DNA from: Methanococcoides sp. EBM-47
Lineage (GTDB): Archaea > Halobacteriota > Methanosarcinia > Methanosarcinales > Methanosarcinaceae
Length of the DNA: 64,000 nt
NCBI GenBank assembly: GCA_001896725.1
Contig: MPPA01000010.1
Location: 372,001-436,000, forward strand
Direction: 5' to 3'
Under the pieces are notes generated by a model. That model saw nothing but the letters and a program-made list of their open reading frames with translations, searched no databases and was not told the DNA's origin. Below are positions 1-64,000 of the stretch, piece by piece (position 1 is the first letter of the stretch; each line of letters opens with the position of its first letter). The position numbers and the translations under genes are program-made.

Positions 1-359
1 TAGTACATCTTTATTTCTGATCCGCTTTTGGCTTTGATCAATGGGACTTTCAACCAGACCGATGCTGTTGTAACAGTCTGGTCCCAGTTCTCTATCCAGT
101 GATCAAGCTGCTTTCCAGCAGATTCGAACCTTATATCTTTTCCATGCGGATCAGCTTTGGTAAAATCGAAGTTCGAACTGTTAAGCAAAATATTTATCTG
201 ATATCCGGAAAGGTCCACGCCAGAATTATCTTGGACATACAAAGTGGAACTGTAGTTCCACTCGCCTCCCCCGGCTCCACTTAATGCCTGAGAAGGTCCT
301 GCCACAAGCAGGAGGACAGTAAACAAATACAATAATTTTACGAGCGATCTTGCCACCAT
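1..359 (-). CDS. DUF2341 domain secreted protein, 3' end cut by window edge
   Basis: The ATG at 357-359 on the minus strand is preceded by an AGGTGATAAA ribosome binding site. It opens a frame with no stop down to base 1, so the C-terminus lies outside the window and only about 119 residues are seen. Residues 1-25 form a signal peptide (hydrophobic core LLYLFTVLLLVAGPSQA). The rest has the pattern of DUF2341: an aromatic start (EWNYSSTLYVQDN), then GKDIRFESAGKQLDHWIENW, then the conserved ending VWLKVPLIKAKSGSEIKMY. DUF2341 is a beta-sandwich domain found in large archaeal surface proteins. Inference: exported and probably part of a multi-domain surface or adhesion protein. Confidence 0.75.
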   Translation of the reverse strand, partial: MVARSLVKLLYLFTVLLLVAGPSQALSGAGGGEWNYSSTLYVQDNSGVDLSGYQINILLNSSNFDFTKADPHGKDIRFESAGKQLDHWIENWDQTVTTASVWLKVPLIKAKSGSEIKMY

Positions 360-583
360 TTTATCACCTTTTGAACACTGGCTTTCTTTTGAACAAGAAA
401 ATATATGCATAGGACTAAGAGCTATTTATAGCCTCTATAATAAAATAAGTTCATCACTTAATAAATAGGTTACTTTTGGCCCGGACCTTTGACATGCATG
501 TTCTTTAGAAAGGAGAAAGGATGTGGGTGGAAAGTGAGCCTGATGATGGTAATATATAGTATGTTATGCTTTTTTTATTATTT

Positions 584-1354
584 TTATGAACTTATATTTA
601 ACGTCAAATTGAAAGTATCCTCATCTCCCCTGATGTCCTCCCAGGGTCTTTTGTAAATTCCGGATATATTATATTTACCTGCATCATTAGCCTTGAAAGT
701 CCATTCATGGATCCCTCCGGCTCCAACAAGTTCTGTTTCTGTGGATGAAAAGAAATCATCCTTTATTAGTTCCAGACCCTGTGCAAAACTCATGTTCCAT
801 GAATAACCTGTGGTTGGGTTCTCTTCAAGCCTTATTGCAGCAGCCTCTCCTGCCTCCAGGTTCACCGAAGAACCACTTTGTTCCTTAGTAAATATTTTAA
901 CCACTGTTCCACCTTCTGCAACTTTCTGCACAATTACATCCAAGACCTTTGAATTTGATATCAGTGGGTAGCGCTGTATCGTAACATAATCTGACTGTGA
1001 GATATTTCCGTTGCCGTCTACATCAATGTGCACTGACAGTAAGTATTCTTTGTCTTGTTCCAGTTCGTCCGTTGGAACTGCGTAGTGGATTATGCCGTTT
1101 GTTCGCTGATTGATGTAAATGCCTTGTATGGTCTGTTCAGCTACCACCCTGGGCGAATTATCTGCACTATTTACATCCTCAATGATTATGTAGGCTGTTG
1201 CATTGGAAAACGAAATGTTCTGCCCTTCAAAGGATATATTACCTGTAAGCATGTTCTGTGCCTGTGGGTTCACGCATCCGGATAAAGCCATGATGAGGAC
1301 CAGAACCGACATTAACAAAACGTGATTTATTATCGATCGAGCACTTGTTCTCAT
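584..1354 (-). CDS. Lipoprotein with C-terminal chagasin-like (I42) protease-inhibitor domain
   Basis: 256 residues. The N-terminus is a lipoprotein signal (VLIMALSGC, Cys at about residue 27), so the protein is probably lipid-anchored outside the membrane. Residues 30-150 form a beta-rich region of no recognised family. Residues 165-254 match the chagasin/amoebiasin cysteine-protease inhibitor fold: the loop NPTTGYSW, then GGIHEWTFKANDAGKYNISG, then YKRPWE, in the order and spacing seen in family I42. Known for the family: these loops plug the active site of papain-like proteases. In methanogens such proteins are of unknown target; protection of surface proteins is an inference. It is a single gene with its own promoter region. 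Confidence 0.75.
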   Translation of the reverse strand: MRTSARSIINHVLLMSVLVLIMALSGCVNPQAQNMLTGNISFEGQNISFSNATAYIIIEDVNSADNSPRVVAEQTIQGIYINQRTNGIIHYAVPTDELEQDKEYLLSVHIDVDGNGNISQSDYVTIQRYPLISNSKVLDVIVQKVAEGGTVVKIFTKEQSGSSVNLEAGEAAAIRLEENPTTGYSWNMSFAQGLELIKDDFFSSTETELVGAGGIHEWTFKANDAGKYNISGIYKRPWEDIRGDEDTFNLTLNISS

Positions 1355-1518
1355 ATTCTCACTTCCTGACCCATAGAGATTAGCCCGGATATATAAATCA
1401 TTTGTTTAAGATGCGAATGGTCCAGAACTTATGCTCATTTATCCTGTGAACTTAATTTTCGCAATCGTATGAACATGTTTAAATCAGAAGGCCATCAATG
1501 GATTATAGGTGAAATGTG

Positions 1519-2187
1519 ATGAGTATTCTTGTGCTTGTAAGACATGGGGAATCACGTTGGAACCTGGAGAACAGATTTGCTGGCTGGGTAGATGTTCCTC
1601 TGAGTGAAAAAGGGATCGTGGAAGCATTGGATTGTGCAAAATATCTTAAATCGGTCGAATTTGATGTTGCTTTCACATCAAAGCTTACACGAGCTCAGAC
1701 CACATTGATGCTGATATTATCATGCCAGAAAAAGACAGGTATTTTCCTGCATGACGATGGAAAAGAGAATGAATGGTCCCTTCATCCCATGCGTGTGGAT
1801 GAAAATGAAATGCCCATATATTCCAGTGAAGCATTGAATGAACGGTACTATGGAATACTGCAAGGACAGAATAAACAACATGCTCGTGAAATTTATGGAG
1901 AGGATCAGGTCTTTATCTGGAGGCGAAGTTTTGATATTGCACCACCGAATGGCGAAAGCCTGAAAGATACATATGAACGGACAATACCATATTTTAAGGA
2001 AAATATACTACCTGCTCTTGAAAATGGAAAAAACGTGATAGTAGTTGCCCATGGAAATAGTCTGCGCTCAGTGGTAAAGTATATAGAAAACATATCAGAC
2101 GAGGATATTCCTAAGTTTGAGCTGAATACAGGAGACCCGGTAATATACGACCACAAAATGGGTAAATTCAATAAAAGGAACAGATGA
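1519..2187 (+). CDS. gpmA: 2,3-bisphosphoglycerate-dependent phosphoglycerate mutase
   Basis: Interconverts 3- and 2-phosphoglycerate in glycolysis/gluconeogenesis through a phosphohistidine. The RHGES motif with the phosphorylated His lies at residues 8-12, followed by WNLENRFAGWVDVPLSEKG, typical of the cofactor-dependent family. The second catalytic His sits in VVAHGNSLR near residue 180. About 222 residues, slightly shorter than the bacterial enzyme (about 250). I chose ATG 1519 over the in-frame GTG 1516 because AGGTGA at 1507-1512 sits at normal distance from it. Many methanogens use the unrelated cofactor-independent enzyme, so this gene may be acquired or be a second mutase. It stands alone, convergent with the thioredoxin gene. 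Confidence 0.88.
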   Translation: MSILVLVRHGESRWNLENRFAGWVDVPLSEKGIVEALDCAKYLKSVEFDVAFTSKLTRAQTTLMLILSCQKKTGIFLHDDGKENEWSLHPMRVDENEMPIYSSEALNERYYGILQGQNKQHAREIYGEDQVFIWRRSFDIAPPNGESLKDTYERTIPYFKENILPALENGKNVIVVAHGNSLRSVVKYIENISDEDIPKFELNTGDPVIYDHKMGKFNKRNR

Positions 2188-2203
2188 AGCTCAACAGGTG
2201 ATA

Positions 2204-2596
2204 TTACTCATAGGGCGATATCTCATCAGGCATTGGAGTACTATGCAGCACGCATTCATCGCCATGTTCAATAAGTTCCTTTATAGCGCTCTTGAGCAAT
2301 GAAGGATAAACCAATCCAACTGCTTCCCTGATGGCTTTGCCTTTGCAGAAGAACTTGAACGTAGGAGCTGATCTTACACCATACCTCATGGCCGTTACCG
2401 GACTATCCATACCGTTCATTCTGATGAAAGTACAGGAATTCCTGAACTCTGCAGCATACTCCCGGAAATAGGGTTCTATCTGTTTACAATGCGAGCATGC
2501 AGGAAGATAGAACATGACCACCATAGGCTTTTCCTGATTTGCCAGCATTTCGTCCCAGTTTGAATCATCAAGCTCGATAATCTCATTATTTATCAT
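2204..2596 (-). CDS. Thioredoxin-family protein
   Basis: 130 residues, no signal peptide, so cytoplasmic. A thioredoxin fold is clear: VVMFYLPACSHCKQIEPYF carries the redox pair Cys-Ser-His-Cys near residues 34-37, and the cis-proline loop appears as VRSAPTFKFF near residue 75. The CSHC active site differs from the classical CGPC, which usually changes redox potential. It may reduce disulfides of target enzymes or act as a peroxidase partner; the target cannot be read from sequence. The upstream gap of about 300 bases contains a long palindrome (2817-2844). Confidence 0.85.
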   Translation of the reverse strand: MINNEIIELDDSNWDEMLANQEKPMVVMFYLPACSHCKQIEPYFREYAAEFRNSCTFIRMNGMDSPVTAMRYGVRSAPTFKFFCKGKAIREAVGLVYPSLLKSAIKELIEHGDECVLHSTPMPDEISPYE

Positions 2597-2816
2597 TATA
2601 TAACTTCCGAACAGTGTTCTATACTGATGGTACTAATAAGCATTCCTTATAAAAGACCCTTTGGGTAATTGATACAAGTAACTCCACAGTTTTTATGTGG
2701 TAGATAAATAGTGTGCTTCTTAAAAATATATATTTTATTATATAAAATAATCAGTAAATTTAATAAAATTTTACAGCATAACGAAAAATTTATATTCGCA
2801 ATGTCCTCTATGATAA

Positions 2817-2844
2817 ATAACCTTGACAAACATGTCAAGGTTAT
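2817..2844. repeat. 12-bp perfect palindrome next to a TATA-like element
   Basis: Arms at 2817-2828 and 2833-2844 around a four-base centre; core CCTTGACA / TGTCAAGG. It lies about 60 bases past the end of the DUF1641 gene and about 220 bases before the thioredoxin gene, both minus strand. On the minus strand it is directly preceded by TATATA (about 2843-2850), so it could be an operator at a start site or a 3' hairpin of the DUF1641 transcript. Apart from this, 2597-2903 is AT-rich and shows no gene. Confidence 0.5.
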
Positions 2845-2903
2845 ATATACCATTCAAATGAGGACCTCTACAGAACCTGCGCTTCTACAAGTAGCTACTG
2901 CCC

Positions 2904-3272
2904 TTAAACATCTTTTGTCGCTCTTCCAAGGGCTTTGATCAGTTCTATCATAATACCCATGCCCTTCTGGAAATCTTCATCCTGGGTCTGCTTCAACAAG
3001 CTTCCAATACCAACCTTTGGTGGCTGAAGAAGAGCTTTATCTAGTGCCGGGTCCTGAAGGCCTCTTTCCATTACATCGACCAGGTCCGTGCTCATGATGG
3101 TATTAGTTATCTTTAGAACCGTTGACATCATTCGTGCAATGCCATGAGCTGTTTCATCATTTATGTAGTTCTGCATTATACCTGCCGTTCTCACCAGATC
3201 CAGAATTGCTTCAACATCAGTTGATGTTATTTCGATCCCAGCTATTTTGTCCGTATTGTTCTCAGCTGTCAT
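2904..3272 (-). CDS. DUF1641 family protein
   Basis: 122 residues, largely helical, no signal peptide. It matches the DUF1641 pattern: a helical domain with LLKQTQDEDFQKGMGIMIELIKALG at the C-terminus (quoted here in part as GMGIMIELIKALG). Known for the family: DUF1641 genes are habitually adjacent to sulfide:quinone-reductase-like flavoproteins, or fused in formate-dehydrogenase loci, and may act as a membrane-peripheral or electron-transfer accessory. Here the flavoprotein gene starts upstream and ends 11 bases before this ORF, so the two are co-transcribed. Function is not established. Confidence 0.75.
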   Translation of the reverse strand: MTAENNTDKIAGIEITSTDVEAILDLVRTAGIMQNYINDETAHGIARMMSTVLKITNTIMSTDLVDVMERGLQDPALDKALLQPPKVGIGSLLKQTQDEDFQKGMGIMIELIKALGRATKDV

Positions 3273-3283
3273 ATCCTCCCTCC

Positions 3284-4486
3284 TCAGAACATCCCCTTTA
3301 CACTTATGTCCCAGTGTATGTGGTAGTACATGCGGTAGAAGAACCAGCCCATCTTTGTAGTTGTGAAGGGAGCCGGTGGCACATTATTTTTCCAGGTTGC
3401 TATGTATCCTTTTCCATGGGTGGAAGGTGACTCCAGTTCAGTGATCATAGGACATCCTGTTTCTCCACTATAAGGGATTTTAATCCCATTTCCGTAAATA
3501 TCGTTTATAAGGTTCTGGCTCACCGCTATGGCCTGGTAATGTGCTCCAATCCCCGTTTTAAGTATATCGGCAGGACCAATGTCTCCGAGCACATACACAT
3601 TGTCATAGTTACCTGCAGGCCCCCTGTATTGAAGTGTGGTCCTGTCTGCAGGCAACCATCCTTTTTCATCTGTAAGGCCCGAGTCTATCAGCATCTGTGG
3701 TGCTTTGTGTGGTGGGACCGCGATCAAAAGATCGTAATTGATCGTATCCCCGTTCTTTGATGTCAGTTCCTTTTTGTTTGCATCTACGCTGGCCAGTGGG
3801 AAGTTCCTTATGACCTCGACGTTCTTTTGAGCGAACTGTCCTGTAACAAACTTGTTGAATTCAGGTGGTCCTATAGGTTCCATGGGCCAGACAAGGGTTA
3901 ACTGAACATTGTCCCGGATCTTTTTGATATTACGCAAATAACTATCTAACATAAAGGTGAATTTCACAGGTGCACCCGGACAAGGTACAGGCATGGATGC
4001 TACAGAAATTACAACCTTTCCTTCTTTTATGTTCTCTACCAGATCCCTTATCTTGAAAGCATCATCCATTGATGTGTAGAATGTGTTCAGATCATCTGAA
4101 AGTCCTGGGACTGCACTAACGTCAGTTATGCATCCCATTGCAATGGCAAGATGGTCATAGCTGTATTTTTTATTACTTTTGACGATAACTTCTTTATTTT
4201 TAAGATCTACAGCTGTCACTTCACCATCCATTCCAAAAAAAGTTTTCACCCGCGGGCTTATAAGCTTCTTTCGTGGTTTTGTGATATCTTCTGGTGTATA
4301 GAGCCCAAAGGGAAGAAAAGTAAAACCGCCCTGATTTATATTGAGATCAGTTTTGTCAAGGATGGTTATTTCTAGTTCATCTCTGGCAATCTTATTCCTG
4401 AACTCTCTGGCCAATACATTGGCTACGACCGACCCGGCGTAACCTGCTCCTAAAATAAGTACCTTTTCTTTCATATTGACTCCCAT
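3284..4486 (-). CDS. NAD(P)/FAD-dependent oxidoreductase, sulfide:quinone reductase-like
   Basis: 400 residues. The N-terminal FAD-binding fold is marked by LILGAGYAGSVVANVL (about residues 10-25). The second dinucleotide-site region follows YDHLAIAMGC at about residue 112, and a C-terminal FAD motif reads NVYVLGDIGP near residue 297. It belongs to the type II NADH dehydrogenase / SQR-like superfamily. A conserved Cys in VPCPGAPVKF (near residue 168) is in the region where SQR has a redox Cys. No transmembrane segment; such enzymes bind membranes by amphipathic helices. Substrate may be sulfide, polysulfide or methanophenazine; this is inference. Likely forms an operon with the DUF1641 gene. 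Confidence 0.8.
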   Translation of the reverse strand: MGVNMKEKVLILGAGYAGSVVANVLAREFRNKIARDELEITILDKTDLNINQGGFTFLPFGLYTPEDITKPRKKLISPRVKTFFGMDGEVTAVDLKNKEVIVKSNKKYSYDHLAIAMGCITDVSAVPGLSDDLNTFYTSMDDAFKIRDLVENIKEGKVVISVASMPVPCPGAPVKFTFMLDSYLRNIKKIRDNVQLTLVWPMEPIGPPEFNKFVTGQFAQKNVEVIRNFPLASVDANKKELTSKNGDTINYDLLIAVPPHKAPQMLIDSGLTDEKGWLPADRTTLQYRGPAGNYDNVYVLGDIGPADILKTGIGAHYQAIAVSQNLINDIYGNGIKIPYSGETGCPMITELESPSTHGKGYIATWKNNVPPAPFTTTKMGWFFYRMYYHIHWDISVKGMF

Positions 4487-4685
4487 TTCATTATGAGTTG
4501 ATTGTTAGATATATATTGTGATATTGACTATTTTTCTTTGTAATATTTAAGTAAATGGAAGTACTTCCAAAAAAGACTTTTCATAGCAGTTCTGCCATAA
4601 ATTCCATTTATAGCTAATGCTGGTGGTTTACGAAAGAAGATAAAGAAAAAAGAGAGTTACAGATCTGGTCTGTAACCTTTTGTTT

Positions 4686-5030
<345 letters not shown>

Positions 5031-6299
5031 TTATTTCTGCTTGACACTCATGCACATGCCGGCCGCAATGGTCATTCCCATATCACGGATGGCAAACCTT
5101 CCAAGCTGTGGGATGGATTTAACGGGCTCGATACACATTGGTTTTGTTGGTTTAACGGTTATAATTGCTGCATCTCCAGCTTTTATAAAGGTGGGGTTCT
5201 CCTCCTTGACCTGCCCGGATTTGGGGTCAAGCTTCTTGTCTATTGACATAAGGGTACATGCGGTCTGTGTAGTATGGCAGTGGAACACTGGTGTATACCC
5301 TACTGTGATCGCAGAGGGATGCTGAAGTACCACGATCTGTGCAGTGAACTCATCAGCAACACTTGGTGGATTAGAACTGTGCCCACATACATCTCCTCTG
5401 CGCACGTCCGTCTTTCCTACACCTCTTACGCTCCAACCGATGTTGTCACCTGGTGCAGCCTGTCCAATTTCTTCATGGTGCATCTCAATGGACTTTACTT
5501 CCCCACCTGCTCCGGTTGGCATGAATGTTACTTTGTCACCTTTCTTCATTATACCGGTCTCTACTCTGCCCACAGGTACTGTCCCTATGCCGGAAATCGT
5601 ATAGGCATCCTGTACTGGTATTCTGAGCGGGAGCTTGTCCGGCTTTTCTGGTGTCTTGAGACCATTAAGGGTTTCAATAATAGATGGTCCTTTATACCAA
5701 GGAGTATTTGGGCTTGGGGATGTTTTGATATTGTCACCTTCAAATGAAGAGGTTGGTATGAATGGGATCTCAGATGCCTTGAAACCTACCATACCGAGCA
5801 ACTGTGAAACCTGTTCCTTTACTTCATTGTACCTTTGTTCACTGTACTTTGCCGCATCCATCTTGTTGACGGCAATGATCAGCTGATTGATCCCAAGGGT
5901 CCTGGAGAGGAATATATGCTCTCTTGTCTGTGCCATGACACCATCCGGTGCGGCAACCACAAGGATCGCTGCGTCTGCCTGAGAAGCACCAGTGATCATG
6001 TTCTTTACAAAGTCACGGTGTCCGGGGCAGTCCACAACTGTGAAATAATACTTCTCAGTATCGAACCTTCTGTGGGCGATATCAATTGTGATACCTCTTT
6101 CTCTCTCTTCCTTCAGAGAGTCCATAACCCATGCAAAGGCAAAGGATTCTTTGCCTTTCCCTTTTGCTTCCTGCTTGTACTTCTCGATCAAATGCGCAGG
6201 TACTGCTTCGGTTTCGAACATTAATCTCCCGACAAGTGTTGATTTGCCGTGATCAATGTGACCGATAACTGCTAAGTTCATGTGTGGTTTGTCAGCCAT
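5031..6299 (-). CDS. tuf: Elongation factor 1-alpha (EF-Tu)
   Basis: 422 residues, full length. This GTPase delivers aminoacyl-tRNA to the ribosomal A site. G1 is GHIDHGKST (residues 13-21), G3 DCPGH (about residue 90) and G4 NKMD (about residue 145); domains II and III follow, with VPVGRVETG and the C-terminal [16 protein letters not shown]. Lies between EF-2 and S10 in the conserved operon. Long open frames exist on the opposite strand over this gene; they are shadows of its biased codon use. Confidence 0.97.
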
Positions 6300-6414
6300 T
6301 TAAATCGTCTCCTATTTGATATTGCTTAAGTATGATTTGTCCTAATAGTTTTTTCTATTTTTAAACCTTTCCGAGGAAAAGATAGAAGGACAGGTGTGAA
6401 CCTTGCATTCCCCC

Positions 6415-8607
6415 TTACATGGAAAGGTAATCAGATGCCTGTGGGATCTCCTTCTTCAGCCCCTTTCTTTGTCTGATGGTCCCTACTACTTCGCCTAAGA
6501 GGCTCGTAGGCAGTGTCTCAAAGCCAGCGAACTCTGTGCTCCACATTGCACGTCCTTCGGTTGCCGATCTGATATCACCGGCGAAACCAAATAATGCAGC
6601 TACAGGAGCCCTTGACTCAATGACTGTAGTGTCGCCTTCAGTACGCATATCCATTATTATTCCACGACGGCCTTGGATCTCTTTTGTTGCGCCACCCATC
6701 TGGTCCTGTGGTACCTGGATGAACACTTTCTGATATGGTTCAAGGAGCGTGTCTCCAGCCATAAGCATAGCTGCCTGTATGGCCTGCCTTGATGCAGGGA
6801 TCACCTGAGCAGGTCCTCTGTGTACAGCATCTTCATGTAACTTTGCATCCACTAGTTTGACCTTGATACCCATACATGGTTCCCTTGAAAGCGGTCCTGC
6901 CTTCATGACCTCCTGGAATCCTTCAAGGATAAGTTCCATAGTTTCATTAAGATACTGGATACCCTTTGTCATATCTATATACACATTAGACTCATATATG
7001 TCAGCGATGCCTTTTGCCTGGTCCTTGTTCATACCAGCCGCTATGAGTTTCTCACGACGCTCCAGTTCTGGCATGTTCATGGAAATATCCCCATTACGGA
7101 TAAGCTCTATCACTTCTGGTTCAAGAGGTTCGATCTCCACATAGAACCTGTTATGCCTGTTGGGCGATTTCCCTTCAACCGGGCCTGCATTTCCATTGAT
7201 CGTCTCACGGTATACAACTATAGGTGGTGTAGTTGTGATCTCCACTCCTTTATCACGCTCGATCCTGTGTGCGATAACCTCAAGATGGAGTTCGCCCATT
7301 CCGGCCAGCAGATGTTCTCCTGTTTCCTCATCAAGAGTGATCCTAAGTGTCGGGTCCTCCTTTGCCACCTGTCTGAGGACCTCCACTAGCTTTGGAAGGT
7401 CTTTCATATGCTTTGCTTCGACTGCAACCGTTACCACCGGTTCACTGCCATGTTTTATACTTTCAAAAGGTGTCATGTTTTCCAGAGTGGTTACTGTGGA
7501 ACCTACAATGGCATCTTTAAGGCCAGTTACAGCAGCGATGTTACCTGCAGGGATCTTTTCGACCTCAAGCCTTTCAGGACCCATGAAAATACCTACCTGC
7601 TGTATCCTGTTCTTCTTGGCAGCACCGGATACATATACTTCCATCCCACGTGTCAGACTCCCACTAAATATCCTTCCAGTAGCTACTTCTCCAGCGTGAG
7701 GGTCCATAGATATATCAGTTACCATGAATGCAAGGTCTGCAGAGGAATCAGCATTCATCATAGCTTTTGCGATAGGTAGTTCTTTATCACCATGCCAGAT
7801 GGATGCTACTCTTCCCATTTGTGCCTGCAGGGGATTTGGTAGGAATCTGACCACCATGTCGTTTATGACCTCATGCAAAGGACATTTTTCAGCAAGTGTT
7901 TTCATATCATCTTTCTTGCAGTAGTCATATACATCATTGAAACTGATCCCGGTCTTTTTCATCATTGGTACACTTATTGCCCAATTATAGAGTGCCGAAC
8001 CGAAAGCTACAGTACCAGCAGCAGCATCTACTTTCCAGCCTGCCTTGTACCTTTCTTCGTTCATTCCTCTGATGAGTTTATTAACATGATCTATGAGTTT
8101 ACCTAGTCTTACCTGCATTTCCTGAGAATCTACTTGCAGTTCATTTATGAGACGATCCACTTTGTTTATGAACAACACTGGTTTAACGTGCTCTCTAAGG
8201 GCCTGTCTCAGCACGGTCTCTGTCTGTGGCATTGTACCCTCAACAGCATCTATTACTACCACAGCCCCATCTACTGCACGCATGGCACGTGTGACGTCAC
8301 CACCAAAGTCAACGTGGCCAGGTGTGTCTATCAGGTTGATAAGGTATTCCTGTCCCTCGTATTCGTGCACCATTGAAACATTGGATGCATCAATGGTAAT
8401 TCCTCTTGATTGTTCCTCTTCATCCGAATCCATGAAGAGCTGCCTGCCTGCCAGTTCCTTAGATATCATTCCGGCCCCAGCCAGCAGATTATCGGACAAC
8501 GTGGTCTTACCATGATCAATATGTGCAACTATACCAATATTGCGTATCTTTTCAGGTGTGATCATCAACGCAGTGACGCGCTCCACCATTTTTTTTCTTC
8601 TTCCCAT
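6415..8607 (-). CDS. fusA: Elongation factor 2
   Basis: 730 residues, the usual size of methanogen EF-2; catalyses GTP-driven translocation. I start at the ATG 8605-8607 ([11 protein letters not shown]), which has an AGGTAGT binding site and matches the family N-terminus; the frame is open for 39 more codons upstream, but that part overlaps the S7 gene end and is not EF-2-like. G1 is AHIDHGKTT and G3 DTPGH, and the C-terminal loop [11 protein letters not shown] contains the His that archaea convert to diphthamide, the target of ADP-ribosylating toxins. Follows S7 by about 50 bases. Confidence 0.96.
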
Positions 8608-8656
8608 AATACTACCTGTGATAATACTGTTGTAATTAATTAATAACAATGACAGC

Positions 8657-9217
8657 TTAACGTGCTGCCTTTGCAACCCTTTCCTTAGCGTCCTTCCTGT
8701 TAATGGAGAAACACTTTGCATCACGATTTGCTGCAGCTATCAGTTCTGCTGCAAGGCATTCTGCCAGAGATCTCTTTGATTTGAATGCAGCCTGGCTTGC
8801 CCCCATTGAAATATACCTTAGAGCACTGTCAACACGTCTCTGAGGTGCTGTGTCCACGGCTTTAGGAACAGATATACCTCCGTATTTGAGCCTGACAACC
8901 TCTTCCCTAGGGCCCGCATTGGCAATGGCTTCTATAAGTACTTGAACAGGGTTCTTCTTTGTTTTCGTATTGATTATTTCCAAAGCTTCTTCAACAGTAC
9001 GCATAGCAATTTGTTTCTTGCCGGTGTTCTTTTCTCCCCTCATCATATTGTTCACAAGGCGTTCAACTATGAGCAAATTCGATTTGTTGAACTGCTGACG
9101 TGAGTGTCTACCACTAGAATGTGGTAATATCACAGGTTCAAGGTTAGCATATCTCTTTATTCCAAGGTCTGCCACTTCTATTTCTGAAAGGTCCCATTTT
9201 CCATATAATTTATACAC
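8657..9217 (-). CDS. rpsG: 30S ribosomal protein S7
   Basis: 186 residues, archaeal/eukaryotic type uS7 (RPS5e-like). Signatures: [17 protein letters not shown] near residues 25-40, [11 protein letters not shown], then [22 protein letters not shown], and a basic C-terminus. Organises the 3' major domain of 16S rRNA. Six bases separate it from the S12 gene upstream, as in most archaeal operons. Confidence 0.96.
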
Positions 9218-9223
9218 TGAAGA

Positions 9224-9652
9224 TCATCTCCTTGGTTTTTCTTTGCGGCCAATGACCATCTGGTTCAGGGACACGTTGTTAACTGCAATAACTTTGAAGC
9301 GCACCCCAGGGATATCCCCCATTGCACCACCCATGCGTCCACCAATTCTCTCTACTGTTACTTCATCATGCTCATCGATGAAGTTGATAGCACCATCCCC
9401 AGGACAGAATGCCGATACCTGTCGACCGTTTTTGATGAGCTGTATCCTGACACATTTCCTTATGGCAGAGTTAGGCTGCTTTGCTTCCACTCCTATCTTT
9501 TCAAGCACTATTCCTCTTCCTTGCGGAGCTCCTCCAAGAGGGTCCGCTTTCACGTTCAGACCAAGCGTACGTCTGTTATACAAGGTGTCTTTCCACCTGG
9601 CATTTTGACGTATGTTCTTTAAGGTATGAGCTGCATATTTTCCATTTGGCAT
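9224..9652 (-). CDS. rpsL: 30S ribosomal protein S12
   Basis: 142 residues, archaeal uS12. The decoding-centre loop is present: [15 protein letters not shown] around residue 80 and the later segment ISFID-like [13 protein letters not shown]. The C-terminus RKEKPRR is basic. It takes part in decoding and accuracy at the A site. Position between the NusA-like gene and S7 is the archaeal norm. Confidence 0.96.
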
Positions 9653-9704
9653 AATATTTCCTCCAAGAATTAATCACAGTAATGTTGCTCTTGATTTCGT
9701 AGTG

Positions 9705-10139
9705 TCATTGAAGTATAACATCATCTATACCATGGTGCCTTTGTGCAACCATTTTTACTTTCCCGATGTTCTTTCCTTCACGTCCGATGGCTAGTCCCTT
9801 CTCTTTGTTTGGGACTTCTGCATAGGCTACGCGCTTGTCGTTCTTTGTAATAATGTTCACAGACTTGACAGTTACAGGGCCAAAAGCATTCTTTATGAAT
9901 ATGATCGGATCAGTTGAATACTCCACGAGTTCAACGCGTTTATCAACAGTCTTTTTTATACGGTTAATGTGGTCACCATTTCTTCCAATAGCGGCACCCA
10001 TATCACCAGGTTTCACTACATATATTATACGTTCGTCCTCAACGATGCAATCCATTACGGCTGCACCAGTTATACTTTCAAACAATGCTATGTATCTGAT
10101 CCCTTCTGTTGACAACCTGATCTCGCTCAAGTCAAGCAA
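9705..10139 (-). CDS. nusA: NusA-like transcription factor (KH domains)
   Basis: 144 residues, only the two KH RNA-binding domains of bacterial NusA, without its N-terminal polymerase-binding and S1 parts; this is the normal archaeal form. KH motifs are visible as GDMGAAIGRNGDHINRIKK (about residues 47-65) and GLAIGREGKNIGKVK (about residues 115-129). Probably binds nascent RNA and influences elongation or termination, or ribosome assembly; the archaeal role is not settled. Sits 7 bases after L30e. Confidence 0.93.
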   Translation of the reverse strand: MLDLSEIRLSTEGIRYIALFESITGAAVMDCIVEDERIIYVVKPGDMGAAIGRNGDHINRIKKTVDKRVELVEYSTDPIIFIKNAFGPVTVKSVNIITKNDKRVAYAEVPNKEKGLAIGREGKNIGKVKMVAQRHHGIDDVILQ

Positions 10140-10145
10140 CCCCTT

Positions 10146-10433
10146 TCAAGCTGCTGCTAGTATATCTGACTCACCTGTTTCCAGGATTGCAAGTGCAGCG
10201 ATAACAAAAGGTTTCCCGCAAGCAGGACCAAGTTCCATGTTCGTACCAGAATAATTGAGCACAGGTATATTTGTAGACTCTATCTGTGCCCTTATCTCTG
10301 TAGGGCAGTTTGAAGCAAGAACTACGATTTTTGCTTTTCCACTAACAGCAGCGTTGATAGTGCTCTTAGAGCCGATCACCACCTTTCCTGTCCTGATCGC
10401 CTTGATCAAGGCTTTATCAATATTAATATCCAT
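10146..10433 (-). CDS. rpl30e: 50S ribosomal protein L30e
   Basis: About 95 residues. The family pattern is clear: [19 protein letters not shown] near the N-terminus, then [18 protein letters not shown], then [19 protein letters not shown]. It belongs to the L7Ae/L30e RNA-binding superfamily and sits on the large subunit. Two starts are possible four codons apart; I prefer the second ATG (10431-10433) because GAGATGG lies at a good distance only for that one. The gene is between rpoA'' and nusA-like as in other archaea. Confidence 0.92.
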
Positions 10434-10534
10434 ATTTATTACCATCTCTTATGCAATTTAAACATGAGGTCTGTATCCTAATAACTGAATCCTTATATTT
10501 ACTTTCTGGTTGTTCTTATGTGATCCGTATACCC

Positions 10535-11677
10535 TTATTTAGCTATCAGACGTACATCTCCGGTGCCAAGCTTAATAGGCTGCCCAACAATAATGTTCTC
10601 AGTGACACCATTCAGTTCATCAACATCACCGCGCATTCCTGCGTCAAGCAGGTGGTTCACAGTCACCTCAAAAGCAGCACGTGCAAATACACTGGCTTTT
10701 TCACCTGAGATCCCATGACGGCCTATCTGCTTAACTTCGCCATCACAGCACATGATATCAGCAACTAGCATTATGTGTCTAATATCCACGGTAAGGCCCT
10801 GTTCAGCCAGCGTATTGATAGCTTCTTTGATAATGGCATTCCTTGCAGCCTCTATCCCGAACACATCGTATATTTCACCAATGTTGTTGGTATAGGTACG
10901 GCTTATGTCAACACCCTCCACTTCCAGTACTTTCTTCAACTGGGATCCCTCGGTGTAGAGCATATATTCATTACCATCTTTACGTATGACGACCCTTTTA
11001 ATACCCTCTATCCCTTTTAAGGTGATATTATTGATGCTCTTTGCCATCTGTAACAATTCTCTGTACGAAGGCTCCTTTGGTTTTACAATGAGTTGATACT
11101 CAATGTTTTCAGACAACATCACCTGTACATCCAATTCTTCACTTAATTTATCGACCAGTTCATCAATAGCTATATTCCTGTAGTTCAAGGTCTTCTCATG
11201 CAGGTCTATAATTAATTGCATGTTCAACAGATCGGTAGTGACATCTGCAAGTTGGTCTATATGCGTAGCCTCTATGTCCCAAGCAAGTTTCCGTGCTTTA
11301 TCTCTATCCAGTGCATATTCTTCCAGAATAGCTATTGTCATTGTCGGAGTGCTTGGTTCCTTTCTCGCATCAACTATCTCTATAAGGCGGGGAAGTCCTA
11401 ATGTAACGTTGATCTCGGCCACACCAGCGTAGTGGAAGGTACGCATTGTCATCTGAGTACCCGGTTCTCCTATCGATTGTGCTGATACTACTCCCACTGC
11501 TTCACAGGGCTCTACTTTTGCATATTCATAACTTTCCTTGACCTTTTCGATGATCTCTTCAAGCTCTTTTTTGTTAACCCCTGCTTTTATTGCATCCTCT
11601 TTTAGTGTCTGAAGGATATTCAATGGCAGATCAAGGTTACTAAGCATTGAGTCGATAGTAGATTCGATCAGAGCCAT
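10535..11677 (-). CDS. rpoA2: DNA-directed RNA polymerase subunit A''
   Basis: 380 residues; the C-terminal third of the largest polymerase subunit (bacterial beta' equivalent), separate in archaea. The bridge/trigger region shows [20 protein letters not shown] near residues 63-82, the trigger loop that closes over the incoming nucleotide. The end reads [18 protein letters not shown], typical of A''. It follows rpoA' with a 2-base gap, so translation is probably coupled. Confidence 0.97.
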
Positions 11678-11679
11678 TT

Positions 11680-14322
11680 TTAGTTCACCTTCCTTCCTGT
11701 CACTGCTTCTACGATCTTATGTATGTTGTCTGGCTTACTGTAGTCGCTCTTGGTCGAGTCGATACCATCTTCCCCATACCTGAACTGCACTATCACTCCT
11801 CTTGTTTCTCTTACCGTGCCATCGTATTGCACTTCAAGGTCCTGGAGTGCATTTACCAATCTCCTCTGTAGATACCCAGACTGGGATGTACGCACGGCAG
11901 TGTCCACAAGACCCTCACGTCCCCCTATGGCATGAAAGAAATATTCGGTAGGTGACAATCCACTTTTGTAACTAGACTTTACAAACCCACGTGCATCGGC
12001 CCCCAAGTCGCCTTTATCAAAATGTGGAAGTGTTCTGCCTGCATATCCTCTTCTGATACGTTCACCACGTACCGACTGCTGCCCAACACAAGCAGCCATC
12101 TGTGTAAGGTTAAGCATGGACCCTCTTGCACCGGACTTGGCCATTATCACTGCAGAGTTTTCCAGACCAAGCTGATTACCTACAATTCTACCGGTTTCAT
12201 CTCTTGCTTTACCTAAGGTCTGCATGATCTTCATTTCAATGGTTTCATCAAGTGTCCTTCCAGGTAAAGGTTCCAGCTCCTTTGCCTCATAAGTGCGAAT
12301 GAGTTCCTGAACTCCTATTTCTGCGTCATCAAGAACCTGTTTTATATTTTTCTTGGCAGTTTCAGAAATATCTTCGTCACCGGTGCCAAAGCTGAGTCCG
12401 GTCTTCATGATGCCCCTAACGGCAAGTCTGGTGAAGTCATCGATAAATTTAGCACCAGCCTCTGTACCATATTTTTTCACGATCTTATCAACTATGATGC
12501 CTTTAAATGCCCCTATAGCCTTCTCATCAATGGTCCCTTTTACCATTTCTCCATTTCTTATAACAACATACGCGTTATATTCACAGTCTTCTTTTTTGCA
12601 TGTTTCACATTTGAAACATACTTCGGCCGGAAATTCTACATTCAAACCCTCTGGAAGGATCTGACTGAATATCTGCTTGCCATTCCAATACGGGTCTCCA
12701 TTATCTTTATACCCGGCAGGCTCTGGTAATTCTCTGATCTCTGCTTTCCTAAGGAGCTCAAGGGCTTCGTTCTTAGTTATACAGTTCTCATTCCTTGTAA
12801 GCAGGAACATTCCCGATATATGGTCATGTATCCCACCAATGATCGGTCCACCAAAACGTGGTGAAAGGATATTCTCCTGTACCTGCATGAGTATACTTGC
12901 TTCTGCTCTGGATTCTTCTGTCTGGAGCACGTGCATGTTCATTTCGTCACCATCAAAATCAGCGTTATATGGAGGACAAACAGCAGGATTAAGCCTGAAC
13001 GTCTTGTTAGGAAGGACTTTAACCTGATGGGCCATGATACTCATTTTGTGCAGGGACGGCTGCCTGTTAAAAAGCACCGTGTCCCCATCCATCAATTGCC
13101 TCTCGACGATCCATCCCTTTTCTACCTTCTCGGCCAGTTCTTCCTTGTTGTTCTCTGTGATCTTTATACGCCTTCCATCAGGACGTATCACGTAGTTGGC
13201 CCCAGGATGCACGTCGCTTCCCCTAAGGATATACATCTTCAGCAGTTCTGTATTCCTATCAATGACCCTTTCAGGTATGGTCATCTGGATAGCTATGGCT
13301 TCGGGTACTCCAACTTCATTGATACTAAGGTTGGGGTCTGGGGACACTACGGTACGGGCCGAAAAATTAACACGTTTACCTGACAGACTTCCTCTGAAAC
13401 GTCCTTCTTTTCCTTTCAGACGCTGAGTAAGCGTCTTCAAAGGTCTTCCGGACCTGTGTCTCGCCGGAGGCACACCAGAGACTTCATTGTCAAAGAAAGT
13501 GGTCACATGATATTGTAACAATTCCCATAGGTCTTCAATGATCAGTTGTGGAGCTCCTGCATCCCTGTTCTCCTGGAAACGCTGGTTTATGCGTATAATA
13601 TCCACAAGTTTATGGGTCAGGTCATCTTCACTGCGTTGGCCGGATTCAAGTGTAATGGACGGTCTGACAGTTACAGGCGGTACGGGCAATACAGTAAGGA
13701 TCATCCATTCCGGCCTTGCACTTGAAGGGTCCATTCCAAGCACTTTTACATCATCATCAGAAATGTTCTCGAACCTGTCCCTGATCTCAGTGGGTGTGAG
13801 CTTATGTCCATCTTCCACGTATTCAGTTGGCTTTTCGAACTTGATCTCTAACTGTTCGGTCCCACAGTGAGGACATACCTTTGTCTTTCTTGCCTCTTTG
13901 AAGACTTCATTGATCACTGGATCAGGAAGATGTCCCATTTCATGAAGCTTACTGAGCTGAGCAAGAAAATCCTTTTTCTGAGAAGGCTCCAGTAACAGAG
14001 CACTGCAATTACGACATATGGAGCGCAATGTCTTTCGGATGGTCTTGTTAAAACCAACATGTACGACCGGTGCTACAAGTTCTATATGGCCGAAATGGCC
14101 AGGGCATTCACCCGCTCTGCTTCCACAAGTCTTACACTTGAGCCCGGGGTCGATAACTCCCAGCCTAAGGTCCATTAATCCCATATCTATAGGATAGCCG
14201 TCATCGTCATAGGTATCTGCAGCAATGATGTTTGTAACGCTCATTTTTCTGACCTCTCTTGGAGAGATCAGACCAAATTGTATAGCAGATATCCTTTTAG
14301 GTATGGAGGGTATTGTGTCCAT
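11680..14322 (-). CDS. rpoA1: DNA-directed RNA polymerase subunit A'
   Basis: 880 residues, full length. N-terminal zinc site [17 protein letters not shown] near residues 60-77; a second Cys pair in [10 protein letters not shown] near residue 150; catalytic magnesium loop [12 protein letters not shown] near residue 455, whose three Asp bind the metal. The DNA clamp and bridge helix follow. A third Cys cluster ([14 protein letters not shown], near residue 570) is a variable archaeal insertion. Encoded between B' and A''. Confidence 0.97.
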
Positions 14323-14334
14323 TTTATATCACTT

Positions 14335-16149
14335 TCACACAGCATCGTCCAATTTTAATCTCGGTGCAACTCCAAGTGACTTGATCTCGTCAAGTAACAA
14401 CTTGAAGGCATAGCTCATTTCAACAGGATGTATATCGGTCTCAGCGCCACAGCTCGCACAATATCTTATATTCCTCTTGCGGTCAAAAGTAGCTATCATA
14501 CCACAGTGCCCACAGACAAGCTCGACGACCTTATCAGATTCATCAAGCAGTCTTTCCTTCAGTGTCATGGCAGCCCCATGTCCGATAAGGACATCACGCT
14601 CCATTTCTCCGAACCTCAGACCTCCTTCTCTTGCCCTGCCTTCTGTTGGCTGGCGAGTAAGCACTTGTACAGGTCCGCGTGACCTGGCATGCATCTTGGA
14701 GGCGACCATATGATGTAGCTTCTGATAGAGGATCACACCTACGAACACATCTGCTGGTATTCTCTTTCCAGTGACACCATCGAAAAACACTTCTTTGCCG
14801 GTATGGGCAAATCCCTGCCTTTTAAGACCTGCACGCAATTCCTCTTCTTTTTCCCCGGCAAAGACAGTTGCATCGATACGTCTGCCTTCAATGCTGCCTA
14901 CTTTTCCTCCTATCATCTCAAGCACATGCCCCATGGTCATACGGGAGGGAATAGCATGGGGATTGATGAGAAGGTCTGGAACTATGCCGCTCTCTGTAAA
15001 AGGCATGTCCTGATAGGGCACTATAAGGCCAATGACTCCCTTCTGCCCATGTCTGGAAGCGAATTTATCACCTATTTCTGGTATCCTCTGATCCCTTATC
15101 TTAACTTTTGCAAGACGGGTGCCATTTATTGACTCTGTGAGAATTACAGTATCAACGATACCCTTCTCATTAGAACGCATGGTTATTGCACTTTCCCTGC
15201 GCTGCTCGACGGTGATACCAAAATCAGACTGTTCCTCAAGGAAACGAGGAGGACTGGTCTTACCTATCAGGACATCATTTGGCCCCACCAAAGTTTCAGG
15301 GTTTACAAGTCCATCAACATCAAGATTTGCATATGTCTCAGGACTGCGGGCTCCCCTATATTCGGAATCGGGTATCTCGAACTTATCTTCCTGTCCACCT
15401 GGATATCTTCTTTCCTCACCTTCGAACGTCCTGATGAAATGACTTCTTCCAAGACCTCTCTCTATGGACCCTTTATTGAATACCACAGCATCTTCAATAT
15501 TATGACCTTCGAATGACATCACTGCCACCACGAAGTTCTGCCCGGCAGGCCTTTCGTCAAATGCAATGTTCTCGCAGGTCATGGTCCGTACAATGGCCTT
15601 CTGCGGATAATGTAATACGTGTGCACGTGTGTCCGGTCTAAGCTTTGTGTTAGATGTTGATACACCGATGCACTGCTTTATCATGGCCGCACCCATGGTA
15701 TTACGAGGGGAAGCATTATGCTCAGGGTAAGGCACCATGCCAGTGCAAATCCCAAGCATCAAACTTGGGTCTATTTCAAGATGCGTGTTATTTGGGACGA
15801 TCGCAGCCTCTGTAAGGGCAATAAATGCGTTCTCTTCCTCTTCAGCATCCAGATATTCAATGATCCCCTCCTTCACTAAGTCATCATAGCTTATCTCCCC
15901 TCTCTTCAAAGCTTCCTTACGATCTTCGGTCAGTAAAGACTTTCCGTTTTCAACTATTATTAATGGCCTTCTGGCCCTTCCTATATCAGAGTTTATAATG
16001 ACCTCATGAATGTCCTCATTTAGGGTAACGTTGACCTGTCGGGATATTACTCCACTTCTCCTTTGTTTGCGAATGTTTTCTACAAGTTCCTGTGGATCAC
16101 TATGGGTACCGATGAGCTCCCCGTCCAAAAACACTTTTGCTTCAGTCAT
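14335..16149 (-). CDS. rpoB1: DNA-directed RNA polymerase subunit B'
   Basis: 604 residues; C-terminal half of the second largest subunit. Methanogens split B into B'' and B', as here. Diagnostic blocks: [40 protein letters not shown] (hybrid binding) and [19 protein letters not shown]-terminal zinc ribbon is formed by [10 protein letters not shown] and RYCASCGAE. Its start overlaps the B'' stop by 8 bases, so the halves are made from one message in coupled fashion. Confidence 0.97.
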
Positions 16150-17758
16150 CTACAAAGCCTCCCATGCCATCATCCATATCTGAATAGTCTATATACCCTA
16201 GATCAGGCTTCTCTTCTTCATGCGGGATCGTGTCGAATTCATCAGTATACTCGTCAATCCCAGCGTCATATTCCACTACTTTTTCCAGGCGATGTTGAGG
16301 AATATTTCTCTTTACGTCCAGATCATAGAGTATTGACTTTAGGATATTTTTATCGTCCACTCCGGTGGATAGCTCCACCATCTGTGCAAAGTTCTTGACA
16401 AGTCCACAGTTTGGTCCTTCTGGTGTTTCAGAAGGACATAATCTCCCCCATTGTGTGGGATGTAGGTCACGTGCCTCAAAGTGCGGCTGAGCCCTTGAAA
16501 GAGGAGAGATCACACGTCTTAGATGTGAAAGAGTAGAAATGTAATCAGTTCTGTCCAAAAGCTGGGATACACCTGTTCTCCCTCCCACCCAGTTACCCGT
16601 GGCAAGAGGATGTTGTAACCTGTCAGTAAGTACGTCGGCCCTTACAAGGGTCACTACGTTCAGTTCCCGGTTCCTCATGTTTGCTCTCTCTAGCTGGTAT
16701 TTTATATCCCTGGCCAGCCGGTTGAACGCCACCCTAAAAAGATCTTCCATAAGATCACCTGTAAGCTTAAGCCTTTTGTTGGAATAGTGATCTTTATCAT
16801 CGGGAGAACGCTTTCCAAGAGCAAGCTCAAAGCAGGACTCTGCCATCCTCCCAAGGAAATATGCCTTTGCAAATCTGTCCTTAGGTTCGTTTCCAAGATG
16901 GGGTAGCAAATATCTGTCCATTACGTAGTTAGCACGTTTCATCTGATAGTCACGGGCCTGACCTGCTGCAACCCTAGTACCTATCTTCTCAATTGCTTCA
17001 CGGGTTGTGGTCACTTCCGCTTCTTCCAGGTTCTCAAGCATGAATTTCATGATCTCAGGGTCATTGGAAACCGTATTTACCAGTTCCTCATCTGTTTCTA
17101 CACCTAGTGCTCTCATCAAAGTTATAAAATTGATACGGCCTGAGATCGACGGGAATGATACTTCAAGCAGGGATTTGCGTCCTCTTTCCACCACTACGAG
17201 AGCCCTATATCCTCTCCTCTGAGAGAATGCCTTAGCCACTTCTATCGTGTCGCCATATCTCTCGCCGTACTCCGTCAGTATTTTGTTGGGAGCGAGGTCC
17301 TCAAGGGTCATAATGACCCTTTCCGTGCCGTTAGCTATGAAATATCCTCCGGGGTCAAGAGGGTCCTCACCATAGTCTATCATTTCTTTTTCATTTAGTT
17401 CCACAAGGTTACATATTGAGGATTTAATCATCACGGGTAACTGCCCTATCTTTGCTTCCACAGGTTCGGACTCTTCCTCTCCTTGTACGACGCTCATTTG
17501 TAAATATATTGGAGCTGAATATGAAAGGTTACGCAGTCTCGCTTCATTTGGATATAGTTTCTCTATGGCACCGTCCGCTTCTTTTACAACCGGTTTTTCC
17601 ACACGGATGTCCCCTAATTTGATATATATATCCTCTATATCGGTCTCAATAACTCCCTGTTCGTTAATAATGTTCTGTAGACCACTTTCAAGAAATTTAT
17701 TATAAGAGTCGATGTGGTGCTGAACTACCTTGTCCCTGGTAAAATATGCCTCTAACAC
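16142..17758 (-). CDS. rpoB2: DNA-directed RNA polymerase subunit B''
   Basis: 538 residues; N-terminal half of the second largest subunit (protrusion, lobe, fork). Family blocks: [20 protein letters not shown] (near residue 140), [20 protein letters not shown], and the fork loop [20 protein letters not shown] followed by [15 protein letters not shown]. These end where bacterial beta continues into the part encoded by rpoB'. It has a 120-base gap from rpoH, with a TATA-like TTTATACTA on the minus strand near 17848-17857 that could be an internal promoter. Confidence 0.97.
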
Positions 17759-17881
17759 TTTACTGCCCTCTTCAATGATGATTACACCTGATTAGCTGAT
17801 AGGAAGGTATGAAAAACATTACATAGCATGACCATAATATAGTGATAGTATAAAGAACAAAAGCTCCCATGTGATGCCATC

Positions 17882-18118
17882 TTACTCTATTACAAGTCTG
17901 TAATAAAGTGCCTCTTTAGCTGTCTGGCTCTTCCTGGTTATCTTTACAACATCTCCGACCGATGCACCAATTTGTTGAATTACAGGATCATTAATCTTTA
18001 TCTTTGGGAATTGTTCTCTCTCTATCTTGTAGCGTTTTAAAACAGATTTCAACTCATCCTCACCCAATATCTCGTGTTTTGGGATCAGTTCATTGTCGAA
18101 CAGGTTGAACTTATTCAA
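17882..18118 (-). CDS. rpoH: DNA-directed RNA polymerase subunit H (Rpb5-like)
   Basis: 78 residues from a TTG start at 18116-18118. I chose this start because GGAGGAG lies directly upstream at good spacing and the product MNKFNLFDNELIPKHEILGE matches RpoH; the frame is open to 18148 but the ribosome binding site is encoded in that part. C-terminal block GDVVKITRKSQTAKEALYYR is the conserved Rpb5 C-domain. RpoH binds the jaw of the polymerase. First gene of the polymerase operon. Confidence 0.93.
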   Translation of the reverse strand: MNKFNLFDNELIPKHEILGEDELKSVLKRYKIEREQFPKIKINDPVIQQIGASVGDVVKITRKSQTAKEALYYRLVIE

Positions 18119-18160
18119 ATTTTCTCCTCCCTCAAAAAGTGTGCACATGGAATGGTCGAC

Positions 18161-18173
18161 AAAAAAATATACA
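18161..18173 (-). promoter_or_regulatory. TATA box for the rpoH-led operon
   Basis: Minus-strand TGTATATTTTTTT about 45-55 bases upstream of the rpoH TTG. An archaeal TATA element sits about 26 bases before the start site, which would place transcription near 18140 with a short leader holding the GGAGGAG site. Position and composition are the only evidence. Confidence 0.5.
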
Positions 18174-18196
18174 CTTATGTGAAGCCATGGTACTCA

Positions 18197-18273
18197 TGGC
18201 GGGCTCGTAGGGATTTGAACCCTAGGCCGTCTGGTTAAAAGCCAGACGCTCTGCCTGACTGAGCTACGAGCCC
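18197..18273 (-). tRNA. tRNA-Lys (anticodon TTT), CCA encoded
   Basis: The minus strand folds into a full cloverleaf. The acceptor stem is GGGCTCG / CGAGCCC, the D-arm GCTCAGTCAGGCAGAGC, and the anticodon stem GTCTGG / CCAGAC around CTTTTAA, with anticodon TTT at the middle of the loop. The T-arm contains GGGTTCAAATCCC. Discriminator G (18200) is followed by a genome-encoded CCA (18197-18199). No intron. Confidence 0.97.
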
Positions 18274-18342
18274 ATTATGTTTGTATGTCCCTTTGCCTGT
18301 CCATCTTTGCATCAGTTCGGTGTAGACCCCAAAAATGTACTT

Positions 18343-18361
18343 ATGATATATATATATTTCG
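18343..18361 (-). promoter_or_regulatory. TATA-like element upstream of tRNA-Lys
   Basis: Minus-strand AAATATATATATA lies 70-85 bases before the tRNA 5' end. It is the only strong TATA-like run between the ahc gene end and the tRNA. A start near 18320 would give a leader of about 45 bases that would be trimmed by RNase P. Composition-based only. Confidence 0.35.
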
Positions 18362-18381
18362 CATACAGGAAGCGGGATCAA

Positions 18382-18431
18382 ATGGTCTGGGATATACATT
18401 GAATATATATTAGGACACTATCCCAAACCAT
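18382..18431. repeat. Imperfect 13-bp inverted repeat
   Basis: Arms 18382-18394 and 18419-18431 (TGGTCTGGGATA against TATCCCAAACCA) pair with one C-A mismatch around a 24-base AT-rich loop. It lies in the 300-base gap 18274-18572 between the tRNA-Lys promoter and the 3' end of the ahc gene, so it may end the ahc transcript. Nothing else is evident in this gap. Confidence 0.4.
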
Positions 18432-18572
18432 CAAAAAGATCTTCTCACCCGCTATATATCCTTGCAGCATAACTTATTTATACAAAGTTTTTCCTGCTTT
18501 TAAAGTAAGTTCAGTTAAGTCCTACCTTTCTAACAGCATTCTATTTATCAGTAGCAGATGCATATAGTATCG

Positions 18573-19808
18573 TTAAGTTCCTGATTTCCATCCGCACATG
18601 TATTCACATTGTTCCTTACTTAAAGAGTCGATACTGACCTCCATGGACCTGAGTTTCAGCTCAGCTACGTGCATATCTATCTCATGGGGTACCGTATGCA
18701 CTCCGTTGGCAAGTTTATTCTCCGCAATGTGTTTTACGCATAGGGCCTGGTTAGCAAAGCTCATATCCATTACTTCAGCGGGATGTCCATCGCCTGCAGC
18801 CAGGTTCACAAGCCTGCCTTCTGCAAGGACGTATATTTTTCTACCACCAACGTCATACTCTTTTATGTTCTTCCGTACAGTGCGCACACTTTTAGCCATA
18901 TTGTTCAGGCCATCAAGATCGATCTCAACATTGAAGTGGCCTGAGTTGGAAAGGATTGCACCATCTTTGAGTACATCGAAATGTTCCTTAGTGATAATAT
19001 CGCAATTGCCTGTCGTCGTCACAAAGATGTCACCTATCTTTGCTGCTTCTTTCATGGGCATTACCAGATTTCCATCCATCTTTGCTTCAAGGGCACGTAT
19101 CGGGTCAATTTCTGTCACAATAACATTGGCCCCAAGACCTTTTGCACGCATTGCAACCCCTTTACCGCACCATCCATAACCTCCCACGACAACGTTCTTG
19201 CCTGCCACCAACAGGTTTGTTGTTCTCATTATCCCATCCCATGAGGATTGTCCGGTCCCATACCTGTTATCGAACATGAACTTTGTCATAGCATCGTTGA
19301 CAGCTATAACTGGCATTTTAAGTGCCCCTTCTTTTTCCATAGCTTTCAGCCTGTGTATGCCTGTAGTGGTTTCCTCGCATCCTCCGAGTATGTTAGGTAG
19401 CAGGTCCTGCCTTTCTGTGTGCAGCTTGAAGATGAGGTCTGCTCCGTCATCTATTGTAATATCAGGTCCTATTTCAAGCACCTTATCCATCGCGGCATAA
19501 TATTCCTCATTACTGCAATCATATTTTGCACATGAGCTTATATTGTCGCGTGTGCACAGTGCAGCAGATACATCATCCTGCGTGCTTAAAGGATTACATC
19601 CGGTAATGGCTACTTTTGCACCGCCGGCCGCAAGTGTTTCCACAAGCACAGCAGTCTTTGCTTCCACGTGCAAGGCCATTGCGATCCTATGTCCTTTCAA
19701 GGGTTTTTCTTCCTCAAAATTCTTTCTGATTATACCTAACACCGGCATATGAGCACGAGCCCATTCTATTTTCTGGTCACCGGATTCGATAAGTTCTTCG
19801 TTGTGCAT
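18573..19808 (-). CDS. ahcY: Adenosyl-/S-inosylhomocysteine hydrolase
   Basis: 411 residues. NAD-binding fold: GGYGWCGKGVAMRAKGLGA near residues 205-223, followed by VTEIDPIRALEA. Substrate-side blocks include SCNPLSTQDD-like GCNPLSTQDDVSAAL near residue 70 and NDAMTKFMFDNRYGTGQS near residue 170, which holds the catalytic Lys/Asp/Asn. Removes the product inhibitor left by SAM-dependent methylation. In methanogens the homologue was shown to prefer S-inosylhomocysteine made by a deaminase (DadD); the deaminase gene is next upstream here with a 40-base gap, so that route is likely (inference from context). Confidence 0.92.
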   Translation of the reverse strand: MHNEELIESGDQKIEWARAHMPVLGIIRKNFEEEKPLKGHRIAMALHVEAKTAVLVETLAAGGAKVAITGCNPLSTQDDVSAALCTRDNISSCAKYDCSNEEYYAAMDKVLEIGPDITIDDGADLIFKLHTERQDLLPNILGGCEETTTGIHRLKAMEKEGALKMPVIAVNDAMTKFMFDNRYGTGQSSWDGIMRTTNLLVAGKNVVVGGYGWCGKGVAMRAKGLGANVIVTEIDPIRALEAKMDGNLVMPMKEAAKIGDIFVTTTGNCDIITKEHFDVLKDGAILSNSGHFNVEIDLDGLNNMAKSVRTVRKNIKEYDVGGRKIYVLAEGRLVNLAAGDGHPAEVMDMSFANQALCVKHIAENKLANGVHTVPHEIDMHVAELKLRSMEVSIDSLSKEQCEYMCGWKSGT

Positions 19809-19847
19809 CCCAATATCTCCAAATATGTTATATAGTAAAAAAAACTT

Positions 19848-21149
19848 TCATTCGTTTACTCTTTGTACAAGATTCTCTGCAACCATACTTGCCTGTTCTA
19901 TAACTTTTAGTTCATCCATGCAGAGGACTTCATAATTATCCATAAGCAACTTTCCATTTACAATGTTCGTCATCACATCCTGTCCATTAGCACTGTATAC
20001 CAGATGCGAGGCAGCATCATAGAATGGCCTCATGTGAGCTTTGTTCTTGTCAACTATTATTATATCTGCAAGCGCCCCTTCTCTTATCACCCCTGCATTG
20101 ATCCCAAGTGCTTTAGCACCATTGACAGTTGCCATCTTCAGCACTTCTTTTGCAGGCAGAACCGTGGGGTCCATGATGTTTATCTTCTGCAGTAATGCTG
20201 CGATTTTCATCTCTTCGAACATATCAAGATTATTATTAGAGGCACATCCATCGGTTCCCAGGCACACGTTCGATCCGCTTTGTAACAATTTTGTTATAGG
20301 TGCGATCCCTGAAGCAAGTTTCATGTTGCTCACGGGATTGTGGGATATGTTCACCCCTTTTTCTGCCAATATCTTAATATCTCCATCAGACAGCCATACA
20401 CAATGGGCAGCGACAACATCAGTATCAAAGAAGTCAATATTATTCAGCATATGTATGGAGCACATGCCATACTTCTCTTTCATTTCTTTTAGCTCAGCTT
20501 CTGTTTCCAGTATATGGATGTGTACCTTCACACCATCCTCCCTTGCTTTATCCTTTACTCTTTGAAGGAATTCACTGGAACAGGTATTAGGTGCATGTGG
20601 TCCATACATTGTTGTGATCCTGCCATCTGCCCTGCCCTGCCATTTCTGAACGAACCGGCTGCCTTCTTTCAACTCTGTATCTGCTTTATCCTTATTTCCC
20701 AGCTCTATCATTCCATATGACAAGGAAGCCCTAATTCCTGTTTGCTCTACTGCTTTTGCCGTTTCATCCATATGGAAGTACATATCATTGAAGCAAGTGG
20801 TACCGCTTTTGATCATCTCAAGGCAGGCAAGCAGAGTGCCACTATATATGTCATTATCAGTAAGTTTTGTTTCAGCCGGCCAGATGTGTTGCTGAAGCCA
20901 TTGGGAAAGAGGAAGATCGTCCGCATATCCTCTGAAAAGTGTCATTGCTGCATGTGTATGAGTGTTCACCAGACCAGGCATAACAATGCCTCCCCGTGCA
21001 TCCACTATGATATCTGCACTCTCTTGTGTTCTTTCTCCGACTTCTGTGATGGCCCCATCATCTATGACCACCACTCCTTTCTTCAGCTCATGTTCCTTGC
21101 CCGGCTCCATTGTAAAGATATGCCCGTTCTTTATGATCATATCAGCCAT
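19848..21149 (-). CDS. dadD: 5'-deoxyadenosine/MTA/SAH deaminase (amidohydrolase)
   Basis: About 433 residues from ATG 21147-21149 (MADMIIKNGHIF); AAGTGATAAC just upstream suits this start better than the ATG three codons earlier. Metal site HTHAAMTLFRG with the His-x-His near residue 66; then HIHILETEAE, a later His in AHCVWLSDGD, and Asp in LGTDGCASNN, the complete set of the MtaD/SsnA amidohydrolase family. Removes the 6-amino group of S-adenosylhomocysteine, methylthioadenosine or 5'-deoxyadenosine left by radical-SAM enzymes. Pairs functionally with the downstream hydrolase gene. Confidence 0.88.
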   Translation of the reverse strand: MADMIIKNGHIFTMEPGKEHELKKGVVVIDDGAITEVGERTQESADIIVDARGGIVMPGLVNTHTHAAMTLFRGYADDLPLSQWLQQHIWPAETKLTDNDIYSGTLLACLEMIKSGTTCFNDMYFHMDETAKAVEQTGIRASLSYGMIELGNKDKADTELKEGSRFVQKWQGRADGRITTMYGPHAPNTCSSEFLQRVKDKAREDGVKVHIHILETEAELKEMKEKYGMCSIHMLNNIDFFDTDVVAAHCVWLSDGDIKILAEKGVNISHNPVSNMKLASGIAPITKLLQSGSNVCLGTDGCASNNNLDMFEEMKIAALLQKINIMDPTVLPAKEVLKMATVNGAKALGINAGVIREGALADIIIVDKNKAHMRPFYDAASHLVYSANGQDVMTNIVNGKLLMDNYEVLCMDELKVIEQASMVAENLVQRVNE

Positions 21150-21154
21150 AGTTA

Positions 21155-21796
21155 TCACTTTATATAGGAGGTCTCTTCTTGAAGTGCATTAAGATACACA
21201 TGCATCAGTTTAAGCCTCTCCCTTGCTATCCCTCTGGCAGTGTCAGTGTTAAGCCTTTCCATTATTCTAAATGGTTTGTTGTTCATGTATTCATAGAACC
21301 CTTCAAGGTAATCCTTTCTATGAACATTTATAGACCTCTCATTTATTGTTCCAGCGGCAGACCTCATGACATGTAAAGCTCCCATGGACACCAGAGACCT
21401 GAAAATACCCACTGCTCCAAGGGCATCTATCCTGTCTGCATCCTGTAATATCTTTGCTTCCAGTGTCTGCGCTTCCAGTCCGCTGCTGAACCTGTGAGAC
21501 CGGATGCAAGCCATAACATGCTCTATCAGATCTTTGTTAGCACCTGCAGTTGTAAGGAACTCCTGTGCGATCTCAGCACTGTATTGAGCATGATCTCCTC
21601 CTTGCTGATGCTCTTTCATGATACCTACATCGTGAAACAGTGCAGCAAGACGTAGCACCAGTTCATCACCACCTTCTTTTTTCCGGATTTGCATACATAA
21701 ATCTTCAACCCTCTCAATATGGGACAGATCATGGGTACTAGGCTCATCTGCAAGAACTTCTGAAACATATTCTCTTGTCCGTTCTATCAGATCCAT
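21155..21796 (-). CDS. HD-domain phosphohydrolase
   Basis: 213 residues. HD-superfamily metal residues are in order: SHIERVEDLC near residue 25 (His), LAALFHDVG near residue 50 (His-Asp), a His in HVMACIRSHR near residue 95, and DADRIDALGA near residue 118 (Asp). This is the single-domain type that hydrolyses nucleotides or other phosphates; substrate unknown. The stop is next to the start of the deaminase gene and its own start overlaps the end of the phosphopantothenate synthetase gene by 10 bases, so it belongs to this operon. A role in nucleotide salvage with the deaminase is possible but unproven. Confidence 0.82.
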   Translation of the reverse strand: MDLIERTREYVSEVLADEPSTHDLSHIERVEDLCMQIRKKEGGDELVLRLAALFHDVGIMKEHQQGGDHAQYSAEIAQEFLTTAGANKDLIEHVMACIRSHRFSSGLEAQTLEAKILQDADRIDALGAVGIFRSLVSMGALHVMRSAAGTINERSINVHRKDYLEGFYEYMNNKPFRIMERLNTDTARGIARERLKLMHVYLNALQEETSYIK

Positions 21797-22563
21797 TCGA
21801 TACCCTCGCGTTCTGTCTGGTTCTTAAGGTTTTCCTGGATCGCATACATGGCATCGGCCAGTATCTTTCTGTTGTCATACGAATCAATGATCGAGCGCAA
21901 TTGTTCTTTACTATCCTTTTTCATCTCTTTTGTGAACTGGACCATGTTGTCCAGCGCCCTAGTAACGTTATCGACTATTGTCACGGTTGCAGAAAGTGAG
22001 GTTCTGGATAGAGGGTTAAGGTCCACTGATATGACTATTTTCCCCATGTCCACAAGTTTTTTGCACCTGTCCCCATCTTCTAAAGGTACTAGCACCACAT
22101 CTGCAGCATATATACCTTCCTGGTCGACTATAGCCCGATCATGGGAAAGATCAAGCCTTGCATCGCCCTTTAAGCCGAGTACATTTCCCGCTCCATGTGC
22201 TTTCAGGTGTTCTATTATCCTGTGCACCCTTGCATCACTACGGTGGAACAGGTTCACTTCCAGTTGCGCTCCTATGATGTCTGCCAGTGATACAAGAGCC
22301 CTGGGTACAAGAGCTGCAGTATTCCCATTAACAGATATAACAGGCTTCTGTGCGATGAGCAGATAGGCTACTGCCACACGTTCTGCAACTGCAGCAGACT
22401 CGATCGTGCGCTCGCCTATAAGGTAATCAAATGCTTCACCCCTGCCCTGGGCCACAAGCCCTTGCATACTGGTGATAGCCATCTGTACACCCTCAACGAT
22501 CTTTTCTCTGATTTTTAGTGATACGTATCTGGGATGGTCATCAGGAATGTGTGTCACGATCAT
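21787..22563 (-). CDS. 4-phosphopantoate--beta-alanine ligase (phosphopantothenate synthetase)
   Basis: 258 residues, matching the archaeal DUF137-type enzyme: HIPDDHPRYVSLKIREKIVEG at the start (HPRY is diagnostic), then GQGRGEAF-like AQGRGEAFDYLIGE, VNGNTAALVP (nucleotide site), and VDLNPLSRTSLSATVTIVDN. It joins 4-phosphopantoate to beta-alanine using ATP, the archaeal replacement for bacterial pantothenate synthetase. Gene order with pantoate kinase and coaBC just upstream gives three consecutive coenzyme A steps. It is separated from pantoate kinase by 107 bases containing a long hairpin (22604-22644). Confidence 0.92.
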   Translation of the reverse strand: MIVTHIPDDHPRYVSLKIREKIVEGVQMAITSMQGLVAQGRGEAFDYLIGERTIESAAVAERVAVAYLLIAQKPVISVNGNTAALVPRALVSLADIIGAQLEVNLFHRSDARVHRIIEHLKAHGAGNVLGLKGDARLDLSHDRAIVDQEGIYAADVVLVPLEDGDRCKKLVDMGKIVISVDLNPLSRTSLSATVTIVDNVTRALDNMVQFTKEMKKDSKEQLRSIIDSYDNRKILADAMYAIQENLKNQTEREGIEWI

Positions 22564-22603
22564 CTGTCTCCAGTTGTTCTTCCGTTTTTTTATTCTCCAC
22601 TAC

Positions 22604-22644
22604 TAAGCTCATAATTATGCATGGATCGCATTATTATGAGCTTA
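22604..22644 (-). promoter_or_regulatory. Long hairpin between pantoate kinase and phosphopantothenate synthetase genes
   Basis: Arms 22604-22615 and 22633-22644 (TAAGCTCATAAT / ATTATGAGCTTA) pair perfectly. One T-T mismatch and four more pairs (ATGC / GCAT, 22617-22620 with 22628-22631) extend the stem to a 7-base loop. Between two genes of one pathway on the same strand it could be an intercistronic terminator, a processing site or a regulatory fold that uncouples expression of the second gene. No T-run follows directly. Confidence 0.55.
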
Positions 22645-22670
22645 TGAAGCAGCATACTAAAGATCCTTTG

Positions 22671-23555
22671 TTACAAAAGTCCTGCCCTGCAATCATTCAG
22701 ATAATATGCCAATGGCTGTCCGAACTCAGTGAGCGCTTCGATCACTTCTTCCCTTCTTTCGGAGTCCGCTATTGCAAAAACGGATTCTCCAAGCATAGCC
22801 TGAGATGCCATACCCCCCGCGGATTCAACTGCTTCGATTATATCTATTATGTTATCAGCTGCAAGTCCTGTACCTAGGGCAAAATCCCTGGAACATCGCA
22901 TAAAAGTCTCAAATGTAGGTGCAACCATGAGCTTTTTCATTGCACCTCTCCCCATGGAAGTTATGCGCCAGACAAAGTCGGGGTCAGAGATAACAGAATT
23001 CGTATCGAGTTCTCCGAGTGGCAGACAGAGTATTTCTTTGCGTGCAACGGGGATCCAGTCCACTTTTCCATATTCCGGTGCTCCTGGGGTTGTGCGGATG
23101 ACCACACCTCCATAGGATTGCGCTATTACGTCCCCGAGCCCGCTTCTGTTAATTACCTCTGCCACATGTGCAGTTTCAATTATCTTAGCTGAGGTAAGGT
23201 TCAGGTACAGTGCCTCGTTCAGTGCATAAGCGGTACTAAGGGCTACAGCACCGGATGCTCCGAACCCACATCCAATAGGAATGTTCGCTACACTTTCCAC
23301 AGTTACAGGTAAATTTGTAAGCATATCGACCACAGTTCTTGTAGTATGCCCTCCTACATGTTTGCCGTTCAAGGTTATCCATGTATCTTCCAGCTCTTCT
23401 GAGCAGGTCACAGTGGTAACAACTCCTCCATCAAGGACAATACCACACCCTGTAGAACCTTTCTTACGGGGATCCTCATGATCATGTATGCAAAAAAAAC
23501 CGGTTATATGTGCAGGAGCAAAGGAACTGGCAGACCATTTTGTTTCTGACGTAAT
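22671..23555 (-). CDS. Pantoate kinase (GHMP family), no standard start codon
   Basis: GHMP kinase making 4-phosphopantoate in the archaeal coenzyme A route. Substrate loop SFAPAHITGFF at the N-terminus, GSTGCGIVLDGG, the ATP loop VANIPIGCGFGASGAVALS, and the C-terminal block with GGMASQAMLGESVFA. The first internal ATG (23411) would cut off the conserved N-terminal strand. The frame is open upstream only to a TGA at 23571-23573, and between there and SFAPAH there is no ATG, GTG or TTG. I therefore place the start at ATT 23553-23555, which follows AGGAAGTGAG at good spacing (about 294 residues). A sequencing error is the alternative. Confidence 0.85.
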   Translation of the reverse strand: MTSETKWSASSFAPAHITGFFCIHDHEDPRKKGSTGCGIVLDGGVVTTVTCSEELEDTWITLNGKHVGGHTTRTVVDMLTNLPVTVESVANIPIGCGFGASGAVALSTAYALNEALYLNLTSAKIIETAHVAEVINRSGLGDVIAQSYGGVVIRTTPGAPEYGKVDWIPVARKEILCLPLGELDTNSVISDPDFVWRITSMGRGAMKKLMVAPTFETFMRCSRDFALGTGLAADNIIDIIEAVESAGGMASQAMLGESVFAIADSERREEVIEALTEFGQPLAYYLNDCRAGLL

Positions 23556-23556
23556 C

Positions 23557-24792
23557 TCACTTCCTTGACATCAAATGATGGATCATCTCATCCAGTAATG
23601 CAGAAGCTATAACTCTTTTTGACCCTTTGATATGGATGTGATCCGTTTCTTCTGCGGTGAGAATATATACCTCGTTATCCTCGGTACCAATACCACCGCT
23701 CTTCACATCATTGGCAACTATAAGGTCGAGCTTTGAAGTTTTTAAGGTATGTATTGCCCTTTTGAGCAGCTCTTCCAGGCAGGCTCCGGTTTCAGCTTTG
23801 AACCCTGCAATAAATAAGTCCGGATATTTCTCTCTTGCTTTGCTTACCAGTTTGGCTGTAGGTCTCATATGCAGGGTAAGTTCTCCCCCTGACCTTATTT
23901 TAGTATCAGCCGGGTCAAGAGTATAATCAGCTATAGCGGCTGCACTGATCAGTACATCATAACCACAGTTCAGTTCCTCAAGTACTGTTTCTGTCATCTG
24001 GGAGGCGCTTTCAGCATATATCTCTTTGATGCCTGCGACTCCTACCTTGTTGCGGTGTACAATGGTCACATCTGCCCCGCGCCGGTAGGCTTCCAGAGCA
24101 AGTTCTACACCAGTCTTGCCCGATGATCTGTTTGTAAGTATTCTTATTGGATCGATGGCTTCTGCAGTGGAGCCGCTGGTTATAAGGATTTTTCTGCCTG
24201 AAAGTTCTCCACTGCCAGACAGTCTTTCAACCCGCAGCACTATCTCTTCGTTTGAGGCTATTTTAGCGATCCCTTCTCTAATATCCGGTCCGATGAACTC
24301 AATTCCCCAGCATTTGATCTTCTCCAGGTTTTCGACCAGTGCTGGATGGTCATACATGGCTTCGTGCATTGCAGGTACTATTATCACCGGGATACCTGTT
24401 CCAATGGCCGTGGTAGCGAACGTGGTCACAGGTGTATCATCTACCCCAGATGCGATCTTTCCAATGGTGTTAGCTGTTGCGGGAGCTATGAGCAACAGAT
24501 CGGCCTTGCCGCTCATGCCACAGAACTCCACATGCTCCACGGCTCCTGTTAACCTTGTTATCACTTCATGGCCTGTGGCATAATGGAGGGCCATGGGATT
24601 AAGTATCCATGAGGCAGCCTCGCTCATAACAGTATATACATCGGCACCCCTGCGTATTAATTCTCTGGCAAGTTCCACAGTGCGAACCGCTGCAATACTG
24701 CCGGTAACTGCAAGCACTATGGTCTTGCCTTCAAGTGAAGCTGAAGTACTGCCCTGTATCCAGAGCGTGGGATGTTCACGCATAGTTCGCAT
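23557..24792 (-). CDS. coaBC: Bifunctional phosphopantothenoylcysteine decarboxylase / phosphopantothenate--cysteine ligase
   Basis: 411 residues (possibly 408 if the second ATG is used). The N-terminal flavoprotein CoaC half contains VLAVTGSIAAVRTVELAREL, the active His in VEHVEFCGMSG, and PAMHEAMYDHPALVENL with the PxMxxxMY substrate motif. The C-terminal CoaB half starts near residue 200 with ILITSGSTAEAIDPIRILTN and RSSGKTGVELALEAYRRGA, and has VANDVKSGGIGTEDNEVY near the end. Makes 4'-phosphopantetheine from phosphopantothenate and cysteine. The first of three coenzyme A genes transcribed together; its stop overlaps the start region of pantoate kinase. Confidence 0.94.
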   Translation of the reverse strand: MRTMREHPTLWIQGSTSASLEGKTIVLAVTGSIAAVRTVELARELIRRGADVYTVMSEAASWILNPMALHYATGHEVITRLTGAVEHVEFCGMSGKADLLLIAPATANTIGKIASGVDDTPVTTFATTAIGTGIPVIIVPAMHEAMYDHPALVENLEKIKCWGIEFIGPDIREGIAKIASNEEIVLRVERLSGSGELSGRKILITSGSTAEAIDPIRILTNRSSGKTGVELALEAYRRGADVTIVHRNKVGVAGIKEIYAESASQMTETVLEELNCGYDVLISAAAIADYTLDPADTKIRSGGELTLHMRPTAKLVSKAREKYPDLFIAGFKAETGACLEELLKRAIHTLKTSKLDLIVANDVKSGGIGTEDNEVYILTAEETDHIHIKGSKRVIASALLDEMIHHLMSRK

Positions 24793-24874
24793 GGATTGAA
24801 AAGGTCTTTTTTGATATTAAAGTTTGATCTATGTTTCTTAAGGACCATGTTTCTGACCACATTTGATGCAAAGG

Positions 24875-26371
24875 TCAGGTGAAAGGGCTCTTGGAAGCTT
24901 CATTAGTGTTCCCATATCGGCCTATATTTATTCTGCCACCATTTGGTTCAGGTTCCCTGCCAAAGGGCGACAAAGGATATCCAGAATCAATGAGCGGACT
25001 TGTTACTGTATCTGTCACCCATGTTTTGCCGGTCCACCGGCCTGCAGTGCTTTTAAGGTGATAATCGTGTTTAACAGCATCTGCAAATAGCGGATCAACA
25101 TAGATGTCATCTTTATAGACTATGCTATCCCCATTATAGTTCCTGTTCACATTATATATGCAGTTATTATTCGATATGAAGGTATGATTTATACCATCAG
25201 TGTTCCACAACCCATTGTCCTGGTGTTTATCAGAGCCTACTATGATATTGTTCCTGACAATGGTAGTGAACGATTCGTTCATTGTCGCTGACTTAGGGTA
25301 TTTGAAGTATTTAATTCCGGCATGGCCACTGTTATGAATGACATTGTTCTCTATTATTGTATTATTGAACTGACCTATCACGATCCCTGAATTGCTGTAT
25401 CCGGTAAGCTTATCGTACTGACCGACATCATATATTATGTTGTGATGGATGTACACGTTCTTTCCACGTATAATATTATCAGTGTCCTCTCCATCTATCC
25501 AGATGGCTGCACCATTAAGAGTATGGATCTTATTCCTGTATATCTCGATATTCTCGGACTCGTATCCATCACTCTTGTCTATCTCGATGCCAGGACCCGT
25601 TGACCATTCCCGTATCTCTGAATGGATGACGTTGTTGTAGATCTTCGCCTGTCCTGAGCTTGATAATCTGAAAGCTGTGTTAGTCCTCGTAAATACATCA
25701 TTGTTAGCTACTGTCACACCGTTCAACCCCAGGGTGTACAGTGCTTCGTGCCCAAGCTTATATACTGAATTATTTGTGAAAACGATGTTGGAAGGCTTGT
25801 CATGGAAATAGTTCCTTACTATCAGACCATCGCTTGTTCCCCATTCCAGACGCATGTCAGTAACAGTGATATCAGTACATTTAAGGAAATAGATCATGTC
25901 ATAATACCCAGATCCTCTGGGAACTGACTGGTTCTCGCTATTGCCATCTATCTTGAATCCCTTTATCGTGAAATTCTTATCTGCATGGCTCATATTAGTG
26001 ATCAAAGGCACATAATCACCCCAATTAGCATTTGGTATGAGCTTGATGCAGGCACTGGGGTCCCCGGTGAGGATAGTGTTGTTGCCCATATTCAGGGTTC
26101 CGTTTATCCAGTATGTGTTAGGTCCCCTGAGGTATACTGTTCCACCACCTATACTATCCACATACATCAGTGCTTTATTGATCTCTATGTGATCATTCAC
26201 TCCGTCGCAGTTATAATTTGCTTTTCCATTTGTATCTACGTATGCAATGGACCCTGTTGGCACAATGACGTTTGTGATAGTGTCACCGCCCTGTTCGCTA
26301 GGTGAAACACACCCCGATATTGACAAGCTTATGATGAACACCAGGAATTTCAATAATACAGGAATTGCCAT
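24875..26371 (-). CDS. Surface lipoprotein with right-handed parallel beta-helix
   Basis: 498 residues. The signal peptide ends in the lipobox SISGC (Cys at about residue 21). From residue 55 the sequence shows the pectate-lyase-like entry GVNDHIEINKALMYVD and GGGTVYLRGPNTYWING, then many short turns with Asn/Ile ladders (NDVFTRTNTAF, NKIHTLNGAAIWI, HHNIIYDVGQ, ENNVIHNSGHAGI), typical of PbH1 repeats. Such proteins bind or cleave surface polysaccharides; no catalytic residues can be assigned. Single gene. Confidence 0.8.
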   Translation of the reverse strand: MAIPVLLKFLVFIISLSISGCVSPSEQGGDTITNVIVPTGSIAYVDTNGKANYNCDGVNDHIEINKALMYVDSIGGGTVYLRGPNTYWINGTLNMGNNTILTGDPSACIKLIPNANWGDYVPLITNMSHADKNFTIKGFKIDGNSENQSVPRGSGYYDMIYFLKCTDITVTDMRLEWGTSDGLIVRNYFHDKPSNIVFTNNSVYKLGHEALYTLGLNGVTVANNDVFTRTNTAFRLSSSGQAKIYNNVIHSEIREWSTGPGIEIDKSDGYESENIEIYRNKIHTLNGAAIWIDGEDTDNIIRGKNVYIHHNIIYDVGQYDKLTGYSNSGIVIGQFNNTIIENNVIHNSGHAGIKYFKYPKSATMNESFTTIVRNNIIVGSDKHQDNGLWNTDGINHTFISNNNCIYNVNRNYNGDSIVYKDDIYVDPLFADAVKHDYHLKSTAGRWTGKTWVTDTVTSPLIDSGYPLSPFGREPEPNGGRINIGRYGNTNEASKSPFT

Positions 26372-26599
26372 AATGCTTCATAGTGGTTGGCACTATTTAT
26401 TAATGTTCCACATGGACCGCGTTATAAAAAAGAAAGAATAAAGACCAGTTAAATGTTATTTTTCAGATAGCATGTATCAAACACAGTTTTCGTTCATTCC
26501 AATTCTCGCTCAGTTTGTGATATTTTAGATACCCTAACGGCCAGCACACCAGAAACTTTATATTTTGACATATCACACATATAAACTGGAGATCAAAAT

Positions 26600-26818
26600 A
26601 TGTTAATGACGTCCTATATACCTTGGAACACCTCTGGGTTCATGACCTTTTTTATCGTATTGGTACTATGGGATGTTATCTGGAAAGGGCTAGGACTGTG
26701 GAAAGCCGCAAGGAACGGTGAAAAATATTGGTTCATAGCTATACTGGTCATAAACAGCCTGGGGATCTTACCCATTCTCTATATTTATTTGTTCCAGAAG
26801 GGGAAAAAAGGGATATGA
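26600..26818 (+). CDS. Small DUF5652-like membrane protein
   Basis: 72 residues with two predicted membrane helices (residues about 14-33, FMTFFIVLVLWDVIWKGLGL, and about 46-64, FIAILVINSLGILPILYIYL) separated by WKAARNGEKYW, and a basic tail KGKKGI. The arrangement matches the small DUF5652 family seen in archaea. The function is unknown. ATG follows CTGGAGATC; a TATA-like CTTTATATTTT lies near 26550. It is monocistronic, convergent with cfbB. Confidence 0.7.
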   Translation: MLMTSYIPWNTSGFMTFFIVLVLWDVIWKGLGLWKAARNGEKYWFIAILVINSLGILPILYIYLFQKGKKGI

Positions 26819-26982
26819 AATCCCTTTTCAATTCAAGGTCCTAAAGGACATCACAGACGTATCTCTTAGGAGCAAAGGATTCTTCCAGTAAGGCCAAAGT
26901 CTAAGTATGACACACTGGCCTGCCTTAGCTTGGGTAGCATTGATACAGTACCGAAGTGGAGATATTATGAAATGGCTCTGAT

Positions 26983-28479
26983 CTAATGTAAGCTTTTTTT
27001 ACTGCCTCTCATCCCTTTCACAAATTCCACAAAACTTTTCGCGAAATCATCATAAGAGCTGGCCACAAGATGGGCATAGCAGCCCAATGTGTTCTTTACT
27101 GTAAGCCCGTCCCAGCTATCTATGATGCCTGTACCTCGAGATAGCTTGATAGCGAATTTGGCATCTGCAGGCAGTTCTGTGACCTCTGAATGATGAAATT
27201 CGTGGGCGCAAAAAGAATTTCCAGTTTTGCCAATGACCGTATCCAGAGAAAAGGAGCCTATATTATAACTGACCACCCGTTTATGGCCCATGAGAGTATG
27301 TCCGGGGAGTGCACCCACCATCTCATAGGTGGACACGGGCATGTCTGACATGTGGTACATGCCTTTTTCCTTGACCCCTGTTGTGAGCTTCTGAGTAAGG
27401 TACATCAGGCCACCACACTCTCCATATATAGGTAAACCAGCCTCTGATGCAGTTTTTATATCCTTGCGCATGGAGACATTGGCCTCAAGCTCTGTGGCGA
27501 ACAGTTCAGGATAACCACCGCCAATATATATCGCATCCACTTTCGGCAGGTGTTTGTCATGCACAGGACTAAAATAATGCAGTTCTGCCCCCGCAAGCTC
27601 CAACAGCTCAAGATTGTCGTGATAATAGAAGTTGAAAGCTTCGTCCAGGGCTATACCTATTACAGGTTTCTCAGTTACTTCCCTTGGGACGAATATAGTA
27701 TTGGATGGTCTTGGAAGCGGAGACACCCGCCTTGCAATGCCCAGTACTTTCTCAATATCCACGCCTTCAGAGATCACTTTTTGAATAGTGCCGATCTTGC
27801 CCTCGAAATCCACAGACCTGCGGCGCTCTTCTATGGCAGGCACAAGCCCCAGATGACGCATAGAGATCATCATCTCATTGTTGCGATGGATGATGCCTAT
27901 CACTGGTACACTGGTATAATGCTCAATGGCTTCCTTTGCTTTCTTTGCATGGCGCTGGCCACCGATGTTATTCAATATCACGCCCGCAATGTTCACCTGA
28001 GGATCAAAAGTCTTGAAACCTGAAACAATGGCAGCAGCAGAACGGGTGATGCTGCGTGTGTTCAGTACAAGGATGACAGGACAATTAAGGACCTTCGCTA
28101 TCTGTGCAGTGCTGCCAATGTCACTCAAACTTTCCAGACCTTCATACAGCCCACGCACTCCTTCGATAATGGCAATGTCAGCCTTTCCGTCCGTCTCACA
28201 CCCGTGCAGGAACACATCGCGTACCCTCTCCTCGCTCATCAGGTATCCATCGATGTTCCGCGCTCTGCGTCCCGTGATCTCCGAGTAGTAGCTCGGATCG
28301 ATATAATCCAGCCCCACCTTGAAAGGCTGGACTTTGTATCCTGCCCTTGACAGGGTGGCCAGAAGGCCAATGGTAACAGTGGTCTTACCGGAAGATGAGC
28401 TTCCCGCAGATATAAGTACCCTTGGAATACGTTCTCCTTCGGTGGCTGTGAGAGCATTGGCGTGGATGACAGCGGTCAT
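26983..28479 (-). CDS. cfbB: Ni-sirohydrochlorin a,c-diamide synthase
   Basis: 498 residues. ATP-binding CobB/CobQ domain at the N-terminus (LISAGSSSSGKTTVTIGLLA, P-loop near residues 24-35) and a glutamine amidotransferase domain at the C-terminus with nucleophile Cys in PIYGECGGLMYL and the His of HEFHHSEV. The family amidates the a- and c-acetate groups of cobyrinic acid or of Ni-sirohydrochlorin. Because cfbC, cfbD and cfbE are next to it, the F430 function is favoured over cobalamin CbiA; the protein might serve both. It starts 5 bases after the cfbC stop. Confidence 0.92.
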   Translation of the reverse strand: MTAVIHANALTATEGERIPRVLISAGSSSSGKTTVTIGLLATLSRAGYKVQPFKVGLDYIDPSYYSEITGRRARNIDGYLMSEERVRDVFLHGCETDGKADIAIIEGVRGLYEGLESLSDIGSTAQIAKVLNCPVILVLNTRSITRSAAAIVSGFKTFDPQVNIAGVILNNIGGQRHAKKAKEAIEHYTSVPVIGIIHRNNEMMISMRHLGLVPAIEERRRSVDFEGKIGTIQKVISEGVDIEKVLGIARRVSPLPRPSNTIFVPREVTEKPVIGIALDEAFNFYYHDNLELLELAGAELHYFSPVHDKHLPKVDAIYIGGGYPELFATELEANVSMRKDIKTASEAGLPIYGECGGLMYLTQKLTTGVKEKGMYHMSDMPVSTYEMVGALPGHTLMGHKRVVSYNIGSFSLDTVIGKTGNSFCAHEFHHSEVTELPADAKFAIKLSRGTGIIDSWDGLTVKNTLGCYAHLVASSYDDFAKSFVEFVKGMRGSKKSLH

Positions 28480-28484
28480 ATGGA

Positions 28485-29279
28485 TCAGCGCGTAAGTTCC
28501 CTTAATCTTTCATCATCCAATGATGTTGGTGTTGCCGAATCGGAATTTGACATGATGGCCTGGGCAAGATCACGGTATACCTGCGCAATGTCAGAACCAG
28601 GGGCCTTTTCAATTACCGAGAACCCATCTCTTTCACAGTCCTGCACGATCTGTTCCTTAGGAATGAAAGCAACAAGCTTGCTGCCGATATCCTCGGCGAA
28701 CCTGCGCACTATCTCCTCTTCCCTTGTGACACTGCGGGAGTTACAGATCACACCACTAAGACGGGTATCGATCTTGCTGAGCCCTTTACAGATATTGTTT
28801 GCAGCGTACAGTGGCATATATTCTCCTGATGTCAACACATACGCATCGTTCACAAGCCCTTTCTTAATAGGGGCTACAAAACCACCGCATACTATGTCGC
28901 CGGGAACATCATAGATGATAAGGTCCATGTCATCCATTTCCTTGCATATATCCTTTAACGTTTTGATAGCTACAATAATACCCCTTCCTGCACATCCAAT
29001 ACCGGGCTCGGGACCGCCGACCTCCACACATCTCACATCCCCGTATCCATGGAAGACAATATCTTCCTCCGTTACTTCCACACCCAGCCTCAGCAGGTCC
29101 AGAATGGTTGGTATTCTTCGGCCACCTAGCAGAGTGATGGATGAATCGCTCTTTGGATCACATCCGATGATCATTACCTTGTAACCTTCGTCTGCACACG
29201 CAGCTGCAACGTTTGATGCAGTACTCGATTTGCCAATACCACCCTTGCCATAGATAGCTATACGTTTCTGTTTACCCAC
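28485..29279 (-). CDS. cfbC: Ni-sirohydrochlorin a,c-diamide reductive cyclase, NifH-like subunit
   Basis: 264 residues from GTG 29277-29279, chosen because GAGGTGATAG, an almost perfect binding site, stands just upstream; the open frame begins nine codons earlier inside the end of cfbD. P-loop [20 protein letters not shown] at the start. The two cluster cysteines of NifH-type proteins are present: GIGCAGRG (near residue 93) and [10 protein letters not shown] (near residue 127). As a homodimer with one [4Fe-4S] it passes electrons with ATP hydrolysis to CfbD for the six-electron ring reduction and lactam formation in F430 synthesis. Confidence 0.94.
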
Positions 29280-29289
29280 CTCTATCACC

Positions 29290-30429
29290 TCATCTTGGAC
29301 CTTCAAGCATCTCTTTTGCTATTTCCCGCATTGTGGCACCAAGCTCTGACTCCACGATATGTTTCACTCCCAGCGTTTTTGGGTGCAGGTCTATCTCCAC
29401 AACAACGTGCTTATGACCCATTTCCTTCAGGGGCAGCACCTGCCTGGGGCCATTTGTAACAGCAATTATCTCCATGTGGCTAATGTGGTCCATGGGTATG
29501 GCATGAGGAACACCGGTGATCACAGCAAAATCATGATCCTTATATTTCTTAGCTATGAGATCGCCCACAACATTACCTGCAATGGGATATTCATCAAGCC
29601 CTCCTGTGATCTCATGTATAAGCACGCCTTTTTCCTTCAGGTCATGCATGATATTGTGAGCATGTTCCCTTACACGGGGCAAGCCGAGTGACACATCCAG
29701 GTTGGCCATGTTCACCACATTTGCAGACATTCCCATCCGGGATGCAATTTCATGTATAGCGACACTGATATCAGCGAACATATAACCTGTTTCCTTCTTT
29801 GCGTTCATGATCACAAGCCCTTTCTTACCTTCCCTCAGCAGCTCTATGATACGCTGTGCCACCTTGTACTTCAGGTCCCCTCTTGATGGAGCTAAATATT
29901 CTTTGCTGGCAGCACCGTGACGCTTTTCTACCTCTGTTGCTTCTTCCAGTAACACCTTCTGTCGCTCGAACTCTTCCTTGTCGATGACGCCTACATCCAG
30001 TGCAGACTCCAGGGTGAGGAGCACTCCTTTTGTATTATTTGCATATCCTGCATGGACCTCAACCTCTATCACTGGTATGTCCAGACCTGCATCCATCACA
30101 GGCTCGCTCAATTCCTCACCAATGATCATGCTGGCACATGTTCCAACAACACCTATCAGTTTTGGATGAAACATTTCACTGACCTTTTTAAGTACTGAGG
30201 AAAGCTCCCGACGTCCCCCGAATACGAAGCCGCTCTCATCAAGGGCTGTGGTAACTACGTGTATGCCGTCTTCTTCTAGAAGTCTCGCATGTTTAAAAGA
30301 GCAACCTGGGGGACCATGTAATATGGCAACATCCACATTCAGATCCCTCAGGGTGTACAATGCAGCAACTATCGAACTCGGTCTAGGGTGTATTATAGAT
30401 ATGTCCTTCGCAGCCATGCTATTCTCCAT
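29290..30429 (-). CDS. cfbD: Ni-sirohydrochlorin a,c-diamide reductive cyclase, NifD-like subunit
   Basis: 379 residues, the short methanogen type of nitrogenase-component-1 homologue. Probable cluster cysteines lie in [15 protein letters not shown] (near residue 44) and [15 protein letters not shown] (near residue 103). Catalyses ring reduction and gamma-lactam closure on Ni-sirohydrochlorin a,c-diamide with CfbC as reductase. It is a homodimer in known cases, with no separate NifK-like partner, and none is seen here. Own promoter likely in the 129-base gap to cfbE (TATA-like TTTTATACC on the minus strand near 30518). Confidence 0.94.
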
Positions 30430-30558
30430 GGTGTCATATAATCATTATGATATTCGTTCAAAGAAGTATGACGTTTTATACTTAATCAATTGTTGTTTTT
30501 GCACTATACTACAGTCTTCTGGTATAAAAGGGCTGTTTTATATAAAGATTTCATATTT

Positions 30559-31965
30559 TCAACGGAAGCATTTTACACATAGAATAACAGTAGTTTCATC
30601 AGACCTCTTTATCCTCGCAAGCTTCATTGCACGCATTCTACCTGCAGCCGAGCTCTCAGCATAGTGTATATTCCCGATCGCCAGAGGCTTCATTCTCTCA
30701 CCTACCAGTATCAGTTCATCCATATCTACCAGCCTGCGGCCGATCAGATCAGCAACATCCTCCGGCGGAAGGCCTTCACATACTTGAGCAGCCTCTTCAC
30801 CAAGTACCATTATCACATTTCGCTTTCTTCTTAAACTCAGGTCCAGTGCTTTTTCCGCTGAGAAGATATCCATGCCGGAGTTGGAATTATCAAGGACATT
30901 TATTCCACCTTCCACCATCTCTTGCATCCTTCCCTGCAGGCCTCTGAACTGCTGAATGGTGTTATTTATATTTTTCAGTGGTATACCAATTTCAAGGGCT
31001 GTGGCACAGGCTGCAGCAAAAGCTGTAATGTATGACTTTGCATCATATCCATCCGCAAGACATAGTTTCACGCACCCTTTAACACTGGTAATAGAGAAAC
31101 CATCTCTATGCATACTCAGGAAATAATCAGCATCTGAGGATATATTTTCTTCATTATCCGCGGTACAGAAAGTAGTTATGTTTTCTGTTCCAAGGGTTAT
31201 ATCTAATTGTTCCACTGTTTTTCTGCAGCTCTCATTGAGTATAATATGTGCATTTGATGAGTAATTTAGCAGGGACCTTACCTTTGCCTCACTTGCCAGG
31301 GATGTTTTGCCCGCTATCATGTAATCCATGTCAAGGGTAGTGATGATACCAACATCTCCATATCCTGTAACTCCCAGTGATATCTCGAAAATATACACAC
31401 CTATATTCCTCCCTAGCGATACTGCAATATCCTTTGCATCTAAGATACTGCCCGGTGCAATACTAAGACCTTTATGGATCATCTCGCACACACCGTTTTC
31501 CCATAGCTCCAATCCTCTGGAAGTATGCAGGACAACAGGGCGCTCTCTTGAGATCATGTCAGCAAGCAGGGAAGCAGTACTGGTCTTTGCCTTGGTACCT
31601 GTGACCTCGATCGTGAACGGCTGGTCACCAGCATCTTTAATTGCCAGGATCTCTCCAACAGCTTTGTGGTGTGATATTACAGGAACATGTTTTTCTTTGG
31701 CATGCTGGAGCATAATATGATCAGAATAAAGATGAACAGGGCTGATCATAAGGTCCAGCTCCCCGATAGAGCAGTGGTTTTCTGACATCCATATACCATC
31801 CATTTCAAGAGCACTGCATTGTTCAGAAGAGAGGGTTCTATAAATGTCCACACCTGTCACATTAAATCCCTGCTCTTTAAGCTTACGGGCAATATGGATA
31901 CCACCATGTGTCATATCAAGAACAGCTATGTTCTTTATTTCCGGGTCCGTAAGGTAGTAGTACAT
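30559..31965 (-). CDS. cfbE: Coenzyme F430 synthetase (MurC-like ligase)
   Basis: 468 residues. Mur-ligase family: N-terminal Rossmann part with AVLDMTHGGIHIARKLKEQG near residues 15-34, ATP loop VTGTKAKTSTASLLADM near residue 118, and a C-terminal domain with NSGMDIFSAEKALDLSL. The tail has KRSDETTVILCVKCFR. Performs the last step, ATP-dependent cyclisation of the propionate to the carbocyclic ring of F430, the nickel cofactor of methyl-coenzyme M reductase. Placement upstream of cfbD on the same strand completes cfbE-cfbD-cfbC-cfbB. Confidence 0.92.
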   Translation of the reverse strand: MYYYLTDPEIKNIAVLDMTHGGIHIARKLKEQGFNVTGVDIYRTLSSEQCSALEMDGIWMSENHCSIGELDLMISPVHLYSDHIMLQHAKEKHVPVISHHKAVGEILAIKDAGDQPFTIEVTGTKAKTSTASLLADMISRERPVVLHTSRGLELWENGVCEMIHKGLSIAPGSILDAKDIAVSLGRNIGVYIFEISLGVTGYGDVGIITTLDMDYMIAGKTSLASEAKVRSLLNYSSNAHIILNESCRKTVEQLDITLGTENITTFCTADNEENISSDADYFLSMHRDGFSITSVKGCVKLCLADGYDAKSYITAFAAACATALEIGIPLKNINNTIQQFRGLQGRMQEMVEGGINVLDNSNSGMDIFSAEKALDLSLRRKRNVIMVLGEEAAQVCEGLPPEDVADLIGRRLVDMDELILVGERMKPLAIGNIHYAESSAAGRMRAMKLARIKRSDETTVILCVKCFR

Positions 31966-32071
31966 ATTCCGGAAAGCACTTTATTGATAGATAAGTGCAA
32001 CGATAGCTCATTAAACCATAAGAAAAAGATTTGCCGATCAAAATCGGTCTGATATCCGGAGAGGTGAAATA

Positions 32072-32698
32072 TCAGTTCTCTTCATCAGCCTCATCGTTCT
32101 TGTAGCTATCACTTCCCATCATAGCAGCAGCAATGGAATCGATCCCATCCATCCACTCAGCTACAAGCCCGTAAGGTATGTCTTCCATTACATCATCGGG
32201 CATCTTACGTCCGTTAATGACCAAGGCGCCGATCTGTGCTACCTTATCCAGCGAGATCTCTATATTGTCTGATGCCTCTGACTCCAGTGCCTGTTTCAGC
32301 AGGGTGGGTATTCTTGCCTTCTTGTTATAATCCTGTCCTATATAGCATTCAAAAGCAGCAAAGGTCCCTATGAGCGATGTCTGCATTGAAGCGATCATCA
32401 TATCTATGTCATCGGATATATGCTCGATCTCTGCAAGGGCAATATCCTTTATCTGAGAGATCAAGTGGAAGGCAGATTCTGTGGAGATGAGCTTCTTATC
32501 GAACTTAGCTATTACTTTCAGGCATGCAAGGATGATGTCATCTTCCATGTTGATGAAAACCGCACTGTCCTTATCTTGTGTTTCTTCAGGTTCCTTGAGC
32601 TCAAAACCACTCTCTTTCACCTGGTTTATCCAGTTGTTCCACCGTTCCTTGGTATAAAAATCATGGGAAAGGATCTCTGTTTCCGTATCAGACATCAA
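32072..32698 (-). CDS. DUF2150-like methanogen protein
   Basis: 208 residues, mostly helical and acidic, no signal peptide or membrane helix. N-terminal FYTKERWNNWINQVKESGFE and internal TSLIGTFAAFECYIGQDYNK resemble the archaeal DUF2150 family, known mainly from methanogens; recognition is by memory of the family pattern. The C-terminus ends in an acidic tail. It is its own unit between cfbE and the UPF0179 gene. No function can be assigned. Confidence 0.6.
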   Translation of the reverse strand: MMSDTETEILSHDFYTKERWNNWINQVKESGFELKEPEETQDKDSAVFINMEDDIILACLKVIAKFDKKLISTESAFHLISQIKDIALAEIEHISDDIDMMIASMQTSLIGTFAAFECYIGQDYNKKARIPTLLKQALESEASDNIEISLDKVAQIGALVINGRKMPDDVMEDIPYGLVAEWMDGIDSIAAAMMGSDSYKNDEADEEN

Positions 32699-32778
32699 AC
32701 ACCTCTTTTAGGTTATGCTATGTTCTTAGCATTCCGCTAGTAGTATAAAAGACATTCGCACTATTGTCATTTCAATTC

Positions 32779-33228
32779 TCATAACTGCAATTCCACCTTC
32801 TTCAGTGAAATGGCACATATGTCCTCATCTTCGATATTATCCAGAATATCAGTTACTGTGCATTTGTCTCCGGTGCGCATTCCTTCTGGGAAGAACAGAT
32901 CATACATATCATCAGGAACATTATTACATTTTGGAGGTTCATAGCTGATCTTAGCACCTCGGATGGCTTTCCTGGAATCAAGGATCGCCACTACCGGAGA
33001 TCTCACTACTTCTACTGCTATTACTCCACCGTCGTGAAGGAAGCATTCATGTATCGTAGGGGTCTTTATTCTGACCACTTTATACTTGCGTCCCTTCTCA
33101 AGGTTTAAACACGTGTTCTTGAGCTTACATTTATTGCACTCGTTAGACTCCCCTTCGAATATGAACTCCATACCTTCTTTAGCAAGCCTGGACCCAATGA
33201 GGGTTATTATAGTATCTGCCTCGACCAT
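32779..33228 (-). CDS. UPF0179 family protein, Cys-rich
   Basis: About 149 residues from ATG 33226-33228 (MVEADTIITLIG), preferred over the upstream GTG because AGGTG lies nine bases before this ATG. Family pattern: ITLIGSRLAKEGMEFIFEG, then cysteines in ECNKCKLKNTC near residues 30-40, suggesting a metal or Fe-S site, then KGRKYKVVRI. UPF0179 proteins are confined to archaea and have no known function. It starts downstream of egsA with a 22-base gap, so they may share a message. Confidence 0.82.
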   Translation of the reverse strand: MVEADTIITLIGSRLAKEGMEFIFEGESNECNKCKLKNTCLNLEKGRKYKVVRIKTPTIHECFLHDGGVIAVEVVRSPVVAILDSRKAIRGAKISYEPPKCNNVPDDMYDLFFPEGMRTGDKCTVTDILDNIEDEDICAISLKKVELQL

Positions 33229-33250
33229 ATCAACACACACCTGATCTGAA

Positions 33251-34318
33251 TCATTCTATTATTTTAGTAATTTTTGCCACTCTCTCGGCAGCTTCAGGGG
33301 TAAGGCCTGAACCGAGTATCGTATATCTTTCCGGACGAATTGTATGTGCTAGAAGCAGAGCCTCCAATATATATTTATCTTCAATGCCCAGCTCTGCAGC
33401 AGTAGTTGGAGCATGCAGTTTTTTCAGTCCGTTAGTGATACGTTCCCAATCCCCACCATGTAGGTACATCATCATGATAGTTCCCACACCGCACTGTTCT
33501 CCATGTAGTGCGGGTTTTGGGGCCACCATATCAAGAGCATGGCTGAACATGTGTTCAGACCCTGATGCAGGCCGTGAAGATCCTGCAATGCTCATGGCAA
33601 CTCCACTTGATACAAGTGCTTTTACCACTATCCGCACTGAACTCTCAAGCTTAGGTTTTATAGAATCTACAGAATCGAGCACAATTTTTGCTGTCATCCG
33701 GGAAAGGGCGGCAGCATATTCGCTAAATGGCTCATTCCTTAGTCTGTATGCCAGTTCCCAGTCGCTCACTGCAGTGTAATTTGAGATTATGTCCGCGCAA
33801 CCTGCCGCCAGAAGTCTGTATGGTGCATTTGCAATGATCTCTGTATCGGCAATGACCGCCATGGGAGCATTTACTTCCACAGAGGTGACCCTTTTCCCAT
33901 CATGTATGGAAGCTCTCGAAGAAACAATACCATCATGTGAAGCTGCTGTAGGGACACTGATGAATGGAAGGTCTAGTTCAGCAGCTGCCAGTTTAGCCAC
34001 ATCTATGGATTTACCACTTCCAACACCCAGCAGGTAATTGGAATTCTTATAAAGGGCAGCTTGCTTAACGCGCTCAACTTCCTCAGTTGTGGCTGATTTT
34101 ATCGTTATCACGCTTGGATCGGCACCCGCATCTGCAAGTATATCATGGACTACATCTCCAGCTATATTCCGCGTATGTTTTCCTGTTACTATCAGGGGAT
34201 CGTTGCCCAACTTAAGATCATCACAGACGCTTGTTACTTCTTTGATGACCCCGTGTCCTATTACTATATCTCTGGGCAATTGCATCCATTTGGAGTTTTC
34301 TTCTCTGGGTGGGATCAC
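33251..34318 (-). CDS. egsA: sn-glycerol-1-phosphate dehydrogenase
   Basis: 355 residues from a GTG start (34316-34318) with AGGT upstream. Reduces dihydroxyacetone phosphate to sn-glycerol-1-phosphate, which sets the archaeal lipid stereochemistry. NAD(P) loop [15 protein letters not shown] near residue 100; substrate and metal residues in [16 protein letters not shown] (Asp, near residue 130), [12 protein letters not shown] (His, near residue 230) and [13 protein letters not shown] (His, near residue 250). Zinc-dependent, cytoplasmic. Confidence 0.95.
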
Positions 34319-34446
34319 TTGAATACCTGCGATAGTTTTGTATGGTAGTTCTTTATTATACTAAATTTTAGATGAGATGTTTTTGATGACAGAAGTTATT
34401 AAACATTAGTTCTATTAGGATATTCCTAATAAGCAGTTGAGGTTCA

Positions 34447-35298
34447 ATGACTTCGTATATAGATAAGGTTTCAGGATTTATAAACACATATTATATAGAC
34501 CCTATCCTGCACGATGAGGGTTATAATATTGTCAACACCCTTACATGGGCTATCATACTTGGATTATGTATATTTGCAGTTGTCAAACTACTTAAAAAAC
34601 TGGACATACAGGCAGATAACAGGTTCATAGCCTCGATCGTGCCTTTTGTACTTGCTGGATCTTCCATGCGGGTTCTTGAAGATGCAGAGGTTATTCAACA
34701 GCCTTTTAGTTTGCTCCTGATAACCCCTATTATATACTTTGTTGTGTTCTTTATTACCCTGGGGTGCCTTATAGCAGCTAAAGAGCTCAGCAAAAAATGG
34801 GCCGGGGGTAACATGGAAACTATTTTTGCATCCATGGGCTTTGTCTGGTTCTTGCTGAACATATCTGTGTTATTTAGCACCCAAAAGGTAGTTCTTCCTA
34901 TGATACTGATCTATATCCTCAGCCTAGGGATATTCATCACCTTGTTTGTTTATTTCATTGCAAAGAAGATACATTTTGGAATACTTACGGACAGATTGAA
35001 CATATCCATACTTGGAGCCCACATGCTGGATGCTTCCTCCACGTTCATTGGAGTAGATATGTTGGGATATTATGAAAAGCACGTACTGCCCTCTTATCTC
35101 ATCGATCTTACAGGAACGGCTTTTGTGATGTACCCGTTGAAACTGGCCATATTTATTCCTGTGCTGTATATAATAGATAATAACTTCAATGAAGATGAAG
35201 AGTCCCGCAACCTGAAGACCTTTGTAAAAATGGTGATCCTTGTACTTGGTCTCTCTCCGGCATGCAGGAACACCATACGTATGTTTTTCGGGGTCTGA
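34447..35298 (+). CDS. DUF63 multi-pass membrane protein
   Basis: 283 residues with about seven or eight hydrophobic segments. Matches the archaeal DUF63 family: IIDPILHDEGYN-like region YYIDPILHDEGYNIVNTLTW near residue 15, then AGSSMRVLEDA near residue 70 and GAHMLDASSTFIGVD near residue 195, whose buried His/Asp could be functional. Unknown role, perhaps lipid-related. The stop overlaps the next gene in TGATG, so the two are translationally coupled. Confidence 0.85.
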   Translation: MTSYIDKVSGFINTYYIDPILHDEGYNIVNTLTWAIILGLCIFAVVKLLKKLDIQADNRFIASIVPFVLAGSSMRVLEDAEVIQQPFSLLLITPIIYFVVFFITLGCLIAAKELSKKWAGGNMETIFASMGFVWFLLNISVLFSTQKVVLPMILIYILSLGIFITLFVYFIAKKIHFGILTDRLNISILGAHMLDASSTFIGVDMLGYYEKHVLPSYLIDLTGTAFVMYPLKLAIFIPVLYIIDNNFNEDEESRNLKTFVKMVILVLGLSPACRNTIRMFFGV

Positions 35299-35903
35299 TG
35301 AAAATGCATTATATCAGCAATAAAAGGCAAGCACTGGAATACATAAGGGGCATCCGCAAAGAGATATTATGCATGTTCCTATTGTTTCTGATATCTATGG
35401 TCATAGGATATACGACTGCCACATTGTATCCAGACATGGTCATAAGGTCTTTGGAAGAACTTGAGGGACTTGTGGAACTATTGAAAAACCTATCCATGGT
35501 AGAGATAATGTTCATCATCTTCCTGAACAATGCTCTTAAAAGTTTGCTCATACTGGTACTTGGCATCGGATTTGGGATAGTTCCTTTACTTTTTATTGCG
35601 TACAATGGCTACTTTCTGGGTATTTTCAGTTATAAGATCATAATGGAGCAAGGTTTTTTTTATTTAGTGGCCGGTCTTCTACCTCACGGTATCATTGAGA
35701 TACCTATGGTCATACTGTCTGCAGCTATTGGTTTAAATCTTGGGCTCAAAGGAGCAGCTTTTCTTAAAGGAAGATCAGTGAGCTTAAAAAAAGAGATCAT
35801 AACAGGTGTCAAGTTCTTTTTCTACTGGATCATGCCATTGCTTTTTATAGCAGCTGCGGTGGAAACTTTTATAACTTCAGCTATAATCGGCCTGCTGAGC
35901 TAG
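35298..35903 (+). CDS. SpoIIM-like (stage II sporulation protein M) membrane protein
   Basis: About 201 residues from ATG 35298-35300 overlapping the DUF63 stop; an upstream in-frame ATG lies inside DUF63. Family signs: an early helix (ILCMFLLFLISMVIGYTTAT), the conserved FLNNALKSLLILVLGIGFGI block near residue 75, and the glycine/proline segment LLPHGIIEIPMVILSAAIG near residue 130. DUF63 and SpoIIM-like genes are commonly paired in archaea; the family is thought to act in membrane organisation. It ends in TAG, with a TGA one codon later. Confidence 0.85.
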   Translation: MKMHYISNKRQALEYIRGIRKEILCMFLLFLISMVIGYTTATLYPDMVIRSLEELEGLVELLKNLSMVEIMFIIFLNNALKSLLILVLGIGFGIVPLLFIAYNGYFLGIFSYKIIMEQGFFYLVAGLLPHGIIEIPMVILSAAIGLNLGLKGAAFLKGRSVSLKKEIITGVKFFFYWIMPLLFIAAAVETFITSAIIGLLS

Positions 35904-35982
35904 ATATGAGGAACGATTGAAAAGAAACTACATAAAGCCTATATAGTTCATTGATATGTGTGAAGACAAGAGAAGGTATAAG

Positions 35983-37140
35983 ATGATAGACAGAAAAGAG
36001 ATCATAGATATCGTTCTGGATTACGATCCCGGTAAGATCAAGGTCGGAGCAGTTGCTTCCCACTCAGCATTAGATGTATTTGACGGTGCTGTGGAAGAAG
36101 GTTTTCACACCTTTGCTATATGCCAGCAGGGAAGAGAGAATACATACTCTCATTATTTCAAGGCCCAGAGAGATGCATATGGAAAGGTAAAGCGTGGAGT
36201 TGTGGATGAGACTCTGACATTGGAGAAGTTCAATGAGGTGCTGCTTCCTCAAAATCAGCAAAAGATGCGTGAACAGAGCATCCTTTTCATTCCGAACAGG
36301 TCCTTTACTTCATATTGTGGGATAGATGAGATAGAGAATGATTTTTCTGTGCCTATAGTAGGCAGCAGGAATATGCTCAGAAGTGAGGAAAGGGGTATCG
36401 ATCGTGATTATTATTGGTTGCTGGAGAAAGCCGGTCTTCCTTTCCCTGAAAGGATCGATCATCCTCAGGATATAGAAGAACTATCTATAGTGAAGCTTCC
36501 CCATGCCATCAAGAAACTGGAAAGAGGCTTCTTCACAGCTGCAACCTATGAAGAATACCTGAAGAAATCAGAAGCATTGCTTAAGCAAGGCGTGATCACT
36601 CGGGAAGCTTTGGAAAATGCAAGGATCGAGAGATACATTATCGGCCCAGTGTTCAATTTCGATATGTTCTATTCTCCTATAGAGGAGGAGATGAGCAAAT
36701 TGGAGATACTTGGCATAGACTGGCGCTTTGAGACCAGCCTGGACGGTCATGTTCGTCTGCCTGCACCCCAGCAGATCACCCTGGCAGAACACCAATTGAC
36801 CCCAGAATATACTGTGTGCGGGCACAATTCTTCCACATTGCGCGAATCCCTGCTTGAGGATGTGTTCAAGCTTGCCGAGAAATATATCAAGGCTGCCAGT
36901 AAGCATTATGATCCTGGCATAATAGGGCCGTTCTGTTTGCAGACCTGTATAGATAAGGACCTTAATTTCTATATCTATGATGTTGCGCCCAGAGTTGGTG
37001 GCGGGACCAATGTGCACATGTCAGTAGGTCATCCATATGGTAACACTATCTGGAGAAATAATATGAGCACGGGGAGACGCATAGCTTTCGAGATAAGAAG
37101 AGCAATTGAAATGGGAGAGTTGGGTCGTATTGTGACCTAA
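35983..37140 (+). CDS. purP: 5-formaminoimidazole-4-carboxamide ribonucleotide synthetase
   Basis: 385 residues from ATG 35983, which has AGAAGGT upstream; an earlier ATG at 35956 lacks a site. ATP-grasp enzyme that formylates AICAR with free formate and ATP, the archaeal replacement for folate-dependent PurH transformylase. N-terminal block VASHSALDVFDGA, then GFHTFAICQQGRE; GSRNMLRSEE and substrate residues in IGPFCLQTC and YDVAPRVGGGTNVHM near the end, which are metal and phosphate ligands. It makes purines using formate rather than a pterin. Confidence 0.94.
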   Translation: MIDRKEIIDIVLDYDPGKIKVGAVASHSALDVFDGAVEEGFHTFAICQQGRENTYSHYFKAQRDAYGKVKRGVVDETLTLEKFNEVLLPQNQQKMREQSILFIPNRSFTSYCGIDEIENDFSVPIVGSRNMLRSEERGIDRDYYWLLEKAGLPFPERIDHPQDIEELSIVKLPHAIKKLERGFFTAATYEEYLKKSEALLKQGVITREALENARIERYIIGPVFNFDMFYSPIEEEMSKLEILGIDWRFETSLDGHVRLPAPQQITLAEHQLTPEYTVCGHNSSTLRESLLEDVFKLAEKYIKAASKHYDPGIIGPFCLQTCIDKDLNFYIYDVAPRVGGGTNVHMSVGHPYGNTIWRNNMSTGRRIAFEIRRAIEMGELGRIVT

Positions 37141-37388
37141 CCTCTTTTATTTCTGCTTAGTTCACAGAATATATTTACATGACCCTTTGTTATTTTTTAT
37201 GGACTTAACTGCTAAATGCATAGATAAGTAGATTAAATAAGTGAACATTAATAGAACGCTGAAATCATTTAAATATCAGTAACCAAATGATAACAACGGT
37301 CAGGAGCAGATATCATCCGGTCTTAAGACCTATTGCAAGCATTGCTACGTACTTTTATGTTATTTGCCCATCGGAGGGAAATCAGTAA

Positions 37389-38615
37389 TTGAGTCAACCT
37401 TGTGTTAATATTGGCATGGTAGGCCATGTCGATCATGGAAAAACCACTTTAGTGAGCGCATTATCCAGTGTGTGGACGGATTCGCACAGTGAAGAGATGA
37501 AGCGTGGAATATCTATCAGGTTAGGGTATGCAGATACTACTATCAGAAAATGTCCCAACTGCCCTGAGCCACAATGCTACACTGTGCATGAAACATGTTC
37601 AGGGTGTAGTGAGCCTTCAGAAGAAGTGCGTGCTATTTCTTTTGTAGATGCTCCCGGTCACGAAACCTTAATGGCCACAATGCTTTCAGGAGCAGCTATA
37701 ATGGATGGTGCCATTCTTGTGATTGCTGCTAATGAGGAATGTCCTCAGCCACAGACAAAAGAACATCTGATGGCTTTGAACATTATAGGTATCAAGAACC
37801 TGATCATTGTCCAGAACAAAATAGATCTGGTATCCAAAGAAGAGGTACTAGAGCACTACAAACAGATCAAGAGATTTGTGAAGGGAACCGTGGCAGAGGA
37901 CGCGCCGGTAATTCCTGTATCTGCTCAGCAGAACATAAATATCGATGTGCTGCTCCAGGCAATAGAAGAGCACATCCCAACTCCTGAATATAAGATAGAT
38001 AGACCAGCACAGATGCTTATTGCACGCTCTTTTGATATTAACAAACCGGGAACACCTATAGACAAGATCAAGGGTGGTGTGATCGGTGGAACCCTTACAG
38101 AAGGTGTTTTGGCCATTGGTGATGAACTTGAGATAAGGCCAGGCTATAAGCTGGAAAGTGAAGGAACTACCAGATGGATCCCTATAAACACCAAGATCAC
38201 AATGCTATTAGCAGGTAAGGACCCTGTGGACAAGGCCATTCCAGGCGGACTGCTTGCTGTAGGTACTACACTAGACCCTGCTATCACCAAGAGCGATTCC
38301 CTTGTGGGACAGGTAGCAGGAAAGCCTGGTACTTTACCGCCTACCCGTGATGTATTCACTCTTGAGCTAAACCTGCTTGAGCGGGTGGTAGGTGTGATCG
38401 ATGAAGCAGAGATAGGCTCCATCAGAACCAGCGAGCCACTTATGCTTAATGTGGGTACGGCCACTACAGTGGGTGTGGTCACCAGTGCAAGGAAGGACGT
38501 TGCTGAAGTGAAGCTCAAGAGACCGGTATGTGCCAGTGCCGGTTCAATGGTTGCTATCAGCAGAAGGATAGGATCAAGATGGCGCCTGATTGGCGTGGGA
38601 GTTATCAGGTCTTGA
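37389..38615 (+). CDS. eif2g: Translation initiation factor 2 subunit gamma
   Basis: 408 residues from a TTG start at 37389 with GGAGGG about nine bases upstream. GTPase of the ternary complex that brings initiator Met-tRNA to the small subunit. G1 GHVDHGKTT at residues 12-20, G3 DAPGHE, G4 QNKIDL; the knuckle has Cys at residues 55, 58, 63, 70 and 73, typical of archaeal/eukaryal eIF2 gamma. The end [14 protein letters not shown] is conserved. Heads a plus-strand information-processing operon. Confidence 0.96.
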
Positions 38616-38980
38616 AGGTTATAATCGACACGAATGCTCTGATGATACCTGTGCAATTCAATGTAGATATATTCAGTGAATTGCACAGGCTGGGTTTTGA
38701 TCATTTCATTGTTCCTCAGGCCGTGTTAAATGAGCTGGATAGGCTTGTTACAACAGCAAGGGGCCAGGACCTCATAGCTGCAAAGGTTGGCAGATCTCTG
38801 GCAAATAGATGCGAACTTGTTCCTATAGAAGGGCATGCTGATGATATCATCGTGTCCCTCGCAGATGATGCGGATGCTGCGGTTTTGACAAATGATATCC
38901 GACTTAAGAAGAGGTTACTGGAGATCGGCATCAGGGTAATATCCCTTAGACAAAGGACCCATCTGGAATTATTGTCATAA
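38612..38980 (+). CDS. PIN-domain nuclease (Fcf1/Utp24-like)
   Basis: 122 residues from TTG 38612-38614, which overlaps the eIF2 gamma stop in TTGA. Acidic metal residues of a PIN nuclease: Asp in VIIDTNALM (residue 5 region), Glu in LNELDRL, and two Asp in [19 protein letters not shown]. In archaea and eukaryotes this family includes Fcf1 (18S rRNA site A1 nuclease). Its constant place after eIF2 gamma suggests a role in rRNA maturation, which is inferred rather than shown. Confidence 0.85.
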
Positions 38981-39048
38981 GCAAGAGTAAAAATTATAAC
39001 ATATAAATAAGTTTATAGCAGAATAACTGGGCTTTTGGAGATAATCGC

Positions 39049-39621
39049 ATGTACAAGAAAATGAAACTTTCTGACACAATAAGGGTAGCTCCTGATCTTT
39101 TGGGGGGGGATGTTCAGGTCAATGTGAAGAACGCACTGAAAGAAAAGCTTGAAGGCAGACTTGATAAGCAGATCGGTGCTATAGTTGCGATCACCAATAT
39201 TGAAAGAGTTGGTGAAGGGCACATCCTTGTGGGCGATGGCGCAGTCTATTATGATGTGGATTTCGATGCTATCGTATTCTCACCCACGATACAGGAAGTG
39301 GTTGAAGGGGAAGTCGTTGAGACCGTTGACTTCGGAGCCTTTGTCAGCATAGGAGCTATGGATGGTCTTTTGCATGTAAGTCAGATCACAGATGACTTCA
39401 TGTCATATGATGGAAAGAATGGCCGTCTTGTGAGCAAAACAGGAACTCGTTCCCTTGGTGAGGGCGATAGGGTAAGAGCCAGGATAGTTGCGCTCAGCAT
39501 CAATGAGAGAGAACCAAGGGAAAGTAAGATCGGTCTTACGATGAGGCAGAATGCCTTGGGTAAGTTGGAGTGGCTCGAAGAGGAAAGGAAAGCCAAATCC
39601 AATGCTCAGGAAGAGGTTTGA
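39049..39621 (+). CDS. rpoE1: DNA-directed RNA polymerase subunit E' (Rpb7-like)
   Basis: 190 residues. N-terminal Rpb7 RNP-like domain (MYKKMKLSDTIRVAPDLLGG, FDAIVFSPTIQEVVEGEV) and an S1/OB domain from residue 80 (VDFGAFVSIGAMDGLLHVSQ). With subunit F it forms the stalk of the polymerase that binds exiting RNA. Next gene encodes E''/Spt4 two bases further on. Residues 1-5 contain a second ATG as a possible start. Confidence 0.95.
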   Translation: MYKKMKLSDTIRVAPDLLGGDVQVNVKNALKEKLEGRLDKQIGAIVAITNIERVGEGHILVGDGAVYYDVDFDAIVFSPTIQEVVEGEVVETVDFGAFVSIGAMDGLLHVSQITDDFMSYDGKNGRLVSKTGTRSLGEGDRVRARIVALSINEREPRESKIGLTMRQNALGKLEWLEEERKAKSNAQEEV

Positions 39622-39623
39622 AC

Positions 39624-39809
39624 ATGGCGGAGCAGGTTTGCAGAGAGTGTCACAGGATAGTCACAGGCCAGACATGTCTGATATGTAGTTCCAGTAATCT
39701 CAGTAGTGATTGGAGTGGCATGGTGATCATTGTGGACCCTGAGCTTTCTGAGATAGCCAAGAAAATGGAGATAACAGTAGCTGACCGGTATGCACTGAAG
39801 GTGCGGTAA
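39624..39809 (+). CDS. spt4: Transcription elongation factor Spt4 (RNA polymerase subunit E'')
   Basis: 61 residues. I start at ATG 39624 (MAEQVCRECHRIV); longer readings run into rpoE'. Four cysteines, C-x2-C (VCRECH) and C-x2-C (QTCLICSS), form the zinc site; the following SDWSGMVIIVDPELSEIAKK is conserved. Partners with Spt5 as a processivity factor for RNA polymerase. Confidence 0.93.
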   Translation: MAEQVCRECHRIVTGQTCLICSSSNLSSDWSGMVIIVDPELSEIAKKMEITVADRYALKVR

Positions 39810-40391
39810 TTGGTAGGTACGCTACATCTTCCTGCAGAACTACGCCCTTTGTTGAGAAAGAGCTTTGGTGTCCTTTACACGGGTACAGGTGATGACACAA
39901 TACAAAAGCTTTCCAAAGACCTAGAGAGTCCCATAAAACTTATATCGGTGGGTGATGTTACTACATTCCACTTGCTCAAGGCCAATATCATTCCGGACAT
40001 CCTTATAGTTGATGGCCGGACAAAACGCGGGCCAGCATCGGAACGCGTAGTAACGGGCACAAAGCATACAGGGTTCACTGAAATATTCGTGGATAATCCT
40101 CCCGGGGTCATAACCGCGGATCTTATAAATGTGGTACATGATGCGATAAGATCAAAGGACCATGTGCGAATATTCGTGCGCGGCGAAGAGGACCTTGCAG
40201 CATTGCCCGCAATACTGCTTGCACCTGAAGGTTCGGTTGTGCTTTATGGACAACCGGATGAAGGAGTGGTGCTTGTCAATATCACAAGATCCAAGAAGGA
40301 AGAGATCCTTGACCTGCTGGATAAGATCGTGTGTGGGCAGGAAGACAGGAACAACTTGATAGCTATTCGGAGGAAATTCAATGGATGTTAA
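39810..40391 (+). CDS. GTP-dependent dephospho-CoA kinase (DUF359)
   Basis: 193 residues from a TTG start touching the spt4 stop. Phosphorylates the 3'-hydroxyl of dephospho-CoA with GTP, the final archaeal coenzyme A step, as shown for the Thermococcus homologue of this family. Visible blocks: [20 protein letters not shown] near residue 47, VDGRTKRGP near residue 70, the [10 protein letters not shown] segment near residue 97, and [19 protein letters not shown] near residue 128. Embedded in a transcription/translation operon, as in many archaea, rather than with the other CoA genes at 21787-24792. Confidence 0.9.
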
Positions 40392-40704
40392 AATCATTGA
40401 GGATAAGAATAATGTACTTCTAAACAGGCGTGAGCTTAACTTCGAGGTAACTTTTGAAGGCTCCACTCCTGCAAGGATGGATGTAAAGAACAAGATGGCA
40501 GCATTACTGAACGTACCTTTGGAACTTGTAGTGGTCCAGAGGATGAACAATGAGTACGGAAGGCAGAAGCTGAGAGGCTATGCAAAGATCTACGAAGATA
40601 CTGCCCGTATGAAAAAAATAGAAGAAGATCACATTCTCGAAAGGAACAAGCTACCTGAGACGCCAGAGGAAAAGGCTGATGCGGCGGAAGTATCGGAAGA
40701 GTAA
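40381..40704 (+). CDS. rps24e: 30S ribosomal protein S24e
   Basis: 107 residues. Pattern of eS24: [20 protein letters not shown], the [19 protein letters not shown] block and [15 protein letters not shown]. The start overlaps the end of the dephospho-CoA kinase gene by 11 bases, showing coupled translation. The C-terminus is acidic. Confidence 0.95.
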
Positions 40705-40717
40705 GTAGGTGCGGATA

Positions 40718-40867
40718 ATGGCAGTACAGGATTATTATAAGGTCAGCGGTGACAAACTGGAAAGAACACGCCAGATATGTCCAAGATGTGGAGAAGGTGT
40801 ATTCCTTGCTGAGCATAAGAACAGGCGCACCTGCGGCAAATGCAGCTATACCGAGTTCAAGAAATAA
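40718..40867 (+). CDS. rps27ae: 30S ribosomal protein S27ae
   Basis: 49 residues; short but clear. It begins [18 protein letters not shown] and carries a zinc ribbon, [13 protein letters not shown] followed by [10 protein letters not shown]. Starts 13 bases after S24e with an AGGTGCGG site. In most euryarchaea the next gene is the KEOPS gene kae1-bud32; here a non-coding AT-rich stretch follows instead. Confidence 0.95.
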
Positions 40868-40876
40868 ATTTTAAGC

Positions 40877-40921
40877 TAATCTTTTTCTTCTTTTTCTTCT
40901 TTCAATTTTTTAATTTTCTGT
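40877..40921 (+). terminator. Poly-T tract ending the eIF2 gamma-S27ae operon
   Basis: Starting 10 bases after the S27ae stop there are several T runs separated by single C residues (CTTTTTCTTC, CTTTTTCTTC, then TTTTTTAATTTT). Archaeal transcripts end at such U-rich tracts. No hairpin is required. Confidence 0.6.
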
Positions 40922-41185
40922 TAGCTACAGCTATTTGTTATATAGATGAATTACGGAAGATTGATCATTATATCACATTTAAATCTTATACATTAGGATT
41001 AATGCAAATAATTAATTGTAATCATACATTTATTAATAATTAATTTACTGATATGCATTAGTATAAATCTATATACTTTAAGGTTATATGATGACATGCG
41101 TAGATATATAGCTTGTAAAAGTCCCCAAATTAGCCAAATATCCCTTATTAAGAAACTCGAGAGATAAATGAAAAAAGAAATGTGT

Positions 41186-41225
41186 GAGCACTCCTGTCCG
41201 CCGCCAAGCAAGAACAGGGGTGCTT
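41186..41225 (+). ncRNA. Leader hairpin copy A (conserved loop GCCGCCAAGCA)
   Basis: Arms 41188-41197 (GCACTCCTGT) and 41214-41223 (ACAGGGGTGC) pair over 10 bp with one G-T, extendable by A-T and G-T at the base. The loop contains GCCGCCAAGCAA, the same as in the leader of the chelatase gene (44632-44670), while the stem sequence differs but keeps pairing. It is followed by TTATCGGGGAGATAACATG, again like the chelatase gene leader, where TTATC and GATAA could enclose the ribosome site. Confidence 0.6.
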
Positions 41226-41247
41226 TTCATATTATCGGGGAGATAAC

Positions 41248-41400
41248 ATGTAAAGAAAATATATATCTGCATTATTCATAAGTACTTTGCTGTTGGTGTT
41301 AAGAACAACTGTTGTTATGGCAGATGGAAAGCAAAATACAAAGAGTGCACATACATCCCTTCTGACAGGGTTCATGGGAATTCCTGGACGCAATTATTAT
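41248..41400 (+). pseudogene. Decayed 5' end of a gene related to the surface CobN-like gene
   Basis: After copy A of the leader, the ATG at 41248-41250 is followed at once by TAA where the intact gene at 44696 has CAA. Reading on in frame gives RKYISALFISTLLLVLRTTVVMADGKQN (seen here as RKYISALFIST and VVMADGKQN), which lines up with RKYVLTLVLS and TIVSADVNKIN of the intact protein. So the leader plus signal peptide were duplicated, then broken by a nonsense change. Similarity fades after about codon 30 and stops appear. The alternative is the remnant of another secreted protein sharing this leader. Confidence 0.6.
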
Positions 41401-42008
41401 GTTCACTGATATGTGTTCCATTGGCATGCTGTATATTTTGACTATGTATATCATCAGGTACTGAGAACGTCATGTTATTAAATTATTATAACAGCATGGG
41501 TGCAGAAACAGATGCATTATTGAAAAATGAAAAATTTGAGCTAAAACCCCATTTATATTTTTCAAATTCAAATTTATTGTGTTCTTTTACAAGATATGGA
41601 CAGTCTATTACATCATATCTGTCAGCATATGAAATAAGAGTATACTACTCTATTTTCATAGTATAGGACCGCATGTAGGCCTGTTCAAATAAATTGCTGT
41701 AACTAAAATTAAATTGATTTAAAACGCTCATAAAAAAAGAAGGTTCATTATTCAAACAATATGATATTATTAGAGCTATTGACTCTGTTTGACTATACGT
41801 AATGTATAAATAGGATAAAGCCTTAATTCAATTTAAGTTGTGTTACGATCCATCCATAAGTACCTCCATACATAAAAGCATAGACCACTACCTGTTTCTT
41901 AGTACCCATAAAAAATTACTTTTTGCTCGGATGGATAGTAACCAACAAAACTTGGTCAAATGTTCTTTTTCTGGTTATTTTATTTTTTTAAAAATGTAGG
42001 TACCAATC

Positions 42009-42018
42009 CTTATATAGA
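42009..42018 (+). promoter_or_regulatory. TATA box of the 64-residue gene
   Basis: CTTATATAGA about 95 bases before the ATG. The expected start of transcription, about 26 bases on, falls near 42038, just before the paired leader hairpins at 42043-42090. Inferred from position only. Confidence 0.45.
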
Positions 42019-42042
42019 ATCATAACATATATTGGTTTGAGG

Positions 42043-42090
42043 CTAACATTTAGTAAAGAATACTTCGTGTTAGTTCTGGACCGATCAGAA
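42043..42090 (+). ncRNA. Two adjacent hairpins in the leader of the 64-residue gene
   Basis: First hairpin: CTAACA (42043-42048) pairs with TGTTAG (42068-42073), and inside a symmetric three-by-three loop AGTA (42052-42055) pairs with TACT (42061-42064). Second hairpin: TTCTG (42074-42078) pairs with CAGAA (42086-42090) and begins at the very next base, so the two could stack. The GTGGAG ribosome site follows directly at 42091. The layout is like a small cis-regulatory leader; stems are short, so chance is not excluded. Confidence 0.4.
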
Positions 42091-42104
42091 GTGGAGAGTT
42101 AAAT

Positions 42105-42299
42105 ATGTTATGGTGTTATTCTAAACTCGACAAAGCAACAATAGAAAGCATAGAAGAACTTGAGAAAAAGCTGAATGTTACACTATTGGCTTTTTCAGGA
42201 CAAGACATAAAGAACGCTAAGTTGACAGCTGACGAATTAAAGCAGATAGAAGAACTGGAAAACAAACTGGATCTTTCGTTGGTAGCTGTCAAAACATAA
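42105..42299 (+). CDS. Small 64-residue protein with internal repeat, unknown function
   Basis: Not a recognised family. Two similar halves: IEELEKKLNVTLLAF (about residues 17-31) and IEELENKLDLSLVAV (about residues 48-62), separated by SGQDIKNAKLTADELKQ. Each half reads as a helix followed by a beta strand. There is one Cys (residue 4, MLWCYSKLD). A good GTGGAG site is 8 bases upstream and the repeat argues for real coding. Flanked by structured RNA on both sides (42043-42090 and 42315-42378). It lies upstream of the chelatase operon on the same strand. Confidence 0.65.
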   Translation: MLWCYSKLDKATIESIEELEKKLNVTLLAFSGQDIKNAKLTADELKQIEELENKLDLSLVAVKT

Positions 42300-42314
42300 T
42301 GCTGTGCAATCGTG

Positions 42315-42378
42315 TTTATAGAAAGCAGCATAAAGCCCACGAGAGCCTAGCTTAGAGATGTAAGCTGCTTTCTATAAA
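42315..42378 (+). ncRNA. Perfect 15-bp hairpin with 34-base loop after the 64-residue gene
   Basis: TTTATAGAAAGCAGC (42315-42329) is exactly complementary to GCTGCTTTCTATAAA (42364-42378). The loop 42330-42363 contains GCCCACGAGAGCC and TAGCTTAGAG and may fold further (AAGC with GCTT). It begins 16 bases after the stop codon. The stem is too long for chance in this context. It could be a 3'-end stabilising hairpin, a terminator, or an RNA element acting on the downstream genes; no T-run follows closely. Confidence 0.6.
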
Positions 42379-42917
42379 GCATAATATAGTTTTTTACATG
42401 TTATGTCATTTCAGCATTGTGGCTAAGATGACATACATTTCTAGTACATTGTTCTTTGTTAGACCCGCAGCATTTCAGAATATTTATTAGTTCTTCTATT
42501 ATAGTAATACTATATCAATAAGTTTCAAATATCTGGGTTTTCAAAATTTTCAAAATATTTGTCCTGCAAAAACCCTCTCAAAATCATCTCATTTTGAGCA
42601 GCTGATCGGATCTTTTAAAAGATGTTCAATAGAGATCTTTTTATAGCTCATGTGAGATTTTTTTTATTTTTACCATTAATATATTTTAAAATGCATCACT
42701 GAATATCGAAAAATATAAGAATGATTAAGTATTGTGGATTGTTATCTAAATTATAAACGTATGTAATATCTAATTATGTATGTAAAATTTAAAAGTTGAT
42801 AAATACCAGTATTTAGTTTTTACATATTTAGATATTAACAATTATCAATTGATTTAGACCATATAACAATTATTAAAATAACAACTTATATAATAAAAAG
42901 AATTAGGGTAGGAAAGG
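42379..42917. other. AT-rich intergenic region upstream of the DUF2162 gene
   Basis: No credible ORF. It contains a small hairpin with arms 42577-42584 and 42591-42598 (CTCAAAAT / ATTTTGAG, 6-base loop), the palindrome ATCTTTTAAAAGAT near 42612, and TTTTCAAAA repeats near 42540. The promoter of the next operon lies at its end. Confidence 0.5.
42885..42895 (+). promoter_or_regulatory. TATA box of the DUF2162-ExbB-DUF2149 operon
   Basis: CTTATATAATA about 30 bases before the DUF2162 ATG would give an almost leaderless message. A second candidate, CATATAACA near 42860, would leave a leader of about 30 bases that includes the AGGAAAGG site. Confidence 0.4.
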
Positions 42918-43604
42918 ATGAACTCTGTTTATGCTATAGTTATTGGCATCTTGTTAGGAATAATGATATTTGCCTTGAAGACTGGCGTTGGATGTGGATT
43001 TTCCAACATCCGAAGAAGAGATGTATTGATCGTTGCTGCAAGCTATTTTGTCATTTCCGTAATACTTGGCGGACTTATAGGATTGGTGGACCAGTCCAGG
43101 CTGGATCTGATAACCAGCATGGGTATGACCCTGCACGTTGTTGTGGCCTTGCTCCTTATAGGTGCAGGTATATACACCCAAAAAAAATGGTTATGTGGAC
43201 ATGATGTATCGAAGCGCACTTTCCTTTTTATCTCAGTTCCATGCCCTGTATGTCTCACTGCATTGTTCGTTTCCTGCATGATACTTGCCTCCGCCCTTGG
43301 ATGGAGTGGTTTCAGGATAGGAGCTTTGGTAGGTTTTGTATTCTTCTTCACAGTCGTGTTTTCAAGCTGGATATTCAGAAAAATGCAGCGCACACCAGAA
43401 GACCTCGGAGCTGTGATGATGTTCCTGGGCATATTTTATCTGCTTGGCTCCATGCTGGTACCAGCTTACATAAAATCTAAACAAACAGTGTATTCTGGCA
43501 GTGGAAGCGAAATTGACCTTATTCCTCTGCTTTTAATGGGCTTTGTGGTCGGTTGTGGATATGCGATACATACTCTAAAGGTGAAAAAGAATGAGTATAT
43601 TTGA
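42918..43604 (+). CDS. DUF2162 putative membrane transporter
   Basis: 228 residues, about six membrane helices. Pattern of DUF2162 (annotated as predicted transporter): FALKTGVGCGFSNIRRRDVL near residues 16-35 and SVPCPVCLTALFVSCMILAS near residues 105-125. The repeated half-structure and the cysteine-containing helices recall transition-metal exporters and importers of the LysE/NiCoT type. In this operon it could move cobalt, nickel or another metal to or from the surface chelatase (inference). ATG is preceded by AGGAAAGG. Its end overlaps the next gene by 14 bases. Confidence 0.75.
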   Translation: MNSVYAIVIGILLGIMIFALKTGVGCGFSNIRRRDVLIVAASYFVISVILGGLIGLVDQSRLDLITSMGMTLHVVVALLLIGAGIYTQKKWLCGHDVSKRTFLFISVPCPVCLTALFVSCMILASALGWSGFRIGALVGFVFFFTVVFSSWIFRKMQRTPEDLGAVMMFLGIFYLLGSMLVPAYIKSKQTVYSGSGSEIDLIPLLLMGFVVGCGYAIHTLKVKKNEYI

Positions 43605-44214
43605 TGTAACGAATAATATAATGAATACGGTCTCAAATTCATTATTATTTCCTGTGATCCTGGTTTTAGTAATACTGGCTTTTTTATCTTTGATACTTAT
43701 AGGGGAGTTCCTTTCAGAGTATGCAAAAAGGAACAGGAACTCTCAGGATCTTAAAAATGCATGTCTTGAACTACATGCCCATGTGGAGCAATCCAACTAC
43801 AGAGCAGCAGCAGATACCTTAAGAAATGTCAAACAAACATTCATTGTAACAAGCTTTGCTCAAGCTGCAGCAGAACATATGGAGAAGAATAGAATACCTG
43901 CTATTGAATGGCTTTCACAGGAATATGAGATAAAGATGTCGAAGAAACTTGAGTTTACCCGCATAATCTCAACCATCGGCCCTATGCTGGGGCTGATGGG
44001 CACGCTCATACCTCTGGGGCCTGCACTCGTAGCTCTTGCAGGAGGGGATCTCCTTACCCTTGCCAACAATCTGATGATAGCTTTTGCTACTACAGTTGTC
44101 GGTCTGTTTGCAGCCAGTATTACTTTTGTATTAACTCAAATAAGAAAAAGATGGTATTGGCAGGACATGGCAGATATTGATTATATTCTTGATTCCATCG
44201 AGGTAAAAGCATGA
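43591..44214 (+). CDS. MotA/TolQ/ExbB-type proton (or sodium) channel protein
   Basis: 207 residues. One helix near the N-terminus (LLFPVILVLVILAFLSLILI, about residues 15-34), a cytoplasmic part of about 85 residues, then two helices containing the family motif ISTIGPMLGLMGTLIPLGPA near residue 127 and LMIAFATTVVGLFAASITFV near residue 158. This is the three-helix plan of TolQ/ExbB. With a DUF2149 partner it should form an ion-driven motor. AAGGTGA inside the preceding gene serves as its binding site; overlaps on both sides show a tight operon. Confidence 0.88.
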   Translation: MSIFDVTNNIMNTVSNSLLFPVILVLVILAFLSLILIGEFLSEYAKRNRNSQDLKNACLELHAHVEQSNYRAAADTLRNVKQTFIVTSFAQAAAEHMEKNRIPAIEWLSQEYEIKMSKKLEFTRIISTIGPMLGLMGTLIPLGPALVALAGGDLLTLANNLMIAFATTVVGLFAASITFVLTQIRKRWYWQDMADIDYILDSIEVKA

Positions 44215-44582
44215 AACCAAGGCGCTACAGAAGAACGGGCTTGTTGAATGCTGAAGAGGAACGAAATCCTCTGGAGGGGGTTGCTAACCTTTTTGATACA
44301 GCAATGGTCTTTGCAGTAGCCCTTATGTTAGCGCTGTTGATGTCATACAATCTAACTGAACTGCTCAGTCCTACAGCAAACACGACCATTGTTAAGAATC
44401 CAGGGCAGAAAGACATGCAGATCATCGTAAAAGAAGGTCAGTCCATTGAAGTGATGAACCTCACTGATCAGATAGGAGGGGGTACCGGCGATGTTCTGGG
44501 TACTGCATACAAGCTAGCTGATGGAAGAGTGGTGTATGTGCCAAATGATGGCAATGGTGATGGCAATAAAACCACTACTTGA
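44211..44582 (+). CDS. DUF2149 protein, ExbD/MotB-like single-pass subunit
   Basis: 123 residues. A basic, short cytoplasmic start, one membrane helix at about residues 27-48 (NLFDTAMVFAVALMLALLMS), then an outside domain with KDMQIIVKEGQSIEVMNL and VLGTAYKLADGRVVYVPNDG. Asp29 sits at the beginning of the helix, the place of the ion-carrying Asp of ExbD, TolR and MotB. It is therefore probably the second half of the channel formed with the ExbB-like protein. Start overlaps the previous stop in ATGA. The role is inferred from topology and context. Confidence 0.75.
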   Translation: MKPRRYRRTGLLNAEEERNPLEGVANLFDTAMVFAVALMLALLMSYNLTELLSPTANTTIVKNPGQKDMQIIVKEGQSIEVMNLTDQIGGGTGDVLGTAYKLADGRVVYVPNDGNGDGNKTTT

Positions 44583-44583
44583 T

Positions 44584-44591
44584 CTTATAAC
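44584..44591 (+). promoter_or_regulatory. TATA-like element before the surface chelatase gene
   Basis: CTTATAAC just after the DUF2149 stop. Transcription from about 44612 would produce a leader of about 84 bases containing hairpin copy B, so the chelatase gene could be controlled separately from the three genes upstream. Confidence 0.35.
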
Positions 44592-44630
44592 ATAAAGTGG
44601 AGTGAAAATTAGTTAAGAAAAAATGCAGGA

Positions 44631-44671
44631 GGCACTTCGGTACTGCCGCCAAGCAATATACCCGAAGTGCT
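44631..44671 (+). ncRNA. Leader hairpin copy B before the CobN-like gene
   Basis: GCACTTCGG (44632-44640) pairs perfectly with CCGAAGTGC (44662-44670). The 21-base loop holds TGCCGCCAAGCA, in which TGC and GCA can pair to leave CGCCAA as a tip. Downstream TTATCGGAGGAGAACATG contains the ribosome site. The same loop and the same downstream block occur at 41186-41250 with a different but paired stem, which is the mark of a conserved RNA structure. The 4-base CCG of the loop could also touch CGG next to the ribosome site (weak inference). It does not show the cobalamin-riboswitch core. Confidence 0.65.
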
Positions 44672-44695
44672 CAGCACACGTTATCGGAGGAGAAC

Positions 44696-47600
44696 ATGCA
44701 ACGAAAATATGTACTTACATTAGTATTAAGTGTATTGTTGTTAGCATCGCTCACAACTATTGTATCGGCAGATGTAAACAAAATAAATATTATGTATATT
44801 TCCTGGACTCCCAGCCCTGCCCTTGAAGCGGCAAGCCAGTCCATGGTGCACAGTTCAGATATAGTGTATACTTATGTGCCTTCATTTAACACGACCACCT
44901 GGGCCAGCCCCAGTGATGAACTGCTGGCAGCAGCAGGTTCAGGGTTATTGATGGAACAGGATGTGATCTTTACTGATATGTTGTCAAGTGCGGTCTTTGA
45001 TCCCATGGACCCGTTTTTCAGGTCTGCAAAGGAAAATGGAACATCTTTTGTGGACATAAGGTCTCTGGGGACACCTGAGTATTTCGATTATGTGTCAGAC
45101 GGCGATGTCAATGATGACATTTGTACCTACTATAACGGTATGGGTACAACCAATGATGGGATCTCGAATGCAGAAAACCTTCTCATATACCTTGCTACAG
45201 AATACAGCAACCTTTCCGAGATCATAGATAGCAATGAAAATCCTATCGATGGCGGCTCAACTGGCAACGGTTCAACAGGCGGTAGTTCAGCTGGTACTGG
45301 TGATGTGAAGTTCCTTTTTGTACTGGGAACCGATCTTAACACTGCTGCCCTGAATAATGCAATATCGTCCTCGGACATTTCTTCTGAACTTGGTACAACA
45401 GTTATTGCAATGAGTGAAGCAGTACCTGAAAACTTTGACTTCTCCGGATATTCCATGATATTCATTGAGTCCAGGGATGAAGCTGCTGTTACTAACTGGG
45501 CCACCGGTATAAATGCTGCCAAGGATAATGGTGCAATGGTCATTGGTTACAATCTTTCTGAGAACATCACTCTGCCTAACGTAGACCTTTATTCTGCCAA
45601 TTATACCGATATTGAAAGATACTGGGTGCAGGGCGGAGAGGCAAACATGGGCAGCATGCTGAAGTTCATGGGACAGAAGTTCTCAGATGCCTTTGCAGGA
45701 CAAACAGTTGCTGAACCAGAGCTTCTGCAAGAGAAGGTTAATGTAACTTTTATCATCAATTCGGATTCCAGTGTGTATCAAATGAAGCAAGTGCTTGCTG
45801 AAAGAGCAGTGATCACTGACCTTTTCAATGTCAATGTCATGACAGGCGGAGAGGCAATAAACAGTTCCATTGATATTAGTAACGAAGATGTCATCATGAT
45901 GTACATGGTGGGAGCTAATGAACTTCCTGTGATAAAGGACGAGCTGCTTACTGCAAAGAACAATGGCGCACAGATCGGAATGTTCGGTATGCTGACAGAT
46001 GTGTACGGCATAGCCACTATAGACATGGCAAGTCCACCCTATGATGCAATGACAAATTATCTGTATTATGATGGCTCAAATAATATGGAGAATTGGATCC
46101 GTTGTGTTGGAGCTACCCTTAAGAACATCTATATTGAATACTCTTCACCAATGGTACCTAACATCCCTGACGATGGGATATATCATCCGGATGCTTTCCC
46201 AAAGATCTTTGCCAATAGTACCGAATATCTGTCGTGGTATGCGGACCATGGTTATAATATGTCAGCTCCTACAATTGGGATCATTGGTGGTAAGCTGGGT
46301 AAGACTTCCATAGAATATAATTCAGAGGATGCCATTATCCGGGAGATAGAGTCAAGAGGCTGTAATGTGATCTATACCACCTCTGCAGTATGTGAAGATG
46401 ACGTAGATTACTTCACCATGGGTGGGGAAGTGTTAGTTGACTCCATTATTTCATTGAAGGGATTCTATCTTAACTATGGTGACCATGAAAAAGGAGTAGA
46501 ATATCTCCAAAAGTACAATGTGCCTGTGATCAAAGCCATACAGGATTATTACCAGACACCGGATGAATTTAATGAAAGCGTACTTGGATTAAGCAGCTCT
46601 TCCATTGCGTATCAGGTCACACAGCCTGAAATAGATGGTCTTACCGATTATATCTGGGTAGCTGGAAGGGTGCAGGACGAGGAAACAGAGCAATATTATT
46701 ATGAGCCCCTGGAATGTCAGGTCGAATGGCTATCTGACAGGGCCATTGCATGGGCAGAACTTGGCAGAAAAGAAAATGCAGATAAAAAGATCACCATCCT
46801 GTACTACAACCACGAGGGCGGCAAGAACAACATTGGTGCCAGCTACTTGGATATAGGTTCAAGCTTCACTCTGCTGCTGGAAGACATGCAGGCTGCAGGA
46901 TACAATATCGGAAATGACAGTGTTCCAAACGGTAGTGAGTTCATTGATCTGTTCATTGAAAGCAGGAATGTTGGCACCTGGGCTCCAGGAGAACTTGAGA
47001 AAGTGGTCCAGTCCGGATATGTAACCCTTCTGCCGGTAGATGAATATCTTGAATGGTACGGAACATTGCCACTAAGCGTGCGTGACGAGGTAGAAGATAT
47101 GTGGGGCAAAGCACCTGGTGAGGTCATGACATATGAGAACAGGAGTGGAAAGTACTTCGTAATACCAACTATACAACTTGGTAATATCAATTTCATACCT
47201 CAGCCAACCAGGGCGGGGACCTCGGATGAGTCGCTTATATATCATGATTCCTCAATGCCGCCTACACATCAGTATCTTGCGACATATTTCTGGATAAACG
47301 ACATATATGATGCAGATGCTATGATACACTTTGGTACCCACGGTACACAGGAATGGCTTCCAGGAAATGAAGTTGGTCTGTGGAGATATGACTATCCATC
47401 TATCATGGTGGCTGAAACTCCTGTAGTCTACCCGTATATAATGGATAACGTGGGCGAAGGCACCCAGGCCAAACGTCGTGGCAATGCCGTTATAATAGAC
47501 CATCTTACTCCACCAATAATAGAGGCTGGTCTTTATGGTGATCTTGCCACAATGAGCGAGAAGATCCAGAAATATAGGGATGCCAGAAGTGATAATGAAG

Positions 47601-49840
47601 CTTCAATGATGACCCTTTATCGTAACAGCACGATACAGCTTTATGGTAACCTAAGCCTTGCAGAGGACCTGGAAGTCTCAACTGACGATTTGTATAATAT
47701 GACCGATAGTGACTTTGAGAGCTTCTTGAATAACGTGCTGGAAGATTATCTTGAAGATATGAAATCAGAGCTCATCCCTTACGGTCTTCATGTCTTTGGT
47801 GTTGCACCACAGGAAGAGAAGCTTGTATGCATGGTAAAATCCATGCTTGGGAACAGATTCACAGATCACATCTACAATGCACTTACAGCAATCAATGGAA
47901 CTGAAGAATATCAGCAGACCGAAGCAGATGCAAATGCAATGTTGCTTTTGAATGCAACCATTCTTAATGGAACGAACATCTCCAATGCTCAGTTTGAGGT
48001 ACTCGGACTTACAAATGCTAATATCACAGCTGATCTGGAGCTGGCGTTGCAGTATGCAGATAACCTTGCTCAGACAACGCGTGAGATCGACCAGACATTA
48101 AGAGCACTTAATGCTGAATACATAGAGCCTTGTACAGGTAATGACCCTATCCGTAACCCAAATGCATTACCCACAGGCAATAACTTCTATAGCTTTGACC
48201 AGAGAACTATTCCTGACGAAGAGACCGAAGCCATGGGAGCTGCCATTATAGATAACTGGCTTGAAACCTATTATTCTGCTAATGACACGTATCCTAATAA
48301 GGTAGCTTTTGTCATGTGGTCTGTGGAAACAATGAGACATGAAGGTCTTATGGAAGCGCAGATCTATGCTCTTCTGGGTGTGGAACTGGAAAGGACCAGT
48401 GGAAGAATAACCGGGTTCAAAGTGATACCGCAGGAAGAAATGACACATCCGAGAATAGATGTGTTGCTCACAACATCGGGACTTTACCGGGACACTTTCC
48501 CCTACCAGATAGAACTTATGGATACCGCAGTCCGCATGGTTGCCCAGCTCAATGAGACGAACGAGACAAACTATGTAAGATGGAACTCGCTGACAATAGA
48601 GGATGCAATGCTGGCAGCCGGATATAATGAAAGTGTTGCACATAATGTTTCTATGTCCAGGGTATTCAGCGAGGCACCGGGTGCATATGGTACAGGTGTA
48701 CCAGAAGCAGTGGCGGCAAGTAATACCTGGGAGAATTCCTCAAAGATTGCTGACCTGTACATATCCCGTATGTCCAATGTGTATGGTAAGGATGTATGGG
48801 GTGTCAATTATGGGGATGTGTTCGAACTGAACCTTGGAGGTGTGTCCTCGGCTATACATAGTGATACATCGAACCTTTACGGTCTTATAGACAATGACGA
48901 CTATTTCTCTTACTTCGGAGCGCTTGGACTTGCTGTAAAATCTATTGCTGGTGACTCTCCTTCAATGTACATTTCTGATCTGACCAGAGTGGACAAACCG
49001 GAGATCATCACGTTAAGCAAAGCTTTCAATGTTGAGCTGAAAGCGAGGTATCTCAATCCTAACTGGATCACGGGAATGATGGAATATGATTATGCAGGTG
49101 CTAGGGAAATGATGAATACCGTGGAATACATGTGGGGATGGGAAGCCACTACACCTGATCTAGTTACTGATTCTGACTGGAATAAGATATATGAGACCTA
49201 TATTCTGGATTCTCAGAACCTTGGACTTGATGACTTCCTCAAGGAGAATGCATATCAATATCAGTCCATCACAGCAAGGATGCTTGAGACCGTAAGAAAG
49301 GATTCATGGGATGCACCAGAAGAAGTTGTTCAGAATCTGGTAAAAGAGTATGTTGAATCCGTGGTGGATAATGGGGTTACATGCTGTCATCATACCTGTG
49401 GCAATCCCTCACTTCATGAATTCGTACAGGGTATAATGTCTGTTCCAGGTCTGGTGGATGAGCAAACTGCTGCAGAATATAAGAAACTCGTGGAAGAGGC
49501 AACTACCAAACCGGCAATAGAAAGTGCCTCTATAAGTCGTAGCAGTAGTTCGAGCAGCTCGAAACAAAAGATCACAGATCAGGTTGCCACCTCTGGACCA
49601 ACGAACCAGACTTTTGAGTCCCATATCGGGGCAGGTACAGATCTTGATCAGCCCGCACCAGAAGCTCCTAGGTCAACCCCTGAGAACTATGTGGAAGGCT
49701 ATGAGATGACCAAGGAAAGTATAGCACCTCCTGAAAGCAGCAATCCTGCATTCTCGGGTTCGGATATAGTTGCTCTTGTCCTTGTGATTGGAGCGGTTGG
49801 AGCAGTCTTAATAGGATTTATGAGAAAGAGGAAGGTGTGA
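44696..49840 (+). CDS. Surface-anchored CobN/magnesium-chelatase-family protein
   Basis: 1714 residues, longer than cytoplasmic CobN (about 1250-1400). Residues 1-25 are a signal peptide (LTLVLSVLLLASLTTIVSA). Three similar Rossmann-like modules follow (about 29-180, 204-345, 349-500); a Gly/Ser linker separates the first two. The chelatase core lies at about 550-1560, with the signature MIHFGTHGTQEWLPG near residue 875 and GEGTQAKRRGNAVIIDHLTP near residue 920. A Cys/His cluster, CCHHTC, is near residue 1562, then a Ser-rich stalk (about 1613) and a C-terminal membrane helix (DIVALVLVIGAVGAVLIGFM) with basic tail RKRKV. So the catalytic part faces outside. No ATPase partner genes are nearby; the ExbB/DUF2149 pair just upstream may supply energy. 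Confidence 0.9.
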   Translation: MQRKYVLTLVLSVLLLASLTTIVSADVNKINIMYISWTPSPALEAASQSMVHSSDIVYTYVPSFNTTTWASPSDELLAAAGSGLLMEQDVIFTDMLSSAVFDPMDPFFRSAKENGTSFVDIRSLGTPEYFDYVSDGDVNDDICTYYNGMGTTNDGISNAENLLIYLATEYSNLSEIIDSNENPIDGGSTGNGSTGGSSAGTGDVKFLFVLGTDLNTAALNNAISSSDISSELGTTVIAMSEAVPENFDFSGYSMIFIESRDEAAVTNWATGINAAKDNGAMVIGYNLSENITLPNVDLYSANYTDIERYWVQGGEANMGSMLKFMGQKFSDAFAGQTVAEPELLQEKVNVTFIINSDSSVYQMKQVLAERAVITDLFNVNVMTGGEAINSSIDISNEDVIMMYMVGANELPVIKDELLTAKNNGAQIGMFGMLTDVYGIATIDMASPPYDAMTNYLYYDGSNNMENWIRCVGATLKNIYIEYSSPMVPNIPDDGIYHPDAFPKIFANSTEYLSWYADHGYNMSAPTIGIIGGKLGKTSIEYNSEDAIIREIESRGCNVIYTTSAVCEDDVDYFTMGGEVLVDSIISLKGFYLNYGDHEKGVEYLQKYNVPVIKAIQDYYQTPDEFNESVLGLSSSSIAYQVTQPEIDGLTDYIWVAGRVQDEETEQYYYEPLECQVEWLSDRAIAWAELGRKENADKKITILYYNHEGGKNNIGASYLDIGSSFTLLLEDMQAAGYNIGNDSVPNGSEFIDLFIESRNVGTWAPGELEKVVQSGYVTLLPVDEYLEWYGTLPLSVRDEVEDMWGKAPGEVMTYENRSGKYFVIPTIQLGNINFIPQPTRAGTSDESLIYHDSSMPPTHQYLATYFWINDIYDADAMIHFGTHGTQEWLPGNEVGLWRYDYPSIMVAETPVVYPYIMDNVGEGTQAKRRGNAVIIDHLTPPIIEAGLYGDLATMSEKIQKYRDARSDNEASMMTLYRNSTIQLYGNLSLAEDLEVSTDDLYNMTDSDFESFLNNVLEDYLEDMKSELIPYGLHVFGVAPQEEKLVCMVKSMLGNRFTDHIYNALTAINGTEEYQQTEADANAMLLLNATILNGTNISNAQFEVLGLTNANITADLELALQYADNLAQTTREIDQTLRALNAEYIEPCTGNDPIRNPNALPTGNNFYSFDQRTIPDEETEAMGAAIIDNWLETYYSANDTYPNKVAFVMWSVETMRHEGLMEAQIYALLGVELERTSGRITGFKVIPQEEMTHPRIDVLLTTSGLYRDTFPYQIELMDTAVRMVAQLNETNETNYVRWNSLTIEDAMLAAGYNESVAHNVSMSRVFSEAPGAYGTGVPEAVAASNTWENSSKIADLYISRMSNVYGKDVWGVNYGDVFELNLGGVSSAIHSDTSNLYGLIDNDDYFSYFGALGLAVKSIAGDSPSMYISDLTRVDKPEIITLSKAFNVELKARYLNPNWITGMMEYDYAGAREMMNTVEYMWGWEATTPDLVTDSDWNKIYETYILDSQNLGLDDFLKENAYQYQSITARMLETVRKDSWDAPEEVVQNLVKEYVESVVDNGVTCCHHTCGNPSLHEFVQGIMSVPGLVDEQTAAEYKKLVEEATTKPAIESASISRSSSSSSSKQKITDQVATSGPTNQTFESHIGAGTDLDQPAPEAPRSTPENYVEGYEMTKESIAPPESSNPAFSGSDIVALVLVIGAVGAVLIGFMRKRKV

Positions 49841-49904
49841 AAGTAGAACCCAAAATTATCTGAAAAATTCTATAAATAGATCAGTGGCAAACTGGTCAGT
49901 TTAT

Positions 49905-49936
49905 AAAACCTTGTATTAGTACAAGGTTTTTATTTT
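49905..49936 (+). terminator. Hairpin terminator after the CobN-like gene
   Basis: AAAACCTTGTA (49905-49915) and TACAAGGTTTT (49920-49930) form an 11-bp stem with loop TTAG, followed by TATTTTT. It lies 65 bases after the stop and closes the operon. The form is like an intrinsic terminator. Confidence 0.8.
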
Positions 49937-50101
49937 TAACATTCTTAAAGTAGTTAATCTTATTAACTAAAAAAATAGTTAATTCTCTATTTTTGCACTT
50001 CAACAATATAAGAACAGAACACTTCAGTATCCCAATACTAAAAAAGGCTTTGTAGAAATCCTCTTCTCTAAGCTTAGATAAGACATTATAATTATTATAA
50101 T

Positions 50102-51097
50102 ATGAGGATCACAGAGATATTGTTAAGGATTTCTGTAAGATCAGATAATGATACATTTATCATCATTAAAGAAGAAACACTAAAAATGGGACCTTATATG
50201 TCAAAGAGTTCAAATCATATAATAGAGGATCTGCAAGCTCTACCTGTTATCAAAGGATATTACCTGGTAGTAGGTGGTGGAAAAATAGGTACGAACTTCG
50301 TGGAGCATGCACGTAAGCATAACTTCCCACTTGTACTTGTGCTGGATAAGGATAGAACTGCTCCAGCCTCTTCTTACACAGAGATCATAAAAGATGTTGA
50401 TGCCTTGCACAAGATCATGGAAGGGCGATCAGCATCCTTGCTTAAGAAAGAAAGCTCAGAGATATATTTTTATTGTGCAAAGCTCGATGAGGTCCCTTTT
50501 ATCCTGTCCTTTGGGGTACCTGAATATATCATACCTGCCATCCCCTGTCATATGATCGCGTATCTGATGAAAAAATACCTCAATTTTTTGAAAAAACATG
50601 ATCAAACTGTCACAGAGATATGCATTTCATCTGAAGATAAAGATATGATGGGGTTCTTTGAACAATTCACATCGAACTTCCCGGAAAACATTAGAGCTGG
50701 CCTTTATCCTGCACAAGGGATGGTCATGTTATCATATGCCAGACCTGGAGAGATATGCCCGGATGAATGTACTGGTCCAGAGAGGTTTTGTATTAATTTC
50801 AGAAGGGAGAAGCCAAAGACAATAATAGATCACCTGCGGGACCTGTTCCCTTTGATCAATGGCTGGGTCTTCGAAAGCTACCAAATAAAACCTGGTATCG
50901 GTGCAATGAAAGGCGCTGATGTGAAACAGAACCTATTGGAAATGTTTGAATATGTGCATTCTCAAGGTGCATATGGAAATAAGGCTGGTGGCGTGGTCAC
51001 ACCAAAGAATATCTTTTTTATAGCTACTGCCTGTAATTGCCATGGCGTAGTGAACCTGTTTAAGATCTGTGTGCCCGGAATGACCCAAACCTTCTGA
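50102..51097 (+). CDS. Methanogen protein of unknown function, Rossmann-like start and Cys cluster
   Basis: 331 residues as drawn; the start is uncertain because TATA-like CATTATAATTATT sits at 50085-50097 and the ATG at 50186 or 50198 may be the real one. From residue 45 the sequence GYYLVVGGGKIGTNFVEHA looks like a dinucleotide-binding turn, followed by FPLVLVLDKD, as in a Rossmann fold. Near residue 218 a run ICPDECTGPERFCINFRR carries three cysteines, and ATACNCHGVVNLFKICVPG near the end carries three more; a metal or Fe-S site is possible. I do not recognise a named family. Confidence 0.6.
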   Translation: MRITEILLRISVRSDNDTFIIIKEETLKMGPYMSKSSNHIIEDLQALPVIKGYYLVVGGGKIGTNFVEHARKHNFPLVLVLDKDRTAPASSYTEIIKDVDALHKIMEGRSASLLKKESSEIYFYCAKLDEVPFILSFGVPEYIIPAIPCHMIAYLMKKYLNFLKKHDQTVTEICISSEDKDMMGFFEQFTSNFPENIRAGLYPAQGMVMLSYARPGEICPDECTGPERFCINFRREKPKTIIDHLRDLFPLINGWVFESYQIKPGIGAMKGADVKQNLLEMFEYVHSQGAYGNKAGGVVTPKNIFFIATACNCHGVVNLFKICVPGMTQTF

Positions 51098-51248
51098 AAC
51101 CTTACTTCTGAAGACTTGCCAGTTATTTCCTATATATTGCTTCGACCGAAAATCGGCCTTACCAAAAATAAGCTCATATGTATGCACAACCAAAGAAAAA
51201 CATAATGACCTGTTGTAATGACCTAATAGAAAAACAAGTGACTAAAAA

Positions 51249-51851
51249 ATGCATAACTTATACCAGTTACATACACTGCTTGCAAGTGCAGGTTACACTA
51301 TAAGGATAACTCGTTGGGAATATCTTCCTTTGGGATTGAAAGCCACAAGAAATGATTCACCTGATCCGGGTATTGTGGCCATTGAGAAAGAGTTAACATC
51401 AGAGCAGCTGAAAGAACAGAACATAGATGCATTCTTGGAGGCGAAGAAAGATAACATTTCGATCATAGCCTTTAATGTACCTCCTCCTGGTTTTCCTGAT
51501 GATTCTGAACCATTGATCAGAAGAACGGAGTTAATAACACCAGGTTCATTTGAAGAGCTTAAAGAGATGGAAAAAGCAGGCTGTAAAATAACCGATGGTC
51601 CCAATAATCTGGAAAGAATGGAAACACCCATTGTTTCTGGGAACGATGCAACATGGAAAGTACCTTTGTACATAAATGGTAAAAAGTTTATGCATAAGCT
51701 GGAAAGCTTTCGTTTTTCCAGGATGCATAACATCCACATACTATTGGAGTTGGGCCAGCCTGTCTGCGAATTCACGATCGAAAGTATATTAATGTTCGAT
51801 AACCTGGATACTTTGGCTGAGTACATTGAAAAGGAGGAAAAAAATAGGTGA
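51249..51851 (+). CDS. Hypothetical protein
   Basis: 200 residues, no signal peptide or membrane helix; I do not recognise a family. An N-terminal helix (HNLYQLHTLLASAGYTIRIT), a Pro/Asp-rich middle (VPPPGFPDDSEPLIRR), then beta-rich TWKVPLYINGKKFMHKLESF. The cysteines are few. It follows the 331-residue gene by 150 bases on the same strand and is convergent with the B12-cap gene (15 bases between stops). Codon use looks normal for the window. Confidence 0.6.
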   Translation: MHNLYQLHTLLASAGYTIRITRWEYLPLGLKATRNDSPDPGIVAIEKELTSEQLKEQNIDAFLEAKKDNISIIAFNVPPPGFPDDSEPLIRRTELITPGSFEELKEMEKAGCKITDGPNNLERMETPIVSGNDATWKVPLYINGKKFMHKLESFRFSRMHNIHILLELGQPVCEFTIESILMFDNLDTLAEYIEKEEKNR

Positions 51852-51865
51852 TTGAGCTGAATGAT

Positions 51866-52189
51866 TTATATCATCAGCACAAGGTCCTCAAACGCATACG
51901 CATTCTCCGGAGAGGATATAATATGCGGTCTCAGGACATCAATACCTATGTTCATGGTCAATGAGGCTTCAAATATGTCCTGGAGATCTATGTCCCCATG
52001 TTCGAAAAGGTCACCTAGTACCTTCATCCCTTCAATGAAACCAAGCTCTATGAATTCCAGAGGGCTTATACCTGCATCGAGCGCCTCATAAGATACTTGT
52101 TTTGCGGCGCTGTTATCGTGTTCAATGATGGCCTTCTTTGCTCTTGCAAGAAGGGTTGTGGTTTCTGTTCCGGTTTGCATGACAATCAC
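51866..52189 (-). CDS. Stand-alone B12-binding cap (helical-bundle) domain
   Basis: 107 residues. Residues 10-95 match the N-terminal four-helix domain of corrinoid proteins such as MtaC and MtmC (B12-binding-2): AIIEHDNSAAKQVSYEALDA, GISPLEFIELGFIEGMKVLG, then DLFEHGDIDLQDIFEASLTM and DVLRPHI. The Rossmann domain with the DxHxxG cobalt-ligand motif is absent; the protein ends in ENAYAFEDLVLMI. It is either a trimmed corrinoid protein gene or a small protein that caps or senses corrinoid. The next 380 bases hold no Rossmann remnant that I can see. Confidence 0.75.
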   Translation of the reverse strand: MIVMQTGTETTTLLARAKKAIIEHDNSAAKQVSYEALDAGISPLEFIELGFIEGMKVLGDLFEHGDIDLQDIFEASLTMNIGIDVLRPHIISSPENAYAFEDLVLMI

Positions 52190-52420
52190 CAGACATTTAC
52201 TTTTTTATCCACTATATCTTGGAGGTCTCAACGCCTCAGATAGCAAAATATCATAAGTTAATAAATATACTATCAACTTTGAATATATGCTAGCATGTAA
52301 GTATAGTGAACATATGGCAACTTGCTCACTTTGAGCCATGTTGCAGCTTTTTAATAATATTAATTAATAATATATTATAAAATTGATTACATATATAACT
52401 TTGTGCTTACATTTTTTTAG

Positions 52421-52441
52421 AAGTTCTGTTTTACAGAACTT
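52421..52441. repeat. 9-bp palindromic hairpin in an AT-rich gap
   Basis: AAGTTCTGT and ACAGAACTT around TTT. The gap 52190-52569 is otherwise AT-rich with no gene. Lying 130 bases beyond the glycosyltransferase stop (minus strand), it could be a 3' hairpin of that message. Confidence 0.4.
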
Positions 52442-52569
52442 GATAAAAATAAAAAAACAATATAGAAAATAAAACTAATAAAAATAAAAAATGTTATAAA
52501 AATATATAAATTAATTAAATGGTCAATACATCGATCCTGACTGAAAATTGAAATGATCTATTTTGAACT

Positions 52570-53730
52570 CTAAGTTTCTTGGATATCCTTAATGATGCCA
52601 GAATTTTGTATAAGATACTTCCATGTGAAATGTTCCCTCATTTCAAAGTTGTTCTTACCCATAGAAACGAGCAAGGAAGTATCATTAAACATTTCTGAGA
52701 TCTTATCAGCAAGGTCTCTGGGATTTCTTGATTCATATAATACACAATTATAACCAGGTATCAGACAGGATTCCTTTCCGATGACATCAGCGACAATAAT
52801 TGGTTTACCGGCAGCAATATACTCTTTTGTCTTTCTGGATGAAAAGAAACCTGGATGTTTAGAATGCTCATCCATTTTATCGTAGGGTAAAATACAAATA
52901 TCGAACCTGTGCATGATTGAAAATGCTTCATTCTGTGGCCTGCGGCCTGTAAAGATCACATTATCATATGTACTATATTTTTCCATTAATTTGGAAGCAT
53001 TAAAACCCTCACCCACAATGACAAACAAAACCTCTGGAATATGTTCAGCCGCCTGACACATATCCTCTACGTTCATAAAAGATTCCCAATTACCGACAAA
53101 ACCCACGACTTTCTTATATCCTTTAAGATCAAATGTATGCATATCAATATTTGCATTGTCGATCCTGTGTATATCTATCCCGTTAGGGATCATTAAACAC
53201 TTTTTGCTATATTCCTGTATTTGGGCCTCAATACCTTCACTAACAACAATGAGCCGATCACTGAGCTTTAATGTGGTCCAGTCAATGTATTTGACAAAAA
53301 AGCTTCTCAGATGTTTTCCTCGTTGGGATAGTTCCAGGTCATACTTGCCATGGAAATCAGAATATACCTTGACACCTATGAGCTTCAATAGGACCAATAA
53401 CATAATCGAGTCGTATCCGCGTAATATAGCAAAATCCATATGATGTCGTATTGCAAACCTGAATGCAAAAAGCGTCAATTGAAGTCTGAAGAGCATACCC
53501 TTTAATAAAGAAAGACTGCCGTCCATACTTATGAAAGGTCTCACCTGAAGCAAATTGTCTATCTCAACCTCATTCTTATCATAAGATTGCATGATCACAT
53601 ACATTTCCTTAAACTCTTTATTGAGCTCAGAAAATATATGCAAGGCCCTCGATGACTGCACAACGCTATATGAAGGCACAGTAGTCAATAATATAAAACC
53701 TTTTTTAGATGTCATGGAAAACAATATCAT
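52570..53730 (-). CDS. Family 4-type glycosyltransferase
   Basis: 386 residues, GT-B fold. The N-terminal acceptor domain includes FAILRGYDSIMLLVLLKLIG; after the hinge come MIPNGIDIHRI (near residue 180), VGFVGNWESFMNVEDMC, and VIFTGRRPQNEAFSIMHRFD. The donor-site acid lies in TKEYIAAGKPIIVADV near residue 305, typical of GT4 retaining enzymes. Transfers a sugar from a nucleotide sugar, probably in surface glycan or S-layer glycosylation, as its neighbour is a large membrane protein of glycan type. Ends in TAG, one of the few such stops in the window. Confidence 0.85.
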   Translation of the reverse strand: MILFSMTSKKGFILLTTVPSYSVVQSSRALHIFSELNKEFKEMYVIMQSYDKNEVEIDNLLQVRPFISMDGSLSLLKGMLFRLQLTLFAFRFAIRHHMDFAILRGYDSIMLLVLLKLIGVKVYSDFHGKYDLELSQRGKHLRSFFVKYIDWTTLKLSDRLIVVSEGIEAQIQEYSKKCLMIPNGIDIHRIDNANIDMHTFDLKGYKKVVGFVGNWESFMNVEDMCQAAEHIPEVLFVIVGEGFNASKLMEKYSTYDNVIFTGRRPQNEAFSIMHRFDICILPYDKMDEHSKHPGFFSSRKTKEYIAAGKPIIVADVIGKESCLIPGYNCVLYESRNPRDLADKISEMFNDTSLLVSMGKNNFEMREHFTWKYLIQNSGIIKDIQET

Positions 53731-53825
53731 AGAAGGTTAAAGTTATTTGGCCGCAATCCGATACTTTGTGATCATGAGATAATTGTAGGACACTAAGGGT
53801 AGTAGCATGGTCAGAGGTCAGCATC

Positions 53826-55760
53826 TCAAAGATATAGATCAACCCCATAATTTGAATAGATCTTAGCGTCTTTTGACAATGAATTCAACAACACCACATC
53901 TTTACCATCTTCCGGGCCATAGAGGAAATTTGAGGAACCAGACCCCGTATATATGCCTCCATCCATGAACTGCTTTTGTCTTATGAGCACATATCCTTTA
54001 TAATTTGGGATTTCATCAACTTTCGAAATGGTATAACTTCTGAAAAAAGGTAAGCCCAACTCTTCTGATTTACTGAAATTTTGTTGAATGAAGAACCTGT
54101 GTGCATGATAGTCAGAATGCAGTTCTGATCCAGGATCAACGTGATCCATAAAATAATTAAATCCCTGGATCTCATCTGAAGTAAAATATTCTCTGACAGG
54201 ATATGTCAATATTGGTTTTGATTCCGGACCATTATAGTAAATGGAAGTGAGCACAAAGATAGCCATGAGCACTGAAATAGCGATCATCCAGCTTGGCCTT
54301 TTACCACTGTCCGAAAGATGAGAATAAAGGATATAAATACCAGCAGCCATAGCAAACGCCATGAAAGGGCTGATCAGCAACATGAACCTATCAAATCTGA
54401 ATAAGGTCATTGTTTGCCAGAGGGTCTGAATAGGAGTTGGAATATAAAGCACAAGCGTAAGTAAGGCAAAAAGTGAGAATACAGAGAAGTAATCCACATA
54501 GTTCCTTTTATTGGACTTGATACGATCCCACAGAAGATAACCTATCCCGATCAGAGCAAAGAATAAAAATATAGAAACGTCAAGATGGTTTAAGATATAT
54601 ATCCACTCATAACCCATTTGCACAGTTTCTTTGATTTGGAACTCTTCATAAAAATGAACATCAGAACGGCTTAACAACAATTCTTCCACGAACACATTTG
54701 CAAAGTAGAACCAATAGCCCATGAACATTGTGCAGAATAATGAAAAATATGTGGTGTTGATATAGCTCTCATTTGACAGGATATGTTCACATACCAAAAG
54801 AAGGAACAATATAACAGCTATCTGGGCAGCTGAAACCTGATGAACGATCACTAAAAATATAGTAAGAAGTATAGCAAGTCCCTGATAAGCAAAACCACGA
54901 TTATTTTCATCTTTTTTGTACAGCAGATATAGAATTACTATCAGGCCTGCATAAGCTAAAGTCCTTGTGATCATGTACATACCATAATAAATAACAGTGC
55001 CGCTTACTGAATACACCAGGCATGACAATAGAGAGAACGTAGAGTTTTTTGTAGCTTTCATAAAGAAATAGTATATGAAAATAAGTAGTACTGAATAGAC
55101 CAGACCTGAACCAAAGAAGTAAGCTGTTTGCAGGTCCATTCCTAATAAATAAGCAAGCTCTGAGTTAAAAATATGAAATAAGGGGAAACTTGCATAAAAA
55201 GTGCTCAGGTCCGCTGGAGCCACATGACCTGAGAGATAGGTCACTTCCGAGATAAATAGATGGGACATGATATCTGTTCCGCCAAAATACAGAGGATATT
55301 TTAGCGTGACACTATAGATCAAGTTTAAGCTCAATAGGAACAGCTCTAAAAGAATGATATAAGGCTTTGAAGATCGGGAGAATATTTGATTCAAGACCAA
55401 GATATAGGCCAATGTTACTGTTCCGAAGTAATATCCTGTTCTTGTGGTACTTAAGAACAGGAATATGATGGATAACAGATAAAATGTTATGAAAGCTAAG
55501 ATCATAGTTCTTTGGCTCAGAGAAGGTCTTTTGAGAAGGAGTTCATCATGACATACGTCCTTTCTGAACATTTTTGATAAAAATATGGCAGAGAATATTG
55601 CTGGTACAGCTACTAACAAACCTCTGATCGCAAAATCTGGACGGTCTATAAAATAGGCTATTGCAATGCCAGCAGCAACCATTGCGATGATGAATAAAGG
55701 GAAAAAACTTACAATGAACCTTAACACTTTATGAGTTGCACCAATCTTCTTTTCCTGCAT
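53826..55760 (-). CDS. Large multi-pass membrane protein, possible glycosyltransferase (DUF2206-like)
   Basis: 644 residues with roughly thirteen hydrophobic segments in the first 500 and a C-terminal outside domain of about 140 residues (DHVDPGSELHSDYHAHRFFI region). An outside loop near residue 170 (GGTDIMSHLFISEVTYLSGH) with Asp and His recalls the first loop of membrane GT-C enzymes. It resembles archaeal DUF2206-type proteins and is next to a glycosyltransferase gene, 95 bases apart. Likely acts in transfer of lipid-linked sugars to surface polymers; not proven. Confidence 0.6.
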   Translation of the reverse strand: MQEKKIGATHKVLRFIVSFFPLFIIAMVAAGIAIAYFIDRPDFAIRGLLVAVPAIFSAIFLSKMFRKDVCHDELLLKRPSLSQRTMILAFITFYLLSIIFLFLSTTRTGYYFGTVTLAYILVLNQIFSRSSKPYIILLELFLLSLNLIYSVTLKYPLYFGGTDIMSHLFISEVTYLSGHVAPADLSTFYASFPLFHIFNSELAYLLGMDLQTAYFFGSGLVYSVLLIFIYYFFMKATKNSTFSLLSCLVYSVSGTVIYYGMYMITRTLAYAGLIVILYLLYKKDENNRGFAYQGLAILLTIFLVIVHQVSAAQIAVILFLLLVCEHILSNESYINTTYFSLFCTMFMGYWFYFANVFVEELLLSRSDVHFYEEFQIKETVQMGYEWIYILNHLDVSIFLFFALIGIGYLLWDRIKSNKRNYVDYFSVFSLFALLTLVLYIPTPIQTLWQTMTLFRFDRFMLLISPFMAFAMAAGIYILYSHLSDSGKRPSWMIAISVLMAIFVLTSIYYNGPESKPILTYPVREYFTSDEIQGFNYFMDHVDPGSELHSDYHAHRFFIQQNFSKSEELGLPFFRSYTISKVDEIPNYKGYVLIRQKQFMDGGIYTGSGSSNFLYGPEDGKDVVLLNSLSKDAKIYSNYGVDLYL

Positions 55761-56133
55761 TTACAGACTCCTGAATGGACCTACTTCCAAAAAGCCCTTT
55801 AGTGATAAAACTTCCTTTGCTCTGTATAAAGTCAAATAGTCTCTCGAGCTAAGTACTATATTCTCCATTTTAATGGCTTAAATCCCATATTAGAATATAA
55901 AACTAACTCAAGAATACTATAATGATATCTTTCTAAAATTGTAAGTTGTTCACCATTTTTACTAAATGTGAATATCAAACTTATTAAGTTAATTGATACA
56001 GCCTATTAAAACCACAGGTATCAATAGAACGCCTGCCGTAGTTATAGTTGATCCGTAAGAACTGGTTGAAGAGCATGGAAACAGAGTAAGTTCAAAGGAC
56101 AATGATAATAAAATAACTCAACTCCGGGATATA
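55761..56133. other. Intergenic region between the membrane protein gene and fno
   Basis: AT-rich, no ORF of interest. One inverted repeat with arms 55992-55999 and 56018-56025 (ATTGATAC / GTATCAAT). The promoter of the membrane protein gene is presumably in the first 100 bases. Confidence 0.45.
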
Positions 56134-56862
56134 TTACTCCACGAATTTGATACCGACATTTTTCATGTTGTTGCGTACTGCGACATTGACAAGAAGAGGT
56201 GTGATTGATTCTATCATCGAGGAAGTTTCAAGTGGGCCAATGTCCCTAGGACGCATACCTGGGATATCCCTGACAAGATCAAAGACGATGCTTTTAGAAT
56301 ACATGCTGTTTCCACATATCCCAATATCGTAATCGAGCTCTATATCAAGATTGGAGAGCTTAGCTGCGGGAACGGTATGGAAAGCAGAGACCAGCTCGAT
56401 AGCACCCTCCGGTAGCAAAGCTGCAATTTCCTGTGCGGCACTTCCTAAAGGAGGCATAACATAACAGAAATAATCCGATTTGTAATCTTCCCGGGAACTA
56501 GCCGATATCTCAAAAGAGACCCCACCCGGGACTATGATGCAGGAGTTCTTTTCCATTGGCACGACCACAGATATGATGACCTTACCGGGAAGTCCGGATT
56601 TGATCTGTTCGATAGTGGAAGCTATCTGACCATACCTGATAGCAAGAAGCACCACATCAGCTTCCAGGGCTGCCTTTGCATTGATCTCACCTGTTATGTT
56701 TGCCTTGAAACCATGGTCCTTCAATATGCCATTATACTCAGCTGCCCTGACCTGAGCCTTTTCCTGGTTCCTTGAACCCACGATCACCTGATGTTTCTGT
56801 CCCCATCTGAGAGCGAAACCTTTACCTATGCTGCCTGTACCGCCAATTAGTGCAATCTTCAT
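56134..56862 (-). CDS. fno: F420H2:NADP+ oxidoreductase
   Basis: 242 residues, small and single-domain-like as the family. The NADP-binding turn GGTGSIGKGFALRWG at residues 7-21, followed by VIVGSRNQEKAQ, where the Ser-Arg binds the 2'-phosphate, so NADP rather than NAD. VVLLAIRYGQIASTIEQI and VVVPMEKNSCIIV form the pocket for the deazaflavin; GICGNSMYSKSIVFDLV is typical near the C-terminus. It passes hydride between F420H2 and NADP+, supplying NADPH for biosynthesis. The glutamate dehydrogenase gene, a possible NADPH user, is next upstream. Confidence 0.92.
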   Translation of the reverse strand: MKIALIGGTGSIGKGFALRWGQKHQVIVGSRNQEKAQVRAAEYNGILKDHGFKANITGEINAKAALEADVVLLAIRYGQIASTIEQIKSGLPGKVIISVVVPMEKNSCIIVPGGVSFEISASSREDYKSDYFCYVMPPLGSAAQEIAALLPEGAIELVSAFHTVPAAKLSNLDIELDYDIGICGNSMYSKSIVFDLVRDIPGMRPRDIGPLETSSMIESITPLLVNVAVRNNMKNVGIKFVE

Positions 56863-56988
56863 GATAATCCATCAACAACAATACAACTATATCAATTATT
56901 CGACCTGAAATGTGAGCAACTATATGGTCTTATATTTAGACCATATAAATGTTACTCAATTATATTACAATATTGGGGCGAAAGTAGG

Positions 56989-58236
56989 TCAAATCCACCC
57001 GCGGTCCTTCATTGCAGTTACGACACGTTCGATGGCAACAACATAAGCAGCCGTCCTCATATCAATGTTGTACTTTTGTGAAGCTGCATATACTGCCTTG
57101 TATGCATCTGTCATCTTTCTGTCCAGGCGAGTGTGTACCCTGGCCTCACTCCAATAATACATGTAGAAGTTCTGGACCATCTCGAAATATGAGACTGTCA
57201 CTCCACCTGCATTACAAAGGAAGTCAGGTATGATGTGAACACCTCTCTGGAAAAGGATATCATCTGCCTCAGGAGTTGTAGGACCGTTTGCAAGCTCGGC
57301 AACGATCTTAGCATTTATTGTATGTGCCCGCTTCTCTGTGATCACGTTCTCAAGTGCTGCGGGAATGAGGACATCTACATCAAGCCCAAGGAAAGCCTCA
57401 GTACTGACAGGTGTTGTATTTAGCATACCTGTGACCGATCCGGTCTTTGCCTTGTGCTGGCTTGCCATCTCTGGGTCAATACCGTCCATATTCATGACAC
57501 CGCCTCTGCTGTCACTGATAGCCACTATCTTGCAGCCGAACATTTCCTTTGCAAGTTTTGCTGCATTGGAACCCGCGTTCCCATATCCCTGAATGGCAAC
57601 CTTTGCGCCCTTAAGCTCTATCCCGAGGACTTTTGCAGCCTCCCGGATCGTATAGAGACCTCCTCTTGCTGTCGCGTCACTTCTCCCGAGTGAACCACCC
57701 ATTGTAAGAGGTTTACCTGTAACGATGCCGGGCTGATTGAACGATGAGATCTTTGAGAATTCATCAACCATCCATGCCATGATCTGGGAATTGGTATATA
57801 CATCAGGCGCTGGGACGTCCTTTCTCGGACCAATGATCTGAGCAATGCTTGAAATGTAATTGCGGCTGAGGCGCTCAAGCTCACCATCAGACATTTCCTT
57901 CGGGTTGCAGATAATTCCCCCTTTACCTCCACCCAGTGGTATGTCTACTACCGCGCACTTCCATGTCATCCATGCAGCAAGTGCTCTCACAGTGTCGATG
58001 TTCTCTTCCGGATGGAACCTTATACCGCCCTTTGTAGGGCCTCTGGCATCGTTGTATTGTATCCTGAAACCTTCGAACACCTTAATCGAACCATCATCCA
58101 TACGAACAGGGAACGTAACGCGCAGCTCGCGCATTGGATGCCTTAGCATTTCATGTATGCTTTCATCCAGCCCAAGAATTGCAGCACATTTTGCTAACTG
58201 TTTTCTTGAATTTTCAAATGGATTTTCTAAAGTCAT
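56989..58236 (-). CDS. gdhA: Glutamate dehydrogenase
   Basis: 415 residues, hexameric Glu/Leu/Phe/Val dehydrogenase type. Substrate site [16 protein letters not shown] near residue 100 holds the catalytic Lys; [20 protein letters not shown] near residue 140 has the Asp; the dinucleotide loop [18 protein letters not shown] is near residue 210. Joins ammonia to 2-oxoglutarate or the reverse. The following residues, ISDSRGGVM, would favour NAD or dual use; coenzyme choice is not certain. Single gene. Confidence 0.94.
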
Positions 58237-58553
58237 TACTTTTCCTCTTACATGCTATCTCTGTTGACATAAGCGATAACTAACCTACTTCTGAATATAA
58301 TAGGTTATCTATTATTTGTAGCACAAAGGAATAGAAAAAGAGTCATCAAACAGCGTTCTGATCTGAATGTGCAGAGATAGAAGGCCCTTTAAAATAAATA
58401 AAAAAGATTCTGTAGAAAACATAGATATTCTTACAAATATCTAAGTAAGCAATGATTTAACATTAACTATCAAGTATTGAACAAATTTAACTTTTTGGTT
58501 CTATTGATTCTGAGTAAGATATGTTTTCCACAGAGCTGAAAATAGAGCACTAC
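58237..58553. other. Intergenic region between the zinc-ribbon gene and gdhA
   Basis: AT-rich, holds the promoter side of gdhA. No ORF or repeated element was recognised. Confidence 0.5.
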
Positions 58554-58585
58554 CCCCTTCATGTCATAAATAATTATGGAAGGGG
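58554..58585 (-). terminator. Bulged hairpin just after the zinc-ribbon gene
   Basis: CCCCTTC (58554-58560) pairs with GAAGGGG (58579-58585); inside, CATAA (58565-58569) pairs with TTATG (58574-58578) with tetraloop ATAA, leaving ATGT as a bulge. It begins 8 bases after the stop at 58594 on the minus strand. No T-run follows, so it may stabilise the 3' end rather than terminate by itself. Confidence 0.5.
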
Positions 58586-58593
58586 CAAAGGAA

Positions 58594-58800
58594 TCAATCC
58601 TCTGCTTCCAGTGCGTGTATAACATCATTTATAGTAAGCTCTCCTTTTGCAACACGCAACACTGTGGGATATATAAAAGAACAATCGTCGATCATACTCC
58701 AACGTTCTTCACCTACGGTCTTTATGACATCGGCCATTACTTTTCCACACGTGCTGCAATACTTGGTCTCACTTTCAATACCACAAACCAGACATTTCAT
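58594..58800 (-). CDS. Small zinc-ribbon protein
   Basis: 68 residues from ATG 58798-58800, which has GGAGGTTATC upstream; a longer reading to 58860 passes through that binding site. Zinc ribbon at the start: KCLVCGIESETKYCSTCGKV (Cys at residues 3, 6, 14 and 17). The rest is a helical tail, VADVIKTVGEERW-like and TINDVIHALEAED. Small proteins of this plan are common in methanogens; partner unknown. Confidence 0.8.
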   Translation of the reverse strand: MKCLVCGIESETKYCSTCGKVMADVIKTVGEERWSMIDDCSFIYPTVLRVAKGELTINDVIHALEAED

Positions 58801-59093
58801 AAGATAACCTCCACCTTGCATTATTACAAGGATCAATTCAGATGCATTAAATGTTTGCACTACTGGTATTTAGTTCTGAGCATTATTTACAGACAAATGC
58901 CATGGGCTGAAGAAAATAAAGGAAAATATAATAATAATACCAAAAAAAGTTTATGTGAAACTAATAATCAATGTATATTTATTTTTGAAACCTGTATAGA
59001 AAAAACTTACCAAAAGTGCAGCGTCATATTAATAATAGAATCTGTCGTTATTCAGCGACATACACGATAATTTAAATCTTCAAGAGGTAAAGC

Positions 59094-60227
59094 GTGTCTG
59101 AAGACCTTTTTGATATAAAAGTTAAGAATCTCTCTTTTAAAAATCCCATTGCTCTTGCACCTATGGGAGGAATAACGGATAGTCAATTCGCAAACAAATT
59201 CGCAAAAGATGCAGGGCTTGTGATACTTGGAGGATATAACCTCGATGCTGCAACAAACATGGCTGCGTCCGAAATGGTAAAAAAAGGGCGCAAAGAGTTC
59301 ATTTCAAATGAACCTTTAAAACTGATAGATAATGAGCTGAGATCGGTTAAAAACCAAAACGTAGTTGCCATAAACGTAAGAAGCACCACGCTGGAACCAC
59401 TGCTCGAAGCTGCTGTTATGGCTAAAGATGCAAACGCTATAATTGAGATCGATGCACATTGCAGACAGCCTGAAATGACAAAGATAGGTGTAGGAGAATC
59501 ACTACTGCACGATCTGCCAAAACTGCAGGACATTATCCGTAAGGTAAAATCAACTGGAGCTATCGTGTCAGTGAAGGTGCGTGCCAATGTGATCGACAAT
59601 ATCAAAATGGCCAGGACCGTTGAAGATGCTGGAGCTGACATACTGCACGTGGATGCCATGAGGGATGGACCTGGTGCTGATATAGAAACCATTAGAAACA
59701 TAAGGGATAATACAAGACTCCTCCTGATAGGTAATAATTCAGTAACTGATCTTGACACCGCAAAAGATATGTTCACCAGTGGGCCGGACATGATCTCTAT
59801 AGGAAGGGGAGTCGTGAAAGATCCAAACCTGATATCCAGCCTTGTAAAGGAAATAACCCTGCAACAGCAGAAGATGGGATGGTACAATTCACCTAAACAC
59901 GTATGCAGAGGAGAAGGTGACCTGCGTGGGCTTGCGTTCTGTTGTCCTCCCGTCAAACCATGTCCCGTGCATTTCAATACCAAGAAGATCGGACTTTCAG
60001 CAAAGGATTTTGCTGACATAAAGATGGAATTCGCAAAGGGAACACCTCTTGAATACGGAGATAGCACCTGTTTCGGTAGCCTTGTATGGTGCTGTAAGAT
60101 CACAAGGAGATGTCCATTAAGGGATGGAGTACTTGAAACGATCGGGCTTTCGGATGCAGAATATATGAAACTGAAAAGACAACTTGCTGATCATATCCTT
60201 GACCACCCCAAGGTTACTGGTAAATGA
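59094..60227 (+). CDS. Methanogenesis marker 9 protein (Dus-like flavoprotein with Cys-rich domain)
   Basis: 377 residues from a GTG start with AGAGGTAAAGC upstream. Residues 1-260 form an FMN-type barrel like dihydrouridine synthase or dihydroorotate dehydrogenase: NPIALAPMGGITDSQFANKF at the start and GADILHVDAMRDGPGAD, MISIGRGVVKDP later. Residues 275-365 are the marker 9 domain: CRGEGDLRGLAFCCPPVKPC and FGSLVWCCKITRRCPLRDG, with seven or more cysteines likely binding Fe-S. Present in methanogens; substrate not known. Next gene overlaps in ATGA. Confidence 0.88.
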   Translation: MSEDLFDIKVKNLSFKNPIALAPMGGITDSQFANKFAKDAGLVILGGYNLDAATNMAASEMVKKGRKEFISNEPLKLIDNELRSVKNQNVVAINVRSTTLEPLLEAAVMAKDANAIIEIDAHCRQPEMTKIGVGESLLHDLPKLQDIIRKVKSTGAIVSVKVRANVIDNIKMARTVEDAGADILHVDAMRDGPGADIETIRNIRDNTRLLLIGNNSVTDLDTAKDMFTSGPDMISIGRGVVKDPNLISSLVKEITLQQQKMGWYNSPKHVCRGEGDLRGLAFCCPPVKPCPVHFNTKKIGLSAKDFADIKMEFAKGTPLEYGDSTCFGSLVWCCKITRRCPLRDGVLETIGLSDAEYMKLKRQLADHILDHPKVTGK

Positions 60228-61198
60228 AGAAGGAACACGGAATAAAAGGAAAGCCTAACAAGGCTTCCACATACCATGCAGCTTCATACGTGGCAAGATG
60301 TGCCCAGCTTGCCATGTTGCTGGAAGTATCAGCTCACCCAAAACCTGGGAACATAGATAGGGAACATGATTACGAGAGTACCACTTTTGAGCATTTCCTC
60401 ACATCATCGGTTGCAGTATATCCAATACTTGAGAAAGCTGGAAGGGAAGGACACGGGATTGGGAAATATGTTCATGAAGCTGTGCTTGAAAGTGCAGCCT
60501 GGCAGAAAGGAGGGAACACACACTTCGGCGCTTTTCTGATTCTATTTCCCCTTGTAACTGCAGCAGGCAGACTTATTAGGAACTCCAGGGAACTTACACC
60601 TGATAACTTAACCAAAGAAGCGTTCAACATTGTAAAAGGAACGGATGTAGAAGATGCACTACAGGTATACTTGTCCTTTGGACCAGCTGGGGTCAAGGTG
60701 CGTAAGGTAGATGAATTCGACCTGTCCGATACAAAAGCCATTGAAGATATTAAGGACAAGCGTATGACACTATACCAATTGATGGAGATGTCCAGCACCT
60801 ATGACATTATTGCGAGGGAGTGGATATCAGGTTTTACCTGCTGTGCACAGTGTGCCCGGATACTTACAAAAGAGATGGGTAACTACAGAACACTTATCCA
60901 TGCAGGTAGCTCTCGGATAAATCATGTTATAGTTTACGCTTTTCTGAAGATGCTCGCAAGTAACGTGGACACGTTCATAGAAACGAAATTTGACAGGCAG
61001 ACAGCCGAGGAAGTTTCTGTAGAGGCAGGAAAAATAATTTATAAGCTGAAGGACTCTGGAAATAATATAAAGAATATATTACCAGACATATGCAGCTTTG
61101 ATGAAGAACTGCTTGCAAGAGGTATTAATCCAGGGTCTACTGCTGACATAGTGATAGGCGGTATTTTTATAGCCCTTCTTGGAGGAATGAGATTCTGA
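60224..61198 (+). CDS. CitG/MdcB-like triphosphoribosyl-dephospho-CoA synthase family protein
   Basis: 324 residues. Family motifs: LEVSAHPKPGNIDREHDYES near residues 35-54 (the PKPG substrate loop), AWQKGGNTHFGAFLILFPL near residue 90, and the ending INPGSTADIVIGGIFIALLG. In bacteria CitG makes the prosthetic group of citrate or malonate lyase, enzymes absent here. Methanogens carry the family for another purpose, perhaps a cofactor step. Its start overlaps the marker 9 stop, and the DUF447 gene follows, so the three likely act together. Confidence 0.85.
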   Translation: MKKEHGIKGKPNKASTYHAASYVARCAQLAMLLEVSAHPKPGNIDREHDYESTTFEHFLTSSVAVYPILEKAGREGHGIGKYVHEAVLESAAWQKGGNTHFGAFLILFPLVTAAGRLIRNSRELTPDNLTKEAFNIVKGTDVEDALQVYLSFGPAGVKVRKVDEFDLSDTKAIEDIKDKRMTLYQLMEMSSTYDIIAREWISGFTCCAQCARILTKEMGNYRTLIHAGSSRINHVIVYAFLKMLASNVDTFIETKFDRQTAEEVSVEAGKIIYKLKDSGNNIKNILPDICSFDEELLARGINPGSTADIVIGGIFIALLGGMRF

Positions 61199-61212
61199 CA
61201 GAAAGCAAGAAA

Positions 61213-61788
61213 ATGAAACTTGAGGACTTTGGACTCTTTGAAGGTATATCTGAAACCATTGTTACAACATATCATGGATGGGCCCCTAATGCAGCTCCGA
61301 TGGGGATCATCCGAAAGCAGGACACTACCCTTATAAAACTCTTTAAAGGTTCCAGAACATATCAGAACATCCTAGCAGAGAACTTTCTTGTGGCCAATGT
61401 AACGAACGACCCCGTTGCGTTTGTAAGATATACTTTTTCTGATGTTCGGTCAGAAGATATCGAGAACATATCATCTCCCTGGAGAGAGTTTCCTGTCCTG
61501 AAGGAAGCACAGAGCTGGGTGGCCTTTGAATGCATCAATACCAAGATAACACCCGAGACGCTGGTCGCAGAACTAAAACCTATAAGAGGACATGTCAATT
61601 CATTCTATCCAAAGGCACCTAACAGGGGAATGAACGCTATCATAGAAGCAACTGTGCATGCCACCCGCTATAAGATGAATGGAGAAGAAAAATATCTTAA
61701 ACTAATAGATTTCTACGAAGGTATCATTAACAAGTGTGGTGGACAAAGGGAAAAAGAGGCCCTTCGGCTGTTACGCTCCTTTCTTTAG
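61213..61788 (+). CDS. DUF447 family protein (flavin-reductase-like split barrel)
   Basis: 191 residues. Begins MKLEDFGLFEGISETIVTT, then NAAPMGIIRKQDTTLIKLFK and TYQNILAENFLVANVTNDPV, the DUF447 pattern, related to FMN-binding split-barrel proteins. The C-terminal half is helical with NGEEKYLKLIDFYEGIINKC. The start lacks a close ribosome site, so coupling to the previous gene is possible. I recall that this family and CitG-like proteins also occur in C1-gene clusters of methylotrophic bacteria, pointing to methanopterin or related cofactor chemistry. Ends in TAG, overlapping the convergent gene. Confidence 0.82.
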   Translation: MKLEDFGLFEGISETIVTTYHGWAPNAAPMGIIRKQDTTLIKLFKGSRTYQNILAENFLVANVTNDPVAFVRYTFSDVRSEDIENISSPWREFPVLKEAQSWVAFECINTKITPETLVAELKPIRGHVNSFYPKAPNRGMNAIIEATVHATRYKMNGEEKYLKLIDFYEGIINKCGGQREKEALRLLRSFL

Positions 61789-62456
61789 CCCATCTTCAGT
61801 GATCTAGTCATCTTCTTCTTTACATTATTGATCACCTGGCGTATCACAAAGGCCTTTGGAGATTTCCTGCCACCTGGCCTTACCCTGCCCTGGCGAATAG
61901 CATCCAAGACAGCCTCTAATGACCTTTCCTGCACATCTATCTCGGTATATGACGTCCCCACCATTTCAGGCACATGGCAATCACTGCCACCAACCTGAGC
62001 GATCCCCATAGAAATTGCTGCTTCACGTGCCTTGTTGTTCGGACCATCTGTAAGACAGCGGGCATTCAGGACCTCTATGGCATCCACATCAAGGCCTTCC
62101 ACATATCCTATGCCATGGGATGTGACCTTGAAAGGATGGGGTAATATCACCACAGCACCCTGAGCTCGTGCTCTTCGTATGGTTTCAACCGGTGATAAGC
62201 CAGGTTCTATGATTTCCTTTATGCCCAGCACAAGCAGATGTCCTTCAGAGGTTGTTATTTCAACACCTGGGATTATCATAAGATCTGAACCCAGCTCAGC
62301 TGCCCGCTGTATAGAAAATGGACCGCCTTCGATCACATCATGGTCGCATACTGCAAAACCATCAAGGCCGTTCATCTTGGCATGAAAGATGATCGCATCA
62401 ATTTCTGCATCACTGTCTTTAGAAAAACGTGTATGAACATGCAGATCGAATTTCAT
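61785..62456 (-). CDS. PHP-domain metal-dependent phosphoesterase
   Basis: 223 residues. Metal residues of the PHP fold are in order: DLHVHTRFSKDSDA (His-x-His near residue 5), FAVCDHDVIEGG (Asp/His near residue 37), PGVEITTSEGHLLVLG, VILPHPFK (His) and VGGSDCHVPEMVG (Asp-x-His). The ordering is that of nucleotide/3',5'-bisphosphate phosphatases or histidinol-phosphatase-like proteins. The exact substrate is not clear. It is monocistronic and convergent with DUF447. Confidence 0.87.
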   Translation of the reverse strand: MKFDLHVHTRFSKDSDAEIDAIIFHAKMNGLDGFAVCDHDVIEGGPFSIQRAAELGSDLMIIPGVEITTSEGHLLVLGIKEIIEPGLSPVETIRRARAQGAVVILPHPFKVTSHGIGYVEGLDVDAIEVLNARCLTDGPNNKAREAAISMGIAQVGGSDCHVPEMVGTSYTEIDVQERSLEAVLDAIRQGRVRPGGRKSPKAFVIRQVINNVKKKMTRSLKMG

Positions 62457-62478
62457 AGAATCAAATTAAGAATTATTA

Positions 62479-62488
62479 TTTATAAAAT
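62479..62488 (+). promoter_or_regulatory. TATA box in the PHP-hflX gap
   Basis: TTTATAAAAT, a strong archaeal TATA element on the plus strand where no annotated gene follows. The expected start site, about 26 bases on, is near 62508-62510, which is exactly an ATG. Confidence 0.5.
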
Positions 62489-62507
62489 GTCTGGTTTTTA
62501 CGATAAT

Positions 62508-62640
62508 ATGACCAAAGACCATAAGGATGAGAAAAACCCTTCATTAAGAAAAGCAAGCGAACGGGTTAAAGGAGTTGTGTATTGGGTGGTTGGATAGGAT
62601 TGGTGGTACATTTGAGAAGAGACCCGTTCGCATACATACT
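62508..62640 (+). ncRNA. Candidate small RNA or leaderless tiny ORF
   Basis: Downstream of a TATA box, an ATG at 62508 opens 29 codons (MTKDHKDEKNP..., KASERVKGVVYWVVG) to a TAG at 62595-62597; in this family TAG can be pyrrolysine, and the frame would then add DWWYI before TGA. The same stretch contains a 10-bp inverted repeat, GCGAACGGGT (62557-62566) with ACCCGTTCGC (62622-62631), followed two bases later by ACA. A further five pairs close a symmetric ten-by-ten internal loop. An H/ACA-like guide RNA or a small membrane-active peptide are both possible. Neither is certain. Confidence 0.35.
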
Positions 62641-62710
62641 AACATACCTGATAATATATAAACATATTGCTAACTGTATCGCAAAAGATACAAATTGTAA
62701 TATTTTTTGC

Positions 62711-63970
62711 TTACTTGACTGAAAACGATTGTATCTTATTCATAATTTCCTCCCTTGCTTCCAGGTCCACGATAATCTGATCGGCATATTTAACCGAATG
62801 GACAACACCTTCCTTGAAAAGCCAGGAAAGAACTGACATTGAGTGCTCGGAAAGAGGCATTGATATTTCCTTTCTTTTCCATATCGGTAGTCTATCCCTT
62901 ATCTTCTGCCTCAGATCATCCAGGCCGTCCATGGTCTTAGCAGATATAAGGACAGTGTTCGGAATAAGATATCTTAAGGCTTCCATTTTCTCATTGAGGC
63001 TTTCACGGCTTATAAGATCTGTCTTATTCATTACTGTGATCATGGAAGCATCATGTACCTGCTCCCACAGTGTTTCATGGCAAGTGAGCAGTTTATTGTG
63101 CATGATGTCCAGCGGTTCGCTTGCATCCACTACAAGTAGAATGATATCTGCAAAAAATATCTCATCCAGTGTTGAGCGGAAGGCATCGATGAGCCAGTGG
63201 GGCAAGTCTTCTATAAAACCTACCGTATCAGTGAGAATGACCTTACGCCCCATGACATCCATGGAACGGGCTACCGGAGAGAGGGTCGTGAAAAGCATAT
63301 CCTCCACAGCCACATTCTCATCCATAATAGCATTGAACAGCGTACTTTTCCCAGCGTTGGTATAGCCCGCAAGCGCTACCAAGGATAGACCATGGGCATG
63401 TCTGAAACTGCGAAGGGATTCGTTATGGTTCTGTACATGGCCTAGCTCATCCTTTATACGAGCTATCCTGCCCTTGATGTCCTGCTCGTAGGAATCTTCG
63501 TAACCCCCCAATCCCATAAAGCCTGGCCTTTCTTCTTTTTTGAGATGGGACACTATAGTCCTTGCCCTGGGTATCTCATACTTGAGTCTTGCTAGCTCCA
63601 CCTGCAATTTGGCTCGTCGTGTGGTAGCCCGCAAAGCGAATATTTCCAAGATAAGCTGGAACTTGTCAATGACCGCGCATTTACAGATTTCTGTAATATT
63701 GTACAATTGAAGACTGCTCAATTCATTGCAAAATATCACCTTTACTGCATTAAGGGATTCCACAGCCATTGCAAGCTCATGTACCTTGCCTTTGCCTAGA
63801 TGATATTTTCTATCAGGATAACGGGACTGTATCATCTCACCGATCACATAATAATCACCTGCATATGCCAGGTCCTTCATTTCAGAGAGTTGTCGCTTGT
63901 TCTTCAACTCATCACTGCCTGGATCAGTCCTCTGTACTATTATCACTTTTTTCATTTGCAGTTCCATCAT
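62711..63970 (-). CDS. hflX: GTPase HflX
   Basis: 419 residues (six fewer if the second start MKKVIIVQR is used). N-terminal HflX domain with YHLGKGKVHELAMAVES near residue 60, a helical linker with TTRRAKLQVELARLKYEIPR near residue 118, and GLGGYEDSYEQDIKGRI. GTPase domain: VALAGYTNAGKSTLFNAI (G1 near residue 205), TDTVGFIEDLPHWLIDAF (G3), MNKTDL (G4). The G3 DTVGF form is typical of HflX. Binds ribosomes and rescues stalled ones or splits subunits, as known for homologues. Confidence 0.92.
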   Translation of the reverse strand: MMELQMKKVIIVQRTDPGSDELKNKRQLSEMKDLAYAGDYYVIGEMIQSRYPDRKYHLGKGKVHELAMAVESLNAVKVIFCNELSSLQLYNITEICKCAVIDKFQLILEIFALRATTRRAKLQVELARLKYEIPRARTIVSHLKKEERPGFMGLGGYEDSYEQDIKGRIARIKDELGHVQNHNESLRSFRHAHGLSLVALAGYTNAGKSTLFNAIMDENVAVEDMLFTTLSPVARSMDVMGRKVILTDTVGFIEDLPHWLIDAFRSTLDEIFFADIILLVVDASEPLDIMHNKLLTCHETLWEQVHDASMITVMNKTDLISRESLNEKMEALRYLIPNTVLISAKTMDGLDDLRQKIRDRLPIWKRKEISMPLSEHSMSVLSWLFKEGVVHSVKYADQIIVDLEAREEIMNKIQSFSVK

Positions 63971-64000
63971 CTATACAGATATTTCAAAGTTGTTCCACGT

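Follow-up and report, generated by a model that had tools for sequence, protein, structure and literature searches.

A surface CobN-type protein encoded with an ExbB/DUF2149 pair and preceded by a leader RNA in Methanococcoides: a possible ion-gradient-coupled chelatase for cobalt and corrinoids

The window analyzed is a 64,000-nt stretch of the Methanococcoides sp. EBM-47 genome (GCA_001896725.1, contig MPPA01000010.1, positions 372,001-436,000). It contains four plus-strand genes that had been described from the sequence alone; the ORFs are real and Pfam confirmed their families. The first encodes a DUF2162 membrane protein, a predicted transporter (42918..43604; PF09930, E 1.8e-65), the second an ExbB/TolQ/MotA-like channel protein (43591..44214; PF01618, MotA_ExbB, E 8.1e-11), the third a one-helix DUF2149 protein (44211..44582; PF09919, E 2.6e-33) and the fourth a 1714-residue CobN-type chelatase, predicted to be at the cell surface (44696..49840; PF02514). 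Start/stop codon overlaps join the first three genes, and a 113-nt gap precedes the fourth. The CobN-Mg_chel match (E 0) spans residues 454-1544 and covers model positions 2-1089 of 1090, so that the protein has a full-length CobN/ChlH domain, like CobNST and ChlHID; its best solved match is HmuS (9d26). Many other genomes carry these families together, far more than chance would allow, with at least 529 DUF2149 relatives in one scan; the scans did not reach the single-membrane bacterial phyla.

Before the CobN gene lies a leader RNA of two hairpins with the loop GCCGCCAAGCAA (44625..44698, plus strand; covariance model R1, 69.2 bits, E 1.3e-14), the second hairpin of which encloses the ribosome-binding site. 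This leader precedes such CobN genes in Methanosarcinaceae and shows strong covariation. A second copy (41181..41250, plus strand; model R1, 70.1 bits, E 8.2e-15) stands before the relic start of a lost CobN gene, found by tblastn of residues 1-29 and having a stop at codon 2 (41248..41334, plus strand). Window positions 41135-41335 are 80.6% identical to the leader and gene start of locus L040, and the relic, as judged from its sequence, is orthologous to the intact CobN gene there (L040:4062-8306). The leader had no match in Rfam 15 at the gathering threshold, nor up to E 5, so that neither a cobalamin riboswitch nor any other Rfam element was found. The idea that its CCNCC loop kisses the Shine-Dalgarno sequence was dropped because the loop fits GGTGG sequences but not GGGGG or GGAGG. 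We regard the two-hairpin leader as a candidate for a new, previously undescribed RNA control element, and CobN translation is probably set by this dedicated RNA.

The CobN protein has exactly two strongly hydrophobic segments, at residues ~4-28 (signal peptide, 1-25) and ~1683-1712 (C-terminal anchor). Since both are terminal, the catalytic body is predicted to be external, all on one side of the membrane, and not cytoplasmic; a Ser-rich stalk is also present. The surface location proposed in the sequence-only reading therefore stands, and sets the protein apart from CobNST and ChlHID. As to the active site, His882 in the motif HFGTHG (878-883) corresponds to the catalytic His538 of HmuS, which lies in HFG(T/A)HG. 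The HmuS motif LSLDHxxEFMGG, which carries the second ligand His1209, is absent from the window protein; NDDYFSYFG (1400-1408) is found there, with Asp1402 in the His1209 column, as in AAA-linked cobaltochelatases. Most surface CobN proteins also have Asp in this column. By alignment, then, the active site of the window protein is CobN-like (His/Asp) and not HmuS-like (His/His). The heme ligands Met79 and His254 of HmuS are likewise missing, being replaced by Val and Gly in columns where the N-terminal alignment is less certain, and the window protein, unlike HmuS, has an added CCHHTC motif (CCHHTCGN, 1563-1570). For the methionine-rich insertion of the HmuS family, the peak number of Met per 100 residues is 9 in the window protein and 25 in Prevotella HmuS, but two further proteins from hmu operons also reach no more than 9 and 8.

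Is such an arrangement new? The sequence-only reading had called it a new use of Ton/Tol/Mot-type energy, but had missed that the families are those of hmuT-hmuU-hmuV-hmuS of Bacteroidota (PMC12583661, PMC13227078; loci L036, L164, L166). Because the hmuSTUV families are identical, and because BtuS was earlier proposed as a third CobN type (in the account given within PMC6460266), the kind is already known. The window cluster resembles hmuYRSTUV and BtuS1/BtuS2 in having, encoded by adjoining genes, an exported, anchored CobN-type protein with the catalytic His538, an ExbB-type protein, DUF2149 and a membrane protein in the DUF2162 position; DUF2162, the ExbB-like protein and DUF2149 take the HmuT, HmuU and HmuV positions beside the CobN-type gene. 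It differs from these systems in its leader RNA, in the cbi contexts of its archaeal relatives, and in lacking HmuY, a TonB receptor and an outer membrane: neither HmuY nor the TonB-dependent receptor HmuR is encoded beside the cluster (HmuY was looked for at the cluster only), no receptor Plug domain occurs in the window's genome, and ExbD is absent from that genome and from all 30 relatives. Lacking both ExbD and a receptor, the archaeal cluster forms a separate variant of the hmu-type set.

HmuS is a proven surface heme de-chelatase that removes the metal (PMC12583661), and the archaeal protein could be its equivalent, stripping iron from heme, either external or the cell's own, to supply the cell with iron. 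HmuS is indeed the closest solved structure, the four families are shared with hmuSTUV, and in Methanosarcina barkeri the abundance of both CobN-like 'BtuS' proteins varies with the iron source, Fe(II)/cysteine and FeS2 giving higher levels than Fe(II)/sulfide (PMC10846266). We nevertheless consider this an unlikely explanation, given the Asp in place of His1209 in the window protein and most surface CobN, the absence of Met79 and His254, and the fact that relatives accompany cbi genes, not heme genes.

The ExbB-like protein is the only MotA_ExbB-type copy in the genome. It aligns with genuine ExbB (hhalign 99.3%) and conserves the pore threonines, as expected of the channel protein it had been taken for. 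The sequence-only reading had also seen an ExbD-like Asp in DUF2149, and this Asp29 is invariant in 26 archaeal sequences; once bacteria are added it is kept in 19 of 20, Runella having Glu. DUF2149 thus has one helix, with an Asp close to where it starts, as do the partner subunits ExbD, TolR and MotB. Its profile match to ExbD is weak (hhalign 15.5%, Asp aligned with Asp) and it has no Pfam match to ExbD (PF02472), and we dropped the view of DUF2149 as a proven ExbD homologue; its predicted structure was too poor for a fold search. Compared with the ExbB/ExbD (TonB), TolQ/TolR and MotA/MotB motors, the cluster has an ExbB-type subunit in common, but has DUF2149 in place of ExbD and neither TonB nor an outer-membrane or peptidoglycan client.

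DUF2162 has five invariant residues (Cys26, His73, Asp96, Cys109 and Cys112 in 24 sequences). Its structure was predicted with pLDDT 85 (all predicted structures were of single chains), and a fold search against the PDB gave no match below E 0.08. The Pfam family was not detected in HmuT of locus L036. The protein that occupies its place in Runella hints at kinship to NicO/DsbD-type proteins. In the literature consulted on DUF2149 and DUF2162, no function is described beyond the hmu operons.

Cytoplasmic CobN and ChlH are driven by an AAA+/VWA motor. None of this ChlID-like type is encoded near the cluster or anywhere in the window's genome, which is 99.97% complete, and an AAA+/VWA gene lies close to 24 of 40 soluble CobN genes but to none of 101 anchored ones. 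The earlier observation that no ATPase partner is encoded near is thereby upheld, and holds genome-wide and in relatives. Among sampled archaea, DUF2149 is present in all 31 genomes with a long, anchored-type CobN and in none of the 34 having only a short CobN, so the pairing extends, without exception, beyond Methanococcoides. Of the three outcomes that the sequence-only reading had named as refuting it, none was observed. The co-occurrence and the lack of an AAA+/VWA motor together support the idea that an ion motor has taken the ATPase's place, and suggest that surface CobN works with a small ion-driven motor in place of an ATP-driven one.

HmuU and HmuV are currently drawn as a power supply for the outer-membrane receptor HmuR. 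In Trichlorobacter lovleyi, plasmid pSZ77 carries the four families in the same order beside B12 genes, with a CCHHTC-type motif, and, unlike the archaeal cluster, also a TonB receptor together with an exbB-exbD-tonB set of its own; the latter had been noted with cobN before (PMC3403914). Since this plasmid has the four genes and a separate Ton set, the ExbB/DUF2149 pair is not the Ton motor, and since archaeal clusters lack a receptor, the chelatase module itself is the most likely client of the pair. Alternatively, the pair could power DUF2162 transport or another surface protein, leaving the chelatase unpowered. As a purified protein, HmuS turns over heme in vitro with no HmuTUV present (PMC12583661); a motor is thus no absolute requirement. 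Moreover, ExbB-DUF2149 pairs without CobN adjoin S-layer proteins (L094 and others) or, in L125 and L151, giant surface proteins together with Peripla_BP_2 proteins. Against this, genome-level co-occurrence with anchored CobN is perfect, and pairs without DUF2162 still accompany CobN (L037, L038, L169); we find this alternative doubtful. It is of note that 30 anchored CobN genes, the second CobN of the window's genome among them, have no ExbB/DUF2149 within six genes, which counts against the ion-coupled reading.

The sequence-only reading had not chosen between tetrapyrroles; the class of the active site and the operon surroundings now point to cobalt and corrinoids. In other archaeal families the cluster stands in cbiMNQO/cobalamin operons. 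No cbi context was found within the window's own family, which counts against the corrinoid reading. For the cbi test, three control stretches (L251, L257, L258) were excluded because they lie on the cluster's own contig, adjacent to it. Two of these three contain cob genes. The same machine might handle nickel instead, in F430 or nickel tetrapyrroles: methanogens need much nickel, CbiMNQO-type importers can carry it, and the set lies inside a hyp cluster in Runella and near nikR in Azospirillum. However, genes adjoining the archaeal cluster encode CbiL/CbiF-type corrin methylases and CbiA, not CfbB, making nickel improbable. We also give little credence to the forward reaction, in which cobalt would be put into a metal-free corrinoid outside the cell. 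In its active-site signature the protein does match the forward cobaltochelatase CobN, but an external supply of such corrinoids is not obvious, CbiX/CbiK insert cobalt early in the anaerobic pathway (PMC7689651), metal removal is what the proven homologue at the surface carries out, and adjacency to importers fits release. Removal is accordingly the more likely direction.

We therefore favor, at a probability of a little under one half, an ion-gradient-coupled surface class I chelatase for cobalt/corrinoids, probably removing cobalt, with a leader-RNA-controlled CobN. Its parts would be the CobN-type ectoenzyme, an ion-driven unit made of ExbB and DUF2149, and the DUF2162 membrane protein. 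We infer the energy coupling, substrate, catalytic direction and DUF2162 transport role as follows. Ion passage through ExbB/DUF2149, via Asp29, would power conformational change in the anchored body of CobN, taking the place of the AAA+/VWA motor; cobalt would probably be stripped from corrinoids or related tetrapyrroles outside the cell; and the freed metal would be caught by the CCHHTCGN motif and imported via DUF2162 and/or a CbiMNQO importer. A bolder version, which we hold only as a speculative minority view, is that an ion gradient acting through ExbB/DUF2149 does the AAA+ ATPase's job and, with no outer membrane, powers the stripping of cobalt from corrinoids outside the cell, the leader being a new cobalt/corrinoid-tuned archaeal riboswitch or protein-read element.

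The HmuS paper (EMBO J. 2025) calls the role of the archaeal homologues unclear; operon contexts and active-site class offer a testable answer, namely cobalt and corrinoids. If the pair serves the chelatase module, it becomes directly testable what energy drives (de)chelation outside the cell. The leader, for its part, is a candidate new regulatory RNA of methanogens with a defined target gene.

All four plus-strand genes are present as first described and match Pfam families DUF2162 (42918-43604), MotA/TolQ/ExbB (43591-44214), DUF2149 (44211-44582) and CobN/Mg-chelatase (44696-49840). The first three each start within the end of the preceding gene, and the CobN start lies 113 nt further on. 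The window CobN has one strongly hydrophobic segment per terminus and none in between; because these segments are confined to the termini, residues 29-1682, including the entire catalytic body, are placed beyond the membrane, on its secreted side, which upholds the cell-surface location proposed in the sequence-only reading. A 107-residue minus-strand ORF at 51866-52189 contains only the B12-binding_2 domain of a methyltransferase corrinoid protein and looks like a fragment.

The claim that no ATPase partner is at hand held among relatives. None of 101 complete CobN proteins with signal peptide and anchor had an AAA+/VWA gene nearby; 71 had ExbB and DUF2149 within six genes (a selection-biased figure, many loci having been fetched via DUF2149) and 30 had neither partner set. 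Among 40 CobN proteins without signal peptide and anchor, 24 had AAA+/VWA, 15 neither, and one ExbB/DUF2149. In the window's genome (99.97% complete) there are two CobN genes, both encoding signal peptide and anchor, and one ExbB-type gene; no ExbD, receptor plug domain or ChlID-like motor was found there, the last occurring in relatives with soluble CobN. The second CobN (L003:9058-13992, G000:C35) is exported and anchored, lacks ExbB/DUF2149 neighbours and, by covariance model, a leader RNA, and may run on the same motor as the window CobN. Within the genus, a 76%-complete genome has TonB-receptor plug domains, on one contig (G001:C227), which are probably contaminating bacterial DNA. One locus, L155:879-9096, breaks the rule: its CobN (DHYYEF site) lacks a signal peptide, yet stands in a row with ExbB, DUF2149, a radical-SAM-looking protein (judged by eye) and a Peripla_BP_2 protein with a C-terminal anchor.

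Do the partners have the parts of an ion channel? The ExbB-like family scored 99.3% against genuine TonB-system ExbB of Trichlorobacter in profile alignment and retains GLMGT and ATTVVGL, the places of the pore threonines of E. coli ExbB. Asp29 of DUF2149 is invariant (26/26 archaeal sequences) and aligns on the Asp of ExbD, and DUF2149 may work like ExbD. The profile match itself (15.5%, P 0.0017) is too weak to make DUF2149 an established ExbD family member. The channel residues proposed earlier are upheld.

A single scan, queried with a mixed DUF2149 alignment, gave 529 relatives; the best 80 of these were all archaeal, with DUF2162-ExbB-DUF2149 nearly always contiguous and one to several CobN genes often next. 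The co-occurrence check suggested earlier was run on a sample of 108 archaeal genomes of the phylum (two with broken CobN excluded): DUF2149 was present in 31/31 genomes with long anchored-type CobN vs 0/34 with short CobN only (Fisher p 3e-19, relatedness ignored). Methanolobus loci L064, L084, L094, L096, L101 and L102 have ExbB-DUF2149 without DUF2162 and CobN, downstream of an S-layer-domain protein of ~870 residues (Pfam PF07752 for L094) that could be a second protein served by the ion motor. In other archaea (L125:2637-8534, L149:2025-6542, L151:963-8942 and 10607-11629) ExbB-DUF2149 lies next to giant surface proteins, with CARDB, beta-helix or squalene-cyclase-like toroid domains, and next to a Peripla_BP_2 protein anchored at the surface.

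A Trichlorobacter lovleyi plasmid carries DUF2162-ExbB-DUF2149-CobN in the window's order, with a TonB receptor on one side and a separate exbB-exbD-tonB set on the other, and adjoining cobT, bzaF and cobyric acid synthase; its cobN with exbBD-tonB was likewise noted before (PMC3403914). With a Ton motor of its own in place, Trichlorobacter does not need the ExbB/DUF2149 pair for the Ton task. Runella has ExbB-DUF2149-CobN within a hyp cluster, a NicO/DsbD-like protein occupying the DUF2162 place, and Azospirillum has CobN-ExbB-DUF2149 with nikR ~7 kb off.

Among solved structures, the heme de-chelatase HmuS of Bacteroides thetaiotaomicron (9d26, E 1.5e-131) is nearest to the window CobN, followed closely by CobN and ChlH. 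The Bacteroidota hmu operon combines HmuS with HmuT (membrane protein), HmuU (ExbB-type) and HmuV (annotated DUF2149) (PMC12583661, PMC13227078, PMC10434189). In that literature HmuU/HmuV are pictured as the power source for the TonB receptor HmuR, and what the archaeal homologues do is termed unclear. BtuS1/2 of B. fragilis and an earlier suggestion that there is a third CobN type (PMC6460266) are also on record, as are two 'BtuS' proteins of Methanosarcina barkeri (PMC10846266). We found hmu-type sets on plasmid loci L036, L164 and L166. Because the hmu operon, with the same families, and BtuS were already described, the earlier claim of a new use of such energy is not supported as regards a wholly new kind. 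The archaeal cluster is a variant of HmuSTUV/BtuS, set apart by cells that have neither an outer membrane nor a Ton system, by a distinct active site and context, and by a new leader RNA.

When 100 CobN-type proteins were aligned, the catalytic His538 of HmuS matched His882 of the window CobN, whereas the second ligand His1209 is replaced by Asp1402, inside a DDxxQ/S-type signature found in AAA-linked cobaltochelatases too (e.g. SDDYLQF); at this site HmuS has DHVYEF and BchH of Tateyamaria VDHYFD. The HmuS heme ligands Met79/His254 are absent from the window CobN. A CCHHTC-type motif right after the catalytic body occurs in 50/61 surface CobN vs 2/39 others, is not in the hmu proteins aligned, and has variants in Trichlorobacter and Runella CobN. 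In a quick tree archaeal and bacterial surface CobN cluster apart from cytoplasmic CobN/ChlH, with HmuS beside them on a weak branch. One surface subclade (L040:4062-8306, L095:13404-17960, L100:10388, L104:10488, L223:13662) has lost the catalytic His, FSIF/FTIF replacing HFGTHG; its members are probable pseudo-enzymes kept beside active copies, and those of L040 and L223 each have their own leader RNA. A small archaeal subclade (L060, L215, L216, L225) with the HmuS-like DHxxE signature, or near it, may be where the genuine heme or porphyrin enzymes are found.

Outside Methanosarcinaceae, several archaea have the cluster set among genes for cobalt import and corrin synthesis: CobN-CbiM-CbiN-CbiQ-CbiO-CbiT-CbiL-CbiF-CbiG (L132, L134), CobN-CbiT-CbiL-CbiF-CbiG-CbiH (L133), CobN-CbiT-CbiL-CbiF (L127), CbiM/Q/O with CbiD, CbiE and CbiA (L124), CbiM/N/Q/O sets (L103, L118) and CbiA (L115, L118). 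The L132 tetrapyrrole methylases are Pfam-confirmed and CbiA, CbiM and CbiQ exceed NCBIfam cut-offs; CfbB falls below its cut-off, and finer Cbi names were assigned by reading sequences. Cbi genes occur at 11/110 loci, 9/11 in these groups, and a single Cbi-like gene in 1/17 unrelated control stretches. The window's own family almost entirely lacks this context, so the window's substrate is assigned by extension.

A structured element (44625-44698) lies between DUF2149 and CobN. In an alignment of 26 related leaders, helix 1 (9 pairs) is capped by a loop with near-invariant GCCNCCAAGCAA, and helix 2 (6 pairs, GUUAUC/GAUAAC) surrounds the ribosome-binding site immediately 5' of the AUG; 91.8% of 390 cells are paired, 10/15 pairs show both-sided changes, and compensatory cells number 61 vs 24 in shuffles, the signal being lost when partners were slid. 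A covariance model found 24 copies in 16/40 whole genomes. Judged by position relative to known CobN genes and by the reading frames that follow, checkable copies lie directly 5' of a gene for a product starting with a CobN-type signal peptide; a few (e.g. G004, G018, G019) were seen only as positioned after DUF2149. The one clear exception (window 41181-41250) stands before the remnant of a CobN start, interrupted by a stop at codon 2; the CobN gene at this place is intact in relative L040. Immediately upstream of CobN in L063, L069, L071 and L086 the stems are the same and the loop core is an exact inversion (GCTTGGCGGC for GCCGCCAAGC), as after a flip between inverted repeats. Rfam gave no match, even at E 5. 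The leader RNA is a new element and a strong candidate for translational control.

As for the proposal that an ion gradient powers an external chelatase, sequence analysis shows the external body, the ion-channel-type partner, the lack of an ATP motor and the CobN-type active site; the coupling we infer. The gradient would drive distortion or opening of the surface chelatase, the job of ATP hydrolysis in cytoplasmic homologues. By analogy with HmuS, metal removal is the likelier reaction, and the metal handled would be cobalt. Because purified HmuS is active in vitro without HmuTUV (PMC12583661), the ExbB/DUF2149 motor may speed or direct the reaction rather than permit it. Having neither outer membrane nor Ton system, these archaea are an informative setting for machinery of the HmuSTUV/BtuS type.
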